From the NCBI GenBank assembly GCA_019931185.1, contig JAINDK010000076.1:1-50846 (forward strand): a stretch of DNA of 50,846 bases. The letters are read 5' to 3'. The DNA comes from Bryobacter sp. CoA8 C33 (GTDB lineage Bacteria; Acidobacteriota; Terriglobia; Bryobacterales; Bryobacteraceae). Below, one piece after another: positions 1-50,846 of this stretch (position 1 is its first letter; each line of letters begins with the position of its first letter). The translations under genes were made by a program, and so were the position numbers. The notes under the pieces are model-generated. The model was not told the origin of the DNA and searched no databases. It saw only the letters and a program-made list of their open reading frames with translations.

Positions 1-366
1 CCAAGTTCTTCGGCCTTTTTCCGTACGATCCAGCTTGTCCACCCATTTACCAACTCCACCAAAGTCGTTTCCTTTGGACCTGCCTGGATTTCCGGCCGCC
101 GAAACACCCGGTGGCGCCATCCTCAACACACCTTTGCCATAACTCCCGATCACGCCTCTACTCTCGAACCATTGTTCTGCACGTATATCGAATTCTCTTG
201 ACTTATCGGTAACAGGATCCCGATAGGTACCTCCGTGCTGAGACCGCCATCCAAGGGTCCTCATGAGTTTTAGGCATTTCAATTCGAATGCAAAATCGGA
301 AGTGGCTTCAAGGTGAGTGTCTATCTCCTCACTACTGATTTGTAGCTGGTCTGTATTGTTCTTCAT
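1..366 (-). CDS. Partial ORF of unknown function, runs off the left edge; possible nuclease-like N-terminus
   Basis: A leftward frame opens at an ATG (364-366) preceded by AGAGGA about seven bases upstream and stays open for 122 codons to the window edge, so the C-terminus is missing. The first half reads like a soluble protein, with TSDFAFELK and a segment GGTYRDPVTDKSREFDIRA. The EFDIRA signature recalls uncharacterised PD-(D/E)XK-like nuclease proteins, but this is from memory only. The second half (after residue ~65) is rich in Gly and less convincing, and an overlapping frame there also looks protein-like (VELVNGWTSW). A frameshift or gene junction inside this ORF is therefore possible. 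Base composition is clearly lower in GC than the genes to the right. The reading frame is seen; the function is not known. Confidence 0.5.
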   Translation of the reverse strand, partial: MKNNTDQLQISSEEIDTHLEATSDFAFELKCLKLMRTLGWRSQHGGTYRDPVTDKSREFDIRAEQWFESRGVIGSYGKGVLRMAPPGVSAAGNPGRSKGNDFGGVGKWVDKLDRTEKGRRTW

Positions 367-740
367 CCCTAATCCTCTATGGTCTGCCGAGTCTCATCTC
401 GTAAGCATCTCTGGCAGTTGTGATGGAGGAAGGTTGACGACCTCAGGTTTAACATCGCACGTCAAACAGGAATTGATCCATGGTGGGTGCATGGATATGG
501 GAGGGCGACGACGATTCCAAATCCGGGCGGGCGTGACATGGGGCCGCCGTTACTTTACTGAATCCTTGAGCGGCCCGGATTCAAACTGGGGATCTTCGAA
601 GGGCTGCGGTAGCTTCTGCCTTTGGGATGGCATCGTTTACTTCAGCACGAGTGCCGGGCAGGATTTTGGATATCAAGATAGGGAGAAGAGGGAAGAGCCT
701 GGAGGGGAAGAGGGGGAGCCTGGAGGGGAAGAGGGAGAGT
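367..740. other. Intergenic stretch of 374 bases without a supportable gene
   Basis: Between the left partial ORF and the tRNA I see no convincing coding frame. A rightward frame (317-757) exists but runs antisense to the partial ORF and into the tRNA, and has no family resemblance. The only clear structure is the tandem repeat at 695-735. Composition is less GC-rich than the genes to the right. Confidence 0.6.
695..735. repeat. Two-copy 21-bp tandem direct repeat, purine-rich
   Basis: The 20-base unit GAGCCTGGAGGGGAAGAGGG occurs at 695-714 and again at 716-735, a period of 21. It lies directly beyond the 3' end of the tRNA(fMet) gene. On the tRNA-sense strand it is a C/T-rich run. Purpose unknown; it might act in tRNA 3'-end processing or termination, or be a scar of insertion. 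Confidence 0.85.
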
Positions 741-817
<77 letters not shown>

Positions 818-892
818 ACATAAGAATAGCAAGGGTGGGGGGGGCGGGTCAAATGGTGGAGCGAGGAATTGACAATAGGGCTTGGCGTCGAT

Positions 893-3157
893 ATGTTGCG
901 TGTGATGAAGCTGATGTGGTTGCTGGTTGCCGGGGTGGTGAGTGCGCAGGACGCGCTGGTGGAACGCTATTGTCTGGGATGTCATAACGAGCGGGTGAAG
1001 ACGGCGGGGTTGTCGCTCGAGAAACTGAGCGTGGCGGCGCATCCGGGGGAGTGGGAGAAGGTGGCGCGGCGGTTGCGGGCGAGGCAGATGCCGCCGGCGG
1101 GATTGCCGCGGCCGGAGGAGAGTCAATATCAGCAGGCTTTGGAGCAATTGGAGCGGCGGCTCGATGAGTTGCCGGTGGATGCGGGGCGGACGGACACGTT
1201 CCGTCGGCTGACGCGGACGGAATACCGCAATGCGATCCGGGATTTGTTGCGCGTGGACGTGGATGTCTCGAACCTGTTGCCGGTGGATGAGGCGAGTCAT
1301 GGATTTGACAACATGACGCTGGCGCAACTGTCGCCGACGCTGGTGGAGAAGTATTTGAGCGCGGCGCGGAAGATCAGCCGGCTGGCGGTGGGGATTCCGC
1401 CGCGGTCGGCGGGAGGAGAGACGGTGACGCTGCGGCCGGATTTGACGCAGGAGGAGCAATTCGAGGGCTTGCCGCCGGGCACGCGGGGGGGTACGGTGAT
1501 GAAGCATACATTTCCGGCCGAGGGGGAGTATGAGTTTGTGGTGCGGCTGGCGCGGGACCGGAATGAGCATGTGGAGGGGTTGCGGGGGGAGCATACGGTA
1601 GAGGTGCTGATCGACCGGGAGCGGACGAAGTTATTCACGGTGAGGCCGCCGGAGCGGGGTGGGGACCATTCGCAGGTGGACCAGCATATGCGGTTTCGGG
1701 TGCGGATGACGGCGGGACCGCATGAGGTGGCGGTGACTTTCCCCAAGCTCCCTTCGCTGGTGCTCGAGACGGAACGGCAGCCGGTGGAGGCGCATTTCAA
1801 CATGGACCGGCATCCGCGGATCACGCCGGCTCTGTATCAGTTGTCGATACAGGGGCCCTTTGGGGTGGTGGGGGCGGGGGACACGCCGAGCCGGCGGCGG
1901 ATTTTCGTTTGCCGGGCGGGGCGGGCGGAGGAAGAAGAGGGGTGTGCGCGGAAGAACCTGCTTGGATTGGCGCGGCTGGCGTGGCGGCGGCCGGTGACGG
2001 AGGAGGATGTGGCGGGGCCGTTGCGCCTCTACCGGCAGGCGCGGGCGCAAGAGGGATATGAGGCGGCCTTTGAGATGGGGTTGCGGGCGGTGTTGGTGAG
2101 CCCGGAGTTTTTGTTGCGGGTGGAGCGGGCGCCGGCGGGGGAGGGCAATCACCGGATCAGCGATCTCGAGCTGGCGAGCCGGCTGAGCTTCTTTTTGTGG
2201 TCGAGCATTCCGGATGAGGAATTATTGGAGGCGGCGGAGCGGCGGCAGTTGCGGGCGCCGGGGGTGCTGGCGGCGCAGGTGAAGCGTATGTTGCGGGACG
2301 GGCGTTCGCGGGCGCTGACGGAGAACTTCGCGGGGCAGTGGTTGTATTTGCGCAACCTCGATGCGGTGATGCCGGACTTTCGGAGTTTTGTGGATTTCGA
2401 CGATAACCTGAGGCAGGCGATGCGGCGGGAGACGGAGCTGTTCTTTGAGAGCGTGCTGCGGGAAGGGCGGCCGCTGGTGGGGCTGTTGCGGGCCGATTAC
2501 ACGTATTTGAACGAGAGACTGGCGCGGCATTACGGGATACCGCATGTGTATGGGGGGCACTTTCGCCGGGTGGCGCTGGGGCCGGAGCAGCGGCGGGGGG
2601 GGCTATTGCGGCAGGGGAGCATCTTGACGGTGACGTCGTATGCGACGCGGACTTCGCCGGTGATGCGGGGCAAGTGGGTGCTCGATAACATCCTGGGGAT
2701 CCCGCCGCCGCCACCGCCGCCGAATGTACCGGCGCTCAAGGAGAATGCCGGGACGGGCCAGGTGATGAGTTTGCGGGAGAGGCTGGCGGAGCACCGGCGG
2801 AACCCGGCTTGTTCGGGTTGTCATCAATTGATGGACCCGGTGGGTTTTGCGCTGGAGAACTATGACGCGGTGGGGCGGTGGCGGGAGAGCGAGGATGTGG
2901 CCGGGGGGCTGCCGGACGGGAGCCGGTTTGCGGGGGTGGAGGGTTTGGAGGAGGCGATCCTGGCGCGGCCGGAAGTGTTTGTGACGGCCTTCACGGAGAA
3001 GCTGCTGGGCTATGCGCTGGGCCGGGGGATTCGCCCGGTTGACGGAGCGGCGGTGAGGCGGGTGGTGCGGGAGGCGCGCGGGGCCGGATATCCGTTGGAA
3101 TCGATTATTCTGGGAATCGTAGAGAGCCAGCCATTTCAGATGAGGAGAGGCACATGA
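893..3157 (+). CDS. DUF1592/DUF1588-family planctomycete-type cytochrome c protein
   Basis: An exported protein of about 754 residues. A short signal peptide (ending near VVSAQ) is followed by a c-type haem motif CLGCH (residues 27-31). Then come the domains typical of this family in order: DUF1587 (FRRLTRTEYRNAIRDLL), DUF1595 (LAWRRPVTEEDV), DUF1592 (LASRLSFFLWSSIPDEELL), DUF1588 with a second CSGCH motif in NPACSGCHQLMDPVGFA, and C-terminal DUF1585. Such proteins are abundant in Planctomycetes and Solibacter-like Acidobacteria; the substrate is unknown, and an extracytoplasmic oxidation role is inferred from the haem motifs. Start: ATG 893 gives the best signal peptide; ATG 905 and an upstream TTG at 869 are alternatives. 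The stop overlaps the next start (ATGA), so the two are translationally coupled. Confidence 0.93.
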   Translation: MLRVMKLMWLLVAGVVSAQDALVERYCLGCHNERVKTAGLSLEKLSVAAHPGEWEKVARRLRARQMPPAGLPRPEESQYQQALEQLERRLDELPVDAGRTDTFRRLTRTEYRNAIRDLLRVDVDVSNLLPVDEASHGFDNMTLAQLSPTLVEKYLSAARKISRLAVGIPPRSAGGETVTLRPDLTQEEQFEGLPPGTRGGTVMKHTFPAEGEYEFVVRLARDRNEHVEGLRGEHTVEVLIDRERTKLFTVRPPERGGDHSQVDQHMRFRVRMTAGPHEVAVTFPKLPSLVLETERQPVEAHFNMDRHPRITPALYQLSIQGPFGVVGAGDTPSRRRIFVCRAGRAEEEEGCARKNLLGLARLAWRRPVTEEDVAGPLRLYRQARAQEGYEAAFEMGLRAVLVSPEFLLRVERAPAGEGNHRISDLELASRLSFFLWSSIPDEELLEAAERRQLRAPGVLAAQVKRMLRDGRSRALTENFAGQWLYLRNLDAVMPDFRSFVDFDDNLRQAMRRETELFFESVLREGRPLVGLLRADYTYLNERLARHYGIPHVYGGHFRRVALGPEQRRGGLLRQGSILTVTSYATRTSPVMRGKWVLDNILGIPPPPPPPNVPALKENAGTGQVMSLRERLAEHRRNPACSGCHQLMDPVGFALENYDAVGRWRESEDVAGGLPDGSRFAGVEGLEEAILARPEVFVTAFTEKLLGYALGRGIRPVDGAAVRRVVREARGAGYPLESIILGIVESQPFQMRRGT

Positions 3158-4470
3158 TCATCACGAAGCGCCGATTGGATCGCCGGACACTGTTGCGGGG
3201 GGCGGGGGCGGCGCTGGCATTGCCTTGGCTGGAGGCGATGACGCCGGCATTGTCGGCGGCGCCGGCGGCGCCGCGGCGGCTGGGTTTTGTGTATATGCCG
3301 ATGGGGGCGCACATGCCGGAATGGACGCCGCTACATGAAGGGGAGAAGCTGGGCGAGTTGAGTTCGACGTTGAAATCGCTCGAGCCGGTGCGGGACTACC
3401 TGACGGTGGTGGAGAACATGGAGCTGAAGAACGCGTATCCGGGGACGCATGCGACCTCGAATGCGGCGTTTTTGTCGGCGGCGAAGGCGAAGTGGACCGA
3501 GTCGAGCGATTACTATCTGGGAACGACGGTGGACCAGGTGGCGGCGCAGCAGATCGGGCAGGGGACGCGATTGCCGTCGATGGAAATGGCGATGGACCTG
3601 TTGACGGTGGTGGGGCAGTGCGACAACGGGTATGCGTGCGTGTATCAGAACAATCTTTCGTGGTCGAGCCCGACTGCGCCGCTGCCGGCGGAGGCGCATC
3701 CACGGCTGGCGTTTGAGCGGTTGTTTGGGGAGGGCGGACCGGCGGCGGAGCGGGCGCGGGAATTGCGCAAGGAAGCGAGTCTGCTCGATTGGGTGAGGGA
3801 CGACATGGCGCGGCTGAACCGGGATCTGGGAGTGGCGGACCGGCGGCGGGTGGCGGAGTATCTGGATACGGTGCGGGAGGTGGAGCGGCGCATTGAGCGG
3901 GCGGAGGCGGGAGTGAAAGAGAACCCGATGCCTGATCTGGAGCGGCCGGTGGGGGTGCCGGCCTCATACGCGGAACATGCGCGGCTGATGTTTGATTTGC
4001 AGGTGTTGGCGATGCAGGGGGATGTGACGCGGGTGATGACGTTTCAACTGGCGCGGGAGACGAGCAACCGGAGTTATCCGGAGGTGGGGGTGAGCGAGTC
4101 GCACCATCCGCTGACGCACAATGGGGGCAATCCGGAGAAGCTGGCGAAGGTGGCGCGGATCAATGCCTTCCATGTGTCGTTGTTTTCCTATTACCTGGGC
4201 AAGCTGAAGGCGACGGCGGAGGGGGACGGGAATTTGCTCGATCATTCGTTGATTCTGTATGGGTCGGGGATGAGCGATGCGGATATACACGACCACACAA
4301 ACCTGCCGGTGCTGGTGGCGGGGGGGAAGGCGCGGGGCGGGCGGTATGTGGAAGCGAAGCCGAACACGCCGCTGGCGAACCTGCATTTGACGCTACTTGA
4401 CCGGGTGGGCGTGAGGCTGGATCGATTCGCGGACAGCCGCGGGAAGATCGATCAGATCGTCACGTTATGA
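3154..4470 (+). CDS. DUF1552 domain-containing protein, Tat-exported
   Basis: A 438-residue protein with an N-terminal twin-arginine-like signal (DRRTLLRGAGAALALPWLEAM) followed by the DUF1552 domain (GFVYMPMGAHMPEWTP near residue 45; VMTFQLARETSNRSYPEVG; LILYGSGMSDADIHDHTNLPVLVAGG). DUF1552 resembles the DUF1501 sulfatase-like fold and is nearly always encoded beside DUF1592 cytochromes, as here. Export through Tat suggests it folds or binds a cofactor in the cytoplasm before secretion (inference). It overlaps both its neighbours by ATGA, indicating one coupled translation unit. The biochemical activity is not established. Confidence 0.93.
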   Translation: MIITKRRLDRRTLLRGAGAALALPWLEAMTPALSAAPAAPRRLGFVYMPMGAHMPEWTPLHEGEKLGELSSTLKSLEPVRDYLTVVENMELKNAYPGTHATSNAAFLSAAKAKWTESSDYYLGTTVDQVAAQQIGQGTRLPSMEMAMDLLTVVGQCDNGYACVYQNNLSWSSPTAPLPAEAHPRLAFERLFGEGGPAAERARELRKEASLLDWVRDDMARLNRDLGVADRRRVAEYLDTVREVERRIERAEAGVKENPMPDLERPVGVPASYAEHARLMFDLQVLAMQGDVTRVMTFQLARETSNRSYPEVGVSESHHPLTHNGGNPEKLAKVARINAFHVSLFSYYLGKLKATAEGDGNLLDHSLILYGSGMSDADIHDHTNLPVLVAGGKARGGRYVEAKPNTPLANLHLTLLDRVGVRLDRFADSRGKIDQIVTL

Positions 4471-5816
4471 TCTGGGCGGCGCTGGCTGGGCTCGTAGCGT
4501 TGCAATCACCGGATCTGCCGGCGGCGGCACTGCGGGATGACGTGGAGGGGGCGAGGCGGCTGATCGCGGCGGGGGCGAATGTGCGGGCGGCGGACCGGTA
4601 TGGGGTGACGCCGCTGGTGCTGGCGGCGAGGAACGGCAATGCGGCGATGATTGGGATGTTGCTCGCGGCGGGGGCGGATGTGAATACGACGTTGCCGGGC
4701 GGGGAGACGGTGTTGATGACGGCGGCACGGACGGGGCGGGTGGAGGCGGTGAGGGTGTTACTGAAGGCGGGGGCGCGGGTGGATGCCGCTGAGCCGCGGC
4801 GGGGGCAGACGGCGCTAATCTGGGCCGTGGCGGAGGGCCATGCGGCGGTGGTGGAAGAGTTGATCGGAGCGGGGGCGGATATCCGGCAGCGGTTGGGAAG
4901 CGGGCTGACGCCGCTGCTGTTGGCGGCGAGGCAGGGGCATCAGGGGGTGATGGGGGCGTTGTTGAAGGCTGGGGTGAATGTGAATGAGACGGTGGAGTTG
5001 CCGGCGGGGGCGGCGCGGGTGAACCAGGGGCCGCGGCCGGGGAGTTCGGCGCTGCATCTGGCGACGATCAGCGGGCATTTTGAAGCGGCGGCGTGGTTGC
5101 TCGATCAGGGGGCGAACCCGAACGCGGACGGGAGCGGATGGACGGCGCTGCATGCGATTACGGGAGTGAGGAAGCCGGGAGGGGGCGATAATGATCCGGC
5201 TCCGTATGGGTCGGGGCGGCTTGGGAGTCTTGAGCTGGTGCGGAAGTTGAAGGAGAAGGGGGCGAACCTGAATGCGCGGATGACGAAGCGGATCAATGTG
5301 GGGTTGACGGCGCTGAATACGCTGGGGGCGACGCCGTTCTTTCTGGCGGCGCGGAGTGCTGATTTCGAGCTGATGCGGGAGTTGGCGCGGCTGGGGGCGG
5401 ACCCGCTGCTGGGCAATGCGGATGGGGCGACGCCGCTGATGGCGGCGGCGGGGCTGGGGACGCGGAGCCCGGGGGAGGACGCGGGGACGGATGAGGAGGT
5501 GGTGGAGGCGGTGCGGGTGGCGCTTGATTTGGGCAACGACATCAATGCGGTGGACCGGAATGGGGAAACGGCGATGCACAGCGCGGCGTATAAGAACGTG
5601 GCGGGGGCGATCGAGCTGCTGGGGGCGCGGGGGGCGGATATACGGGTGTGGAACCAGCGGAACCGGGCGGGATGGACGCCGCTGGCGATTGCGCAGGGGT
5701 ACCGGTTTGGGAACTTCAAGCCGAACGTGGCGACGGAGAATGCGCTGCGGAAGCTTTATGCGGCGGCGGGGGTGAGCCCGGTGGAATCGGTGAACAAGAA
5801 CAAGTCTTCGTATTAG
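4467..5816 (+). CDS. Ankyrin-repeat protein, exported
   Basis: A 449-residue protein made almost entirely of ankyrin repeats; I count about ten or eleven units of the form G-x-TPLxxAARxGxxxxxxxLLxxGADVN, beginning near residue 17 and with longer insertions in the seventh and ninth units. The N-terminus (MIWAALAGLVALQSP) looks like a short signal peptide, so the repeats probably lie in the periplasm. Its start overlaps the DUF1552 stop (ATGA), the third member of a coupled cassette. Ankyrin repeats mediate protein-protein contacts, so a scaffold role for the DUF1592/DUF1552 pair is a reasonable inference. Ends 19 bases before the convergent TonB receptor gene. Confidence 0.92.
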   Translation: MIWAALAGLVALQSPDLPAAALRDDVEGARRLIAAGANVRAADRYGVTPLVLAARNGNAAMIGMLLAAGADVNTTLPGGETVLMTAARTGRVEAVRVLLKAGARVDAAEPRRGQTALIWAVAEGHAAVVEELIGAGADIRQRLGSGLTPLLLAARQGHQGVMGALLKAGVNVNETVELPAGAARVNQGPRPGSSALHLATISGHFEAAAWLLDQGANPNADGSGWTALHAITGVRKPGGGDNDPAPYGSGRLGSLELVRKLKEKGANLNARMTKRINVGLTALNTLGATPFFLAARSADFELMRELARLGADPLLGNADGATPLMAAAGLGTRSPGEDAGTDEEVVEAVRVALDLGNDINAVDRNGETAMHSAAYKNVAGAIELLGARGADIRVWNQRNRAGWTPLAIAQGYRFGNFKPNVATENALRKLYAAAGVSPVESVNKNKSSY

Positions 5817-5835
5817 GGGCGCGGGTGGGGGGTGG

Positions 5836-8757
5836 TTAGAAATTGAGCCGGAGCATGAACTGCAACTGGCGGGGGGTACCGGTGCCGGTGGCGCCGTCGT
5901 TGGCGGTGGCGAGGATGCGGCCGAAGGTGGAGTTGTTGATGTTGTTGATGGGGTTGCCGAACTGGGCGCGGTTGAAGAGGTTGAAGGCTTCGGCGCGGAA
6001 GTCGAGGAGGAGGCGTTCGGAGAGGCGGAATTTTTTAGCGAGGCCGAGGTCGGTCTGCCAAAGGCCGGGGCCGCGGAAGGCATTGCGGCCGGCGTTGCCG
6101 TAGGCGCCGTTGGCGGGGGCGGCGAAGGCAGCGGGGTTGAGCCAGCCGTTTTCGTTGCGGTTGGGAAGGTAGGGATCGGTGGCGATGAGCTGGGCGCGTT
6201 GGGATTGAGTCTGGCCGCTGGGGACGTTGGCGGCGGAGCGATTGAGGAGGACGGAGAAGGGGCTGCCGGTGCGGGAGGTAAGGAGGGCATTGAGATCCCA
6301 GCCGCCGAACCAGCGGGAGCGGGCGAAGGGCAATTGATAGACGGAGTTGGCGGTAAAGGTGTGGCGGATGTCGTAGTCGGCGGGGCCGCGGTCGCAGGCG
6401 CGGCAGGAGATGTCCTGGATCTGGCCGCCTTCGCCGGAGCCGGAGTTATCGCTGATGGCTTTGCCCCACATGTATTGGGCCTGGAAGAGCCAGCCGCGGG
6501 AGAAGGAGCGGGTGAGGGAGGATTGGAGGCCATTGAAGTTGACATTGCCGTCGAAGCGTTTTTCGTCGATTTGGCCGAAGGCGGCGAGGGGGCGGCGGCG
6601 GGTGAGGGGGTCGAGGGTGTTGACATAGGTGCGGGTCAACTGGTTGCGGCCGACATTGCCGACGTAGGCGATCTGGCCGATGAACTGGAAGGGCAACTGG
6701 TGTTGGACGGAGAGGGTCCACATGTGGCTTTCTGGTTCTTTGCGGTCGCGTTGGACGCTGCGGGGGGTTTGGCCCTGGCTGCGGAGCTGGGTGAGGAACT
6801 GGGAGGGAGGGTAGCTGAGATTGGGCTGATCGGCGGCGGAGAGGGAGAGGTTTTCCGGGAGGCTATCGATGGCGGCGGTGACGTCGTCATTTTGGCCGGG
6901 GCCGATGTATTTGCCGTAACCGGTGCGGAAGACGGTTTTGCCGCCGAGGAATTTGGGGGAGTAGGCGAGGGAGAAGCGGGGCATCCAGTTGTTGCGATCG
7001 GGGAAGAACCAGGGGGTGTTGGGGGAGCAGAAGCCCTGGCAGCGGGTGATGTCGAAGACGCGGCCGCGGCCGTAGACTTCACTCGAGACGGTGTAGTATT
7101 CGTAGCGGAAACCGAGGTTGAGGGTGAGTTCGGAATTGAGGCGGAACTCGTCCTGGAGATAGACGGAGTGGAAGGTGCGGCGGACGCCGACGGTGGGGAG
7201 GGTGGAGCCGATGGAGACGGTATTGAGGCGGTTGGCGAGGAAGGCGTCGAGATTGGCGAAGGCGACGGAGACGGCGGGGCCATTGCCGACGTTGAGGTGG
7301 ATGCGGCGGAGCTCGCCGCCGAGTTTGAGGGTATGGCGGCCGCGGATCCAGGAGAGGTTGTCGACCAGGGAGTAGGCGCTGGGTTTTTCGATGATGGAGG
7401 TGGTGGGCTGAGTGGAGGTGAAGCCGGGGATGGCGACGCCTTCGGGGATGCGGCCGACGTCGTAGCGGGTGAGGGCGGAGCGGTTGAAGCCGAGCTTGGT
7501 TTCGTTGACGAGGGTGCCGGACCAGACCTGTTGCCATTGGGCGGCGGCGTTGGTGGGGCGGATGTAGGAGTCGCGGGTTTCGAGCAGGCCGTTGCGGATC
7601 TGGCTGATGAGGCCGTCGGTCATGGCAAAGCGGAAGAAGAGGCTGTGGCGGTCGTTGAGGCGGTGGTCGATGCGGGCCATGCCGCTGTGCTCATTGCGGC
7701 GCTCGGGGGTGGTGGCAATGAGGCGGTCGACGTTGGCATTGGGCCCCGGGGCGTTGCCGATGGGGTAGAGGCTGATGAGACCGCGGAGGGCGGTGGGGGT
7801 GCGTTCGCGGAAAGCGGCGCTGGGCACGAGGCCATCGGCGCGGGCGATGCTGAGGCGCTGGAGGAGACCTTCGTAGTTGGCGAAGAAGAACGTTTTGTTG
7901 CGGCGGATGGGGCCACCGAGATTGGCGCCGAACTGGTTGAGGCGGAAGGGGGCGGGGCTGGGGCCGTCGAAGGGGCGGCGGGAGTCGAGGGCGCTATTGC
8001 GGAAGAATTCAAAAACGGAGCCGTGGAATTCGTTGGTGCCGGTTTTTGAGACGAGGTTGACCTGGGCGCCGCCGCCGACGCCGCCTTCGGCGGTGAAGGG
8101 GAGGGAATTGACGCGGAATTCGCCGATGGAATCCATGGAGATGACGAGCCGGAGGTTGCCTTCCTGGCGGGGATCCTTGATGCCGGTGGCGTCGACGCCG
8201 TCGAAGGTCCAATTGTTGTCATCGCGGGGGCGGCCGAAGAAGCGAATGGAGTTCTGATTGCCTTCGCCGACGTTGACGGCGCCGGGGGCTAACTGCATGA
8301 GAGCGGCCCAGTGGCGGCCGTTGAGGGGGGTGTTGCGGATCTGGGCCTCGCCGATGACGCTGCCGATTTCGGCGTTGGTCTGGTCGAGGGGGGTGGCGGA
8401 GGCGGTGATTTCGACGGCGGTGGAGACGGCGCCGAGGGTGAGTTGGGCGTCGAGGGTGCGAGACTGGCCGACGGTGAGGGTGACTTGTTCGAACTTGACG
8501 GGAAGGAAGCCGGGTTTGGAAACGGTGAGGGTGTAGGAGCCGATGGGGAGGCCGGGCATCTGGTAGGCGCCCGTGGCGGAGGTTCTTACTTCGCGGCGAA
8601 AGCCGGTGGCGGGGGCTTCGGCGAGGACGGTGGCGTCGGGGACGCCAGCGCCGGCGGGGTCGTGGATGGAGCCGCTCAAGGAGGCGCGGTCGACTTGGGC
8701 GGGGAGGAGGGTAGCGAGGCAGAGGACGGAAAGGAGCCGGTACACGGACGGAAGCAT
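5836..8757 (-). CDS. TonB-dependent receptor, Oar-like, with carboxypeptidase-regulatory domain
   Basis: A 973-residue outer-membrane protein. After a signal peptide (cut near LLPAQ) comes a carboxypeptidase-regulatory-like beta-sandwich (residues ~25-105; SGSIHDPAGAGVPDATV and GAYQMPGLPIGSYTLTV). A plug-like region follows (IRNTPLNGRHWAALMQLAPG), then a long beta-barrel ending in Phe (LQFMLRLNF), the usual C-terminal outer-membrane signal. This architecture is greatly expanded in Solibacter-like Acidobacteria, and members are presumed to import polymers or oligomers. The substrate cannot be read from sequence. It is transcribed alone, convergent with the ankyrin gene. The ATG start at 8755-8757 has only a weak ribosome-binding site. 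Confidence 0.95.
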   Translation of the reverse strand: MLPSVYRLLSVLCLATLLPAQVDRASLSGSIHDPAGAGVPDATVLAEAPATGFRREVRTSATGAYQMPGLPIGSYTLTVSKPGFLPVKFEQVTLTVGQSRTLDAQLTLGAVSTAVEITASATPLDQTNAEIGSVIGEAQIRNTPLNGRHWAALMQLAPGAVNVGEGNQNSIRFFGRPRDDNNWTFDGVDATGIKDPRQEGNLRLVISMDSIGEFRVNSLPFTAEGGVGGGAQVNLVSKTGTNEFHGSVFEFFRNSALDSRRPFDGPSPAPFRLNQFGANLGGPIRRNKTFFFANYEGLLQRLSIARADGLVPSAAFRERTPTALRGLISLYPIGNAPGPNANVDRLIATTPERRNEHSGMARIDHRLNDRHSLFFRFAMTDGLISQIRNGLLETRDSYIRPTNAAAQWQQVWSGTLVNETKLGFNRSALTRYDVGRIPEGVAIPGFTSTQPTTSIIEKPSAYSLVDNLSWIRGRHTLKLGGELRRIHLNVGNGPAVSVAFANLDAFLANRLNTVSIGSTLPTVGVRRTFHSVYLQDEFRLNSELTLNLGFRYEYYTVSSEVYGRGRVFDITRCQGFCSPNTPWFFPDRNNWMPRFSLAYSPKFLGGKTVFRTGYGKYIGPGQNDDVTAAIDSLPENLSLSAADQPNLSYPPSQFLTQLRSQGQTPRSVQRDRKEPESHMWTLSVQHQLPFQFIGQIAYVGNVGRNQLTRTYVNTLDPLTRRRPLAAFGQIDEKRFDGNVNFNGLQSSLTRSFSRGWLFQAQYMWGKAISDNSGSGEGGQIQDISCRACDRGPADYDIRHTFTANSVYQLPFARSRWFGGWDLNALLTSRTGSPFSVLLNRSAANVPSGQTQSQRAQLIATDPYLPNRNENGWLNPAAFAAPANGAYGNAGRNAFRGPGLWQTDLGLAKKFRLSERLLLDFRAEAFNLFNRAQFGNPINNINNSTFGRILATANDGATGTGTPRQLQFMLRLNF

Positions 8758-9175
8758 GCACTTTCAGGCTACGATTCGGTCGAATGCAGCTTGTTTACAG
8801 TTCAGTTTCAAATTGATGACTGGAAAGAATGGTTGAAGCGGGGGGGCTGCAGTTGGAGATGGACTCTAAAGTGAATTGTTTTTTTGGGGGGGGGAAATCA
8901 GTCCAGTACTTTTTGGCTGGGGAGCCAGACCTTCGGCATTTGGCTAAACCACAAAAAATCAGCGATTTGCAGCGTACTCGATGGGACTTTCCGACAAAAA
9001 GTATCATTTCATGGGTGGTGCGCAGGCTAGAACTTTACCTTAGCAAGAACAGGGAAAGTTCCATTGTTTGTGTTCAGCGATAACACCTAGAATCAAAAGC
9101 GAAATATAAGGCACAATGCTTAGAGCTTCCCGCTGGAGGGTGGCAGGCAGGAGCCAAAGTTTACAGGAGGAAAAA
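8758..9175. other. Divergent intergenic region with homopolymer tract and small inverted repeat
   Basis: This 418-base spacer separates the TonB receptor from the PEP-CTERM gene and carries no convincing coding frame. It is lower in GC than its left neighbour. Visible structure: a T7G9 homopolymer junction (8879-8894); an inverted repeat GTGTT-N7-AACAC (9070-9086) that could be an operator; and a possible -10 box TATAAG (9105-9110) without a clear -35. Both divergent promoters must lie here or just inside it. Confidence 0.5.
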
Positions 9176-9814
9176 ATGAAAAAATTCATGCTCAGTATAG
9201 CTGGATTCCTTTTGGTGTCTGCTGCCCCAAGCTTCGGCACAATGGTGTCATTCAACACAGTTTCATCAACACTCTGCGCAGGCAATGTCAGTTGTGGCGT
9301 GCAACTGCAGAGTATCGGTGGCGTCAATGGGGTTACGTTAACGTATAAGCCCAATTTGGGTGCAACGCTCAACGCGAATCCAATCGCATCTGGGACTTTC
9401 GGCGAGATTTGGCTGCAGTGTAACGATGGATCAATCAATTGTGCGTCAGTGAATTTGACCCCGGTGGGCCTGGTCTTGAACATCATCTTCACTCAAACGT
9501 CGCCTGACCCAGCTTCGGGTACGGTGAGTACAACGTCGATCACTGGCACTATTGGTGGAAATAGTGGCCTTGCGACAATCGCTTGGTCGATGCCCAGCGT
9601 GCAGATCGGAACGGCACCAGTCACTTACACGGTGGTGAACAGCCCGCTAAACATTGTAAGTCCTTCGAATTCTAACGAGCAGGGAACGTCTCCCCTCGGG
9701 CCCCCAGGAAAAACTACCATTCAGGGAACGGTGAGTACTGTTCCTGAGCCTGGCACCTATGCCTTGATTGGTGGAGCACTGTTCGGCTTGGGTATGTTAC
9801 GGAGGAAACGCTAG
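9176..9814 (+). CDS. PEP-CTERM sorting domain protein
   Basis: A 212-residue exported protein. The ATG at 9176 follows a perfect AGGAGG at 9165-9170 with a five-base spacer, which decides this start over an upstream frame opening at 9116. A signal peptide (MKKFMLSIAGFLLVSAAPSFG) precedes a low-complexity Ser/Thr/Asn-rich body. The C-terminus is a textbook PEP-CTERM tail: VPEPGTYALIGG, a hydrophobic segment, then RRKR. Such proteins are cleaved and anchored or released by an exosortase, commonly with exopolysaccharide. No exosortase is encoded in the window. Codon and base composition are clearly less GC-biased than the neighbours. A strong terminator follows. Confidence 0.92.
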   Translation: MKKFMLSIAGFLLVSAAPSFGTMVSFNTVSSTLCAGNVSCGVQLQSIGGVNGVTLTYKPNLGATLNANPIASGTFGEIWLQCNDGSINCASVNLTPVGLVLNIIFTQTSPDPASGTVSTTSITGTIGGNSGLATIAWSMPSVQIGTAPVTYTVVNSPLNIVSPSNSNEQGTSPLGPPGKTTIQGTVSTVPEPGTYALIGGALFGLGMLRRKR

Positions 9815-9835
9815 AACTCTCAAAACAAAATGATG

Positions 9836-9870
9836 CGCCCCGCCGAGAGAAATCTGGGCGGGGCGTTTTT
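9836..9870 (+). terminator. Rho-independent terminator of the PEP-CTERM gene
   Basis: A perfect nine-pair stem, CGCCCCGCC (9836-9844) with GGCGGGGCG (9857-9865), encloses a 12-base loop and is followed directly by TTTTT (9866-9870). It starts 21 bases after the stop codon. The opposite strand has no T-run, so it acts rightward. It is the only canonical terminator I found in the window. Confidence 0.92.
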
Positions 9871-9971
9871 GAGGATTGATGGGTAGGGGATTGAGATGCC
9901 GGCATCCGGGTGGGGGAAAGAATCTGTCAGGGCCTGTGAGTACAACTCTGTTTCCGGCCTTCCAAGGCGCG

Positions 9972-10802
9972 CTAGCGGCAGGCGTTGGGGTCGTGTTTGA
10001 GGAAGTAATCGCGAAATTTTTTGGATTTGCGGTCCATGCAGCCCACGAGGTTGAGCAATTCGACTTTGCGGAACTGAACGGGGTGGCTTTCGCTTTGCAA
10101 GGAGAGGGAGCCTTCTTTGAGCAGGAGGCCATCCTGTTTGACAGCAGGGTCGTGACCGCTGACGTTGCCACCGCCGATTTGGGGTTTTTCGTAGCGGAGA
10201 ACGAGCTGGCCATCGACGAAGTGTTCGATGCTTTCGTCGCCTTTGACGAGGACTTCGGCACGGACCCACTGGTCGCCGTCGAAGGTGGGGGAGGAGGAGT
10301 TGAGGCAGTGAGGAGTGAAGAGCTTGCCGTCGCGCTCGACGTTGGTGCCGGGGGTGCAGAGATTAGCGGTGGTGCGGGGGCCTTTGCCGAGGCCGCCGAG
10401 GAGCTGGACTTCGATGGAGATGGGGAAATCCTGGTCGAGGCCCATGGTTTGTACGGGCTGGCCGTGGACCATGATGCCGCTGTTCCGAGTGGCCCAGGCG
10501 GGGCCGCCGGGGGCTTGGGCACCGAGGAAGCGGTATTCGACGGCGATGCGGTAGTAGGAGAATTTTTCCTGATAGAAGAGATGGCCGAAGCGGTTGTCGA
10601 AGTTGGTGTAGCCGTCGTAGTTGACGGTGAGGAAGCCGCCGGTGACGCGGAAGGTGTTGGCGAAGTTTTCGCCGGCGGGGTAGCCTTTGATTTTGGGAGT
10701 CCAGCCGGTGAGGTCGCGGCCGTTGAAGAGGGGGAGCCAATCCTGGGGGGATTGGGCGGCGGCGGAGGCGGCGAGCAGGGAGGCGAGGAAAAGAAGTTTC
10801 AC
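9972..10802 (-). CDS. DUF1080 protein (3-keto-disaccharide hydrolase family)
   Basis: A 276-residue exported protein: signal peptide (cut near ASAAAQS), then a single DUF1080 domain (PF06439) spanning the rest, recognisable from WLPLFNGRDLTGW near residue 22, GDGxF-like strand GGFLTVNY, RNSGIMVHG, SIEVQLLGG and the C-terminal VQFRKVELLNL. The family hydrolyses glycosides whose sugar has first been oxidised at C3, by a concanavalin-like beta-sandwich fold. The start is GTG at 10800-10802. It is divergent from the TIM-barrel/Gfo-Idh pair with only 33 bases between starts; that pair encodes the kinds of enzymes expected to make and process 3-keto sugars. The substrate is unknown. Confidence 0.9.
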   Translation of the reverse strand: MKLLFLASLLAASAAAQSPQDWLPLFNGRDLTGWTPKIKGYPAGENFANTFRVTGGFLTVNYDGYTNFDNRFGHLFYQEKFSYYRIAVEYRFLGAQAPGGPAWATRNSGIMVHGQPVQTMGLDQDFPISIEVQLLGGLGKGPRTTANLCTPGTNVERDGKLFTPHCLNSSSPTFDGDQWVRAEVLVKGDESIEHFVDGQLVLRYEKPQIGGGNVSGHDPAVKQDGLLLKEGSLSLQSESHPVQFRKVELLNLVGCMDRKSKKFRDYFLKHDPNACR

Positions 10803-10835
10803 GCCGTGCAGTATATCTGATAGGAATGTAGAACG

Positions 10836-11699
10836 ATGATCAGCCGCCGAGCGATGCTTGCCGCGCCAGCGGCGGCGATGGCCGCCGCACCGACGCGATT
10901 TACGCTGGCGGGGATGACGTTGGCTTGGTCGGCATTTTCGTTTGCGCGGGCGCTAGAGGGGATTCGCGCGGCCGGGTTTGCGGAAGTAGCTTGGGGAGTG
11001 AACCATGAGAGTGGGCCATTGTTGCGGCCGGAGGAGCCGGCGGGGCGAGCCGCGGAGTTGGCGCGGGAGTGCCGGGACGCGGGGCTGAAGCCAGTGATGA
11101 TGTTTTCGACCGTGAACCTGGAGGCGGAGGGGGCTGGGGCGGGGCACCGGCGGCGACTGGCGCAAGCGGAGGCGGCGGGGATTCGATTTTTGCTGACATT
11201 CGGCAAGACGGCGGGGGGACAACGGGAGCGGTTTGTGGCCAATCTGAAGGAATTGGGGCCGGAGGCGGCGGATCGCGGAGTGGTGGTGGTGATTAAGCAG
11301 CATGGGGGCAATACGGGTACGGGGCAGCTGTGCGCGCGGATCCTCGAGGAGGTGGGCCACCCGGCGGTGCGGCTGTGTTATGACGCGGGCAATGTGCTGG
11401 ATTATGAGAATGCGGATCCGATCGCGGATATCGCGACGTGCGCGGGCTATATCGAGGCGTTTAACATTAAGGATCACCGCAACAGCCCGAAGGATGAGGA
11501 TTGCGGGCCGGGATTTGGGGAGATCGATCATTACAAGCTGTTGTCGGCGGTGCTGCACACGGGTCGGACGATACCGCTGACGTTTGAAAACATCTTTGCA
11601 CCGCTCGTTGCGCGGCCGCGGGAGGCGGCGGAGGTGGACCGTCTGGCGGCGCGCGCGCGGGATTATATTGATACCGTTATTCGAGGTCTACAAACATGA
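10836..11699 (+). CDS. Sugar phosphate isomerase/epimerase-like TIM-barrel protein
   Basis: A 287-residue protein with a short Ala-rich twin-Arg-like leader (MISRRAMLAAPAAAMAAAP), so probably exported. The remainder is a xylose-isomerase-like/AP-endonuclease-2 TIM barrel. Likely metal-binding elements seen are the His in KQHGGN, Asp in LCYDAGN, DH in NIKDHR and Glu in LTFEN. Members of this fold isomerise or epimerise sugars, or act as lyases on 3-keto sugars. The start codon ATG 10836 has AGGA 11 bases upstream. Its stop overlaps the next gene (ATGA at 11696-11699), so it works with the Gfo/Idh oxidoreductase. Precise reaction not determinable. Confidence 0.88.
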   Translation: MISRRAMLAAPAAAMAAAPTRFTLAGMTLAWSAFSFARALEGIRAAGFAEVAWGVNHESGPLLRPEEPAGRAAELARECRDAGLKPVMMFSTVNLEAEGAGAGHRRRLAQAEAAGIRFLLTFGKTAGGQRERFVANLKELGPEAADRGVVVVIKQHGGNTGTGQLCARILEEVGHPAVRLCYDAGNVLDYENADPIADIATCAGYIEAFNIKDHRNSPKDEDCGPGFGEIDHYKLLSAVLHTGRTIPLTFENIFAPLVARPREAAEVDRLAARARDYIDTVIRGLQT

Positions 11700-12787
11700 A
11701 CCGCCGTTCTGCATTGGCGCTGAGCGCCGCTCCCTTATTGGCGCAAGCGCCGCCGCCGCTGCCGACCGCTGTGATTGGCGTGGGCAACCGGGGATCGTGG
11801 CTGATGGGGAGCGTCTTGCGGACGCCGGCGGCGCGGCTGGCGATGATCTGCGACTTGAAGCCGGAGCGGCTGGATGCGGCGGCGACGGCGGCGGCGGCGC
11901 AGAACCCGGCGACGACGCGCGACTGGCGGCAGGTGATGGAGCGCAAGGATATTGAAGCGGTGGTGATTGCAACGCCGCCTTATCTGCACGCGGAGATGGC
12001 GCTGGCGGCGCTTGCGGCGGGCAAGCATGTTTACTGCGAGAAGCCGGTGGCGACCAAGCCGGCGGACCTGGTGGCGCTGCTGGCGGCGGTGAAGAAATCG
12101 GGCAAGGTATTCACGAGCGGGCAGCAGTTGCGGAGCATGGTGCAACTGCGCACGGCGGTGGAGCAGATACGGGACGGGATTTTGGGCGAGATTTTGTTTG
12201 TGAAGGCGCAGCGGCACGCGACGGCGGATCTGGATTATCACGGATCCTCGAGCGACTGGTACTACGACTACGCCAAGAGTGGCGGCTATCTGGTGGAGCA
12301 GAGCGTGCACAACCTGGACGCCTGCAACTGGGTGGTGGGAGAGCATCCGGCGCGGGTGTCGGGTTTTGGCGGGACGCTGAAGTATCGTAATGAGCCGCCG
12401 GGACGGGATATATACGATCATCAGTCGCTGACATACGAGTATCCGAGTGGGGTGAAGCTGTCGTTTACGCAGATGGTGTTTCATCCGCGGGGCATGCCGG
12501 CGGGCGGGCAATACATCCACGTTTACGGGACCAAGGGCGCGGCCGAGCTGATGAGTAGCTACATGCTGTACACGAATGACGGGCAGGCGCCGCGGCTGCT
12601 GTCGCCGAAGGTAAACGAGAATGCCGACGCGCATACGGCGGCGTTTTATGAGGCCATTCGCGGGCGGGGGGCTAACCCGGCGGATGTGAAAATCGGGGTA
12701 ACGGCGGCGCTGACGGCAATGATGGGCAATGAAGCCTGCCGGCAGGGTAAGGTAGTGCGCTGGGAGGACCTGGGCGTAAGCGTCTAG
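11696..12787 (+). CDS. Gfo/Idh/MocA-family oxidoreductase
   Basis: A 363-residue NAD(P)-dependent sugar or inositol dehydrogenase-like protein. A short leader (MNRRSALALSAAPLLAQ) suggests export, which is common for this family in Acidobacteria and Planctomycetes. The Rossmann motif is VIGVGNRGS (residues ~26-34), the cofactor-binding EKP motif is in HVYCEKPVATKP, and the C-terminal catalytic region includes LVEQSVHNLDACNW with a conserved His. Translation is coupled to the TIM-barrel gene. In this cassette it is the natural candidate for oxidising a sugar hydroxyl to the 3-keto form (or reducing it back), with DUF1080 cleaving the oxidised glycoside (inference). Confidence 0.92.
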   Translation: MNRRSALALSAAPLLAQAPPPLPTAVIGVGNRGSWLMGSVLRTPAARLAMICDLKPERLDAAATAAAAQNPATTRDWRQVMERKDIEAVVIATPPYLHAEMALAALAAGKHVYCEKPVATKPADLVALLAAVKKSGKVFTSGQQLRSMVQLRTAVEQIRDGILGEILFVKAQRHATADLDYHGSSSDWYYDYAKSGGYLVEQSVHNLDACNWVVGEHPARVSGFGGTLKYRNEPPGRDIYDHQSLTYEYPSGVKLSFTQMVFHPRGMPAGGQYIHVYGTKGAAELMSSYMLYTNDGQAPRLLSPKVNENADAHTAAFYEAIRGRGANPADVKIGVTAALTAMMGNEACRQGKVVRWEDLGVSV

Positions 12788-12807
12788 CATTTGCTACGCT
12801 TTCCCCT

Positions 12808-14199
12808 ATGCTGCCTGTTCTGCTGATGTTGCTGGCCCAGTCTCCGGACTGGTCGCGTGTGGATGCGGAAACGATGCGCCATTTTACGGCGCTGGTTCAG
12901 ATCAATAGTTCAGACCCCGGGGGCAGCGAGAAGCCCGTTGTGGATTATCTGAAGAAGGTATTCGATCAGGAGGGGATCGAATCGAAGATCTTCACGATGG
13001 ACAATCTGGCGGACCCGGCGGTGGTGCGTCCGAACCTGATCGCGCGGCTGAAGGGTAGCGGGAAGAAGAAGCCGATATTGATTGTGGGCCATAGCGACAC
13101 GGTGAACGTGGATCCGAAGAAGTGGACGTATGGGCCGTTTTCGGCGCACCGGGAGGGGGGCTATGTGTATGGCCGGGGAACGGTGGACGACAAGGACAAT
13201 CTAGCGGCGGCGCTGATGACGATGCTGTTGTTGAAGAGGCAGAAAGTGCCGCTGGACCGGGATGTGATCTTTTTGTCGGAGGCGGGCGAGGAGGGGGCGC
13301 CGGTGTTGGGGGCCGCTTATCTGGTGCGGGAGCACTGGCCGGAAATCGAGGCGGAATACTGTTTTGCCGAGGGGGGCTCGGCGGTGCGGACGGATGGGCG
13401 GCTGCGCTTTGTTTCGGTGCAGACGACGGAGAAGATCCCGTTTGGCATCCGTCTGGTGGCCAATGGGGTAGCGGGGCATGGGTCGGTGCCGTTGCGGTCG
13501 AATGCGGTGGTGCACATTGCACAGGCGGTGGCGAAGGTGGCGGCCTGGCAGCCGCCGATGAGGCTGAACGACACGACGCGGACATATTTCGAGAGGTTGG
13601 CGACGGTATCCACGCCCGAGGAGCGGGAGCGGTATAACGGGCTGCTGCACCCGGAGAAGACCGATGCCATTCAGGAGTATCTGGCGATCCACGAGCCGCG
13701 GCACAACTCGATGTTGCGGACTTCGATTTCGCCGAACATCATCAAGGCCGGCTACCGGCGCAATGTGATTCCCTCGGAGGCTGAAGCATCGCTTGATATT
13801 CGCGTGCTGCCGGACGAGGACTTGCCGAAGTTTATCGAGATGTTGCGGAGCGTGATCCATGATCCGGCGGTGAAGATCCAGCGCGATGGGGGCTCGGCGC
13901 GGCCGGGGGCGGCGCCATCGCGGCTGGATAACGAAGCATTCCGGACGATAGAGCGGGTGGCGGGACGGCAATATCCGGGCGTGCCGGTGTTGCCGAGCAT
14001 GTCGACGGGGGCGACGGATATGGCGTTTTTCCGGGCCAAAGGGATGCAGTGTTATGGGATCGGGCCGATGGTCGATTCCGAGGATGGACCGAAAGGGTTT
14101 GGGGCGCACTCGGACCAGGAGCGGATCCTCGAGAGTGCGCTGCACACCTTTGTGCGCTTCCACTACGAACTGGTGGACGAGATGGCGCGGGCGAAGTAG
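12808..14199 (+). CDS. M20/M28-type metallopeptidase (M20 dipeptidase/carboxypeptidase family)
   Basis: A 463-residue zinc peptidase of the M20 family with a short signal-like N-terminus (MLPVLLMLLAQS). Metal-site motifs are in the expected order: HSDTV (H95, D97), GRGTVDDKD (residues 122-130), catalytic Glu in EAGEE (158-162), AEGG near residue 188, and a C-terminal metal His in FGAHSDQE. Length and order fit M20 carboxypeptidase/dipeptidase or acetyl-lysine deacetylase relatives, so the substrate is a peptide or an N-acyl amino acid. It starts 20 bases after the Gfo/Idh stop and may be cotranscribed. Its stop codon abuts the stop of the convergent selenoprotein gene without spacer. Confidence 0.92.
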   Translation: MLPVLLMLLAQSPDWSRVDAETMRHFTALVQINSSDPGGSEKPVVDYLKKVFDQEGIESKIFTMDNLADPAVVRPNLIARLKGSGKKKPILIVGHSDTVNVDPKKWTYGPFSAHREGGYVYGRGTVDDKDNLAAALMTMLLLKRQKVPLDRDVIFLSEAGEEGAPVLGAAYLVREHWPEIEAEYCFAEGGSAVRTDGRLRFVSVQTTEKIPFGIRLVANGVAGHGSVPLRSNAVVHIAQAVAKVAAWQPPMRLNDTTRTYFERLATVSTPEERERYNGLLHPEKTDAIQEYLAIHEPRHNSMLRTSISPNIIKAGYRRNVIPSEAEASLDIRVLPDEDLPKFIEMLRSVIHDPAVKIQRDGGSARPGAAPSRLDNEAFRTIERVAGRQYPGVPVLPSMSTGATDMAFFRAKGMQCYGIGPMVDSEDGPKGFGAHSDQERILESALHTFVRFHYELVDEMARAK

Positions 14200-14541
14200 C
14201 TAGGCGAGCACTTTGGCGTAGGTAGCTTCGTCGAAGCCGATGACGATGGTTTTGCCTTTGCGCCAGGCCGGGGCGCGGAGGTTGCCGGTGGGGCCGAGGG
14301 CAACGGCCAGGATGTCATCGAGGGGAGCGGACTTCGTTTTGAAGTGAAGGACATTTTTGCCCTTGACGACGTAGACCTCCTGGGCCGCGGAGAGGAGGGC
14401 AGCCGCTTCGTCGCGGCCGAAAGCCTTTTTCTTGGCATTTTCTTCGGTCAGTACAGTCACATAGTTCTTCGCAAGAAACTCCTGCGTCTTGGCGCAGGTC
14501 GTTCAACCCGGGCGATGGTAGTTCCAGTCGAGTTTGCTCAT
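14200..14541 (-). CDS. ArsC-family selenoprotein with in-frame UGA (Sec13)
   Basis: A thioredoxin-fold protein of 113 residues, read through one in-frame TGA. A conventional call would start at the GTG at 14460 and lose the N-terminal beta strand and redox motif. Upstream the frame continues as KLDWNYHRPG-(TGA)-TTCAKTQEFLAKNY to an ATG at 14539-14541. The TGA lies at 14503-14505 and yields a U-T-T-C motif (Sec13, Cys16), where relatives have Cys or Sec. The fold and length fit the ArsC/Spx-like group, known to contain selenoproteins. Downstream hairpins (14481-14498, 14465-14477) are candidate SECIS elements. A selA gene lies at 35430-36728. It is convergent with the M20 gene (no gap) and divergent from the hydrolase-propeller gene. 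The arsenate-reductase activity is unproven; a thiol/selenol redox role is inferred. Confidence 0.87.
14465..14505 (-). promoter_or_regulatory. Selenocysteine UGA with candidate bacterial SECIS hairpins
   Basis: The UGA is at 14503-14505. Four bases later a six-pair stem CCTGCG/CGCAGG with hexaloop CCAAGA forms (14481-14498). A second stem TTCTT/AAGAA with loop GCG (14465-14477) has its loop about 30 bases beyond the UGA, within the range usual for bacterial SECIS loops and starting with G. Bacterial SECIS elements lie inside the coding region just after the UGA. Which hairpin SelB would bind cannot be settled by eye. Confidence 0.5.
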
Positions 14542-14567
14542 TCTAAGGAATGATATGCTCCCCACTG

Positions 14568-16183
14568 ATGCTCAGACGCATTTTTGCTTTTTCGCTTGTG
14601 GCCGCGGCCCTCTCCGCGCAGACCGTGATACCGAATGTGGAGTACTCGAATGTGGGTGCTCGCATGGAGATGGACATCGTCAAGCCGGACCATGCCAGTG
14701 GGACGTTGCCGGCGGTTTTGTTCGTGCATGGCGGGGGTTTCCGCCGGGGCACGCGGCAGGGCTATCTGGAACTGGCGAAGAAGCTGGCGGGGCGTGGGTA
14801 TGTGACGGCGACGGCGAGCTACCGGCTGGCGCCGCGGCACCAATTTCCGGCGGCAGTGGAGGATGTGAAGGCGGCGGTGCGCCATTTGCGGGCGAACGCG
14901 GGGCGCTACGGGATTGATCCGTCGCGCATTGCGGCCTGGGGCGGCAGCGCGGGCGGGCACCTGGTGCTGATGCTGGGGCTGACGGCGGGAGTGGCGGAGT
15001 TTGAGGGGACGGGGCCGAACCGGGAATTTTCAAGCGCGGTGCAGGCGGTGATCAATTACTACGGGCCGACGGATTTCACGCAGAGCTATTCGAAGAGCGT
15101 GGATGCGGCCGAGGTGTTGCCGCTGTGGCTGGGGGGGCACCTGGACCAAAACCGGCGCATCCATCAGAAGGCGAGCCCGCTGAACTGGGTGACGCCGGCG
15201 GCGGCGCCGATCCTTTCCGTGCACGGCACGAAAGATGCCTATGTGGCCTACGAGCATAGCGTGATGCTGACGGAGAGGCTGCTGGCGGCGGGGGTGGAGG
15301 CGGAGCTCGAGACGATTTCGGGGGCGGGGCATGGCTTCAAGGGGGCGGACGCGGAACGGGCCGAGGCGGTATCGTTCGCGTTTCTCGACCGTTATCTGAA
15401 GGCGAGCCCGGCGCAGACGAAGCTGCTGTTGAGCGACCACGGGCCGCGGGGTGAGATTCTGGCGATGGACTGGCCTTCGGGCAAGATCCATTGGACGCGC
15501 AAGAACGGGCGCGGGCATGATGTGCAGAGCCTGCCGAACGGGCATGTGCTGTTCACGATCGCGCCGGAGAAGCGGGTGGTGGAGCTTGATGAGAAGCAGC
15601 AGGAAGTGTGGTCTTATTCCGAAGGGCTCGAGCATCCGTTGAGTGCACAGCGGCTGGGGAATGGGAATACTCTGATCGGGGATGCGCGGACGGGGAAGCT
15701 GATTGAGGTGACGCCGGACAAGCGGGTGGTGTGGAAGTATGAAGGCGCGCATCTGGCGAATATGCGGATGCGCAACAGCCGGCGCACGGCGGCGGGGACG
15801 ACGCTGATTGCCGAGGAGGCGATTGCGAAGATCCATGAGGTGGATGCGAGCGGGAAGGAGATCTGGAGCTGGCAGGCGCCGAACGGGGCGAATCGGCGGG
15901 CCTATCAGGCGCTGCGGCTTGAGAACGGCAACACGCTGATCAGCATCAGTGACCCGGGAGAAGTGGTGGAGGTGCGGCCCGACGGGACGGTGGCGCGCTC
16001 GATTGCCGGGGCGAAGATGGATCTGCAGTTTGGCTGGGCGAGCGGGATGGCGCTGATGCCGAACGGGAACCTGCTGATTGTTGACTACACGGGGCGGCGC
16101 GTCGTGGAAGTAGACACGAAGGGCAAGCTGGTGAACGAAATGCGGACGGGCGAGCGAACGTTTGCGAGCCTGGACGTGGTGCG

Positions 16184-16187
<4 letters not shown>
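14568..16187 (+). CDS. Alpha/beta-hydrolase (esterase-like) fused to a C-terminal beta-propeller
   Basis: About 539 residues with two parts. After a signal peptide ([17 protein letters not shown]), residues ~20-280 form an alpha/beta-hydrolase of the BD-FAE/hormone-sensitive-lipase type: oxyanion motif HGGGF, nucleophile elbow GGSAGGH, catalytic Asp region HGTKDAYV and His in GAGHGF. Residues ~290-539 repeat a [16 protein letters not shown]/VxExxPDGxV pattern typical of a PQQ-like or arylsulfotransferase-like beta-propeller. A carbohydrate esterase with a binding propeller is plausible. The start at ATG 14568 is chosen for the signal peptide; ATG 14550 is in frame and possible. Its stop shares a CTAG palindrome with the convergent DUF1501 stop (4-bp overlap). 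Confidence 0.88.
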
Positions 16188-17569
<1,382 letters not shown>

Positions 17570-17574
17570 GGCGG

Positions 17575-20500
17575 TTACTCCTTGGTAATGGTCTCGTCGA
17601 GGTTGAGGATGACGCGGGCGACGGCCATCCAGGCTTGCTCGGGGTTCTGCTGGCGGGTGCGCTGTTTGTTGAAGAAGGTCTCGAGCTCGGAGAGTTCAGC
17701 GGGCGCGGGGGGGCGGGATACGGCGAGGCGGAAGGCATACTCGATGCGTTGGGCATCGCTTGTACCGCCCTCGCGGAGGATGCGGCGGGCCAGGGCCTGA
17801 GCGGCTTCGAGAAAGAGCGGTTCGTTGAGGGAGGTGAGGGCCTGCAGGGGGGTGTTGCTGCGGGTGCGGCGCACGCAGGCGACATCGCCATTGGGCGTAT
17901 CGAAATTGGTGAGCATGGGGTAGGGTACGCTGCGGTAGCGGAAGGTGTAGAGGGCGCGGCGGTAGCGTTCTTCATTCTTGGCTTCGTACCAGTTCTTGGG
18001 GCCGTAGCTCGAGGGGGGCTGGAAGAGGAATTCCGGGGCCGGGGGGAAGACGCTGGGGCCGCCGATTTTGCGGCTGAGGAGACCGCTGGCGGCGAGGGTG
18101 ATGTCGCGGACGATCTCGCCTTCCACGCGGAAGCGGGGAGCGCGGGCGAGGAGGCGGTTGTTGGGGTCTTTGCTCAGGAGTTCGGGAGTTACCTTTGAGC
18201 TTTGGCGGTAGGTGTTGGAGGTGACGATGAGGCGGTGGAGTTTTTTGAGGCTCCAGCCGGAATCCATAAACTCGACGGAGAGCCAATCGAGGAGTTCGGG
18301 GTGGGAGGGGGCAGTGGCCTGGCGGCCGAGGTCTTCGCTGGATTCGACGATGCCGGCGGAGAAGTAGCTTTGCCAGACGCGGTTGACGAGAGCCCGGGCG
18401 GTGGTGGGGGCGTTGCGGTCGGTGATCCAGCGGGCAAAATCGAGGCGGGTCTGGCCGGCGCCGGGCGGCAGGGGGTTGAGGAAAGCGGGGACGCCGGGGG
18501 TGACTTCCTTGCGGGGTTTGAGGAAGTCGCCGCGCTCGAGGATGTTGGTGGAGCGAATGGAGTCACGCTGGCTGAGGACCAACTGGGAGGCGCCCTCGGG
18601 CAGGCTCTTGAGCAGGTCGTCGATCTGGGCGTTGGCCTCGCGCCATTCGGGAACGGTGGTGCGGAAGTGGCCGAAGACGATCTGATTTTGAGCGGGGCTG
18701 CGTTCGGCGGCGGGGCGGTCGAGGATTTCACGGACGGCGAGCGGTAAGGGATCGGCGGAGGCGCCAGGGTCGTCGCTCAAGGAGAGCCGGACACGGCCGA
18801 GGTTTTGATTCATGTTGTCGTCGCTATTCCAGCCGCCGTGCTTCTGGCTGAGGTAAACATGGATGACGGTTTTGCCGTCGGTGTTGTCGATCGGGGATTC
18901 GAGATTGAAGACGGCCTTGCGGGGGAGGTTGCGCAGGGTCGGGCCGGCGTCGTGGCCCCAAGCGGTTTCTTCCTTGCCGTCGATGGCGAAATCGATGGGG
19001 CCGGTGACGCGCCGCTTGTCGGTCTTATCCCAGTAGATTTTTGCGAGTTCTTTCTCGGGGAGGTTGATGTCGGCGGAGGCGCGGGCGACCTTGATGCGGG
19101 CGGGCTTGTCCTGACCGGGCCGTTCGATTTCGACTTCAAACTCGGTGAGGGCGCCGGTGCCATAGACAGAGCGGCCGGGCCCGCCGAGGGGGAGATTGGG
19201 GTCGTTGAGCAGCTCGAGGCGGAAGGAGGAAATGGTTTTGAGGGTGGGCTTGATGGTGAGCTTGGCGCGGTGTTTGGTGGGGGCATAGCCGGCGGCCATC
19301 ATGGAGTTGTCGGCCTGCATGAGGTATTTTTGCCCGCCGGTGGAGATGTCATCGACCTCGGGCTTGACGACTTCCCAGCGAGTTTGTGGGCGAGAGTTGG
19401 CTTCCCAGTTGGCCATGCGGGCGGCCCAGCCGGGATTGCGGTGTTGGAGGCCGGCTTCGAGGGTGCGAATCTTTTCGAAAATTTGCGCACGCTGCATTTG
19501 CTGGGCGGGGGTGTAGACGGCCATGTTCGCTTCGTGGGTGTTATTGAGGAAGGCGAACATGCGATAGTACTCTTCCTGGCGGAGTGGGTCGAACTTGTGG
19601 TTGTGGCACTGGGCGCAGGCGATGGTAAGGCCGAGCATGGACTTGCCGATTGCGTCCATGCGATCGAACATTGCCTCCATGCGGAACTGTTCGGGGTCGA
19701 CGCCGCCTTCCTCATTGATCATGGAGTTGCGGAGGAAGCCGGTGGCGACTTTCTGTTCCTGGGTGGAGTTGGGGAGAAGGTCGCCGGCGAGTTGTTCGCG
19801 CAGGAACTGGTCATAGGGGAGGTCGCGGTTGAGGGCGTTGATGACGTAGTCGCGGTAGAACCAGACGGAGCGCATCTTGTCCTTTTCATAGCCGTCGGAA
19901 TCGGCATAGCGGGCGGCATCGAGCCAGTGGCGGCCCCAGCGTTCGCCATAATGAGGGGAGGCGAGGAGGCGGTCGACTTGTTTTTCGTAGGCCTGGCGGG
20001 AGCGGTCTTTGAGGAAGGCGTCGATTTCGGCGATGGTGGGGGGCAGGCCGGTGAGGTCGAGGGAGAGGCGGCGGAGCAGAGTCGTTTTTTCCGCTTCGGG
20101 GCTGGGCTTGAGGCCTTCGGCGTCGAGCTTGGCGAGAACGAAGGCATCGATGCCATTGCGGGTCCAGGCGGGTTGGGAAGTTTTGGGCAGGGCTGGGCGT
20201 TGTGGGGGGAGGAAGGCCCAGTGCTTTTTGACTTCGGCGGATTTGACGCCGGCGTTGTCAGGCCAGATGGCGCCTTCGTTGATCCAGCGTTCGATGAGAG
20301 CGATTTGATCAAGGGGCAGGGGCTTGCCGCCCATGGGCATGCGGGCTTGATCGCCGAGGCCGGCGATGCGTTGGTAGAGGGTGGAATCCTTGGCGGATTT
20401 GGCGACGACGGACGGGCCGGAGACGCCGCCGCGGAAGGTGGTTTCGCGAGCGTCGAGACGGAGGCCGCCGAGTTGTTGTGCGGCGCCGTGGCAGCCGTGG

Positions 20501-20613
20501 CAAGAACGTTTGAGCACGGGCTCGACGTCACGCTGAAAGTCGACTGGGGTTTGCGCAAGCGCGGCGGGCACGGTGTGCGCCGCAATCAGAACAGACAGGA
20601 TTCCAAACTTCAC
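17575..20613 (-). CDS. PSCyt1/DUF1549/DUF1553 planctomycete-type cytochrome protein
   Basis: A 1012-residue exported protein: signal peptide (cut near ALAQ), cytochrome domain PSCyt1 with CHGCH (residues 38-42) and [11 protein letters not shown]1549/PSCyt2 ([53 protein letters not shown]; a second haem-like motif CAQCH), a mid region with a likely ligand-binding beta domain, and C-terminal DUF1553/PSD1 ([81 protein letters not shown]). It forms an operon with DUF1501. The family is thought to oxidise complex organic matter outside the cytoplasm, but no substrate is known. The start is 33 bases from the divergent deacetylase-like gene. Confidence 0.95.
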
Positions 20614-20646
20614 GGCAGTGTTTTAACCTGACACTAATTTATCCTA

Positions 20647-21999
20647 ATGCGCCTAACCTTACTTCTTCTGATACTCCTTAGTTCCTTGTCGGCCCAGAAA
20701 GTGAAATGGATTGTGTGGTTCGACACGGAGGACTTTATCTTGCCGGCGTCGGATGACGCGGCGCTGCGGCTGGCGCGGGAACTGGAGAAGCTGAACGTGC
20801 GGGCGACGTTCAAGGTCGTAGCGGAGAAGGCGAGGGTACTGGAGCAGCGGGGCCGCTGGGACGTGATCCAGGCGTTGGCGCGGCATGACATTGGCTATCA
20901 CTCGGAGAATCACAGCGTGCCGCCGACGCCGTCGGTGTACCTGAGCCGGATGGGGATGCTCGAGGGGGCGGCGGAGTTTGTGCGGCGGGAGGGGCCGGGC
21001 AACCGGGAGGTGGAGCGAATTTTCGGGCGCCGGTCGAGCACATACGGGCAGCCGGGGAATAGTTGGGGGCCGCAATCGACGATCGCGCTGCGGCGCATGG
21101 GGATCCCGACGTATGTGGACGAAGCGGGGCACATTGTCATGGGGAATCAGCCCTTCTGGTATGGGGGGATTCTGCATGTAACGAACCTGGGGCCGAATGC
21201 GATTCGGGCGGAGTTAAAGCGACCGGAGCGGCTGCCGGCGGCGCTGGTAGCGTTTGACGCGGCGGTAAGCAAGCTGAAGCAGCAGGGCGGCGGGATTGTA
21301 CAGACGATCTATCATCCGACGGAGTTTGTGACGACGGAGTTTTGGGATGCGGTGAACTTCAAGCATGGGCGGTACACGGCGCCGGAGAGTTATCAACTGC
21401 CGAAGCAGCGTACGGCGGCTGAGGTGGAGGAAGCGTTTCAGACCTTTCTTGGGTTTGTGCGGCATGTGTTGGCGCACCCGGACGTGGAGGTGACGAGTGT
21501 GGACCGGCTGCCGACGCTGTATGTGGAGGAGACGCCGAAGCTGCGCCAGCCGGTTTGGCGGGAAGGGATCCAGTTCGAGCAGGGGCTGACGGCGGCGGAG
21601 ATTCTGACGCAACTATTGGGGTTGGGGCCTGTGTATGTGGATGGCCCGGAGCGGCGCGGCGTAACGACGTATCGGGAGGGCCAAGTGGAGCGCACGCTGT
21701 GGCAGCGCGCGGTAGCGGATGTTCGTCATTTTGTGGAGAGCGAGAAGCGGCTGCCGGCGGAGGTATGGCTGGGTGCGGAGACGCTTTCGCTGGCGGATTT
21801 TGCGATGACGCTGGCGCGCGATGGGGGCGAGGGGCCGGCGAGGATTGAGCGCGGGACATTATTGTTTGAGCGGCACATCGCCAACGATGGCCGCAAGGAG
21901 TTCAATTGGGTGATTCATCCGCCGGGTTTTGACGGCAGTGCGCTGCTTGAGTTGGGGCGGCTGCAGGCGTGGACGCTGAAGCCGGCGAGGCTGCGCTAA
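20647..21999 (+). CDS. Polysaccharide-deacetylase-like (NodB-fold) exported protein
   Basis: A 450-residue protein with a clear signal peptide (LLLLILLSSLSAQ). The next 200 residues resemble the NodB homology/CE4 deacetylase fold: an Asp-rich first motif (WFDTEDFILPASDDAAL), RATFKVVAEKARVLEQRG, then IGYHSENHSV matching the zinc-binding HxxxH motif, and RSSTYGQPGNSWG in the position of motif 3. The last 200 residues have no recognised domain. Family members deacetylate polysaccharides such as peptidoglycan or chitin oligomers; here the substrate is unknown. Its stop overlaps the next start (TAATG, 21997-22001), so the hydrolase downstream is translationally coupled. Confidence 0.75.
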   Translation: MRLTLLLLILLSSLSAQKVKWIVWFDTEDFILPASDDAALRLARELEKLNVRATFKVVAEKARVLEQRGRWDVIQALARHDIGYHSENHSVPPTPSVYLSRMGMLEGAAEFVRREGPGNREVERIFGRRSSTYGQPGNSWGPQSTIALRRMGIPTYVDEAGHIVMGNQPFWYGGILHVTNLGPNAIRAELKRPERLPAALVAFDAAVSKLKQQGGGIVQTIYHPTEFVTTEFWDAVNFKHGRYTAPESYQLPKQRTAAEVEEAFQTFLGFVRHVLAHPDVEVTSVDRLPTLYVEETPKLRQPVWREGIQFEQGLTAAEILTQLLGLGPVYVDGPERRGVTTYREGQVERTLWQRAVADVRHFVESEKRLPAEVWLGAETLSLADFAMTLARDGGEGPARIERGTLLFERHIANDGRKEFNWVIHPPGFDGSALLELGRLQAWTLKPARLR

Positions 22000-23219
22000 T
22001 GGTTGGCGCACTGGTGTTGTTCACGCTGCTGGGGCAGCAGCCGATCGAGGGGAGCTATGTGGGGAGCCTCGCCGTGGCGGGCAGTACGCTGCGGCTGGGC
22101 CTTGAAATTAAAGCAAGTGGCGGGGAGCTGAGTTGTGAATTGACCTCGATTGACCAAGGCTACAAGAAGCTGCCGGCGGCGGTGGCCGAACGCAATGGCA
22201 GCACGCTCAAGTTTGCCGTGCCCGCGCTGGGCATTTCTTTCGAGGGGCAACAGAGCGAGGACGGGCTGCAGGTGAGCGGCAAGTTTACGCAAGGCCTGAC
22301 GTATGATCTGACTTTTCAGCGGGTGGCGGCGATACCGCGGCCGGTGCGGCCGCAGGAGCCGAAAGCCCCCTTTCCGTACCGGTCGATCGAGGTGCGATTT
22401 CCTGGTGGAGACGCTGGCGTGGTGCTGGCTGCCACGCTCACCATACCAGTGAGTGTGCCGCGAGGCGTGATCATTTTGATCGCCGGTAGTGGCCCGAACA
22501 ACCGTGATCAGGAAATTGCGGCGCACCGGCCGTTTCTGGTGCTGGCGGATGTGCTGGCGCGCTTTGGCTTTGCCGTTCTGCGCTATGACAAACGCGGCGT
22601 GGGCGGCTCGACAGGAGATTTCAAGGTGGCCGATATCCCCGCATTTGCGCGTGATGCCGCATCGGCCGTGGCGTTTCTGCGGAAGCGCGACGATGTGGGA
22701 AATCGAATTGCATTGTTGGGGCATAGCGAAGGCGGGCTGATTGCGCCGATTGTCGCCGCCGAGGACTCCCGCCTTGTTGGCGTGGCGTTGCTGGCGGCGC
22801 CGGCGGTGACGGGAGAGCAGATCCTTCGCCGCCAGATTCCGGCGCTCGGATTTCCCGAGGCGATGCTGAAGAGCATCGAAGCGTCGCTGCCGAACGATGC
22901 GGCTCTGCGCTACTTCTGGAGTTATGATCCCCTGCCCACGCTGAGTAAGGTGCAATGCCCGGTGCTGTTAATTGGGGGCGAACTGGATCTGCAGGTGGCA
23001 GCCGATCAGAACATGCCTCTCCTCGAAGAGACACTGCGCAAAGCCGGCAACAAAGCCATTACGTCGCGGCGTCTGCCGCGGCTGAATCATCTGCTGCAGA
23101 CGGCGCAAACGGGCAAACAGCAGGAGTATGGGCAGATTGAAGAAACGATTGCGCCGGTGGTGTTGGAGGAAGTTAAGGCTTGGCTGGAGAAGTTGTTTCC
23201 CACTCGAGCAAAACAGTAG
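21999..23219 (+). CDS. Alpha/beta-hydrolase, exported, S9/dienelactone-hydrolase-like
   Basis: A 406-residue protein, start ATG 21999 overlapping the previous stop (an upstream in-frame start at 21969 lies inside the previous gene). A short hydrophobic leader (MVGALVLFTLLGQQ) precedes an N-terminal beta-rich region (~20-120; LRLGLEIKASGGELSC) of the kind seen in exported Acidobacteria hydrolases. The hydrolase core starts near residue 150: IILIAGSGPNNRDQE, FAVLRYDKRGVGGSTG, nucleophile elbow GHSEGG, acidic GGELDLQ and His in LNHLLQ. Substrate likely an ester or peptide, not determinable. The 3' end overlaps the convergent nadB by 47 bases. Confidence 0.87.
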   Translation: MVGALVLFTLLGQQPIEGSYVGSLAVAGSTLRLGLEIKASGGELSCELTSIDQGYKKLPAAVAERNGSTLKFAVPALGISFEGQQSEDGLQVSGKFTQGLTYDLTFQRVAAIPRPVRPQEPKAPFPYRSIEVRFPGGDAGVVLAATLTIPVSVPRGVIILIAGSGPNNRDQEIAAHRPFLVLADVLARFGFAVLRYDKRGVGGSTGDFKVADIPAFARDAASAVAFLRKRDDVGNRIALLGHSEGGLIAPIVAAEDSRLVGVALLAAPAVTGEQILRRQIPALGFPEAMLKSIEASLPNDAALRYFWSYDPLPTLSKVQCPVLLIGGELDLQVAADQNMPLLEETLRKAGNKAITSRRLPRLNHLLQTAQTGKQQEYGQIEETIAPVVLEEVKAWLEKLFPTRAKQ

Positions 23220-24744
23220 GCTGGCCGCGGCGGAGGCTGGAATGGCGGGCTGCGGGGGACTTGCCGGGGAAATCGGTGCGGTAGTGGCCGCCGCGGGATT
23301 CCTGGCGCAGGAGGGCGGCCTTGGCGACGAGGCGGAGGACGGTGGCGAGGTTACGGCGTTCATAGTCGCCGCGGCCGGGGTCGGATAGATGCTGGCGGCC
23401 ACCCTCGTCAATGGTGCGGAGAACGCGTTGCATGCCGGCGGCGTCGCGGGCGATGCCACAGCCTTCCCAGGCGAGATCCTGGAGGGCCTCGCGGCTGAGT
23501 GCGGGAAACTGTTCGTCGCCAAAGGTGAGGCCGCGGAAGGGCTTGGCCGCCTCCTGGGACATGGCGTGTCCAGCGCGGGCGCCGAAGACGACGCCTTCAA
23601 GCAAGGAATTGCTGGCGAGGCGGTTGGCGCCGTGGACGCCGGTGCAGGCGGCTTCGCCGGCGGCATAGAGGCCGGGGATGGTAGTGCGTCCCTGAAGATC
23701 AGTGCGGACGCCGCCCATGAGGTAATGCGCGGCGGGATGGACGGGAGCGGGTTGCCGGGCCAGATCGATGCCGAAGCTCAGGCAGGTTTCGTAGATGCGG
23801 GGGAAGCGCTGGCGGATCCAGGCGGCGGGTTTGTGAGTGAGGTCGAGCAGCACGTGGGTGGCGGCGGTCGATTGCATTTCGGCGACGATGGCGCGGCTGA
23901 CGACATCGCGGGGGGCGAGCTCCTGCATGTCGTGATAGCGGTGCATGAAACGTTCGCCGTGGATGTTGCGCAACAAGGCGCCTTCGCCGCGAAGGGCCTC
24001 GCTGAGAAGGAAACGAGGGCGGCCGGGGACGAAGAGAGCGGTGGGATGAAATTGAACGAACTCGATGTCGGCCACTTCGGCGCCGACGCGGTAGGCCATG
24101 CCGATGCCATCCCCGGTGGCGACGCTGGGGTTGGTGGTATTGCGATAGAGTTGACCGGCGCCGCCGGTGGCGAGCAGGACGGCGCGGGCATGGATGTCGA
24201 TGCGCTGCTTTCGCTTCTGGTCATAGGCCACCGCGCCGGTCACGGCGCCGTCGGCGAGAAGGAGGTCGGTGACGGCGGCAAAGCTGACGAAGCTAAGCCC
24301 GGGCAGGGCGGCAGCCTTGCGCCAGAGGGTGCCGGCGATTTCATGACCGGTGGAATCGCCGCCGGCGTGCAGGACGCGGCTGACGCTGTGCGCGCCCTCG
24401 CGGGCGCGCAGGTACTCGCCGTTTTCCTTGTCGAAATTCGCGCCCCAGTCAATGAGCTCTTCGATGCGGCCCGGGCCTTCCTGCACGAGGGCCGCGACGG
24501 CCGGCTCAAAGCAGAGGCCATCGCCCGCCATGAGCGTGTCCAGTTGGTGTAGTCTAAAATTGTCATCGCCAGAAAGAGCAACCGCAATCCCGCCTTGCGC
24601 GTACTCTGTTGAGGATTCTTCGATCGTATCCTTGGCCACCACCAGCACTCGTCCCCGTTCGGCCAAAGTGATCGCGGCCCGAAGACCGGCTACTCCCGCG
24701 CCCACAACCAAGAAATCAAAGGACTGTTTTTCGTTATGAAACAA
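23173..24744 (-). CDS. nadB: L-aspartate oxidase NadB
   Basis: A 523-residue flavoprotein that oxidises L-aspartate to iminoaspartate, the first step of de novo NAD synthesis. Seen: FAD-binding VVGAGVAGLRAA near residue 13, TEYAQGGIAVAL, HSVSRVLHAGGDSTGHEI, EFVQFHPTAL, HPAAHYLMGGVRTDLQGRTTIPGLYAAGEAACTGVHGANRLASNSLLEGVVFG, and a C-terminal helical domain. These are diagnostic for the NadB/succinate-dehydrogenase flavoprotein group and specifically NadB. The start appears to be TTG at 24742-24744, with AGGA seven bases upstream, which overlaps the start of the divergent BsuPI-domain gene by nine bases. The C-terminus overlaps the convergent hydrolase. nadA and nadC are not in the window. Confidence 0.94.
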   Translation of the reverse strand: MFHNEKQSFDFLVVGAGVAGLRAAITLAERGRVLVVAKDTIEESSTEYAQGGIAVALSGDDNFRLHQLDTLMAGDGLCFEPAVAALVQEGPGRIEELIDWGANFDKENGEYLRAREGAHSVSRVLHAGGDSTGHEIAGTLWRKAAALPGLSFVSFAAVTDLLLADGAVTGAVAYDQKRKQRIDIHARAVLLATGGAGQLYRNTTNPSVATGDGIGMAYRVGAEVADIEFVQFHPTALFVPGRPRFLLSEALRGEGALLRNIHGERFMHRYHDMQELAPRDVVSRAIVAEMQSTAATHVLLDLTHKPAAWIRQRFPRIYETCLSFGIDLARQPAPVHPAAHYLMGGVRTDLQGRTTIPGLYAAGEAACTGVHGANRLASNSLLEGVVFGARAGHAMSQEAAKPFRGLTFGDEQFPALSREALQDLAWEGCGIARDAAGMQRVLRTIDEGGRQHLSDPGRGDYERRNLATVLRLVAKAALLRQESRGGHYRTDFPGKSPAARHSSLRRGQPTVLLEWETTSPAKP

Positions 24745-25629
24745 ATCGTATTCCTGAGTCTATTGTCGCTTGTTGGTTTTGCGCCGCTCGAGGCAGACCC
24801 GTTTCCGCTGGTCGCGGGCAGCGCCTGGGTTTACCGTAATGCTTCCGGCTCCGAGCTGATGACGATCCGTGTGGGCGAGGCGGCCGAGCGGGGCGGCCTG
24901 GTGTTTCACCGTCTGGAGGGTTATGCCCCGAAGCCAATTTGGGTTCGTCAGGCGAGCCCGAAGGTGTACACCTATTGGGATGAAGCGCGGCGGAAGGAAG
25001 GCGTGTTGTGGCGGTTCGACGGGGAAGAGTTCATGGCGCTGGCGACGGATTGTGGCCAGTCGGGCGCCTTATCGCCGAGCGCGTCTCCGTACAGGGGCCC
25101 GATCGGCTACTTTGAACAGGTGCTAGCGATCGACTACCGCCCCGGCCGCTGCGCCGACGCGGGTTTGACGCGGGAGATTTTTGGTCCATGGTTGGGGCTG
25201 CTCGAGCGGCGTGAGACGACACTGGCCGGAGAGCGGACGCTGAGTCTGGTGTATGCACAGATAGGCGGCATTACCTATGTACAAGAGCCTTCATTGCAGT
25301 TCAGCTTGAGCCTGGCCTTAATGGAGTCCACGGTGCAGGCGCGTCTGATATTACACAATCGCGACGGGCGGGAAATCGTGCTGCGCTTTCCTTCGGGGCA
25401 GGAATTTGACTTCATCATTCGTAATGAAGCAGGGCAGGTTGTCTATCGCTGGTCGGAAGACAAGTTTTTCACGCAGGCTGAGGTGACCAGGCGGATTCAG
25501 GGCGAGGCGATCTGGCAGACGGCGGTGCCGGTGGGCACGCTGCGCCGCGGGTTGTATTCGGTGGAGGGATTGCTGGTGAACACGGACGGGCAGCGCTTCA
25601 GCGCGACGGTGCCGCTTCTGTTGCCATAA
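24736..25629 (+). CDS. Exported protein with a C-terminal BsuPI-like domain
   Basis: A 297-residue protein. Signal peptide MKQIVFLSLLSLVGFAPLEA, then a beta-rich middle of unknown type (WVYRNASGSELMTIRVGE; APKPIWVRQASPKVYTYW). The C-terminal ~100 residues fit the BsuPI/intracellular-proteinase-inhibitor domain: VQARLILHNRDGREIVLRFPSGQEFDFIIRN, RWSEDKFFTQA, LRRGLYSVEGLLVNTDGQRF. That domain is an Ig-like fold first seen in a Bacillus protease inhibitor; whether it inhibits proteases here is unknown. The 5' end overlaps nadB divergently and the 3' end overlaps the glnD-like gene by 32 bases. Confidence 0.75.
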   Translation: MKQIVFLSLLSLVGFAPLEADPFPLVAGSAWVYRNASGSELMTIRVGEAAERGGLVFHRLEGYAPKPIWVRQASPKVYTYWDEARRKEGVLWRFDGEEFMALATDCGQSGALSPSASPYRGPIGYFEQVLAIDYRPGRCADAGLTREIFGPWLGLLERRETTLAGERTLSLVYAQIGGITYVQEPSLQFSLSLALMESTVQARLILHNRDGREIVLRFPSGQEFDFIIRNEAGQVVYRWSEDKFFTQAEVTRRIQGEAIWQTAVPVGTLRRGLYSVEGLLVNTDGQRFSATVPLLLP

Positions 25630-27931
25630 CGTCGAGCAAGCGGGTTTGGAGAAGGCCAATGAGGCTGGCGTCGAGTTTGCGGCCGTCGTGCTGGACATAA
25701 AACACGTCGACGGCCCGCTGGCCTTCGGTGTGAAGCAGAACGGTTTCGATGGCGCATCCGGCCGTTGATATCGTGCGGGCTAAATCGTAAAGCAGGCCCG
25801 GACGGTCGTGTGTCTGCAACTCGATGAGCGTCGCTTGGCGCGAGGTTTCGTTGTCGAAGCGCAGGACGGTTTCGATTTTCACGCGGTAGCGAATGGCATT
25901 GCGCGGCCGCCGCCGCAGCAGGCGTTCGGCGCTTTCCTTGCCGAGGACCACGCGGCTGATGGAATCCTTGAGTTCGTCGATGACGACGGGGTTCATTTCG
26001 AGGGTGTGGAGGGGGTCGGAGAAGACGAAGAGATCGAGCACTTCGCCGCGGCGGTTGCCGAAGGCTTCGGCCTTGAGGATGTTCATGCCGAAGCTGGCGA
26101 GGCTACCGGCGAGGTCGGCGAGCAGGCGAGGGCGGTCCCTGGTGACGACGGTCAATTGCCAGTCTTCGTGACGGCGGCGCAAATCGCAGGCAACACCGAG
26201 GTGCTGGGCGGCGGCGGCCAGCCGCAGATGTTCAAGCCGCTCAGGTTCGTTGACGCGAAACCAGTAGCGGGTTGGGAAGCCTTCGACAAAGCAGGCCAAT
26301 TCCGGGTTGGTCTCCGAGGCGGCTTCGATCCGTTCGTCCTCGAGCTCCTTGGTTAATTCGCGCTCTATGACAGTGTAGGCGTGCCAGAGTTGGGAGCGCC
26401 GCCAAGCGGATAAGGCGCCAGGATAGACGGCGCCGGAATCGGCGACGGTGAGCATGGCGAGCATGGCGAGAAACTCGACCGTTTCGACCCGGTGCGCGGC
26501 TTGGACGGCGACATCGGGATCATCAAGGTCTCGCGTGTGGATGAGCGTGCCGAGATAGAGATGCTCTCCGATGAGGCGCTCGATGATGGCAAGATCGGCC
26601 GCGGGGATGCCGATGCGACCGGCGATGCCAGATGCCATCTCGACAGCGCGGGCATCGTGATCGCCCCCCATGCCTTTGCCGGCGTCATGCAACAGCAGGG
26701 CAAAGCGGAGGACGGCCTTGGTTTCGCAATTGAGCCAGAGGGCGCCGAACTGGCGCTGATCGGATTTGAGCGCCTCGAGGTTTTCGAGGGCGATCAGGGT
26801 GTGTTCATCAACGGTGTAGCGGTGGTAGCAGTCGCGGACAACGAGGCAGTCGATATGATCCCATTCGGGGAGTTGACTGCCGAGAAAACCAGTTTCGGCC
26901 ATGGCCCGCAGCGCCATGGATGCGTGAGGCAGACTCAAGAGATCCTTCCACTGCTGCCAGGACCAGGGGAGCCCGGGCTGTATGCGGCGTTGGGTATCGG
27001 GGGCGAGTCTTAATCCGTGGCGCGCCTGAAAGAGGAAGAGGCGGTGGGGGAGGGAAACATCGCTCACCAGAGCAGCGGGGTGGCGGAGCAGGATCTGCTC
27101 GCGCGAGATGGTAAAGTCTTCGTTCGACAAGCGGGAGCGCTGTTCGAAGAAGCTGCCCACGAGGCCGGGGCGCTTGTCGAGAATTTTCTCTTTTTTCTCG
27201 CGGCAGGCGGCATAGATGCGGCGAGCCTCGCGAAAGTAGTTGCGCATCCATTCCTCGGGGTGCCCGGCGAGGGCATCCTGTTCGGCGAAGCGCAGGGTGT
27301 TCTGGTCGCGGCCGGCATGTTCGTGCAACACCCAGCGGATCGAGAAGAGAGTTTCGGCGGCATCCTCGAGGCCGGGCATCTCCTCGCCGGTCAGTTTGGC
27401 GAACCAGCGCACGACATTGAGATCGCGCAGGCCGCCGCAGGTTTCCTTGATGTCGGGCTCAAGGTGTTGGATGGTGTGTTGAAAGCGTTCGTGCCGGCGC
27501 TCGGTCATCCGCGCCAGTTCGACGGCGAGATCGGTTGGGGGTTTGCGGCAAACGTCCTCACAATTCGCGAGAAGGGCCGGGCTTCCGGCGAGAGGGCGGC
27601 GGTCGAGGAGACTGATGCTGAATTCAACGTTGCCCGGGCTGATGCGTTTGCAGTCGGCGACTTTATGAACGCTGTGGCTGGCGCGATAGCCGGCGTCCCA
27701 CAATTCGCGAAGAAACTCGCTCAGTTCACCAGGGGCGAAGGTTTGAGGCTCCTCCAGGATGAGCAGATCGATGTCGGAGTGAGGAAACAGTTCCCGCCGG
27801 CCATAGCCACCGACGGCCAGCAGCCCGCTTTTTTGCCTCTGTTCGGCGCCTACAGTGGCCTCCCAGATACGCACCACGAAGTCATCCACTTGATTGCTGC
27901 GAGCTTGCATCTTTGCCGCCGTGGGACCCAT
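25598..27931 (-). CDS. glnD: GlnD-like [protein-PII] uridylyltransferase
   Basis: About 777 residues with the GlnD order of domains: nucleotidyltransferase (LAVGGYGRRELFPHSDIDLLIL, metal Asp pair), a helical GlnE-like/DUF294 middle (GGLRDLNVVRWFAKLTGEE), an HD phosphohydrolase (LLHDAGKGMGGDHD, HxxHD-type residues around YTVDEHTLIAL), and two C-terminal ACT domains (VTRDRPRLLADLAGSLASFGMNIL and QTHDRPGLLYDLARTISTAGC). It senses glutamine and uridylylates or deuridylylates PII to set nitrogen metabolism. The start is uncertain: ATG at 27929-27931 is chosen; an upstream in-frame TTG at 27970 would abut the divergent gene. No glnB or glnA neighbour is present. Confidence 0.9.
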   Translation of the reverse strand: MGPTAAKMQARSNQVDDFVVRIWEATVGAEQRQKSGLLAVGGYGRRELFPHSDIDLLILEEPQTFAPGELSEFLRELWDAGYRASHSVHKVADCKRISPGNVEFSISLLDRRPLAGSPALLANCEDVCRKPPTDLAVELARMTERRHERFQHTIQHLEPDIKETCGGLRDLNVVRWFAKLTGEEMPGLEDAAETLFSIRWVLHEHAGRDQNTLRFAEQDALAGHPEEWMRNYFREARRIYAACREKKEKILDKRPGLVGSFFEQRSRLSNEDFTISREQILLRHPAALVSDVSLPHRLFLFQARHGLRLAPDTQRRIQPGLPWSWQQWKDLLSLPHASMALRAMAETGFLGSQLPEWDHIDCLVVRDCYHRYTVDEHTLIALENLEALKSDQRQFGALWLNCETKAVLRFALLLHDAGKGMGGDHDARAVEMASGIAGRIGIPAADLAIIERLIGEHLYLGTLIHTRDLDDPDVAVQAAHRVETVEFLAMLAMLTVADSGAVYPGALSAWRRSQLWHAYTVIERELTKELEDERIEAASETNPELACFVEGFPTRYWFRVNEPERLEHLRLAAAAQHLGVACDLRRRHEDWQLTVVTRDRPRLLADLAGSLASFGMNILKAEAFGNRRGEVLDLFVFSDPLHTLEMNPVVIDELKDSISRVVLGKESAERLLRRRPRNAIRYRVKIETVLRFDNETSRQATLIELQTHDRPGLLYDLARTISTAGCAIETVLLHTEGQRAVDVFYVQHDGRKLDASLIGLLQTRLLDVMATEAAPSR

Positions 27932-27975
27932 AAACAAATGGTAGCGGCACACGGCTAGAATTGGATTCAAAGAGT

Positions 27976-29166
27976 ATGTTGAAATTTATCCGCATGGCCC
28001 TCGGGGCCACGGCCGTTTGCGCCGGCGTTTTGCTGGCCTGGCAGAGCCCGGTGAAACTTCCGCCGCCGTATCATACGCCTTCGGCGAATAACCGGCCGCG
28101 GCCGGTGGAGCGGCCTGAGGGGGCGAAGCTGAGTTTGCCGGCGGGGTTTTCGATCAGGGAGTTTGCCAGTGGATTCCAACGCCCGCGTTATATGATTCTC
28201 GGACCTTCCCAGGAGATCCTGCTTACTGATTCGATGAGCTCCGGCTCGGTCTTCGTTCTGAGGGATGCCAACCAGGACGGCAAGGCCGACGATCGCAAGG
28301 AGATCCTGAAGGGGCTGGACCGGCCGTATGGCCTGCTGCTGCTCAAGGACATGCTGTATGTCGCGGAGACGACCTCGGTGAAGCGCTACCGCTACGACAG
28401 CAAGGCGATGAAGGTGGGCGCGGGCGAGGAAGTGTTGAACATGAAGGATTTCAGCACGGGCCACTGGACGCGCAGCCTGACGGCGGACCGCAAGGGTGAG
28501 TTTATCTATGTGGGAATCGGATCCCGGTCCAACGTGGACGCTGGGGAGCCTGAGATGCGCGCGGCGATTGTGCGCATCTCCGTCGACGGCAAGACCAAGG
28601 CGGTGTATGCGGCGGGGACGCGCAACCCGATCGGCCTGCATTTTCCGCCGAATTCCGATCAACTCTGGGCCGCTGTGCAGGAGAGGGATGGATTGGGAGA
28701 TGATCTGGTGCCCGACTACTTCACCTCGATCAAGCAGGGTGGATTTTATGGCTGGCCTTATGCGTATATCGGACCGAATGAAGACCCGCGCCGGAAAGGC
28801 GAGCGGGCGGACCTGGTGGCGAAAACGATCGTTCCCGATTTGCCGCTAGGGGCGCACGTAGCCGTACTTGATTTTCTTTTCTATACCGGCAAGCAGTTTC
28901 CGAAGGAGTATCAAGGAGGAGCTTTCCTGGCGCAGCATGGATCCTGGAACCGTTCGCGGCGCGTTGGCTACAACGTCGTTTTCATCCCGTTCCAGAACGG
29001 CAAGCCGGCGGGGGCGCCACGGGAATTTCTACAGGGATGGATGCTCGATCCGGGTAAGCCGGATGTCTGGGGCCGCCCGGTTGGCTTTTTACAATTGCCG
29101 GATGGCAGCCTGTTGCTTTCCGATGATGTGGGGAACAAGGTTTGGCACATCACCTACCGGGGTTAG
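27976..29166 (+). CDS. Glucose/sorbosone dehydrogenase-like PQQ beta-propeller protein
   Basis: A 396-residue exported protein: N-terminal signal/anchor (FIRMALGATAVCAGVLLAWQ) and a six-bladed GSDH-type propeller (PF07995 group) with LPAGFSIREFASGFQRPRYMIL near residue 55, DANQDGKADDRKEILKGLDRPYGLLL, GIGSRSNVDAGE, AAGTRNPIGLHFPP, AFLAQHGSWNRSRRVGYNV and LLLSDDVGNKVWHITYRG. These match L-sorbosone dehydrogenase-like proteins that use PQQ and Ca2+ to oxidise sugars in the periplasm. DANQDGKADD looks like a calcium-binding loop. The start is ATG 27976. Its end overlaps the multihaem cytochrome start, so electrons may pass directly to that cytochrome (inference). Confidence 0.9.
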   Translation: MLKFIRMALGATAVCAGVLLAWQSPVKLPPPYHTPSANNRPRPVERPEGAKLSLPAGFSIREFASGFQRPRYMILGPSQEILLTDSMSSGSVFVLRDANQDGKADDRKEILKGLDRPYGLLLLKDMLYVAETTSVKRYRYDSKAMKVGAGEEVLNMKDFSTGHWTRSLTADRKGEFIYVGIGSRSNVDAGEPEMRAAIVRISVDGKTKAVYAAGTRNPIGLHFPPNSDQLWAAVQERDGLGDDLVPDYFTSIKQGGFYGWPYAYIGPNEDPRRKGERADLVAKTIVPDLPLGAHVAVLDFLFYTGKQFPKEYQGGAFLAQHGSWNRSRRVGYNVVFIPFQNGKPAGAPREFLQGWMLDPGKPDVWGRPVGFLQLPDGSLLLSDDVGNKVWHITYRG

Positions 29167-29723
29167 TGTTGCTGCTTTGGACGGGGACGGCGCTGGCGCA
29201 GAGCGCTTTTTCGCATCGCGAGGCGCTGGAGAAAAATCTTCCCTGCCTGAGTTGTCACGCGGCGCAGAAGAACTCGACGGGCTTAAGTGAGAAACGCAAG
29301 GGCAAGCGGCTCAAAGACTTTTCGCATCAGCGCCATCTCAGCTTCGGGAACCTGGCGCCGATGATTGCAGCCGCCATGGATTCCAAGCAGTATCTTGGTT
29401 CGCCCAACAAGTATGACCTGCTCAAGCTGCGGGCTGCGTTGATTACCGACAACCCCTGCGAGGCTTGCCACCGCGGACTGAAAACGGCGGAGGGCGGCTT
29501 GGAAAAGCAGCACTTCCCGCATATGGAGGACTGCCTGATTTGTCACAACAAGATCGATGCGCCTTTCAGTTGCGGCGAGTGTCACCCGGCGACGATGAAT
29601 TTGAAGCCGGCCAACCACGCGCCTGACTTTCTCGATCGCCATACGACCGGGAAGCTGGGGCTGGACAAGACGACCTGTGCTGCCTGCCACGGCAAACGCT
29701 TTACTTGTCTGGGTTGCCACTGA
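29142..29723 (+). CDS. Multihaem c-type cytochrome (six CXXCH motifs)
   Basis: A small exported cytochrome of 185-193 residues. Six haem-attachment motifs are visible: CLSCH, CEACH, CLICH, CGECH, CAACH and CLGCH, the last at the very C-terminus. Additional His residues (FSHQRHLSFG, KQHFPHMEDC, NHAPDFLDRH) can serve as distal ligands, as in cytochrome c3/c7-type proteins. The signal peptide is GLVLLLWTGTALAQS. Start: TTG 29142 gives a normal-length signal peptide; a GTG at 29166 overlapping the previous stop (TAGTG) is an alternative. The position directly after the PQQ-type dehydrogenase suggests it accepts that enzyme's electrons. wecB begins four bases after its stop. Confidence 0.92.
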   Translation: MAHHLPGLVLLLWTGTALAQSAFSHREALEKNLPCLSCHAAQKNSTGLSEKRKGKRLKDFSHQRHLSFGNLAPMIAAAMDSKQYLGSPNKYDLLKLRAALITDNPCEACHRGLKTAEGGLEKQHFPHMEDCLICHNKIDAPFSCGECHPATMNLKPANHAPDFLDRHTTGKLGLDKTTCAACHGKRFTCLGCH

Positions 29724-29727
29724 GAGC

Positions 29728-30828
29728 ATGAAGACACTTGCCTTCATCCTTGGCACGCGCCCGGAGGCGATCAAGTTGGGTCCGCTGGTGCTTCACTTTC
29801 GCCGCTATCCGCGGGACTTTCGCGTGCATCTGTGCCTGAGCGGACAGCATCGGGAAATCGCGCAGCAGGCGCTGAGCGTATTCGGATTGAAGCCGGACGC
29901 AGACCTCGATCTGATGCTGCCAGGGCAGACGCTGTATCAATCGACTTCGCGGATTCTGAGTGGGCTTGAGCCGGTGTTTGAGTCGGTACGCCCGGATCTG
30001 GTGTTTGTGCAAGGCGACACGACGACGACGATTTGCGGGGCGCTGGCGGCATTTTATGCGGGAATTCCGGTGGCGCACGTGGAAGCGGGGTTGCGCACGG
30101 GAGATCTTCGCCGCCCGTTTCCGGAAGAAGGCAACCGCCAACTGGTGGGGAGGCTGGCCACATTGCATCTGGCGGCAACAGTGGGGGCGCGCGACAATCT
30201 GCTGGCCGAAGGGGTGGCGGCGGATGCGATCACGGTGACGGGCAACACTGGTATCGACGCGCTGTTTCATGTGCTGGCCAGGCTGCCGGGCTTTGATTGG
30301 CCGTTTCTCGATTCTCGCCGCCGCCTGATTCTGGTGACCGGGCATCGAAGAGAAAACTTTGGGGAGGGCTTCGATCGATTTTGCCGGGCTTTACGGCGCC
30401 TTGCGGCGCGGCCGGACGTTCAGATCGTCTATCCGGTGCATCCCAACCCTCGGGTACGGGGCCCGGTACAGGAGGCGCTCGGCGGGGAGGGCCATGTGCA
30501 TCTGATCGAGCCGCAGGACTACGAGCCATTTCTCGATTTGATGCGCCGCAGCTATTTCATCCTGACCGATTCCGGTGGCGTACAGGAAGAAGGCCCTTCG
30601 CTCGGGAAACCGATTCTGGTCAGCCGGGAGGTGACCGAAAGGCCGGAGGCCGTGGCAGCGGGGACGGTCCGGCTGGTGGGGACCGACGAGGAAAAAATCG
30701 TTGCGGAAGCAACGATTCTTCTTGATCAGCCGGAGGAATACGAGCGGCGGTCGCGCATCCACAATCCCTATGGCGACGGGAAGGCGTGCGGACGCATCGA
30801 GCAGGCGGTACGCGCCTACTTTGCGTAA
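29728..30828 (+). CDS. wecB: UDP-N-acetylglucosamine 2-epimerase (non-hydrolysing)
   Basis: A 366-residue cytoplasmic enzyme interconverting UDP-GlcNAc and UDP-ManNAc for surface polysaccharide synthesis. Diagnostic stretches are LGTRPEAIKLGPLVL at the N-terminus, VQGDTTTT, HVEAGLRTGDLRRPFPEEGNRQL, VTGNTGIDALFHV, LVTGHRRENFGEGF, VYPVHPNPRV, and the UDP-site LTDSGGVQEEGPSLGKPILVSREVTERPEA. The length matches the family. It begins four bases after the cytochrome stop and could be in that transcript. A sugar-aminotransferase gene follows on the other strand, overlapping by 13 bases, so both probably serve nucleotide-amino-sugar synthesis. Confidence 0.95.
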   Translation: MKTLAFILGTRPEAIKLGPLVLHFRRYPRDFRVHLCLSGQHREIAQQALSVFGLKPDADLDLMLPGQTLYQSTSRILSGLEPVFESVRPDLVFVQGDTTTTICGALAAFYAGIPVAHVEAGLRTGDLRRPFPEEGNRQLVGRLATLHLAATVGARDNLLAEGVAADAITVTGNTGIDALFHVLARLPGFDWPFLDSRRRLILVTGHRRENFGEGFDRFCRALRRLAARPDVQIVYPVHPNPRVRGPVQEALGGEGHVHLIEPQDYEPFLDLMRRSYFILTDSGGVQEEGPSLGKPILVSREVTERPEAVAAGTVRLVGTDEEKIVAEATILLDQPEEYERRSRIHNPYGDGKACGRIEQAVRAYFA

Positions 30829-31949
30829 AAGGCGTTGACGTGGCTGGCGACGTAGACGAGGTCTTCGCCGGTTAACTCCGGATACACGGGCAGGCTCAAC
30901 GCCTCTTCGGCGAGCCGCTCGCTTTCCGGCAGGTGGCCCTTCTGGTAGCCCAGGTCGGCGAAGCACTCCTGCAGATGGAGCGGCAGGGGATAGTAAATTT
31001 CCGTTCCGATACCCTGTGCGGCGAGATGGGACTTGAGTTCGTCGCGGCGGGGGCAACGGATTGTGTACTGGTTGAAGACATGCCGCGTTTGATAGGGGGC
31101 GATAGCAGGCAGGCCAACGGGCGTATTCATTTCGCGGAACAGGCTGGTGTAGCGGGCGGCGTTGCGCTGCCGGGCTTCGGTCCAAGCATCGAGGAACTGC
31201 ATTTTGACCTTCAAGACGGCGGCTTGCAGCGTGTCGATACGCGAATTGACGCCGACAAACTCGTGGATGTACTTGGTGCGTCCGCCGTGGAGGCGGGCCT
31301 TGGCGAGAACGCCGGCCAGCGCGGCGTCGTTGGTCGTGACCATGCCGCTGTCGCCCCAGCCGCCGAGGTTCTTGCCGGGATAGAAACTGAAGCAGCCCAT
31401 GGCGCCGATGGCGCCGCAGCGGCGGCCTTTGTACTCGGCGCCGATGGCCTGGGCCGCGTCCTCTACGACGACGGCGCCATGACGGGAAGCAATCTCGAGG
31501 AGGGGGTCCATGTCGGCGGCGCCGCCAAACAGATGCACGGGCTGGATGGCCCAAACGTTCCGATGGCGCCGCAGGGCATCCTCGACCTGATTGGGGTCGA
31601 GGTTCATGGTGAGGGGGTCGATATCGACGAAGACGGGTTCGATGCCGATGCGGGCGAGCGAGCCGGCGGTCGCGAAGAACGAGTAGGGAGTGGTGATGAC
31701 CTTGTCGCCTGGCCCCAACTCGAGCGCCATCCAGGCAAGCAGGAGGGCGTCGCTGCCGGAGGCGCAGCCGATGGCGTAGCGGGATTGTGTGTAGCCAGCG
31801 ACCTTACACTCGAGCTCACCCACGGCCGGGCCCATGATGAAGCGCTGCGAGTCGATGAGGGGAAGGACTTCCGCGAGCACCTGCTCACGGATGGTGGCAT
31901 GTTGCGCTACCAGATCGAGCAGAGGCACCTGCCGGGTTGTCGTTGTCAT
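30816..31949 (-). CDS. DegT/DnrJ/EryC1/StrS-family sugar aminotransferase
   Basis: A 377-residue PLP enzyme that transaminates keto-sugars on nucleotides. Seen: VPLLDLVAQHATIREQVL at the N-terminus, GCASGSDALLLAWMAL, ITTPYSFFATAGSLARIG, PVHLFGGAADMDPLLEIA, VVEDAAQAIGAEYKGRRCG, the PLP lysine in SFYPGKNLGGWGDSG, HEFVGVNSRIDTLQAAVL and the late IYYPLPLHLQECFADLGY. The signature resembles WbpE/WlbC/FdtB-type enzymes of N-acetylated amino-sugar pathways. The start is ATG 31947-31949, 12 bases from the divergent xseA start; upstream in-frame extension is antisense to xseA and rejected. The exact sugar product is unknown. Confidence 0.93.
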   Translation of the reverse strand: MTTTTRQVPLLDLVAQHATIREQVLAEVLPLIDSQRFIMGPAVGELECKVAGYTQSRYAIGCASGSDALLLAWMALELGPGDKVITTPYSFFATAGSLARIGIEPVFVDIDPLTMNLDPNQVEDALRRHRNVWAIQPVHLFGGAADMDPLLEIASRHGAVVVEDAAQAIGAEYKGRRCGAIGAMGCFSFYPGKNLGGWGDSGMVTTNDAALAGVLAKARLHGGRTKYIHEFVGVNSRIDTLQAAVLKVKMQFLDAWTEARQRNAARYTSLFREMNTPVGLPAIAPYQTRHVFNQYTIRCPRRDELKSHLAAQGIGTEIYYPLPLHLQECFADLGYQKGHLPESERLAEEALSLPVYPELTGEDLVYVASHVNAFYAK

Positions 31950-31961
31950 GCTGCTGATCCG

Positions 31962-33347
31962 ATGATAGCGTCCAGTAAGATCGAAGAAGTGGAACAAAGC
32001 GGTTTGCAATGGCAGCCCTGGCAGCCGGAGAAGCTCACGGTGCGGCAACTGACGAGCCGGATTCGGCGGGCTTTGCGCGACAACTTCGCCAATCTGACGG
32101 TGACGGGTGAAGTATCGGGGCTGAAGGCGGCGGCCAGCGGCCATCTCTACTTCAACCTGAAGGAAGAAGACACGGTGCTGCCGTGCGCGATGTACCGGCA
32201 AAGCGCGCGATTTTTGCGGACGCCGCTGCGGGATGGGCAAATGATTGAGGCCCGTGGCTCGGTGGACGTGTATGAGCCGCGGGGTGCGTATCAATTTCTT
32301 GTGGAGTCGGCGCAGCCGTTGGGGGCGGGAGCGCTGCAGCAGGCGTTTGAAGAACTCAAGCAGCGTCTGGCGGCGGAGGGTTTATTTGATGCCGCGCGGA
32401 AACGTCCGCTGCCCAGCTTTCCGCGGCGGATCGGCATCATTACCTCACCGGGCGGGGCCGTCATCCAGGACATGCTGAATGTGCTGTCGCGGCGCTGTCC
32501 GGGTCTGCACATTCGTATCTATCCGGCGCTGGTGCAGGGGGCGGGCAGCGCGGAGCAACTGGTGGCTGGCCTCGAGTGGTTTCGTAATCATGCTTGGGCC
32601 GACGTGGTTGTGTTGGCCCGGGGCGGCGGCTCGCTCGAAGATCTGTGGAGCTTCAACGATGAGGCGCTGGCGCGGGCGATTGCGGCCTGCCCGGTGCCGG
32701 TTGTATCGGCGGTCGGTCACGAGACGGATTTCACGATTGCCGATTTCGCGGCCGACCTGCGAGCGCCGACGCCATCGGCGGCGGCGGAATTGATTGTGCC
32801 GGACATGCAAGCGGTGGGCGATCGTCTGGCCGCGCTTGAGCGGGCGCTGAGCCGTAACGTGCGCCATTGCCTGTCCTCGCGGCGCGAGCAGTTGTTCCGG
32901 CAGGGAATTGATCACGCCCGGCTTCTGCTGCACCGGCGGCTGAATCGTTTGGGCCAAGGCCTGGATGATGTCGATGCGGCGCTGGCGGAGGCGCTGTCGG
33001 GGCGATTGGGCGGCCTGCGGGAACAGTTGCAACAGCAAACATTGGCTTTGTTCCGTCTGGACCGGCGCAAGCTTTTCGCGGCCCGGCGCGAGGAGCTGGG
33101 GCGGCTCGATGCGCGGATGTCGGCTTGTATCCAAGTTCAGTTGGGGCGCGCGCAGCGGCGGCATGATTCACTCGACGGGCAATTGCGGCAGATGAACCCG
33201 CTCAAGATTCTGGCGCGGGGCTTCGCGGTGGTAACGGACGGAGAGGGGCGGTTGGTATCAACGGTGAGCGGCGTCTCGCCGCGTGACCGGTTGAGCGTGC
33301 GCGTGAGCGATGGCAGTTTTCCCGCGCAAGTGCTCAAGGGCAAGTAG
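31962..33347 (+). CDS. xseA: Exodeoxyribonuclease VII large subunit
   Basis: A 461-residue nuclease subunit that degrades single-stranded DNA with XseB. The N-terminal OB-fold is seen in LTVRQLTSRIRRALRDNFANLTVTGEVSG, HLYFNLKEEDTVLPCAMYR and GSVDVYEPRGAYQFLVE. The catalytic region is RRIGIITSPGGAVIQDMLNVLSRR, VVLARGGGSLEDLWSFNDE and VSAVGHETDFTIADFAADLRAPTPSAAAE. A long coiled-coil-prone C-terminus and the final RGFAVVTDGEG motif follow. The start is ATG 31962; a much longer open frame upstream is antisense to the aminotransferase and not real. No xseB gene is visible next to it. It ends three bases from the convergent guaB. Confidence 0.96.
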   Translation: MIASSKIEEVEQSGLQWQPWQPEKLTVRQLTSRIRRALRDNFANLTVTGEVSGLKAAASGHLYFNLKEEDTVLPCAMYRQSARFLRTPLRDGQMIEARGSVDVYEPRGAYQFLVESAQPLGAGALQQAFEELKQRLAAEGLFDAARKRPLPSFPRRIGIITSPGGAVIQDMLNVLSRRCPGLHIRIYPALVQGAGSAEQLVAGLEWFRNHAWADVVVLARGGGSLEDLWSFNDEALARAIAACPVPVVSAVGHETDFTIADFAADLRAPTPSAAAELIVPDMQAVGDRLAALERALSRNVRHCLSSRREQLFRQGIDHARLLLHRRLNRLGQGLDDVDAALAEALSGRLGGLREQLQQQTLALFRLDRRKLFAARREELGRLDARMSACIQVQLGRAQRRHDSLDGQLRQMNPLKILARGFAVVTDGEGRLVSTVSGVSPRDRLSVRVSDGSFPAQVLKGK

Positions 33348-33350
33348 CGG

Positions 33351-34805
33351 CTATTCGAGCCGGTAGTTGGGGGCTTCCTTGGTGATGATGACGTCGTGAA
33401 CGTGGCTTTCGCGCAAGCCGGCGGGGCTTACCCGCAGAAAAGTGGCTTTTTCCTGCAATTCGGCGATGCTGCCCGCGCCGCAATAGCCCATGCCGGCGCG
33501 CAAGCCGCCCACGAGTTGGAAGACCAGTTCACTGAGCGGGCCCTTGCTGGGAACGCGGCCTTCAATGCCTTCTGGCACCAGTTTGCCGGCGCCTTCCTGG
33601 CCATAGCGGTCACTCGATCCGGCGAGCATGGCGCCTTGCGAACCCATGCCGCGGTAGCTCTTGAACGTGCGCCCCTGATAGAGGATGGTCTCACCCGGAC
33701 TTTCATTGGTGCCGGCGAAAAGGCTGCCGATCATCACGCAATCGGCCCCGGCGGCGATCGCTTTCGTGACATCGCCGGAGAACTTGATGCCGCCATCGCT
33801 GATGAGCGGCACCCCGGCCGGGCGAGTCGCCTTGGCGCACTCGGCAATGGCGGTGATTTGCGGTACGCCAGCCCCGCTGACAACGCGGGTGGTGCAGATC
33901 GAACCGGGACCGATGCCAACCTTGATGCCATCGGCGCCGAGTTCGATCAGATCCTTGGCTCCCTGATAGGTGGCGACGTTGCCGACGACAACCTGCACTT
34001 CAGGCCACTTTTGCTTGATTGCCTTCAGGGCGTTCATGACCCCTTCACTGTGACCATGAGCGCTGTCGATGACGAGCACATCGGCCTTGACGGCGATCAA
34101 TGCGGCGGCGCGGTCGAGAAAGTCGCGGCCGGCTCCGACGGCCCCGGCGACGCGGAGCCGGCCCTGGTGGTCTTTCGCGGCGTTTGGATACTTGATCTTC
34201 TTCTGGATGTCCTTGACGGTGATCAACCCGCGCAGGATGTACTCATCGTCGACGACGAGCAGTTTTTCGACGCGATGCTGATGCAGAATCAACTCGGCCT
34301 GCTCGAGGGTCGTGCCCACGGGAACGGTGATGAGGTTGTCCTTCGTCATCAGATCCTTGATGGGAAGGTCGTAGCGGTTCTCAAAACGCAGGTCACGGTT
34401 GGTGAGAATACCGACGAGCTTGCCGTTCTTGGTGACGGGGACTCCGCTGATGCGGTAGCGGCGCATCAGCTCAAGGGCATCCTGAATGCGCTGGTCGGGG
34501 TCGATGGTGACCGGGTCGACGATCATGCCGCTTTCGCTGCGCTTGACCTTGTCGACTTCCTCGGCCTGGCGCTCGATGCTGAGGTTCTTGTGAACAACGC
34601 CCATGCCGCCTTGCTGGGCGAGGGCAATGGCGAGATGACTCTCGGTGACCGTGTCCATTGCCGAACTGACCAGCGGGATGTTGATGCCAATGCCTCTGGT
34701 GAAGCGGCTTCTGGTTTCCACTTGCGCGGGCAGGACGGCGCTGCGCGCCGGGACAAGAAGCACGTCGTCGAAAGTCAGGCCTTCGGCTATGAACTCAGGG
34801 ATCAT
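33351..34805 (-). CDS. guaB: Inosine-5'-monophosphate dehydrogenase
   Basis: A 484-residue enzyme that oxidises IMP to XMP, the committed step of GMP synthesis. The N-terminal [17 protein letters not shown] is diagnostic. A CBS pair occupies about residues 93-205 ([41 protein letters not shown]). The catalytic loop GPGSICTTR carries Cys304; the flap contains [10 protein letters not shown]. It is divergent from efp with an 85-base spacer. Confidence 0.98.
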
Positions 34806-34865
34806 TTTGATTCATGGTACGACAATCGCGTCCAGGCTCCCAAGCAAGGAAAACAGGCGCGAAAA

Positions 34866-34874
34866 TGCTAAAAT
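34866..34874 (+). promoter_or_regulatory. Extended -10 promoter candidate for efp
   Basis: TGCTAAAAT (34866-34874) is an extended -10 element (TGn-TAAAAT) ending 16 bases before the efp ATG. No good -35 box is seen upstream, as is usual for extended -10 promoters. A start of transcription near 34881 would leave a leader of about ten bases. Confidence 0.45.
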
Positions 34875-34890
34875 ACCACTTCGGACCTTT

Positions 34891-35448
34891 ATGATTTCCG
34901 CAACACAAATTCGCCCGGGCATGGTCATCAAGTTCAACGGCGAACTCTACTCCGTATTTACGATGACTCACCGCACCCCGGGTAACCTCCGTGGCTTCGT
35001 TCAGGTAAAGATGCGCAACCTGCGCAGCGGCTCGATGAATGAACACCGCTTCGCCTCTGAAGACAAGGTCGAAAAGGCCATGATGGACGAGCAGAAGATG
35101 GAGTACATGTACAAGGACACGGAGTTCTTCTACTTCATGAACACGGAGAACTACGAGCAGATTCAGCTTTCGGCCGAGTTTATTGGCGACGCGGCGAACT
35201 ACATGATCGACAACCTGCCGGTGACGGTGACCTTCTACGAGGGCAAGCCGATCAGCGTTGAGCCGCCGGCGACGGTGGACCTGAAAATTATCGAGACGGA
35301 GCCAGGGCTGAAGGGGGCGAGCGTGTCGAATGTCGGCAAGCAGGCGACGCTTGAGACGGGACTTGTCGTCACGGTGCCGCAGTTTATCGAGCAGGGTGAA
35401 AAGATCCGCGTCAATACGGCGGAAGGCACCTACATGGAGCGGGCGTAG
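34891..35448 (+). CDS. efp: Translation elongation factor P
   Basis: A 185-residue three-domain protein that rescues ribosomes stalled at polyproline stretches. The N-terminal KOW-like domain (ISATQIRPGMVIKFNGELYSV), the OB domain (MEYMYKDTEFFYFMNTENYEQ; EFIGDAANYMIDNLPVTVTF) and the C-terminal OB domain (IETEPGLKGASVSNVGKQATLETG) all fit EF-P. At the loop tip that carries the modified Lys34 (E. coli) or Arg32 (Pseudomonas), the sequence is HRTPGNLRGF, so the tip residue is Asn32. This departs from the classic modified forms. The ATG at 34891 has only a weak ribosome-binding site. The end overlaps the convergent selA by 19 bases. Modifying enzymes are not seen nearby. Confidence 0.97.
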   Translation: MISATQIRPGMVIKFNGELYSVFTMTHRTPGNLRGFVQVKMRNLRSGSMNEHRFASEDKVEKAMMDEQKMEYMYKDTEFFYFMNTENYEQIQLSAEFIGDAANYMIDNLPVTVTFYEGKPISVEPPATVDLKIIETEPGLKGASVSNVGKQATLETGLVVTVPQFIEQGEKIRVNTAEGTYMERA

Positions 35449-36728
35449 CTTTCGATCAACCCGGCGACGGTATCATCGTCGGCGGGGAAAATGGTCCGCG
35501 GGTCCAGTAACAGCTCATCGTTTTCAATACGGGCCACCACCGGGGTGGAGGCGGTACGGAGGTATCGCTCCAGGCGGCGCGCATCGCCGGGAATCGCCAC
35601 AAGCCATGTTGGAATGCTTTGATCGGGAGTCGAACCGCCGCCGATTACACTGCGCCCTTGCCTGACGAGGGCCCGGCCGATGCGGGCGGCGATGTTTCTC
35701 GCGCGCGTCTCGATTTCGGCAAGCGGCATGGAGATCATGCGCGGCCCGGGCAAGGCGTGGTAATCGCCTCTAGCCAGGGCGCGAAGCGCCTCGGACAGAG
35801 CCTCGACCGCCAGTTTATCGAGACGGAAGGCGCGGTACATGGGATGGCGGCGGATTCGGGCGACCAGTTCCGCATCGCCCGCGATAATGCCGGCCTGCGG
35901 TCCGCCGAGCAGCTTGTCGCAGGAGAAAGAGACGAGATGGACACCGGCGCGCAGGCTATCGCCCACCAGCGGCTCCTCGATTCCGTAGGCCCGCAAATCG
36001 AGGAGACAGCCGCTGCCCAGATCCTCATAGCAGGGAAGCGAGTGTTCCCGGGCCAGCCGGGCGAGATCGGCTAAGGAGGGCTTGCCGACAAAGCCGGTCT
36101 GATGAAAGTTGCTCGGGTGAACGCGCATGATCAACTTAGTGCCCTCGCCGATGGCCTTGCGGTAATCCTCGATGTGGGTGCGATTGGTCGCGCCAACCTC
36201 GCGGAGTACGGCGCCGCTTTCCTGCATGATGTCGGGGATTCGGAAGCCATCGCCGATTTCGACCAACTCGCCTCGGCTGACGAGGACTTCCCCGCCCGTG
36301 GCGAGGGCACGCAGAACCAGGTAGGTGGCCGCGGCGTTGTTGTTAACGGCGATGGCCGGCACGCCCAACAGTTGCTGCAGCAGGGGCGCCAAGTGGACAT
36401 CGCGCTTGCCACGCTTGCCGGTTTGGAGATCGTATTCGAGGTTGGAATAGCCTTCGACGGGATGGAATTCCTTGAGAGGCGCGCGGCCGAGGTTGGTGTG
36501 CAAGACGACGCCGGTGGCGTTGATCACGCGGCGGAGCGAGGGGCGGCGCAGCGCCTCCACACGCCGGTGGATTTCGGCTTCAATTTCCTCAACCGGCAAA
36601 TCGAGAGAACGCACAGCCTCGAGTACCGCGCGGGTGATCGAAGTAAGCCGCGGGCGCGCGATGTCTTCATAGCGCGAGCCGAGGCTCCGCAGCAAGAGAT
36701 CGACGGAAGGGATCTCCCTCCGCTGCAC
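35430..36728 (-). CDS. selA: L-seryl-tRNA(Sec) selenium transferase SelA
   Basis: A 432-residue PLP enzyme that converts Ser-tRNA(Sec) to Sec-tRNA(Sec) with selenophosphate. Seen: N-terminal IPSVDLLLRSL, the family signature RRVINATGVVLHTNLGRAPL, NNNAAATYLVLRAL, SRGELVEIGDGFRIPDIMQESGAVLREVGATNRT, HPSNFHQTGFVG, the PLP lysine K272 in SFSCDKLLGGPQAG, and a C-terminal IENDELLLDPRTI. The start is GTG 36728, sharing its G with the stop of the upstream PIG-L gene (TAGTG), so it is translated as the last gene of a four-gene leftward operon. selB, selC and selD are not in the window. Its presence supports the UGA reading at 14505. Confidence 0.95.
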   Translation of the reverse strand: MQRREIPSVDLLLRSLGSRYEDIARPRLTSITRAVLEAVRSLDLPVEEIEAEIHRRVEALRRPSLRRVINATGVVLHTNLGRAPLKEFHPVEGYSNLEYDLQTGKRGKRDVHLAPLLQQLLGVPAIAVNNNAAATYLVLRALATGGEVLVSRGELVEIGDGFRIPDIMQESGAVLREVGATNRTHIEDYRKAIGEGTKLIMRVHPSNFHQTGFVGKPSLADLARLAREHSLPCYEDLGSGCLLDLRAYGIEEPLVGDSLRAGVHLVSFSCDKLLGGPQAGIIAGDAELVARIRRHPMYRAFRLDKLAVEALSEALRALARGDYHALPGPRMISMPLAEIETRARNIAARIGRALVRQGRSVIGGGSTPDQSIPTWLVAIPGDARRLERYLRTASTPVVARIENDELLLDPRTIFPADDDTVAGLIESYARSM

Positions 36729-37585
36729 TACCTGGCGCCCACCATGGGAAAGAGCTTGCGCAGCATGGTTTCATCGGGTTGTGTTCCGTACTCGCTTACC
36801 TGGAAGGACTCGGCGAATTGGATGCCGGCGGCTTTGTCCTTGCCATACCATTTTTCGAGCACGGCCCGGATGGCGGGCGTGATGGGCCGTGAGGCGCGGC
36901 GGCGCAGCCATTGCTTGCGGGCTACCTTGTCTTTCGGCACTTCGTCGAGGTAGCCTTCGATCCAAGGCAGCCATTCATAAAACTGGCTTTCGTGAGCGTC
37001 AAGGGCGTCGAGCTTCTTGTCGACCACATCGGTGATGTCGATGGCGATATCGGGGCGGAAGGGATCGGGCTTGAGGAAGCGGTCCTGGAAGTAAAGGAAG
37101 ACGGGGTTCTTGCGCAGAGGCGGGGTGTCGGGGGCCACGTTGGGGACCATCACCATGTAGGAGGCGTCCTGCACCAGAATGCCTGTATTGCGGTGGTCGG
37201 GGTGGTAATCATTGATCCGGGGAGCGATGACGACGTCGGCTTGCCACTGGCGGATGCGGCGGATGATCTGCAAGCGCACATCGAGAGTCGGCATGAGTTC
37301 GCCGTCGTGGTTATCGAGCACTTCATAGTCGATGCCGAGGCGGCGGCCGCTTTCGGTAGCCTCGGCGCGGCGCCGCTTGGCGAGCGCGCCGCCACCCATG
37401 GACTGATGCCCGGCATCGCCGTTGGTCACGGCCAGAAACTTAACCTTGTGGCCGAGGGAGGCCATCTTGGCGGCCAGGCCGGCCGCCCCGAGATCGCAGT
37501 CATCGGGATGGGCGCCGATGGCGATGACCCGCAATTGGGCGGGCAGCATGAGGGCAGCCAGAAGAAAAACAGCAAACAATCGCAT
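36728..37585 (-). CDS. PIG-L family deacetylase
   Basis: A 285-residue zinc-dependent N-acetylglucosamine deacetylase-like (LmbE) protein. A signal peptide (RLFAVFLLAALMLPAQ) precedes the zinc motif AIGAHPDDCDLGAAG (H, D, D), then AVTNGDAGHQ and the second zinc site APRINDYHPDHRNTGIL. Members remove acetyl groups from GlcNAc-linked compounds, such as GlcNAc-inositol; the substrate here is open. Start ATG 37583-37585; an upstream in-frame extension to 37714 lies inside the flippase gene and is rejected. It lies five bases downstream of the flippase stop and overlaps the selA start by one base. Confidence 0.9.
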   Translation of the reverse strand: MRLFAVFLLAALMLPAQLRVIAIGAHPDDCDLGAAGLAAKMASLGHKVKFLAVTNGDAGHQSMGGGALAKRRRAEATESGRRLGIDYEVLDNHDGELMPTLDVRLQIIRRIRQWQADVVIAPRINDYHPDHRNTGILVQDASYMVMVPNVAPDTPPLRKNPVFLYFQDRFLKPDPFRPDIAIDITDVVDKKLDALDAHESQFYEWLPWIEGYLDEVPKDKVARKQWLRRRASRPITPAIRAVLEKWYGKDKAAGIQFAESFQVSEYGTQPDETMLRKLFPMVGAR

Positions 37586-37590
37586 GCTGA

Positions 37591-38625
37591 CTATTTTACG
37601 TTCGGCTGTGTGCCGGCGGCGCTGGCTGTTTCCTGCAATTCGCGCAGCCGGAAGCCGGTGACGGAGAGGGCGATAAGGCCGGCGATGAGAAGGGGCAGCG
37701 TCACGACGCCCCAAACGATGAGGCTGAAGCGCTTGGCAACGTTCTCATCGACGCCGAAGAAAACGAGCGCGAGAACGATGAGGCCCTGGTAGACGCCGAG
37801 GTTGCCGGGGGCGCCAGGCACTACGGTGCCAAGCCGCACGATGACATTGATGACGGCCGCGTCCCAGAGCGAGAAGCCGCTCAGGCCGTAGGCGCGGAGA
37901 GTGCAATAGATCGGGACCGTCATCGAGAGCAGGTGCGGCAGGCTGGCGGCAAAGGATTGAAAGAAGCTTTTCGAGCCGCCCATGGCCTGCAGATCTTCGA
38001 TGAAGATGCGGGCTTTGTCGCCCCAGCGCCAGTGGGCCGCCAGTTCCTTGGCCCGCTTTTGGAAGGCGATGATGAAGGCGAGCGCGAGCGCGAGTAAGCC
38101 GACGAGGAGAATCAGCGCGTAGCCGCCGTCGCGCACGCGGCGGGGCAGGTCGACGAATTGGACGACGAGACTGAGATAAAGCACGAGCCAGACGCCGTCG
38201 AAGATGCGCTCGATCGCGATACTGGACAGCACGACGCCGAAGGGCAGATGGCCCCAGCGGGATTGCAGATAACAGCGGATGATCTCGCCGCTGCGGAAGG
38301 GCAGGACCTCGTTGGCATAGAGGCCGACATAGATCGCGCGCACGCTGCGCGCCAGGGGGATTTCGGCGACCGGCTTGAGGAGAATGCTCCAACGCCAGCC
38401 CTGGAGCACATAGACGAGGATATCGCTGGCGGCGGCGAGGGCAATCCAACCCCAGTGCATTTGCCGGATTTCGGTGAGGATCTCAGCGAGTTTGACGTCG
38501 TGGAGCACCCAAAGCAGAATGCCCAGTGAAGCCAGGTTCGTCAGCACGAGCAGCAGGATCCCCTGCCAGCCTAACTTCTTCCCCCCTAGGGAAACTTGTG
38601 TGCTCTCCGCGGTACTTTGCTTCAA
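37591..38625 (-). CDS. Lysylphosphatidylglycerol synthetase-like flippase-domain membrane protein (UPF0104)
   Basis: A 344-residue integral membrane protein with about seven to eight hydrophobic segments. It fits the LPG_synthase_TM/UPF0104 family: GILLLVLTNLASLGILLWVLHDVKL near the start, LVYVLQGWRWSILLKPV, LYANEVLPFRSGEIIRCYLQSR, SSIAIERIFDGVWL, and the late RLGTVVPGAPGNLGVYQGL motif. Members are proposed flippases or accessory proteins for lipid-linked compounds; no catalytic domain is attached. The gene starts six bases after the upstream glycosyltransferase-like gene and is followed five bases later by PIG-L, in the same operon. Confidence 0.92.
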   Translation of the reverse strand: MKQSTAESTQVSLGGKKLGWQGILLLVLTNLASLGILLWVLHDVKLAEILTEIRQMHWGWIALAAASDILVYVLQGWRWSILLKPVAEIPLARSVRAIYVGLYANEVLPFRSGEIIRCYLQSRWGHLPFGVVLSSIAIERIFDGVWLVLYLSLVVQFVDLPRRVRDGGYALILLVGLLALALAFIIAFQKRAKELAAHWRWGDKARIFIEDLQAMGGSKSFFQSFAASLPHLLSMTVPIYCTLRAYGLSGFSLWDAAVINVIVRLGTVVPGAPGNLGVYQGLIVLALVFFGVDENVAKRFSLIVWGVVTLPLLIAGLIALSVTGFRLRELQETASAAGTQPNVK

Positions 38626-38631
38626 ATCCCA

Positions 38632-39903
38632 TCATAGCGGCAGGGCCCGTTTCGATTGGGTTTCAAGCCACTGGTTCAGCAAGAGAAAAATGAGCCAGTC
38701 GAGGGCGAGATGAAAGAGGAGCAGATGGCGGTAGGTCTCGCAGGCGTCGGCGAGGGAGGCGACGGCAAATTCATAGCCGGCCATGGCGAGGATGGCCCAG
38801 GTAAGGGGCCGTCGCGGCAGCCAATAGAGTGCCGCGGCGAGCAGGAGGAAGACGTGCCAGGGGGCGAGGCGGAACAGCCAGCTCTTGGCCGCGCTAGCCC
38901 AGCCGAAGGCGGTCGAGCGGGTGCCGGGGGCGACGCCGGTTGAGCGCTCGTAGTTACCCAGATTGACGGCGCGGATCTGGGTGGCCTCGCTGGCGAGGTC
39001 GGCCCAGAGGACGCGCAGAGCCACGGCGGGATGCGTGAGGTAGTAGCGCAGGACGTTGGCGTAGCCGCCGGGGGGGAAGAATTCCCGCAGCCACTGCGCG
39101 CTCTGAGCGGGGCTGTCGGGCAGAAAGGCATGGGTGCCGATGAGGCCGCGGTCTTCGGGGCGGATCTTGAGGGCATCGAGAGCGGCGGGGTCGATTGGGG
39201 CCAGCTTGAAGAAGGCGAGGTTGTAATAAGCGGTCGCTTTGTATTCATCTCTGGCGCCGGACAGCATCGAGGCGCCCCCGAGCAGGAGCGCCAGGGCGGC
39301 GGGGAGATAGTGCTTGCGCCGTTCGGTGAGCAGGAGCAGGCCGAAAAGGATGGCTAGCGGCGCATGGGGGGCCTTGGCGAGGGCGAAGCCGAGAGCGCCA
39401 AGGGTCAGGCCCCAAGGGTTTTCCGCCCGCCAGGCGGCGAAGAGGATGAGTGCGAAAACGATCGCGGCGGCGTCGAAATAGAAGCTCTGCCAGTAGGTGA
39501 CGTAGGCGGCGTCGGTAAACAGCAGCGCGGCCAGCAAAACGGTTGCCCAGTGTCCGCGGCATAGCCACCAGGCGGCGAGCGTGAACAGCAGCACGTAGAC
39601 GAGCCCAAGCCAGCGAATGTCGAAGATCTCCCTGCCGCCGAGCCAGAGCGCCAGGCGCGTCAGGCTGGTGGCTATGCCCCAATACGGACTCACCCACTCG
39701 GCCTCGGGTTGTTTTGCCCACACGCGGTTGAAGTAGAGAAAGGTTGGTTGCGGCCCGGCATCGATCGGCTTAAGGGCAAAGCGCCCTACCACTTTGGCAA
39801 AGTCGCCGTTATCCGCGAGGCCGGTATAGGGCGGCACCCACAACTGAAAGAGGACCGGCAGCAGCAATAGCACCAGCCAAAGGATTCGTCGTCGCCCGTT
39901 CAC
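38632..39903 (-). CDS. Polytopic membrane glycosyltransferase-like protein (possibly WsfD-like)
   Basis: About 423 residues with roughly ten hydrophobic helices (e.g. RRILWLVLLLLPVLFQLWV, WLGLVYVLLFTLAAWWL, LPAALALLLGGASML, WHVFLLLAAALYWL). An early extracellular-loop motif LADNGDFAKVV resembles hexose transferases of the WsfD type, but the assignment is from memory and tentative. It heads a leftward operon: glycosyltransferase-like, flippase-like, PIG-L, selA. The start is uncertain: GTG at 39901-39903 is taken; an upstream GTG at 39930 would overlap the start of the divergent P-loop kinase gene. Confidence 0.75.
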   Translation of the reverse strand: MNGRRRILWLVLLLLPVLFQLWVPPYTGLADNGDFAKVVGRFALKPIDAGPQPTFLYFNRVWAKQPEAEWVSPYWGIATSLTRLALWLGGREIFDIRWLGLVYVLLFTLAAWWLCRGHWATVLLAALLFTDAAYVTYWQSFYFDAAAIVFALILFAAWRAENPWGLTLGALGFALAKAPHAPLAILFGLLLLTERRKHYLPAALALLLGGASMLSGARDEYKATAYYNLAFFKLAPIDPAALDALKIRPEDRGLIGTHAFLPDSPAQSAQWLREFFPPGGYANVLRYYLTHPAVALRVLWADLASEATQIRAVNLGNYERSTGVAPGTRSTAFGWASAAKSWLFRLAPWHVFLLLAAALYWLPRRPLTWAILAMAGYEFAVASLADACETYRHLLLFHLALDWLIFLLLNQWLETQSKRALPL

Positions 39904-39923
39904 ACTTGTTCTAACTTCAAAGA

Positions 39924-40370
39924 GTGACACAACCGAAGGTGATCGTGCTGGTCGGGCTGCCAGGCGCGGGGAAAAGCACCTGGGCGCGCGCCCAGGGAGC
40001 AGCGGTGCTCAGTTCGGATGAAATGCGGCTGCTGCTGGCCGGGGACGAGAAGGACCAGACGATCCATGCGCGCGTGTTCGCGGCGATGCGCTATCTCTTG
40101 CGTCAGCGGTTGGAGCTCGGCGCCGGGCCGACGATTCTCGACGCCACGAATCTCCGCCGTAGAGACCGCAAGCCCTGGTTGAAGCTGGCTGCCGCGTTTT
40201 CGGCCGCCGCCGAGGCAGTGTACTTCGATGTGCCGCTGGCGGTGTGCCTGGAGCGCAACGCCGCCCGGGTGCGCGTGGTGCCGCCGGAGGTAATTCGCGC
40301 AATGCACGCCGACCTTGAGCCGCCAACGCGCGCCGAGGGCTTTCGCCGGATCATTTCCATTTCCGCGTAG
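39924..40370 (+). CDS. Small P-loop kinase/ATPase (polynucleotide-kinase-like AAA_33)
   Basis: A 148-residue cytoplasmic P-loop protein. Walker A is VLVGLPGAGKST at residues ~7-18; SSDEMRLLLAGDEKDQ follows, and ILDATNLRRRDRKPWL is the second motif typical of the T4-Pnk/zeta-toxin-like AAA_33 group. Length fits stand-alone members, which phosphorylate nucleic acids or small molecules; the substrate is unknown. The start codon is GTG at 39924. The 3' end overlaps the convergent MFS gene by 20 bases. Confidence 0.85.
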   Translation: MTQPKVIVLVGLPGAGKSTWARAQGAAVLSSDEMRLLLAGDEKDQTIHARVFAAMRYLLRQRLELGAGPTILDATNLRRRDRKPWLKLAAAFSAAAEAVYFDVPLAVCLERNAARVRVVPPEVIRAMHADLEPPTRAEGFRRIISISA

Positions 40371-41625
40371 CCCAAAGCCAGAGGGCGATGGGCGCCATGG
40401 TCAACAAGCCCACGAAACTAGCCACCTGCTGGGCTGGCATGCCGCCATCGATTGCTTCGCCGGAGAAAAAGCTTGCCAGTGAGATCGAAGTCATCATGAG
40501 GGCAAACTCCGCGCTGGTGACGCGGCCGCGAAAGCGGTCTTCGCTGAGGGTTTGCACGAGCGTCGAGGAAAAGACGTAGTTCATTGAGGTGCCGGCATGG
40601 CCGACGATCACCGCGAGGGCGGCCCAGGCGAGGCCGGGGGCCCAGCCGAGGCCGAGGTAGCCGGCGCAAGCCACGGCGAAGCCAATGACAATCCCCCAGC
40701 GCAAGCGGCTTAAATCGAGCGTGGCGAGCGGGGCGCCGAAGAGCGGCCCGATAAAGCTGCCGATGCCGCGCGCGCCCATGAGTGTGCTCATGCCGAGCAT
40801 GCCCGCCTGGCTGGGGCTCAAGCCCCAGCCATCAAGGCGGAACTGGCCTTCGCCGAGCACGGGCAGCAAGACCCAGTTGGCGCCGATCAGGCCGACGCCG
40901 CCCTTGATGAGCAAGATCGGCTGGAGCCGCGGATGCTGCCGCACATAGCGCCAGCCTTCGATGTGCGGGGAGAAGTCCAACAGATCGCGCCAGCGCAGCG
41001 GACGGGTTGTATCGACGTGCGTCTCGTGATGGTCAATTCGGGTCAGGAGCCAGGCGGAGATCAGAAAAGTCACAGCGTTGATGGCGAAGACGGCATTGCG
41101 CCCGAAGCTGGCGGCAACCAGGCCGCCGAGGGCCGAGCCGAGGAAGAAGTTGACGGCCCAGGTAGTCGATCCCAGGGCATTGGCCACCAGCACCTCGCCC
41201 TCACCGCTGCAAAGATTCGGCATCAGGCTGGAGCGTCCGGGCTCGAAGAAGCCCCACATGACGGTCTCGAGAAACATGAGCAGGTACACGAGCCAGATGC
41301 GATCTTCGGACTGGGCGAAGAGCATGCCGCCCACGATGAAGAAGCGGGCGATGTCGGCGGCGATCATGACCTGGCGCCGGGGCAGACGGTCGTTGATCAC
41401 ACCGGCCATGGGGGAAATCAGTACTTGCGGAAAGACCATCGCCACGGTGGCGAGGGCGACGCTGCGGGCGCTGCCGGTCAGCTCGAGCAGCAGGCTGTAA
41501 ATGGCGACGGCATAGAACCAGTCGCCCATCTCGCTGATGACCTGCGCCAGCCAGAGGCGCCTGACATTCGGGTTCCCACGCAGCAGCCGGGCGTAAGCGC
41601 CAAGCGAGATGGAAGCTTCCGCCAT
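40351..41625 (-). CDS. MFS transporter, Bcr/enterobactin-exporter-like (MFS_3)
   Basis: A 424-residue major-facilitator protein with twelve likely helices. N-terminal NVRRLWLAQVISEMGDWFYAVAIYSLLLELTGSA and the loop MAGVINDRLPRRQVMIAADIARFFIVGGML match MFS_3 proteins, as does the late FRGRVTSAEFALMMTSISLASFFSGEAIDGG. The substrate is not predictable. It starts three bases downstream of the trpS stop region and probably forms a trpS-MFS unit. It overlaps the P-loop kinase gene at its 3' end. Confidence 0.93.
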   Translation of the reverse strand: MAEASISLGAYARLLRGNPNVRRLWLAQVISEMGDWFYAVAIYSLLLELTGSARSVALATVAMVFPQVLISPMAGVINDRLPRRQVMIAADIARFFIVGGMLFAQSEDRIWLVYLLMFLETVMWGFFEPGRSSLMPNLCSGEGEVLVANALGSTTWAVNFFLGSALGGLVAASFGRNAVFAINAVTFLISAWLLTRIDHHETHVDTTRPLRWRDLLDFSPHIEGWRYVRQHPRLQPILLIKGGVGLIGANWVLLPVLGEGQFRLDGWGLSPSQAGMLGMSTLMGARGIGSFIGPLFGAPLATLDLSRLRWGIVIGFAVACAGYLGLGWAPGLAWAALAVIVGHAGTSMNYVFSSTLVQTLSEDRFRGRVTSAEFALMMTSISLASFFSGEAIDGGMPAQQVASFVGLLTMAPIALWLWATRKWK

Positions 41626-41628
41626 CCG

Positions 41629-42615
41629 TCAGGCCGTGTAAATCCCCATGCGTTGTTTGGTGAGCCGCACGGTGTCTTCGGCGATGGGGGAAACGCGGCG
41701 GCCGCCTTCGGCGAGCACACCCGCCAGGTAAGCCGGGTCGGCTGTGATCTCGCGGTAGCGCTGCTGGATGGGCTCGAGGTGGGCCACGACCATGTCGGCG
41801 ACATTCTTTTTCAAGTCCCCGTAGCGCATGCCGCTGAAGCGGTTGCGCATGACCTCATCGGAATCCTCGCTGAAGGCCTGGTAAATCGCGAGCAGATTGG
41901 CCACGCCCAAGCCCATCGTCTCGAAATCGACGTGAGGATTGGAGTCGGTGGTGGCGCGGGAAAGTTTCTTGCGGATCACCGTGGGCTCGTCGAGAATCGC
42001 AATCGCATGAGCGCTGCCCGTGGCGGATTTGCTCATCTTCTTGTCCGGTTCGTCGAGGCCCATGACGCGAGCGCCGACGGTGGGCAGCTTGGTTTCCGGC
42101 ATGACGAAGGTTTCCCCATAGAGGGAATTGAAGCGCTGGGCGATGTCGCGCGTCAACTCAAGATGCTGGCTTTGGTCGTCGCCGACGGGAACGACCGAGG
42201 CCTGGTAGAGAAGGATGTCAGCGGCCATCAGCACCGGGTACTGCATGAGGCCCGAGAGGATGGTCTCCTGGCCGGCCGCTTTCGATTTGTACTGGGTCAT
42301 CCGCTCGAGCCAGCCGATGGGCGTGATGCAGGTGAGCAGCCAGGAAAGCTCAGCATGGCCGGGCACGGTGGACTGGGCGATGACGCTGGAATGCCGCGCG
42401 TCGATGCCGCAGGCGAGAAAGATGCCGGCGATCTCGAGAATCTTCGCCCGCAGTTCCTCCGGCCGTTGGTAGACTGTAATCGCGTGCAGGTCTACGATGC
42501 AGAAGATGCTCTCGTAGTCATATTGAATCTTCGTCCAATTCTTCAGTGCCCCGAGATAGTTGCCGATGTGCAAATTCCCCGTGGGCTGCACTCCCGATAA
42601 GACCCTCTTTTTCAT
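41629..42615 (-). CDS. trpS: Tryptophanyl-tRNA synthetase
   Basis: A 328-residue class I aminoacyl-tRNA synthetase. The HIGH-type motif is HIGN (residues 16-19, in SGVQPTGNLHIGNYLGAL), the KMSKS loop is seen in LDEPDKKMSKSATGS, and DIAQRFNSLYGETFVMPE and YGDLKKNVADMVVAHLEPIQQRY fit the bacterial form. The start is ATG at 42613-42615, which is the highly conserved MKKRVLSGVQPTG N-terminus. That start codon shares the palindrome CATG with the start codon of the divergent RNA methyltransferase, leaving no spacer. Followed by the MFS gene three bases later. Confidence 0.97.
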   Translation of the reverse strand: MKKRVLSGVQPTGNLHIGNYLGALKNWTKIQYDYESIFCIVDLHAITVYQRPEELRAKILEIAGIFLACGIDARHSSVIAQSTVPGHAELSWLLTCITPIGWLERMTQYKSKAAGQETILSGLMQYPVLMAADILLYQASVVPVGDDQSQHLELTRDIAQRFNSLYGETFVMPETKLPTVGARVMGLDEPDKKMSKSATGSAHAIAILDEPTVIRKKLSRATTDSNPHVDFETMGLGVANLLAIYQAFSEDSDEVMRNRFSGMRYGDLKKNVADMVVAHLEPIQQRYREITADPAYLAGVLAEGGRRVSPIAEDTVRLTKQRMGIYTA

Positions 42616-43840
42616 GTCAAAGACCAATTCTCTCACTGATTCCGCGCCGGAGACGCTGCGCATCGAAAAGCTCGTCTATGGCGGAGCGGGCCTCGGCCGC
42701 CATGATAGCCATGTCTATCTGGTGCCAAAGGTGGCGGCCGGAGAGTTGGTTGCCATCGAACCGCGCCGGGAAAAGTCGAATTTCACCGAGGCCAGCCTGA
42801 GCGAAGTGATCGAGCCAGCCGCCGAGCGCGTACCGGCTGCCTGCCCGCATTATGAGCGCTGCGGGGGCTGCCACTACCAGCATCTGCCCTACGAGCAGCA
42901 ACTGCACTGGAAGCGGGAGATCCTGCGCGAGCTCTTCGAGCGGGCCCGGCTCGCCCTCGATGTGGAGATCGAAACGATCGCCGCGGCGCCTCTTGGCTAT
43001 CGCAACCGCACCCAGTTTCACTTTCACAACTCGCGCGTGGGCTTTCTCGAGGCGGCCAGCCACCGGCTTGTTCCCGCCACGGCCTGCCCGGTGTCCTCGC
43101 CCAAGATCAGCGAAGTTCTCACGGCCCTGAACCGGCTCGCCCGCGACCGCCGCTTTCCCAACTTTCTCAAATCGCTCGAGGTCTTCACGAATGAGACCGA
43201 TGTCCAGTTGAACGTGGTCGAGACGAACTCACCGGTGGCGCAGAGATTTTTTGACTGGCTCGAGCGGGAGATCCCGGGCGTCAAGCCCGGTGCGATCCGG
43301 TATTCGGCGCTGGGGCGGGAATGGAAGGTGAGCTACCGCAGCTTCTTTCAGGTCAACCGGTTCTTGATCGACGCGCTGGCCGAGTCGACGCTGGCCGGCT
43401 TGTCGGGCGGGCATGCGTTGGACCTGTATGCGGGTGTCGGTTTGTTCAGCCTGCCGCTAGCGGGGCGGTTTGAACGCGTTACCGCCGTCGAGTCGGGCAA
43501 AGTGGCGATGTACGATCTGGAGGCGAACGCCAAGGCTCAGGCCGTTGGCAATGTGCGCATCGCTCAGGCGAATGTCGATGCATTTCTGACGGATCTGGGC
43601 GAGACGCCCGAGGTGATTCTGGCGGACCCGCCGCGCAGCGGTCTCGGCAAAGTTGCAGCGGCGCAATTAGGCCGTATCGCCTCGCCGGAGTTGCGGCTAG
43701 TGTCCTGCGATCCGGCTACGCTCGTTCGCGATTTGGCTCTGCTGCTGCCGGCCGGCTACCGCATTGCCGGTCTCACGCTGATCGACTTGTTCCCACAGAC
43801 CTTCCACATCGAGACGATCACGCGGCTTGTGCGAGACTGA
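42614..43840 (+). CDS. Class I SAM-dependent RNA m5U methyltransferase (RumA/TrmA family)
   Basis: A 408-residue RlmD/RlmCD-like enzyme that methylates uridine in rRNA. Seen: TRAM-like start ETLRIEKLVYGGAGLGR, the Fe-S cluster cysteines in CPHYERCGGCHYQHLPYEQQL (three in the first block, a later one at ACPVSS), the SAM site LDLYAGVGLFSLPLAGRF, the catalytic Cys in LVSCDPATLVRDL with LADPPRSGLG before it, and the terminal DLFPQTFHIETI. Start ATG 42614 overlaps the trpS start codon on the other strand by two bases. The 3' end overlaps the triple-VWA gene by 23 bases. The exact rRNA site cannot be read here. Confidence 0.95.
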   Translation: MSKTNSLTDSAPETLRIEKLVYGGAGLGRHDSHVYLVPKVAAGELVAIEPRREKSNFTEASLSEVIEPAAERVPAACPHYERCGGCHYQHLPYEQQLHWKREILRELFERARLALDVEIETIAAAPLGYRNRTQFHFHNSRVGFLEAASHRLVPATACPVSSPKISEVLTALNRLARDRRFPNFLKSLEVFTNETDVQLNVVETNSPVAQRFFDWLEREIPGVKPGAIRYSALGREWKVSYRSFFQVNRFLIDALAESTLAGLSGGHALDLYAGVGLFSLPLAGRFERVTAVESGKVAMYDLEANAKAQAVGNVRIAQANVDAFLTDLGETPEVILADPPRSGLGKVAAAQLGRIASPELRLVSCDPATLVRDLALLLPAGYRIAGLTLIDLFPQTFHIETITRLVRD

Positions 43841-46800
43841 CGGGCTGTTGGCGGCGCCAGTATTCCGCGACACCCTTGCGCAGGAAGAGCTCAATCAGAT
43901 TGAGTACAATGGCGAGCCCAAGCAATAAGGGCCATACCGCCAGTGATGTTTCAATCCGCCGGCCGCCGCCGCGGAAGATATCGCCATAGCGGGGTTCCGT
44001 GGCGCCGCCGCTGAAACGCGCCATTTGCCGCAGTAGCTCCGGATTGTTGCCGTAGTCCACCATTTCGGTTTCGGCGCGGTAATAGCCGATCTCCGGGAAC
44101 AGGGCTGTCGTCTCGGCCGGCCGGACGCGGAACAAGCCGGTGCGGTCGCCAACGAAGACCCGCCCGCGGAATACGCCTGCCGCGACGCGTTCCACCCGCA
44201 CCGGTTGGCGGAAATCATTCGGTCCGAAGACAAATAAAGCAGGTGCGGTGGCGCGTGCCGCCTCGCCCGTGGGCAGCCGGTAGGTGACGATGAGCTCGCG
44301 GTTGGTCGGCTCAAAGCTCAGTGCGGAGTCCTCGGCTTGCGAATGCGGCAACAGGTCGCGCAGGACATTGCCCCAGAATCGGTCAAAACCGGGCCAGGCC
44401 ATCCAGTTCTCGGCCCAGCGGCTCTTGGCATCGGAGGTGAATACGGTAACGCGGCCCAGCCCGTATTGCCAGCGGGCCAGCAACGGGTCCTTCTGGTCGC
44501 CTTTCTCGCCGGGCACGGTCAGCAGCAGGTCCGCCGCCGGTTTGGCTTCGTATTTGACATAGCCTTTGAGCACCGGCGCCTGCTCTACGCTGATACCTTC
44601 AAGGATCTCGGCGGCGCGCATCCGGATCGGCCGGGCGGGCTTTTCCACTGCCGTCGAGCCGGTGAATTCCATGACGTCACGCAGGAGAATCTGTTCGAGC
44701 CCGCTTGGGTCGGTGAGAAAATAACTGCGGCCCTTGCTGAATTGGGCGACTTTCTCGAGGTAGCCTTTGTTGACGTCCTGGCCGAGGCCCACGGTGGAAA
44801 TCGTGACGCGCTGATTGCCAGCCTCGCGGGCGAGGTTGATCGAATCGCCCTCTTCGCTGATGCCATCGGTGAGGAGCACGATGTGCTTGAAGGTGGCCTT
44901 GACGGGGACGATTTTCTTAAACGCCTCCATCAAAGCCGGAGCGATCTGGGTGCCGCCGTCGGGAGTGATGCCGGCGACGAGGCGCTTGATTAAGACCTTG
45001 TCTTCAGCCTTGCGGATGGGCACGGCCCACTGGTGGGAGTTGTCGAAGATCAGCACGCCGATGAGGTCGATGGGCCGCAGGTTCTCAATCACGCCGATCG
45101 AGGCGATGCGGGCCAGTTCCATTTTGCGGCCTTCCATCGACGAGCTTTTGTCGACAATCAGCACGACGCAGGTGCCTTCCGGGCTGCGCGGGGGAGCGAG
45201 GCGCGCCGGCAGGGTGCGCTCGAGCGGATCTTCCGGCGTGCCGGGTTTTTTCTCCACATACTGGTTGCGCTCGCCGCCAATGGTGAGCAGTCCGCCACCG
45301 CGTTTTACATAGCCTTCCACTGCCGCCTTCATGGCCGCCGTGTAGCCTTCGAGGTCCTGGTTGTTGAGCACCACGACTTCGTATTGGCCGAGCGTCGGTA
45401 GCGGTAATTCCGTTGCCCGCGTCACTTCAAACTGGTAGGCATCGACGGCGCGCATGAAGTTCAGGTCGGTACCCGCCGGGTCCTGGCTGACGTAGAGCAG
45501 GCGGGGCTTGCGGATGTAGACGGCCTGATCGAAGCGGGCCTCGCCAAGGCCTTCGGCGCCCACGGCGCCCGCCAGATGAATGACGCCAGAGGTGGTCACC
45601 GAGGCGGTCACGTTCAACTCGTTGGGGCCTTCGCGGAGAGCCACCTCGCCGGCGCCGATGGTCTTGCCTTCGCCCTTCAATTCGAGCTTGGCCCGCGTGG
45701 GCCGTGGCGAGCGCAGGCGGATCTCGACGGTGAACTTTTCGCCGGCGAAGGCCTGTGGCGGCATGCGCACGGCGTCGATGTGCAATTGCGGGCGGGGGCG
45801 GCCACCGAGCAGGTAGGTGTCGATGGGAATGTTCATCTGCTGTGCCTGCCACAGGCTTTGCAAGGCGTTGCCTTCGGTCTCCATACCGTCGCTGATGAGG
45901 ACGAAATGGGGTACGAGGTCGGCTGGTGTCGAGGCGATGGCATCGCGCAGGGCGCCTTCGAGATTCGTGCCGCGGCCCCGCTCACCCGCCGTGGGTTTCA
46001 AGCCGGTGGTCTGCTCTTCGGCGCCGATGGCGCGCACGGCGCGGGCAAAGGGCAGCACGCGCACAAGGTGCCGTCCGCGCGCCTGTTGGATGCCACGAAC
46101 CCGTTGGGCCAGTTGGTCGAAATCCGCCGCGGTGAGGCTTTGCGACGTGTCGGCCAGCACGGTTACGGCTAACTTGGTTTCAAACAGCGGGATGGCGGGG
46201 CCGAGCAGGGCCGCGAGAATGACGGCGATCGCCGCGAGCTTCCACCACTTGCGCTGCCGGCGGGCAAAGAGCCACCACTCGACGCCGAGCACGATGGCTC
46301 CGGCCAGGGCGAGCCAGCGCCAAAGCTCTTTTGCCTCGGCTGAACTCAAGCCGTCGGGGGGAATGCCGGCGGCCACGGTGGATGGGGCATCCCAGCTTTT
46401 GTCCGGCAGGTCGGGCAGGGTGAGTGAGTAGACGACCTCGCGCGCACCGTCGAGGATCCGAACCGTACCGGGTGAGGGCATGAAGCTGCGCAGCATGCCG
46501 TTGCTGATGGTATAGGCAAGCGCGCGTCCCTCGCCGGTAAGCACCTGCAGTTTGCCTGCCTCCCCGTCTCCGGCCGGCAACTGGATCGCGCCCGGGCTGG
46601 CCGCCACGCTTTCCCATTGGCGGTAACTGGCCGGGGAGAGGTAGCGGAGAATGTTGCCGACCAGAAGGGGGGCGGTAATTTCCTGGCTCATTGCCGTCAG
46701 GGCGGGCTGGAAGCCCAATCGCACGACGCCGGGGGCGGCGAGGAGCACGGGACCGCGTTCGGTTTCGAGCACGGCGGTTTCGCCGCCGCGGGCCTCGAGC

Positions 46801-48059
46801 AGGGCGGCCGAGGTGAGCTTGAAGTCGCGGCTGCGGATGCCCTGGGCGATGGGGTGTTCGCTGCGCCAGTTGCGGACCAGCGCTTCCTCGCGGCCGCGGC
46901 TGGCATAGAGCACGGGGGAGGCTGCGGGCTTGGGCGGGGTGATGCCATCCAGTATCAGCAGACTGCCATCCGCCTCGCCGGCACGGTATTCCTCGGGAGC
47001 CCGGTAGCTGGCCTCGACGAGCGAATTGGCGGCGAGCAGCGGCCGCCACAATTGCGGATCCCGCGAGAAGACCTTGACGCGCAGGCGCGGCAACTCCGGC
47101 AACTCGAGCTCAACGCGGTCGTCGACGGCAAGATCGTCCTGGCCGAGGAGGCGCAGTTCGAGCATGCCGGCCGAGCGGGTGCGGTGGGTTAAGGTCAGGG
47201 TTTGTTCCGCGCCGGGGGCGAGCGTTGCATTGGTGCTCCCCACGGGCACTCCGCCATAGCTCATGCCCAGGCGCATCGGACGGGGGGTGGATGCATAGTT
47301 CTTCACCGTCACGAGCACGTCCCAGACTTCGAGGTCGTCGAGACTCCGTCTGACCCCGGCGCGCCGGATGCCGAGGTTGTTGAGCGAGGTATCGGTTACG
47401 AGAAGGCGCAGGTTGGCGGGAATGCGCGCGACGGGATCTTCACCCTGGGCCAGTCGCGCCGGGCCCGCGTAAACGATCTCGCCCGGGGCGCCGCCGGCGC
47501 GCCGCTGCAGGCCCGCCGCAAAGTCAAAAGCATCCTCCAGCCGGGCACTACCCGTGGCGCTACCCAAGCTCTGGATGGCCCTGCGCGTTGCCGCCCGGTT
47601 GGTCTCAAGAGCGCTGCGTGGCGTCAACAGCGTGCCCGCTTCGACCACGCTGACGCGATCCTGCGTGGGCAGCGAACGCAACCAGGCCAGAGCCTTGCGC
47701 TGGGAGGCGGCCAGCACGGTTTCGCGCGGGTTCTGCCGGGCTGGAGCGGCGCTGGCCGCCGAGACGTCCACCAACAGAACGTGATTGCGCGGCGTGAATT
47801 TCTCTCCGCCCCAGCGCACCTGCGCCGCCGCCAATAACAAAAGGCCCAAGGCCAACAACTGCAGCAAGAGGCTCCAAGGCTGCTGGATGCGGCGGCGGCG
47901 CTGCTGGCTGGGCGGAATGCGCGCCGCCAGCCAGAATCGCAGTGTCGCCGCCTCGACTTTCATCCGCGACCGGTCGAGCAGATAGAGCGCCACCACGACG
48001 GCGCCGGTGAGGCCGAACAAAGCGGTGAACTCGAGCAGGCTGAGATTCAGGAACTCCAT
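43818..48059 (-). CDS. Giant BatA-like protein with three VWA domains
   Basis: A 1413-residue membrane protein. N-terminal BatA/aerotolerance-regulator domain with two helices (residues ~10-28 and 63-80). A first VWA follows at ~94 with a degenerate metal site, D98-V-S-A-A. A beta-rich middle and two helices (~580-598, 605-625) lead to a second VWA with intact DTSQS (637-641). A class-I-GATase-like segment (YEVVVLNNQDLEGY) near 893 precedes a third VWA with intact DKSSS (970-974) and a C-terminal helix near 1378. Usual BatA proteins are about 300 residues with one VWA. It is translated directly after DUF58 without a gap. MoxR-coupled VWA proteins assemble or activate complexes; the client is unknown. 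Confidence 0.88.
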   Translation of the reverse strand: MEFLNLSLLEFTALFGLTGAVVVALYLLDRSRMKVEAATLRFWLAARIPPSQQRRRRIQQPWSLLLQLLALGLLLLAAAQVRWGGEKFTPRNHVLLVDVSAASAAPARQNPRETVLAASQRKALAWLRSLPTQDRVSVVEAGTLLTPRSALETNRAATRRAIQSLGSATGSARLEDAFDFAAGLQRRAGGAPGEIVYAGPARLAQGEDPVARIPANLRLLVTDTSLNNLGIRRAGVRRSLDDLEVWDVLVTVKNYASTPRPMRLGMSYGGVPVGSTNATLAPGAEQTLTLTHRTRSAGMLELRLLGQDDLAVDDRVELELPELPRLRVKVFSRDPQLWRPLLAANSLVEASYRAPEEYRAGEADGSLLILDGITPPKPAASPVLYASRGREEALVRNWRSEHPIAQGIRSRDFKLTSAALLEARGGETAVLETERGPVLLAAPGVVRLGFQPALTAMSQEITAPLLVGNILRYLSPASYRQWESVAASPGAIQLPAGDGEAGKLQVLTGEGRALAYTISNGMLRSFMPSPGTVRILDGAREVVYSLTLPDLPDKSWDAPSTVAAGIPPDGLSSAEAKELWRWLALAGAIVLGVEWWLFARRQRKWWKLAAIAVILAALLGPAIPLFETKLAVTVLADTSQSLTAADFDQLAQRVRGIQQARGRHLVRVLPFARAVRAIGAEEQTTGLKPTAGERGRGTNLEGALRDAIASTPADLVPHFVLISDGMETEGNALQSLWQAQQMNIPIDTYLLGGRPRPQLHIDAVRMPPQAFAGEKFTVEIRLRSPRPTRAKLELKGEGKTIGAGEVALREGPNELNVTASVTTSGVIHLAGAVGAEGLGEARFDQAVYIRKPRLLYVSQDPAGTDLNFMRAVDAYQFEVTRATELPLPTLGQYEVVVLNNQDLEGYTAAMKAAVEGYVKRGGGLLTIGGERNQYVEKKPGTPEDPLERTLPARLAPPRSPEGTCVVLIVDKSSSMEGRKMELARIASIGVIENLRPIDLIGVLIFDNSHQWAVPIRKAEDKVLIKRLVAGITPDGGTQIAPALMEAFKKIVPVKATFKHIVLLTDGISEEGDSINLAREAGNQRVTISTVGLGQDVNKGYLEKVAQFSKGRSYFLTDPSGLEQILLRDVMEFTGSTAVEKPARPIRMRAAEILEGISVEQAPVLKGYVKYEAKPAADLLLTVPGEKGDQKDPLLARWQYGLGRVTVFTSDAKSRWAENWMAWPGFDRFWGNVLRDLLPHSQAEDSALSFEPTNRELIVTYRLPTGEAARATAPALFVFGPNDFRQPVRVERVAAGVFRGRVFVGDRTGLFRVRPAETTALFPEIGYYRAETEMVDYGNNPELLRQMARFSGGATEPRYGDIFRGGGRRIETSLAVWPLLLGLAIVLNLIELFLRKGVAEYWRRQQPVSLAQAA

Positions 48060-48941
48060 CTAGCGCAACCCCTGTGCGGTCATCAGTGAGCCGAAAACGG
48101 CTTCTTCCACGGGGACCGTGGTCGGCAGCCCGCTGTAGCGCCCCTGGTTGCGCAGCGCGAGGCGGCGCAGTTGCTCCGCGTAGGCGTCGAAGGATTCCGT
48201 ATATTGATCGCGCGCGGATTCATCGAAGGTCAGCTTGATTTGACGGCCCGTTTCGACTTCGGTCACCTCGAGGTCTCCGGCGGCCTGCGGCGCGCGGTCT
48301 TCCTCGTTCCATATCTGAATGAGGGTCAACTCGTGCCCGTAGTCGGCCAGATACTGCAAGGGCTTGGTCCATTCTTCCTCGCCGAGAAAATCGGAGATCA
48401 CAATGATCAGGCCCCGCTGTCTCCCTTCAGTTAGAAACTGCCGTACGACGCGATTGACGTCGCTTTTGCCGCTCGCCTGAAGGGCTTCGAGATAGTCGGC
48501 CACGGGGGAGAAGCGGTGCCTTCCTCCGCCGCAGGCAAGACCTTCCTCGAGGCTGTCGCGGAACGGGATCAACTGAATGGCATCGAGCCGCACCAAGCCG
48601 ACGTAAATGATGGCCGCCGTCAGTTTTCGTGCATAATCCCACTTCGGTCCCATTCCCATGCTGGCGCTCGCGTCGAGCAGGACGCGGATGGGTACGCGGG
48701 GCTCGATCTGAAACAGCTTGAGAAACATCTTTTCGAGCCGCATGTAGGCCCGCCAGTTCACGGCCCGCAAGTCGTCCCCGCTAGTGAAATTGCGATGGTC
48801 GAGAAACTCCTGTCCCGGACCGGAAAAGCGGCTCGCGTTGTGTCCGCCCACTACGCCGGGAAAGGACTTCCCCCAGTGTATGGTGAGCCGCTCCAGCCTC
48901 TCGAGAAAGGCTTTTTCGATTTGAAAGCCCGCGTTCGCCAC
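48060..48941 (-). CDS. DUF58 domain-containing (VWA-type) protein
   Basis: A 293-residue protein of the DUF58 family. The conserved block HRNFTSGDDLRAVNWRAYMRLEKMFLK precedes a VWA-like domain with intact metal-site D90-A-S-A-S94 (IRVLLDASASM). No membrane segments are evident. It is encoded nine bases after moxR and immediately before the triple-VWA gene (zero gap), the classic MoxR-DUF58-BatA arrangement in which DUF58 bridges the ATPase and the membrane VWA partner (family knowledge). Confidence 0.95.
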   Translation of the reverse strand: MANAGFQIEKAFLERLERLTIHWGKSFPGVVGGHNASRFSGPGQEFLDHRNFTSGDDLRAVNWRAYMRLEKMFLKLFQIEPRVPIRVLLDASASMGMGPKWDYARKLTAAIIYVGLVRLDAIQLIPFRDSLEEGLACGGGRHRFSPVADYLEALQASGKSDVNRVVRQFLTEGRQRGLIIVISDFLGEEEWTKPLQYLADYGHELTLIQIWNEEDRAPQAAGDLEVTEVETGRQIKLTFDESARDQYTESFDAYAEQLRRLALRNQGRYSGLPTTVPVEEAVFGSLMTAQGLR

Positions 48942-48950
48942 GCCTAACCG

Positions 48951-49940
48951 CTAGCGGACCGGGGCGGCTTGCGTCGCCACACCCTGGAGAATTTCCGGCA
49001 GAATCGTTTCTGTCGTCTGCCCGTCGGCATGCGCGTCGAAATTCAGGATGATCCTGTGCCGCAGTACCGATGGGGCCACGGCGGCGATATCGTCGATGCT
49101 CAACTGCGCCCGGCCCCGCATCATTGCCAGCACTCGTCCGCACTCGACGAGGGATTGCGCCCCGCGCGGCGAGCTGCCGTAGCGGATATACTTCTTCGCC
49201 AGCGGGTGCGCCTGCCCTTGATCCGGTTGTGTTGCCATGACGAGATCGACGGCAAAGTCCTGTACGTGTGGCGCCACCAGCACTTCGCGGCTCAGCTTGC
49301 GCAACTCGAGAATACCCGCTACGTCGAGCTGGGGCTCAAGGGCCACTTCGTCTCGCGTGATGGTCCGCTCGACAATCGTCGCCAGGTCGGCGCGGTTCGG
49401 ATACTTCACGAGGATCTTCATCAGGAAGCGGTCCAACTGCGCTTCCGGCAAGGGATAAGTGCCTTCCATCTCGATCGGATTTTGCGTGGCCATGACCAAA
49501 AACGGACTCTCCAGGTGATGCGTCGTGGTTCCGCTCGTCACCGTTCGTTCCTGCATTGCTTCCAGCAGCGCGCTTTGCGTCTTCGGCGTCGCCCGGTTGA
49601 TTTCGTCCGCCAGCACGAGGTTGGCGAAGATCGGGCCTGCCTGGAAGCGGAAGTTTTTTTGCCCCCGCTCATCGGTGTCCATGATCATGCTGCCGACGAT
49701 GTCAGCCGGCATGAGGTCGGGCGTGAACTGGATCCGGCTGTACTTCAAGTGCAGGACCCGCGAGAGCGTCCTAAGCAGAGTCGTTTTGCCGAGCCCCGGC
49801 ACTCCTTCGAGCAGCACATGGCCGCCGCCGAGCAGGCAGATCAAGACTCCCTGCACCACTTCATCCTGACCGACAATGATTTTGCCGATCTCATCCGTTA
49901 CGATTTTAAGGCGCTGCGTAGCCGCCGACAGTTCACTCAC
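48951..49940 (-). CDS. MoxR-family AAA+ ATPase
   Basis: A 329-residue AAA+ chaperone. Walker A GVPGLGKT (residues 46-53), Walker B LVLADEINR (108-116), followed by RATPKTQSALLEAMQE and sensor ATQNPIEMEGTYPLPEAQLDRF, which are hallmarks of MoxR. It is the first gene of the operon with DUF58 and the triple-VWA protein, likely powering maturation of a target complex. The start is GTG at 49938-49940. An uncharacterised membrane protein gene ends 14 bases upstream on the same strand. Confidence 0.96.
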   Translation of the reverse strand: MSELSAATQRLKIVTDEIGKIIVGQDEVVQGVLICLLGGGHVLLEGVPGLGKTTLLRTLSRVLHLKYSRIQFTPDLMPADIVGSMIMDTDERGQKNFRFQAGPIFANLVLADEINRATPKTQSALLEAMQERTVTSGTTTHHLESPFLVMATQNPIEMEGTYPLPEAQLDRFLMKILVKYPNRADLATIVERTITRDEVALEPQLDVAGILELRKLSREVLVAPHVQDFAVDLVMATQPDQGQAHPLAKKYIRYGSSPRGAQSLVECGRVLAMMRGRAQLSIDDIAAVAPSVLRHRIILNFDAHADGQTTETILPEILQGVATQAAPVR

Positions 49941-49953
49941 ATTGTCATCTTAT

Positions 49954-50640
49954 TCAAAAAGGAGAGGAGTGCGCCCCTCTCATTTGAGCCCGGGATGCAC
50001 CCGAATCGATTTTTCCCTGACAATCCCATGCCATCGCTCGCAAGCTGGTCTGTTCGCCGAAGCTGTTGGCAAAGTGTTCCACTGTTTCAGACATTTCCGC
50101 GAGCGCTTGCCGCGCATCGCCGATGCCCAGTTTGCGGGATAACAGGAAGTGGCACCTTGTTAGGGAAAAATTCGCTCGTAACAGGCTCATTTCCCAACGG
50201 CTCTCTTGCGGCATCTCTGCCGCGTCGTCTCCCAGCAAACGAGTCATGACCCGATAATCTTTGTCGAGGGAAAAGTACAATCTCTCCAAATCATGGTCTG
50301 TTGTCCGCTCGATTTCAACTTTTACATGATCAAAACTGAGACCCTTGGCAAGGCTCACGCGTTCCCCGAAGTTCTCAGCAGTTCGAGTGCGCAGAATTAA
50401 GTGGCAGCTATAGCGAAACCAATACGCGAATAGCGCCGCGGTGGCTATTGAAAGAACAACTAAAAAAAACATTTCCCTCAGCTCCGAGAGTATCACCAAG
50501 GCTGAAGAACGCCAAGTAATCTCGGCGTCATAAGTGAATTTTTCAAGATGACTATAACCCACCGAAATGACTAGAGCATTCAGCTTAGAAGCTGAGGGCG
50601 AAGTACTATTGGCGCACGCATTTAAAAACGGAAGATCCAT
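49954..50640 (-). CDS. Hypothetical protein with one transmembrane segment
   Basis: A 228-residue protein of no recognised family. The ATG at 50638-50640 has GAGGAG nine bases upstream, which favours it over the in-frame TTG at 50670. One clear membrane helix lies near residues 56-76 (MFFLVVLSIATAALFAYWF), with a charged cytoplasmic-looking C-terminal portion rich in helix-forming residues (ERLYFSLDKDYRVM; ALAEMSETVEHFAN). Base composition is lower in GC than the operon to its left. It lies between that operon and the IS630-type transposase fragment, so it may belong to a transferred segment (inference). Confidence 0.75.
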   Translation of the reverse strand: MDLPFLNACANSTSPSASKLNALVISVGYSHLEKFTYDAEITWRSSALVILSELREMFFLVVLSIATAALFAYWFRYSCHLILRTRTAENFGERVSLAKGLSFDHVKVEIERTTDHDLERLYFSLDKDYRVMTRLLGDDAAEMPQESRWEMSLLRANFSLTRCHFLLSRKLGIGDARQALAEMSETVEHFANSFGEQTSLRAMAWDCQGKIDSGASRAQMRGAHSSPF

Positions 50641-50699
50641 GCGGTCTCGCTCCTCTGACTCGTGTCTCAATTAGCTTTGTAAGTCGAGGATGAGGGCGG

Positions 50700-50846
50700 C
50701 CTGCTGCTAGTGTAGTACTTCACACAGAGTGACCAGTAAGCGCCGATGCTTTGGCACGCATCACTTTGGCAAGAATGCCGTTGGCCTTAGCGGTCCAAAT
50801 GAACGGCTTGGGGCTTTCGTTATGGACATCGACGTATTCGTCGAGC
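50700..50846 (-). mobile_element. End of an IS630-type insertion sequence, runs off the right edge
   Basis: The stop-proximal end of a transposase gene (50720-50846) is followed by about 20 bases that include CTAGTGTAGTAC, plausibly the terminal inverted repeat. IS630 elements insert at TA, and a TA dinucleotide occurs at 50708-50709. The other end lies outside the window, so the boundary is approximate. Confidence 0.55.
50720..50846 (-). CDS. IS630-family transposase, C-terminal fragment
   Basis: The complement of this stretch encodes LDEYVDVHNESPKPFIWT, then AKANGILAKVMRAKASALTG and HSV before a stop. The phrase N-x-x-PKPFxWT-x-xAxxIL is typical of the C-terminus of IS630-family (DDE) transposases. 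The rest of the gene lies beyond the window's right edge, so whether it is intact is unknown. Confidence 0.85.
   Translation of the reverse strand, partial: LDEYVDVHNESPKPFIWTAKANGILAKVMRAKASALTGHSV

Follow-up and report, generated by a model that had tools for sequence, protein, structure and literature searches.

We propose that the UGA at codon 13 of a short minus-strand gene of Bryobacter sp. CoA8 C33 is very probably read as selenocysteine in a small bacterial redox protein. The gene occupies positions 14200 to 14541 of the window, by which we mean the whole stretch of 50,846 nucleotides that was analysed. On comparative grounds, its product is almost certainly a protein of 113 residues that has a thioredoxin fold, belongs to the ArsC/Spx superfamily and bears a Sec-Thr-Thr-Cys redox site, the selenocysteine being inserted by way of SelB and a hairpin in the message. 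The gene call draws on the translation, on a match to the family model NF041106 and on homologues, and the assignment of the TGA on its retention in homologues together with the Sec machinery of the genome.

Translated along the minus strand from an ATG at 14541 to a TAG stop ending at 14200, the frame reads MSKLDWNYHRPG-U-TTCAKTQEFL..., 113 residues with a single TGA at 14503-14505. The initial annotation had described this leftward frame, with its ATG start and the sequence HRPG-U-TTC across the TGA, and the translation agrees with it in every particular. The redox site of the read-through protein is U13-T-T-C16 (i.e., UxxC), in which the partner of Sec13, Cys16, is encoded at 14494-14496. 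Without read-through, the standard-code list of open reading frames offers in the same frame only an 86-residue product from a GTG at 14460; as had been anticipated, the first 27 codons are lost if the ORF is taken from there, and a plain ORF call thereby drops the catalytic residue of this ArsC/Spx-like selenoprotein. A Shine-Dalgarno-like GGGGAG ends 16 nt 5' of the ATG, a spacing longer than usual. The neighbors of the gene, both on the plus strand, are an alpha/beta hydrolase gene at 14550-16187, to which it stands head to head, and an M20 peptidase gene at 12808-14199, to which it stands tail to tail.

In the mechanism that we envisage, a ribosome would reach the UGA at codon 13, SelB carrying Sec-tRNA(UCA) would bind the hairpin 20-36 nt downstream, which has GU in its loop, and selenocysteine would be inserted at the UGA in place of termination. 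The finished protein would act as a selenol/thiol oxidoreductase, in which Sec13 attacks and Cys16 resolves.

Family, fold and probable function

On the NCBIfam model NF041106, "ArsC family (seleno)protein", the read-through protein scores 120.9 bits, where 85 is the cut-off, and the match spans the entire model (positions 1-107 of 107). The 86-residue piece that follows the TGA scores 77.6 bits, below that cut-off, and enters the model at position 27. The full-length match is thus obtained only with the TGA read through, and this counts for the selenocysteine reading. The gene is a further sequence of an already catalogued selenoprotein family, and the kind itself is not new, since a curated model exists and reviews list the family. 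Compared with NF041106 (ArsC_rel_Se_1) we find the same full-length match over the cut-off, the same UxxC and nothing of substance that differs; the case leaves existing knowledge of recoding unchanged.

As far as the portions of the cited papers available to us go, Table 1 of a 2026 review (PMC13188914) lists NF041106 as "Arsenate reductase-like protein" with UxxC, apparently under those predicted with high confidence, and cites for it reference 61, which is PMC2398784. An Arsenate reductase-like protein with UxxC also appears, under COG1393, in PMC9312934. The Global Ocean Sampling selenoproteome (PMC2398784) contains "Arsenate reductase 2" (cd03032, UxxC, 42 sequences), with the figure 238, presumably that of Cys homologues, beside the Sec counts; from the motif we infer that this is the entry that PMC13188914 cites for NF041106. 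It shares UxxC with the window protein, but its sequences are marine and metagenomic, and the likeness is one of motif and citation only. The Sargasso Sea study (PMC1088965) described an "Arsenate reductase" selenoprotein (14 sequences, COG1393) that likewise has Sec in its redox motif, there UxxS rather than the UxxC seen here, and the reviews PMC13188914 and PMC9312934 keep this UxxS protein as an entry separate from the UxxC family. ArsC-like selenoproteins in bacteria are also noted in PMC1794560, which assigns three selenoprotein families and four selenoproteins to Acidobacteria. In the portion of PMC4807772 available to us we found no statement on the NF041106 family.

The predicted structure of the selenoprotein, made from a three-row alignment, is poor (mean pLDDT 50.9), so that the fold is taken from sequence profiles only. 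A profile built from 17 TGA-containing sequences and two Cys relatives (19 in all) finds Spx as its best solved relatives (PDB 1z3e and 3gfk, E about 2e-12). The similarity extends over positions 5-105 of 107 and places the CxxC of Spx at the UxxC site, with Cys in Spx where the window protein has Sec. This alignment would suit an Spx-like regulator under redox control, acting on RNA polymerase by binding to it and operated by a Sec-Cys switch. We consider such a role unlikely, however, because the read-through protein remains far below the cut-offs of the Spx models, with 18 of 75.05 bits for TIGR01617 and 20.2 of 123 bits for NF002459.

Slightly less credible again, and in our judgment very unlikely, is that the protein is a genuine arsenate reductase, dependent on glutaredoxin, in a Sec version. 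Pfam ArsC does match it, at 17.4 bits and so below the cut-off of 24, and the profile search of solved structures reaches putative arsenate reductases (2m46 at E 2e-9, 2kok at 2.6e-5 and 3fz4 at 0.0025) as well as entries named arsenate reductase (e.g., 1i9d and 1s3d, E 0.03-0.06). However, the arsenate reductase model TIGR00014 is absent among the NCBIfam matches of the read-through protein at E up to 1, and there are no ars families among the 20 flanking ORFs scanned around homologous genes, which were picked by length, one or two per locus, and five of which have no Pfam match at E 1e-8. Furthermore, 17 of 17 aligned family members have RAP where two more distant ArsC/Spx-like relatives, L012 and L013, have KRP, and in E. 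coli ArsC we take the arginine that precedes the proline of this site to help bind arsenate. The exchange of KRP for RAP would fit a changed substrate. The designation "ArsC-family" given to the protein at the outset thus stands as the name of a fold family but not as arsenate reductase, TIGR00014 being unmatched and Spx supplying the best solved relatives; judged by sequence, "ArsC" is here a fold-family name.

A thioredoxin-fold oxidoreductase with a UxxC site would be the best reading of function, ahead of arsenate reduction or transcriptional regulation, and within it we lean toward a reductase of the disulfide or peroxide type that is linked to thioredoxin or glutaredoxin. The homologues of the NF041106 family assembled here are material for substrate tests. 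Gene neighborhood was considered as a guide to function and rejected: the hydrolase and M20 peptidase flanks recur in a genus mate (L003), but neither is found among the flanking ORFs scanned at 11 other loci.

Conservation of the UGA in the phylum

Among 101 genomes (its own and 100 relatives) 14 had a match to the gene, 11 of them, the own genome included, at E 5e-24 or better. Each of these 11 close homologues, own gene counted, contains exactly one TGA, and the other three matches (E 1.5e-6 to 2.6e-4) contain none. A search of 396 genomes of the phylum with NF041106 returned 84 matches in 83 genomes. Twenty-eight lie above the cut-off and nine more at 53.7-84.3 bits, and all 37 matches of at least 53 bits, again counting the own gene, have exactly one TGA. 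At 50.4 bits or below there are 47 further matches, of which 37 are stop-free, nine have one TGA and one has TAG; L070, the only stop-free match of the phylum search that was read, has Cys.

We compared 45 loci, namely the 14 from the 101-genome set, two named records and 29 of the other 36 strong phylum matches. The TGA is present in 42 of the 45, where its position never varies and the surrounding stretch resembles DWxYHRxGUTSC. The part of this stretch that precedes the TGA (like DWxYHRxG) is conserved in all 42 of these loci, every one of which begins 5' of the TGA. The initial annotation had called for Cys or Sec homologues at residue 13, and the alignment supplies both: the residue is U in the 42 family homologues and Cys in the more distant L012 and L013. 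No Cys form above 53 bits was seen in the 101-genome and 396-genome searches. Cys forms of the family likely exist elsewhere, given the 238 presumed Cys homologues of Arsenate reductase 2 in the part of PMC2398784 available to us. Cys16 is likewise identified from the alignment; one family homologue, L038, has UTSS, with Ser in place of the resolving Cys.

These homologues bear on where the gene begins. The ORF from GTG 14460 is what the standard code lists, and a start there would yield an 86-residue protein without a redox site, the frame upstream being accidental. Such a start is extremely improbable, and we reject it because the homologues contradict it: they conserve the stretch before the TGA, and the short form, at 77.6 bits, falls under the family cut-off of 85. 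The earlier argument that a frame running on across the TGA is not a chance event is borne out by the TGA lying at the same place across the phylum and by codons 2-12, in which most changes within the genus are silent (51 codon differences synonymous, 14 non-synonymous, in 15 non-independent pairs from six sequences). A pseudogene, or a sequencing error of TGC or TGT to TGA, has next to no probability and is likewise rejected on the homologues, for although a single base change would restore a Cys codon, the TGA recurs in homologues of 46 other genomes (both searches pooled; in the same position wherever the locus was read) and the SECIS-like hairpin is conserved.

Finally, we note a second set of genes with a TGA. 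In nine phylum genomes, weak matches to NF041106 (L061-L069, 21.8-30.9 bits) contain a TGA and read K[PS][TS]-U-T[ST]C, and a hairpin may form 3' of the UGA. In the four that were scanned, TIGR01617 is the best model, with two above and two below its cut-off. These genes look like a Sec form of an Spx/MgsR-like group that is distinct from NF041106.

A SECIS-like hairpin downstream of the UGA

With the U of the UGA numbered 1, bases 20-25 of the window gene pair with bases 31-36 around the loop AGUUU (bases 26-30), and A26-U30 is a possible seventh pair. This bacterial SECIS-like hairpin, with a stem of 6-7 bp, lies at 14486-14470 on the minus strand, the GU of its apical loop being at 14479-14478, and folded alone it has an energy of -8.2 kcal/mol. 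Hairpins had been claimed within a few dozen bases of the UGA, and this one falls inside the stretch singled out for it. Rfam at its gathering score finds one tRNA only in the window and nothing at the hairpin.

The family is present in scattered genomes of the phylum, and the hairpin is well conserved in it. All six pairs are possible in 26 of 26 homologues that share the register of the window gene, as counted from ungapped rows. Compensatory, two-sided changes occur at pair 20-36 (CG/TA), pair 21-35 (GC/TA/CG) and pair 23-33 (AT/GC); at pair 21-35 in L032 and L039, codon 24 changes from Ala to Glu or Gly, and a base of codon 19 changes to match. When codons were resampled synonymously, using the codon usage of eight window genes as one codon table for all species, a mean of 0.39 of 26 sequences was fully paired, with a maximum of 4 in 5000 resamplings, versus the 26 of 26 observed; the homologues are related and their kinship lies outside this null, and registers and groups were picked after the folds had been viewed. 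For the window gene alone, the same kind of resampling gives the hairpin by chance with P = 0.013.

Other homologues vary the arrangement. Fourteen, L042-L055, of which 13 are almost the same sequence, have a six-pair stem whose register is longer by one base, with the loop AAGUUxxU. In L056 and L057 a five-pair stem, 17-21 with 27-31, can be drawn by eye around a loop CGUGA or CGUGC, and RNAfold recovers all five pairs in the former and four in the latter. Every one of the 42 homologues has GU in its loop.

Folding from the UGA to base 48 yields the SECIS hairpin as the minimum-energy structure in 13 of the 26 and in 14 of the 14 with the second register. In 11 of the 26, including the window gene, a stem between bases 8-13 and 20-25 (at least four pairs) is predicted; the window gene so folded reaches -12.2 kcal/mol over its full 40-48 nt, and the SECIS hairpin is not its minimum-energy structure. 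All six pairs of this upstream stem are possible in 6 of the 26. If folding begins at base 13, the SECIS hairpin appears in 25 of 26, and if it begins at base 16, with the first 15 nt omitted, in 26 of 26, in 14 of 14 of the second register and in L056 but not L057. While the UGA occupies its A site, a ribosome should shield roughly the first dozen bases, and the upstream stem therefore need not block formation of the SECIS hairpin. That the message carries a built-in switch, in which the ribosome at the UGA covers the 8-13 arm and frees the SECIS hairpin when it is needed, strikes us as distinctly improbable.

Selenocysteine machinery of the genome and its relatives

The selA gene, for selenocysteine synthase, had been reported in the same window and is found at 35430-36728 on the minus strand, where TIGR00474 matches 35457-36719 with 467.5 bits (cut-off 267.9). 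The search for selB, selC and selD that was then suggested located all three in the genome. In profile searches, selB scores 354.4 bits (cut-off 242.25) and selD 350.8 bits (cut-off 125), the latter with one in-frame TGA, and tRNA-Sec (selC) scores 73.4 bits (gathering 47) and is called tRNA-SeC with anticodon tca by ARAGORN. Thus, on each of three points named beforehand as able to overturn selenocysteine (where the homologues start, what they have at position 13, and whether the sel genes are present), the result supports it.

Across the 101 genomes, selB and selD, whose profiles match related proteins in every one, were counted only over the curated cut-off. tRNA-Sec was counted only above 58 bits; the many matches near 50 bits were taken as other tRNAs on the basis of a control in which 5 of 14 named genomes came out above the cut-off. 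So counted, each component occurs in 9 of the 11 gene-bearing genomes: selB in all except G007 and G010, tRNA-Sec in all except G005 and G007, and selD in all except G005 and G010. At least one of the three is present in each of the 11, and G005, G007 and G010 are 88%, 79% and 92% complete, respectively, and in many contigs.

Two members of the genus have no copy of the gene. In G006 (98% complete, 4 contigs) the selenoprotein gene, selB and selD over cut-off and tRNA-Sec above 58 bits are all absent. G002, a 620-contig draft, has selB (model positions 1-345 only), selD and tRNA-Sec, and no match to the selenoprotein gene. Taken with the gene-bearing genomes, these two indicate that the gene is a feature of Sec-decoding genomes, though not of every one. 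Comparison of G006 with G002 makes it look as if Sec decoding was lost within the genus.

Finally, the selD of the own genome (L059, C110) is itself a selenoprotein gene, with its TGA in AAGUASK followed by a strong hairpin with GU in the loop, and this TGA and hairpin serve as a positive control for the arrangement of Sec decoding.
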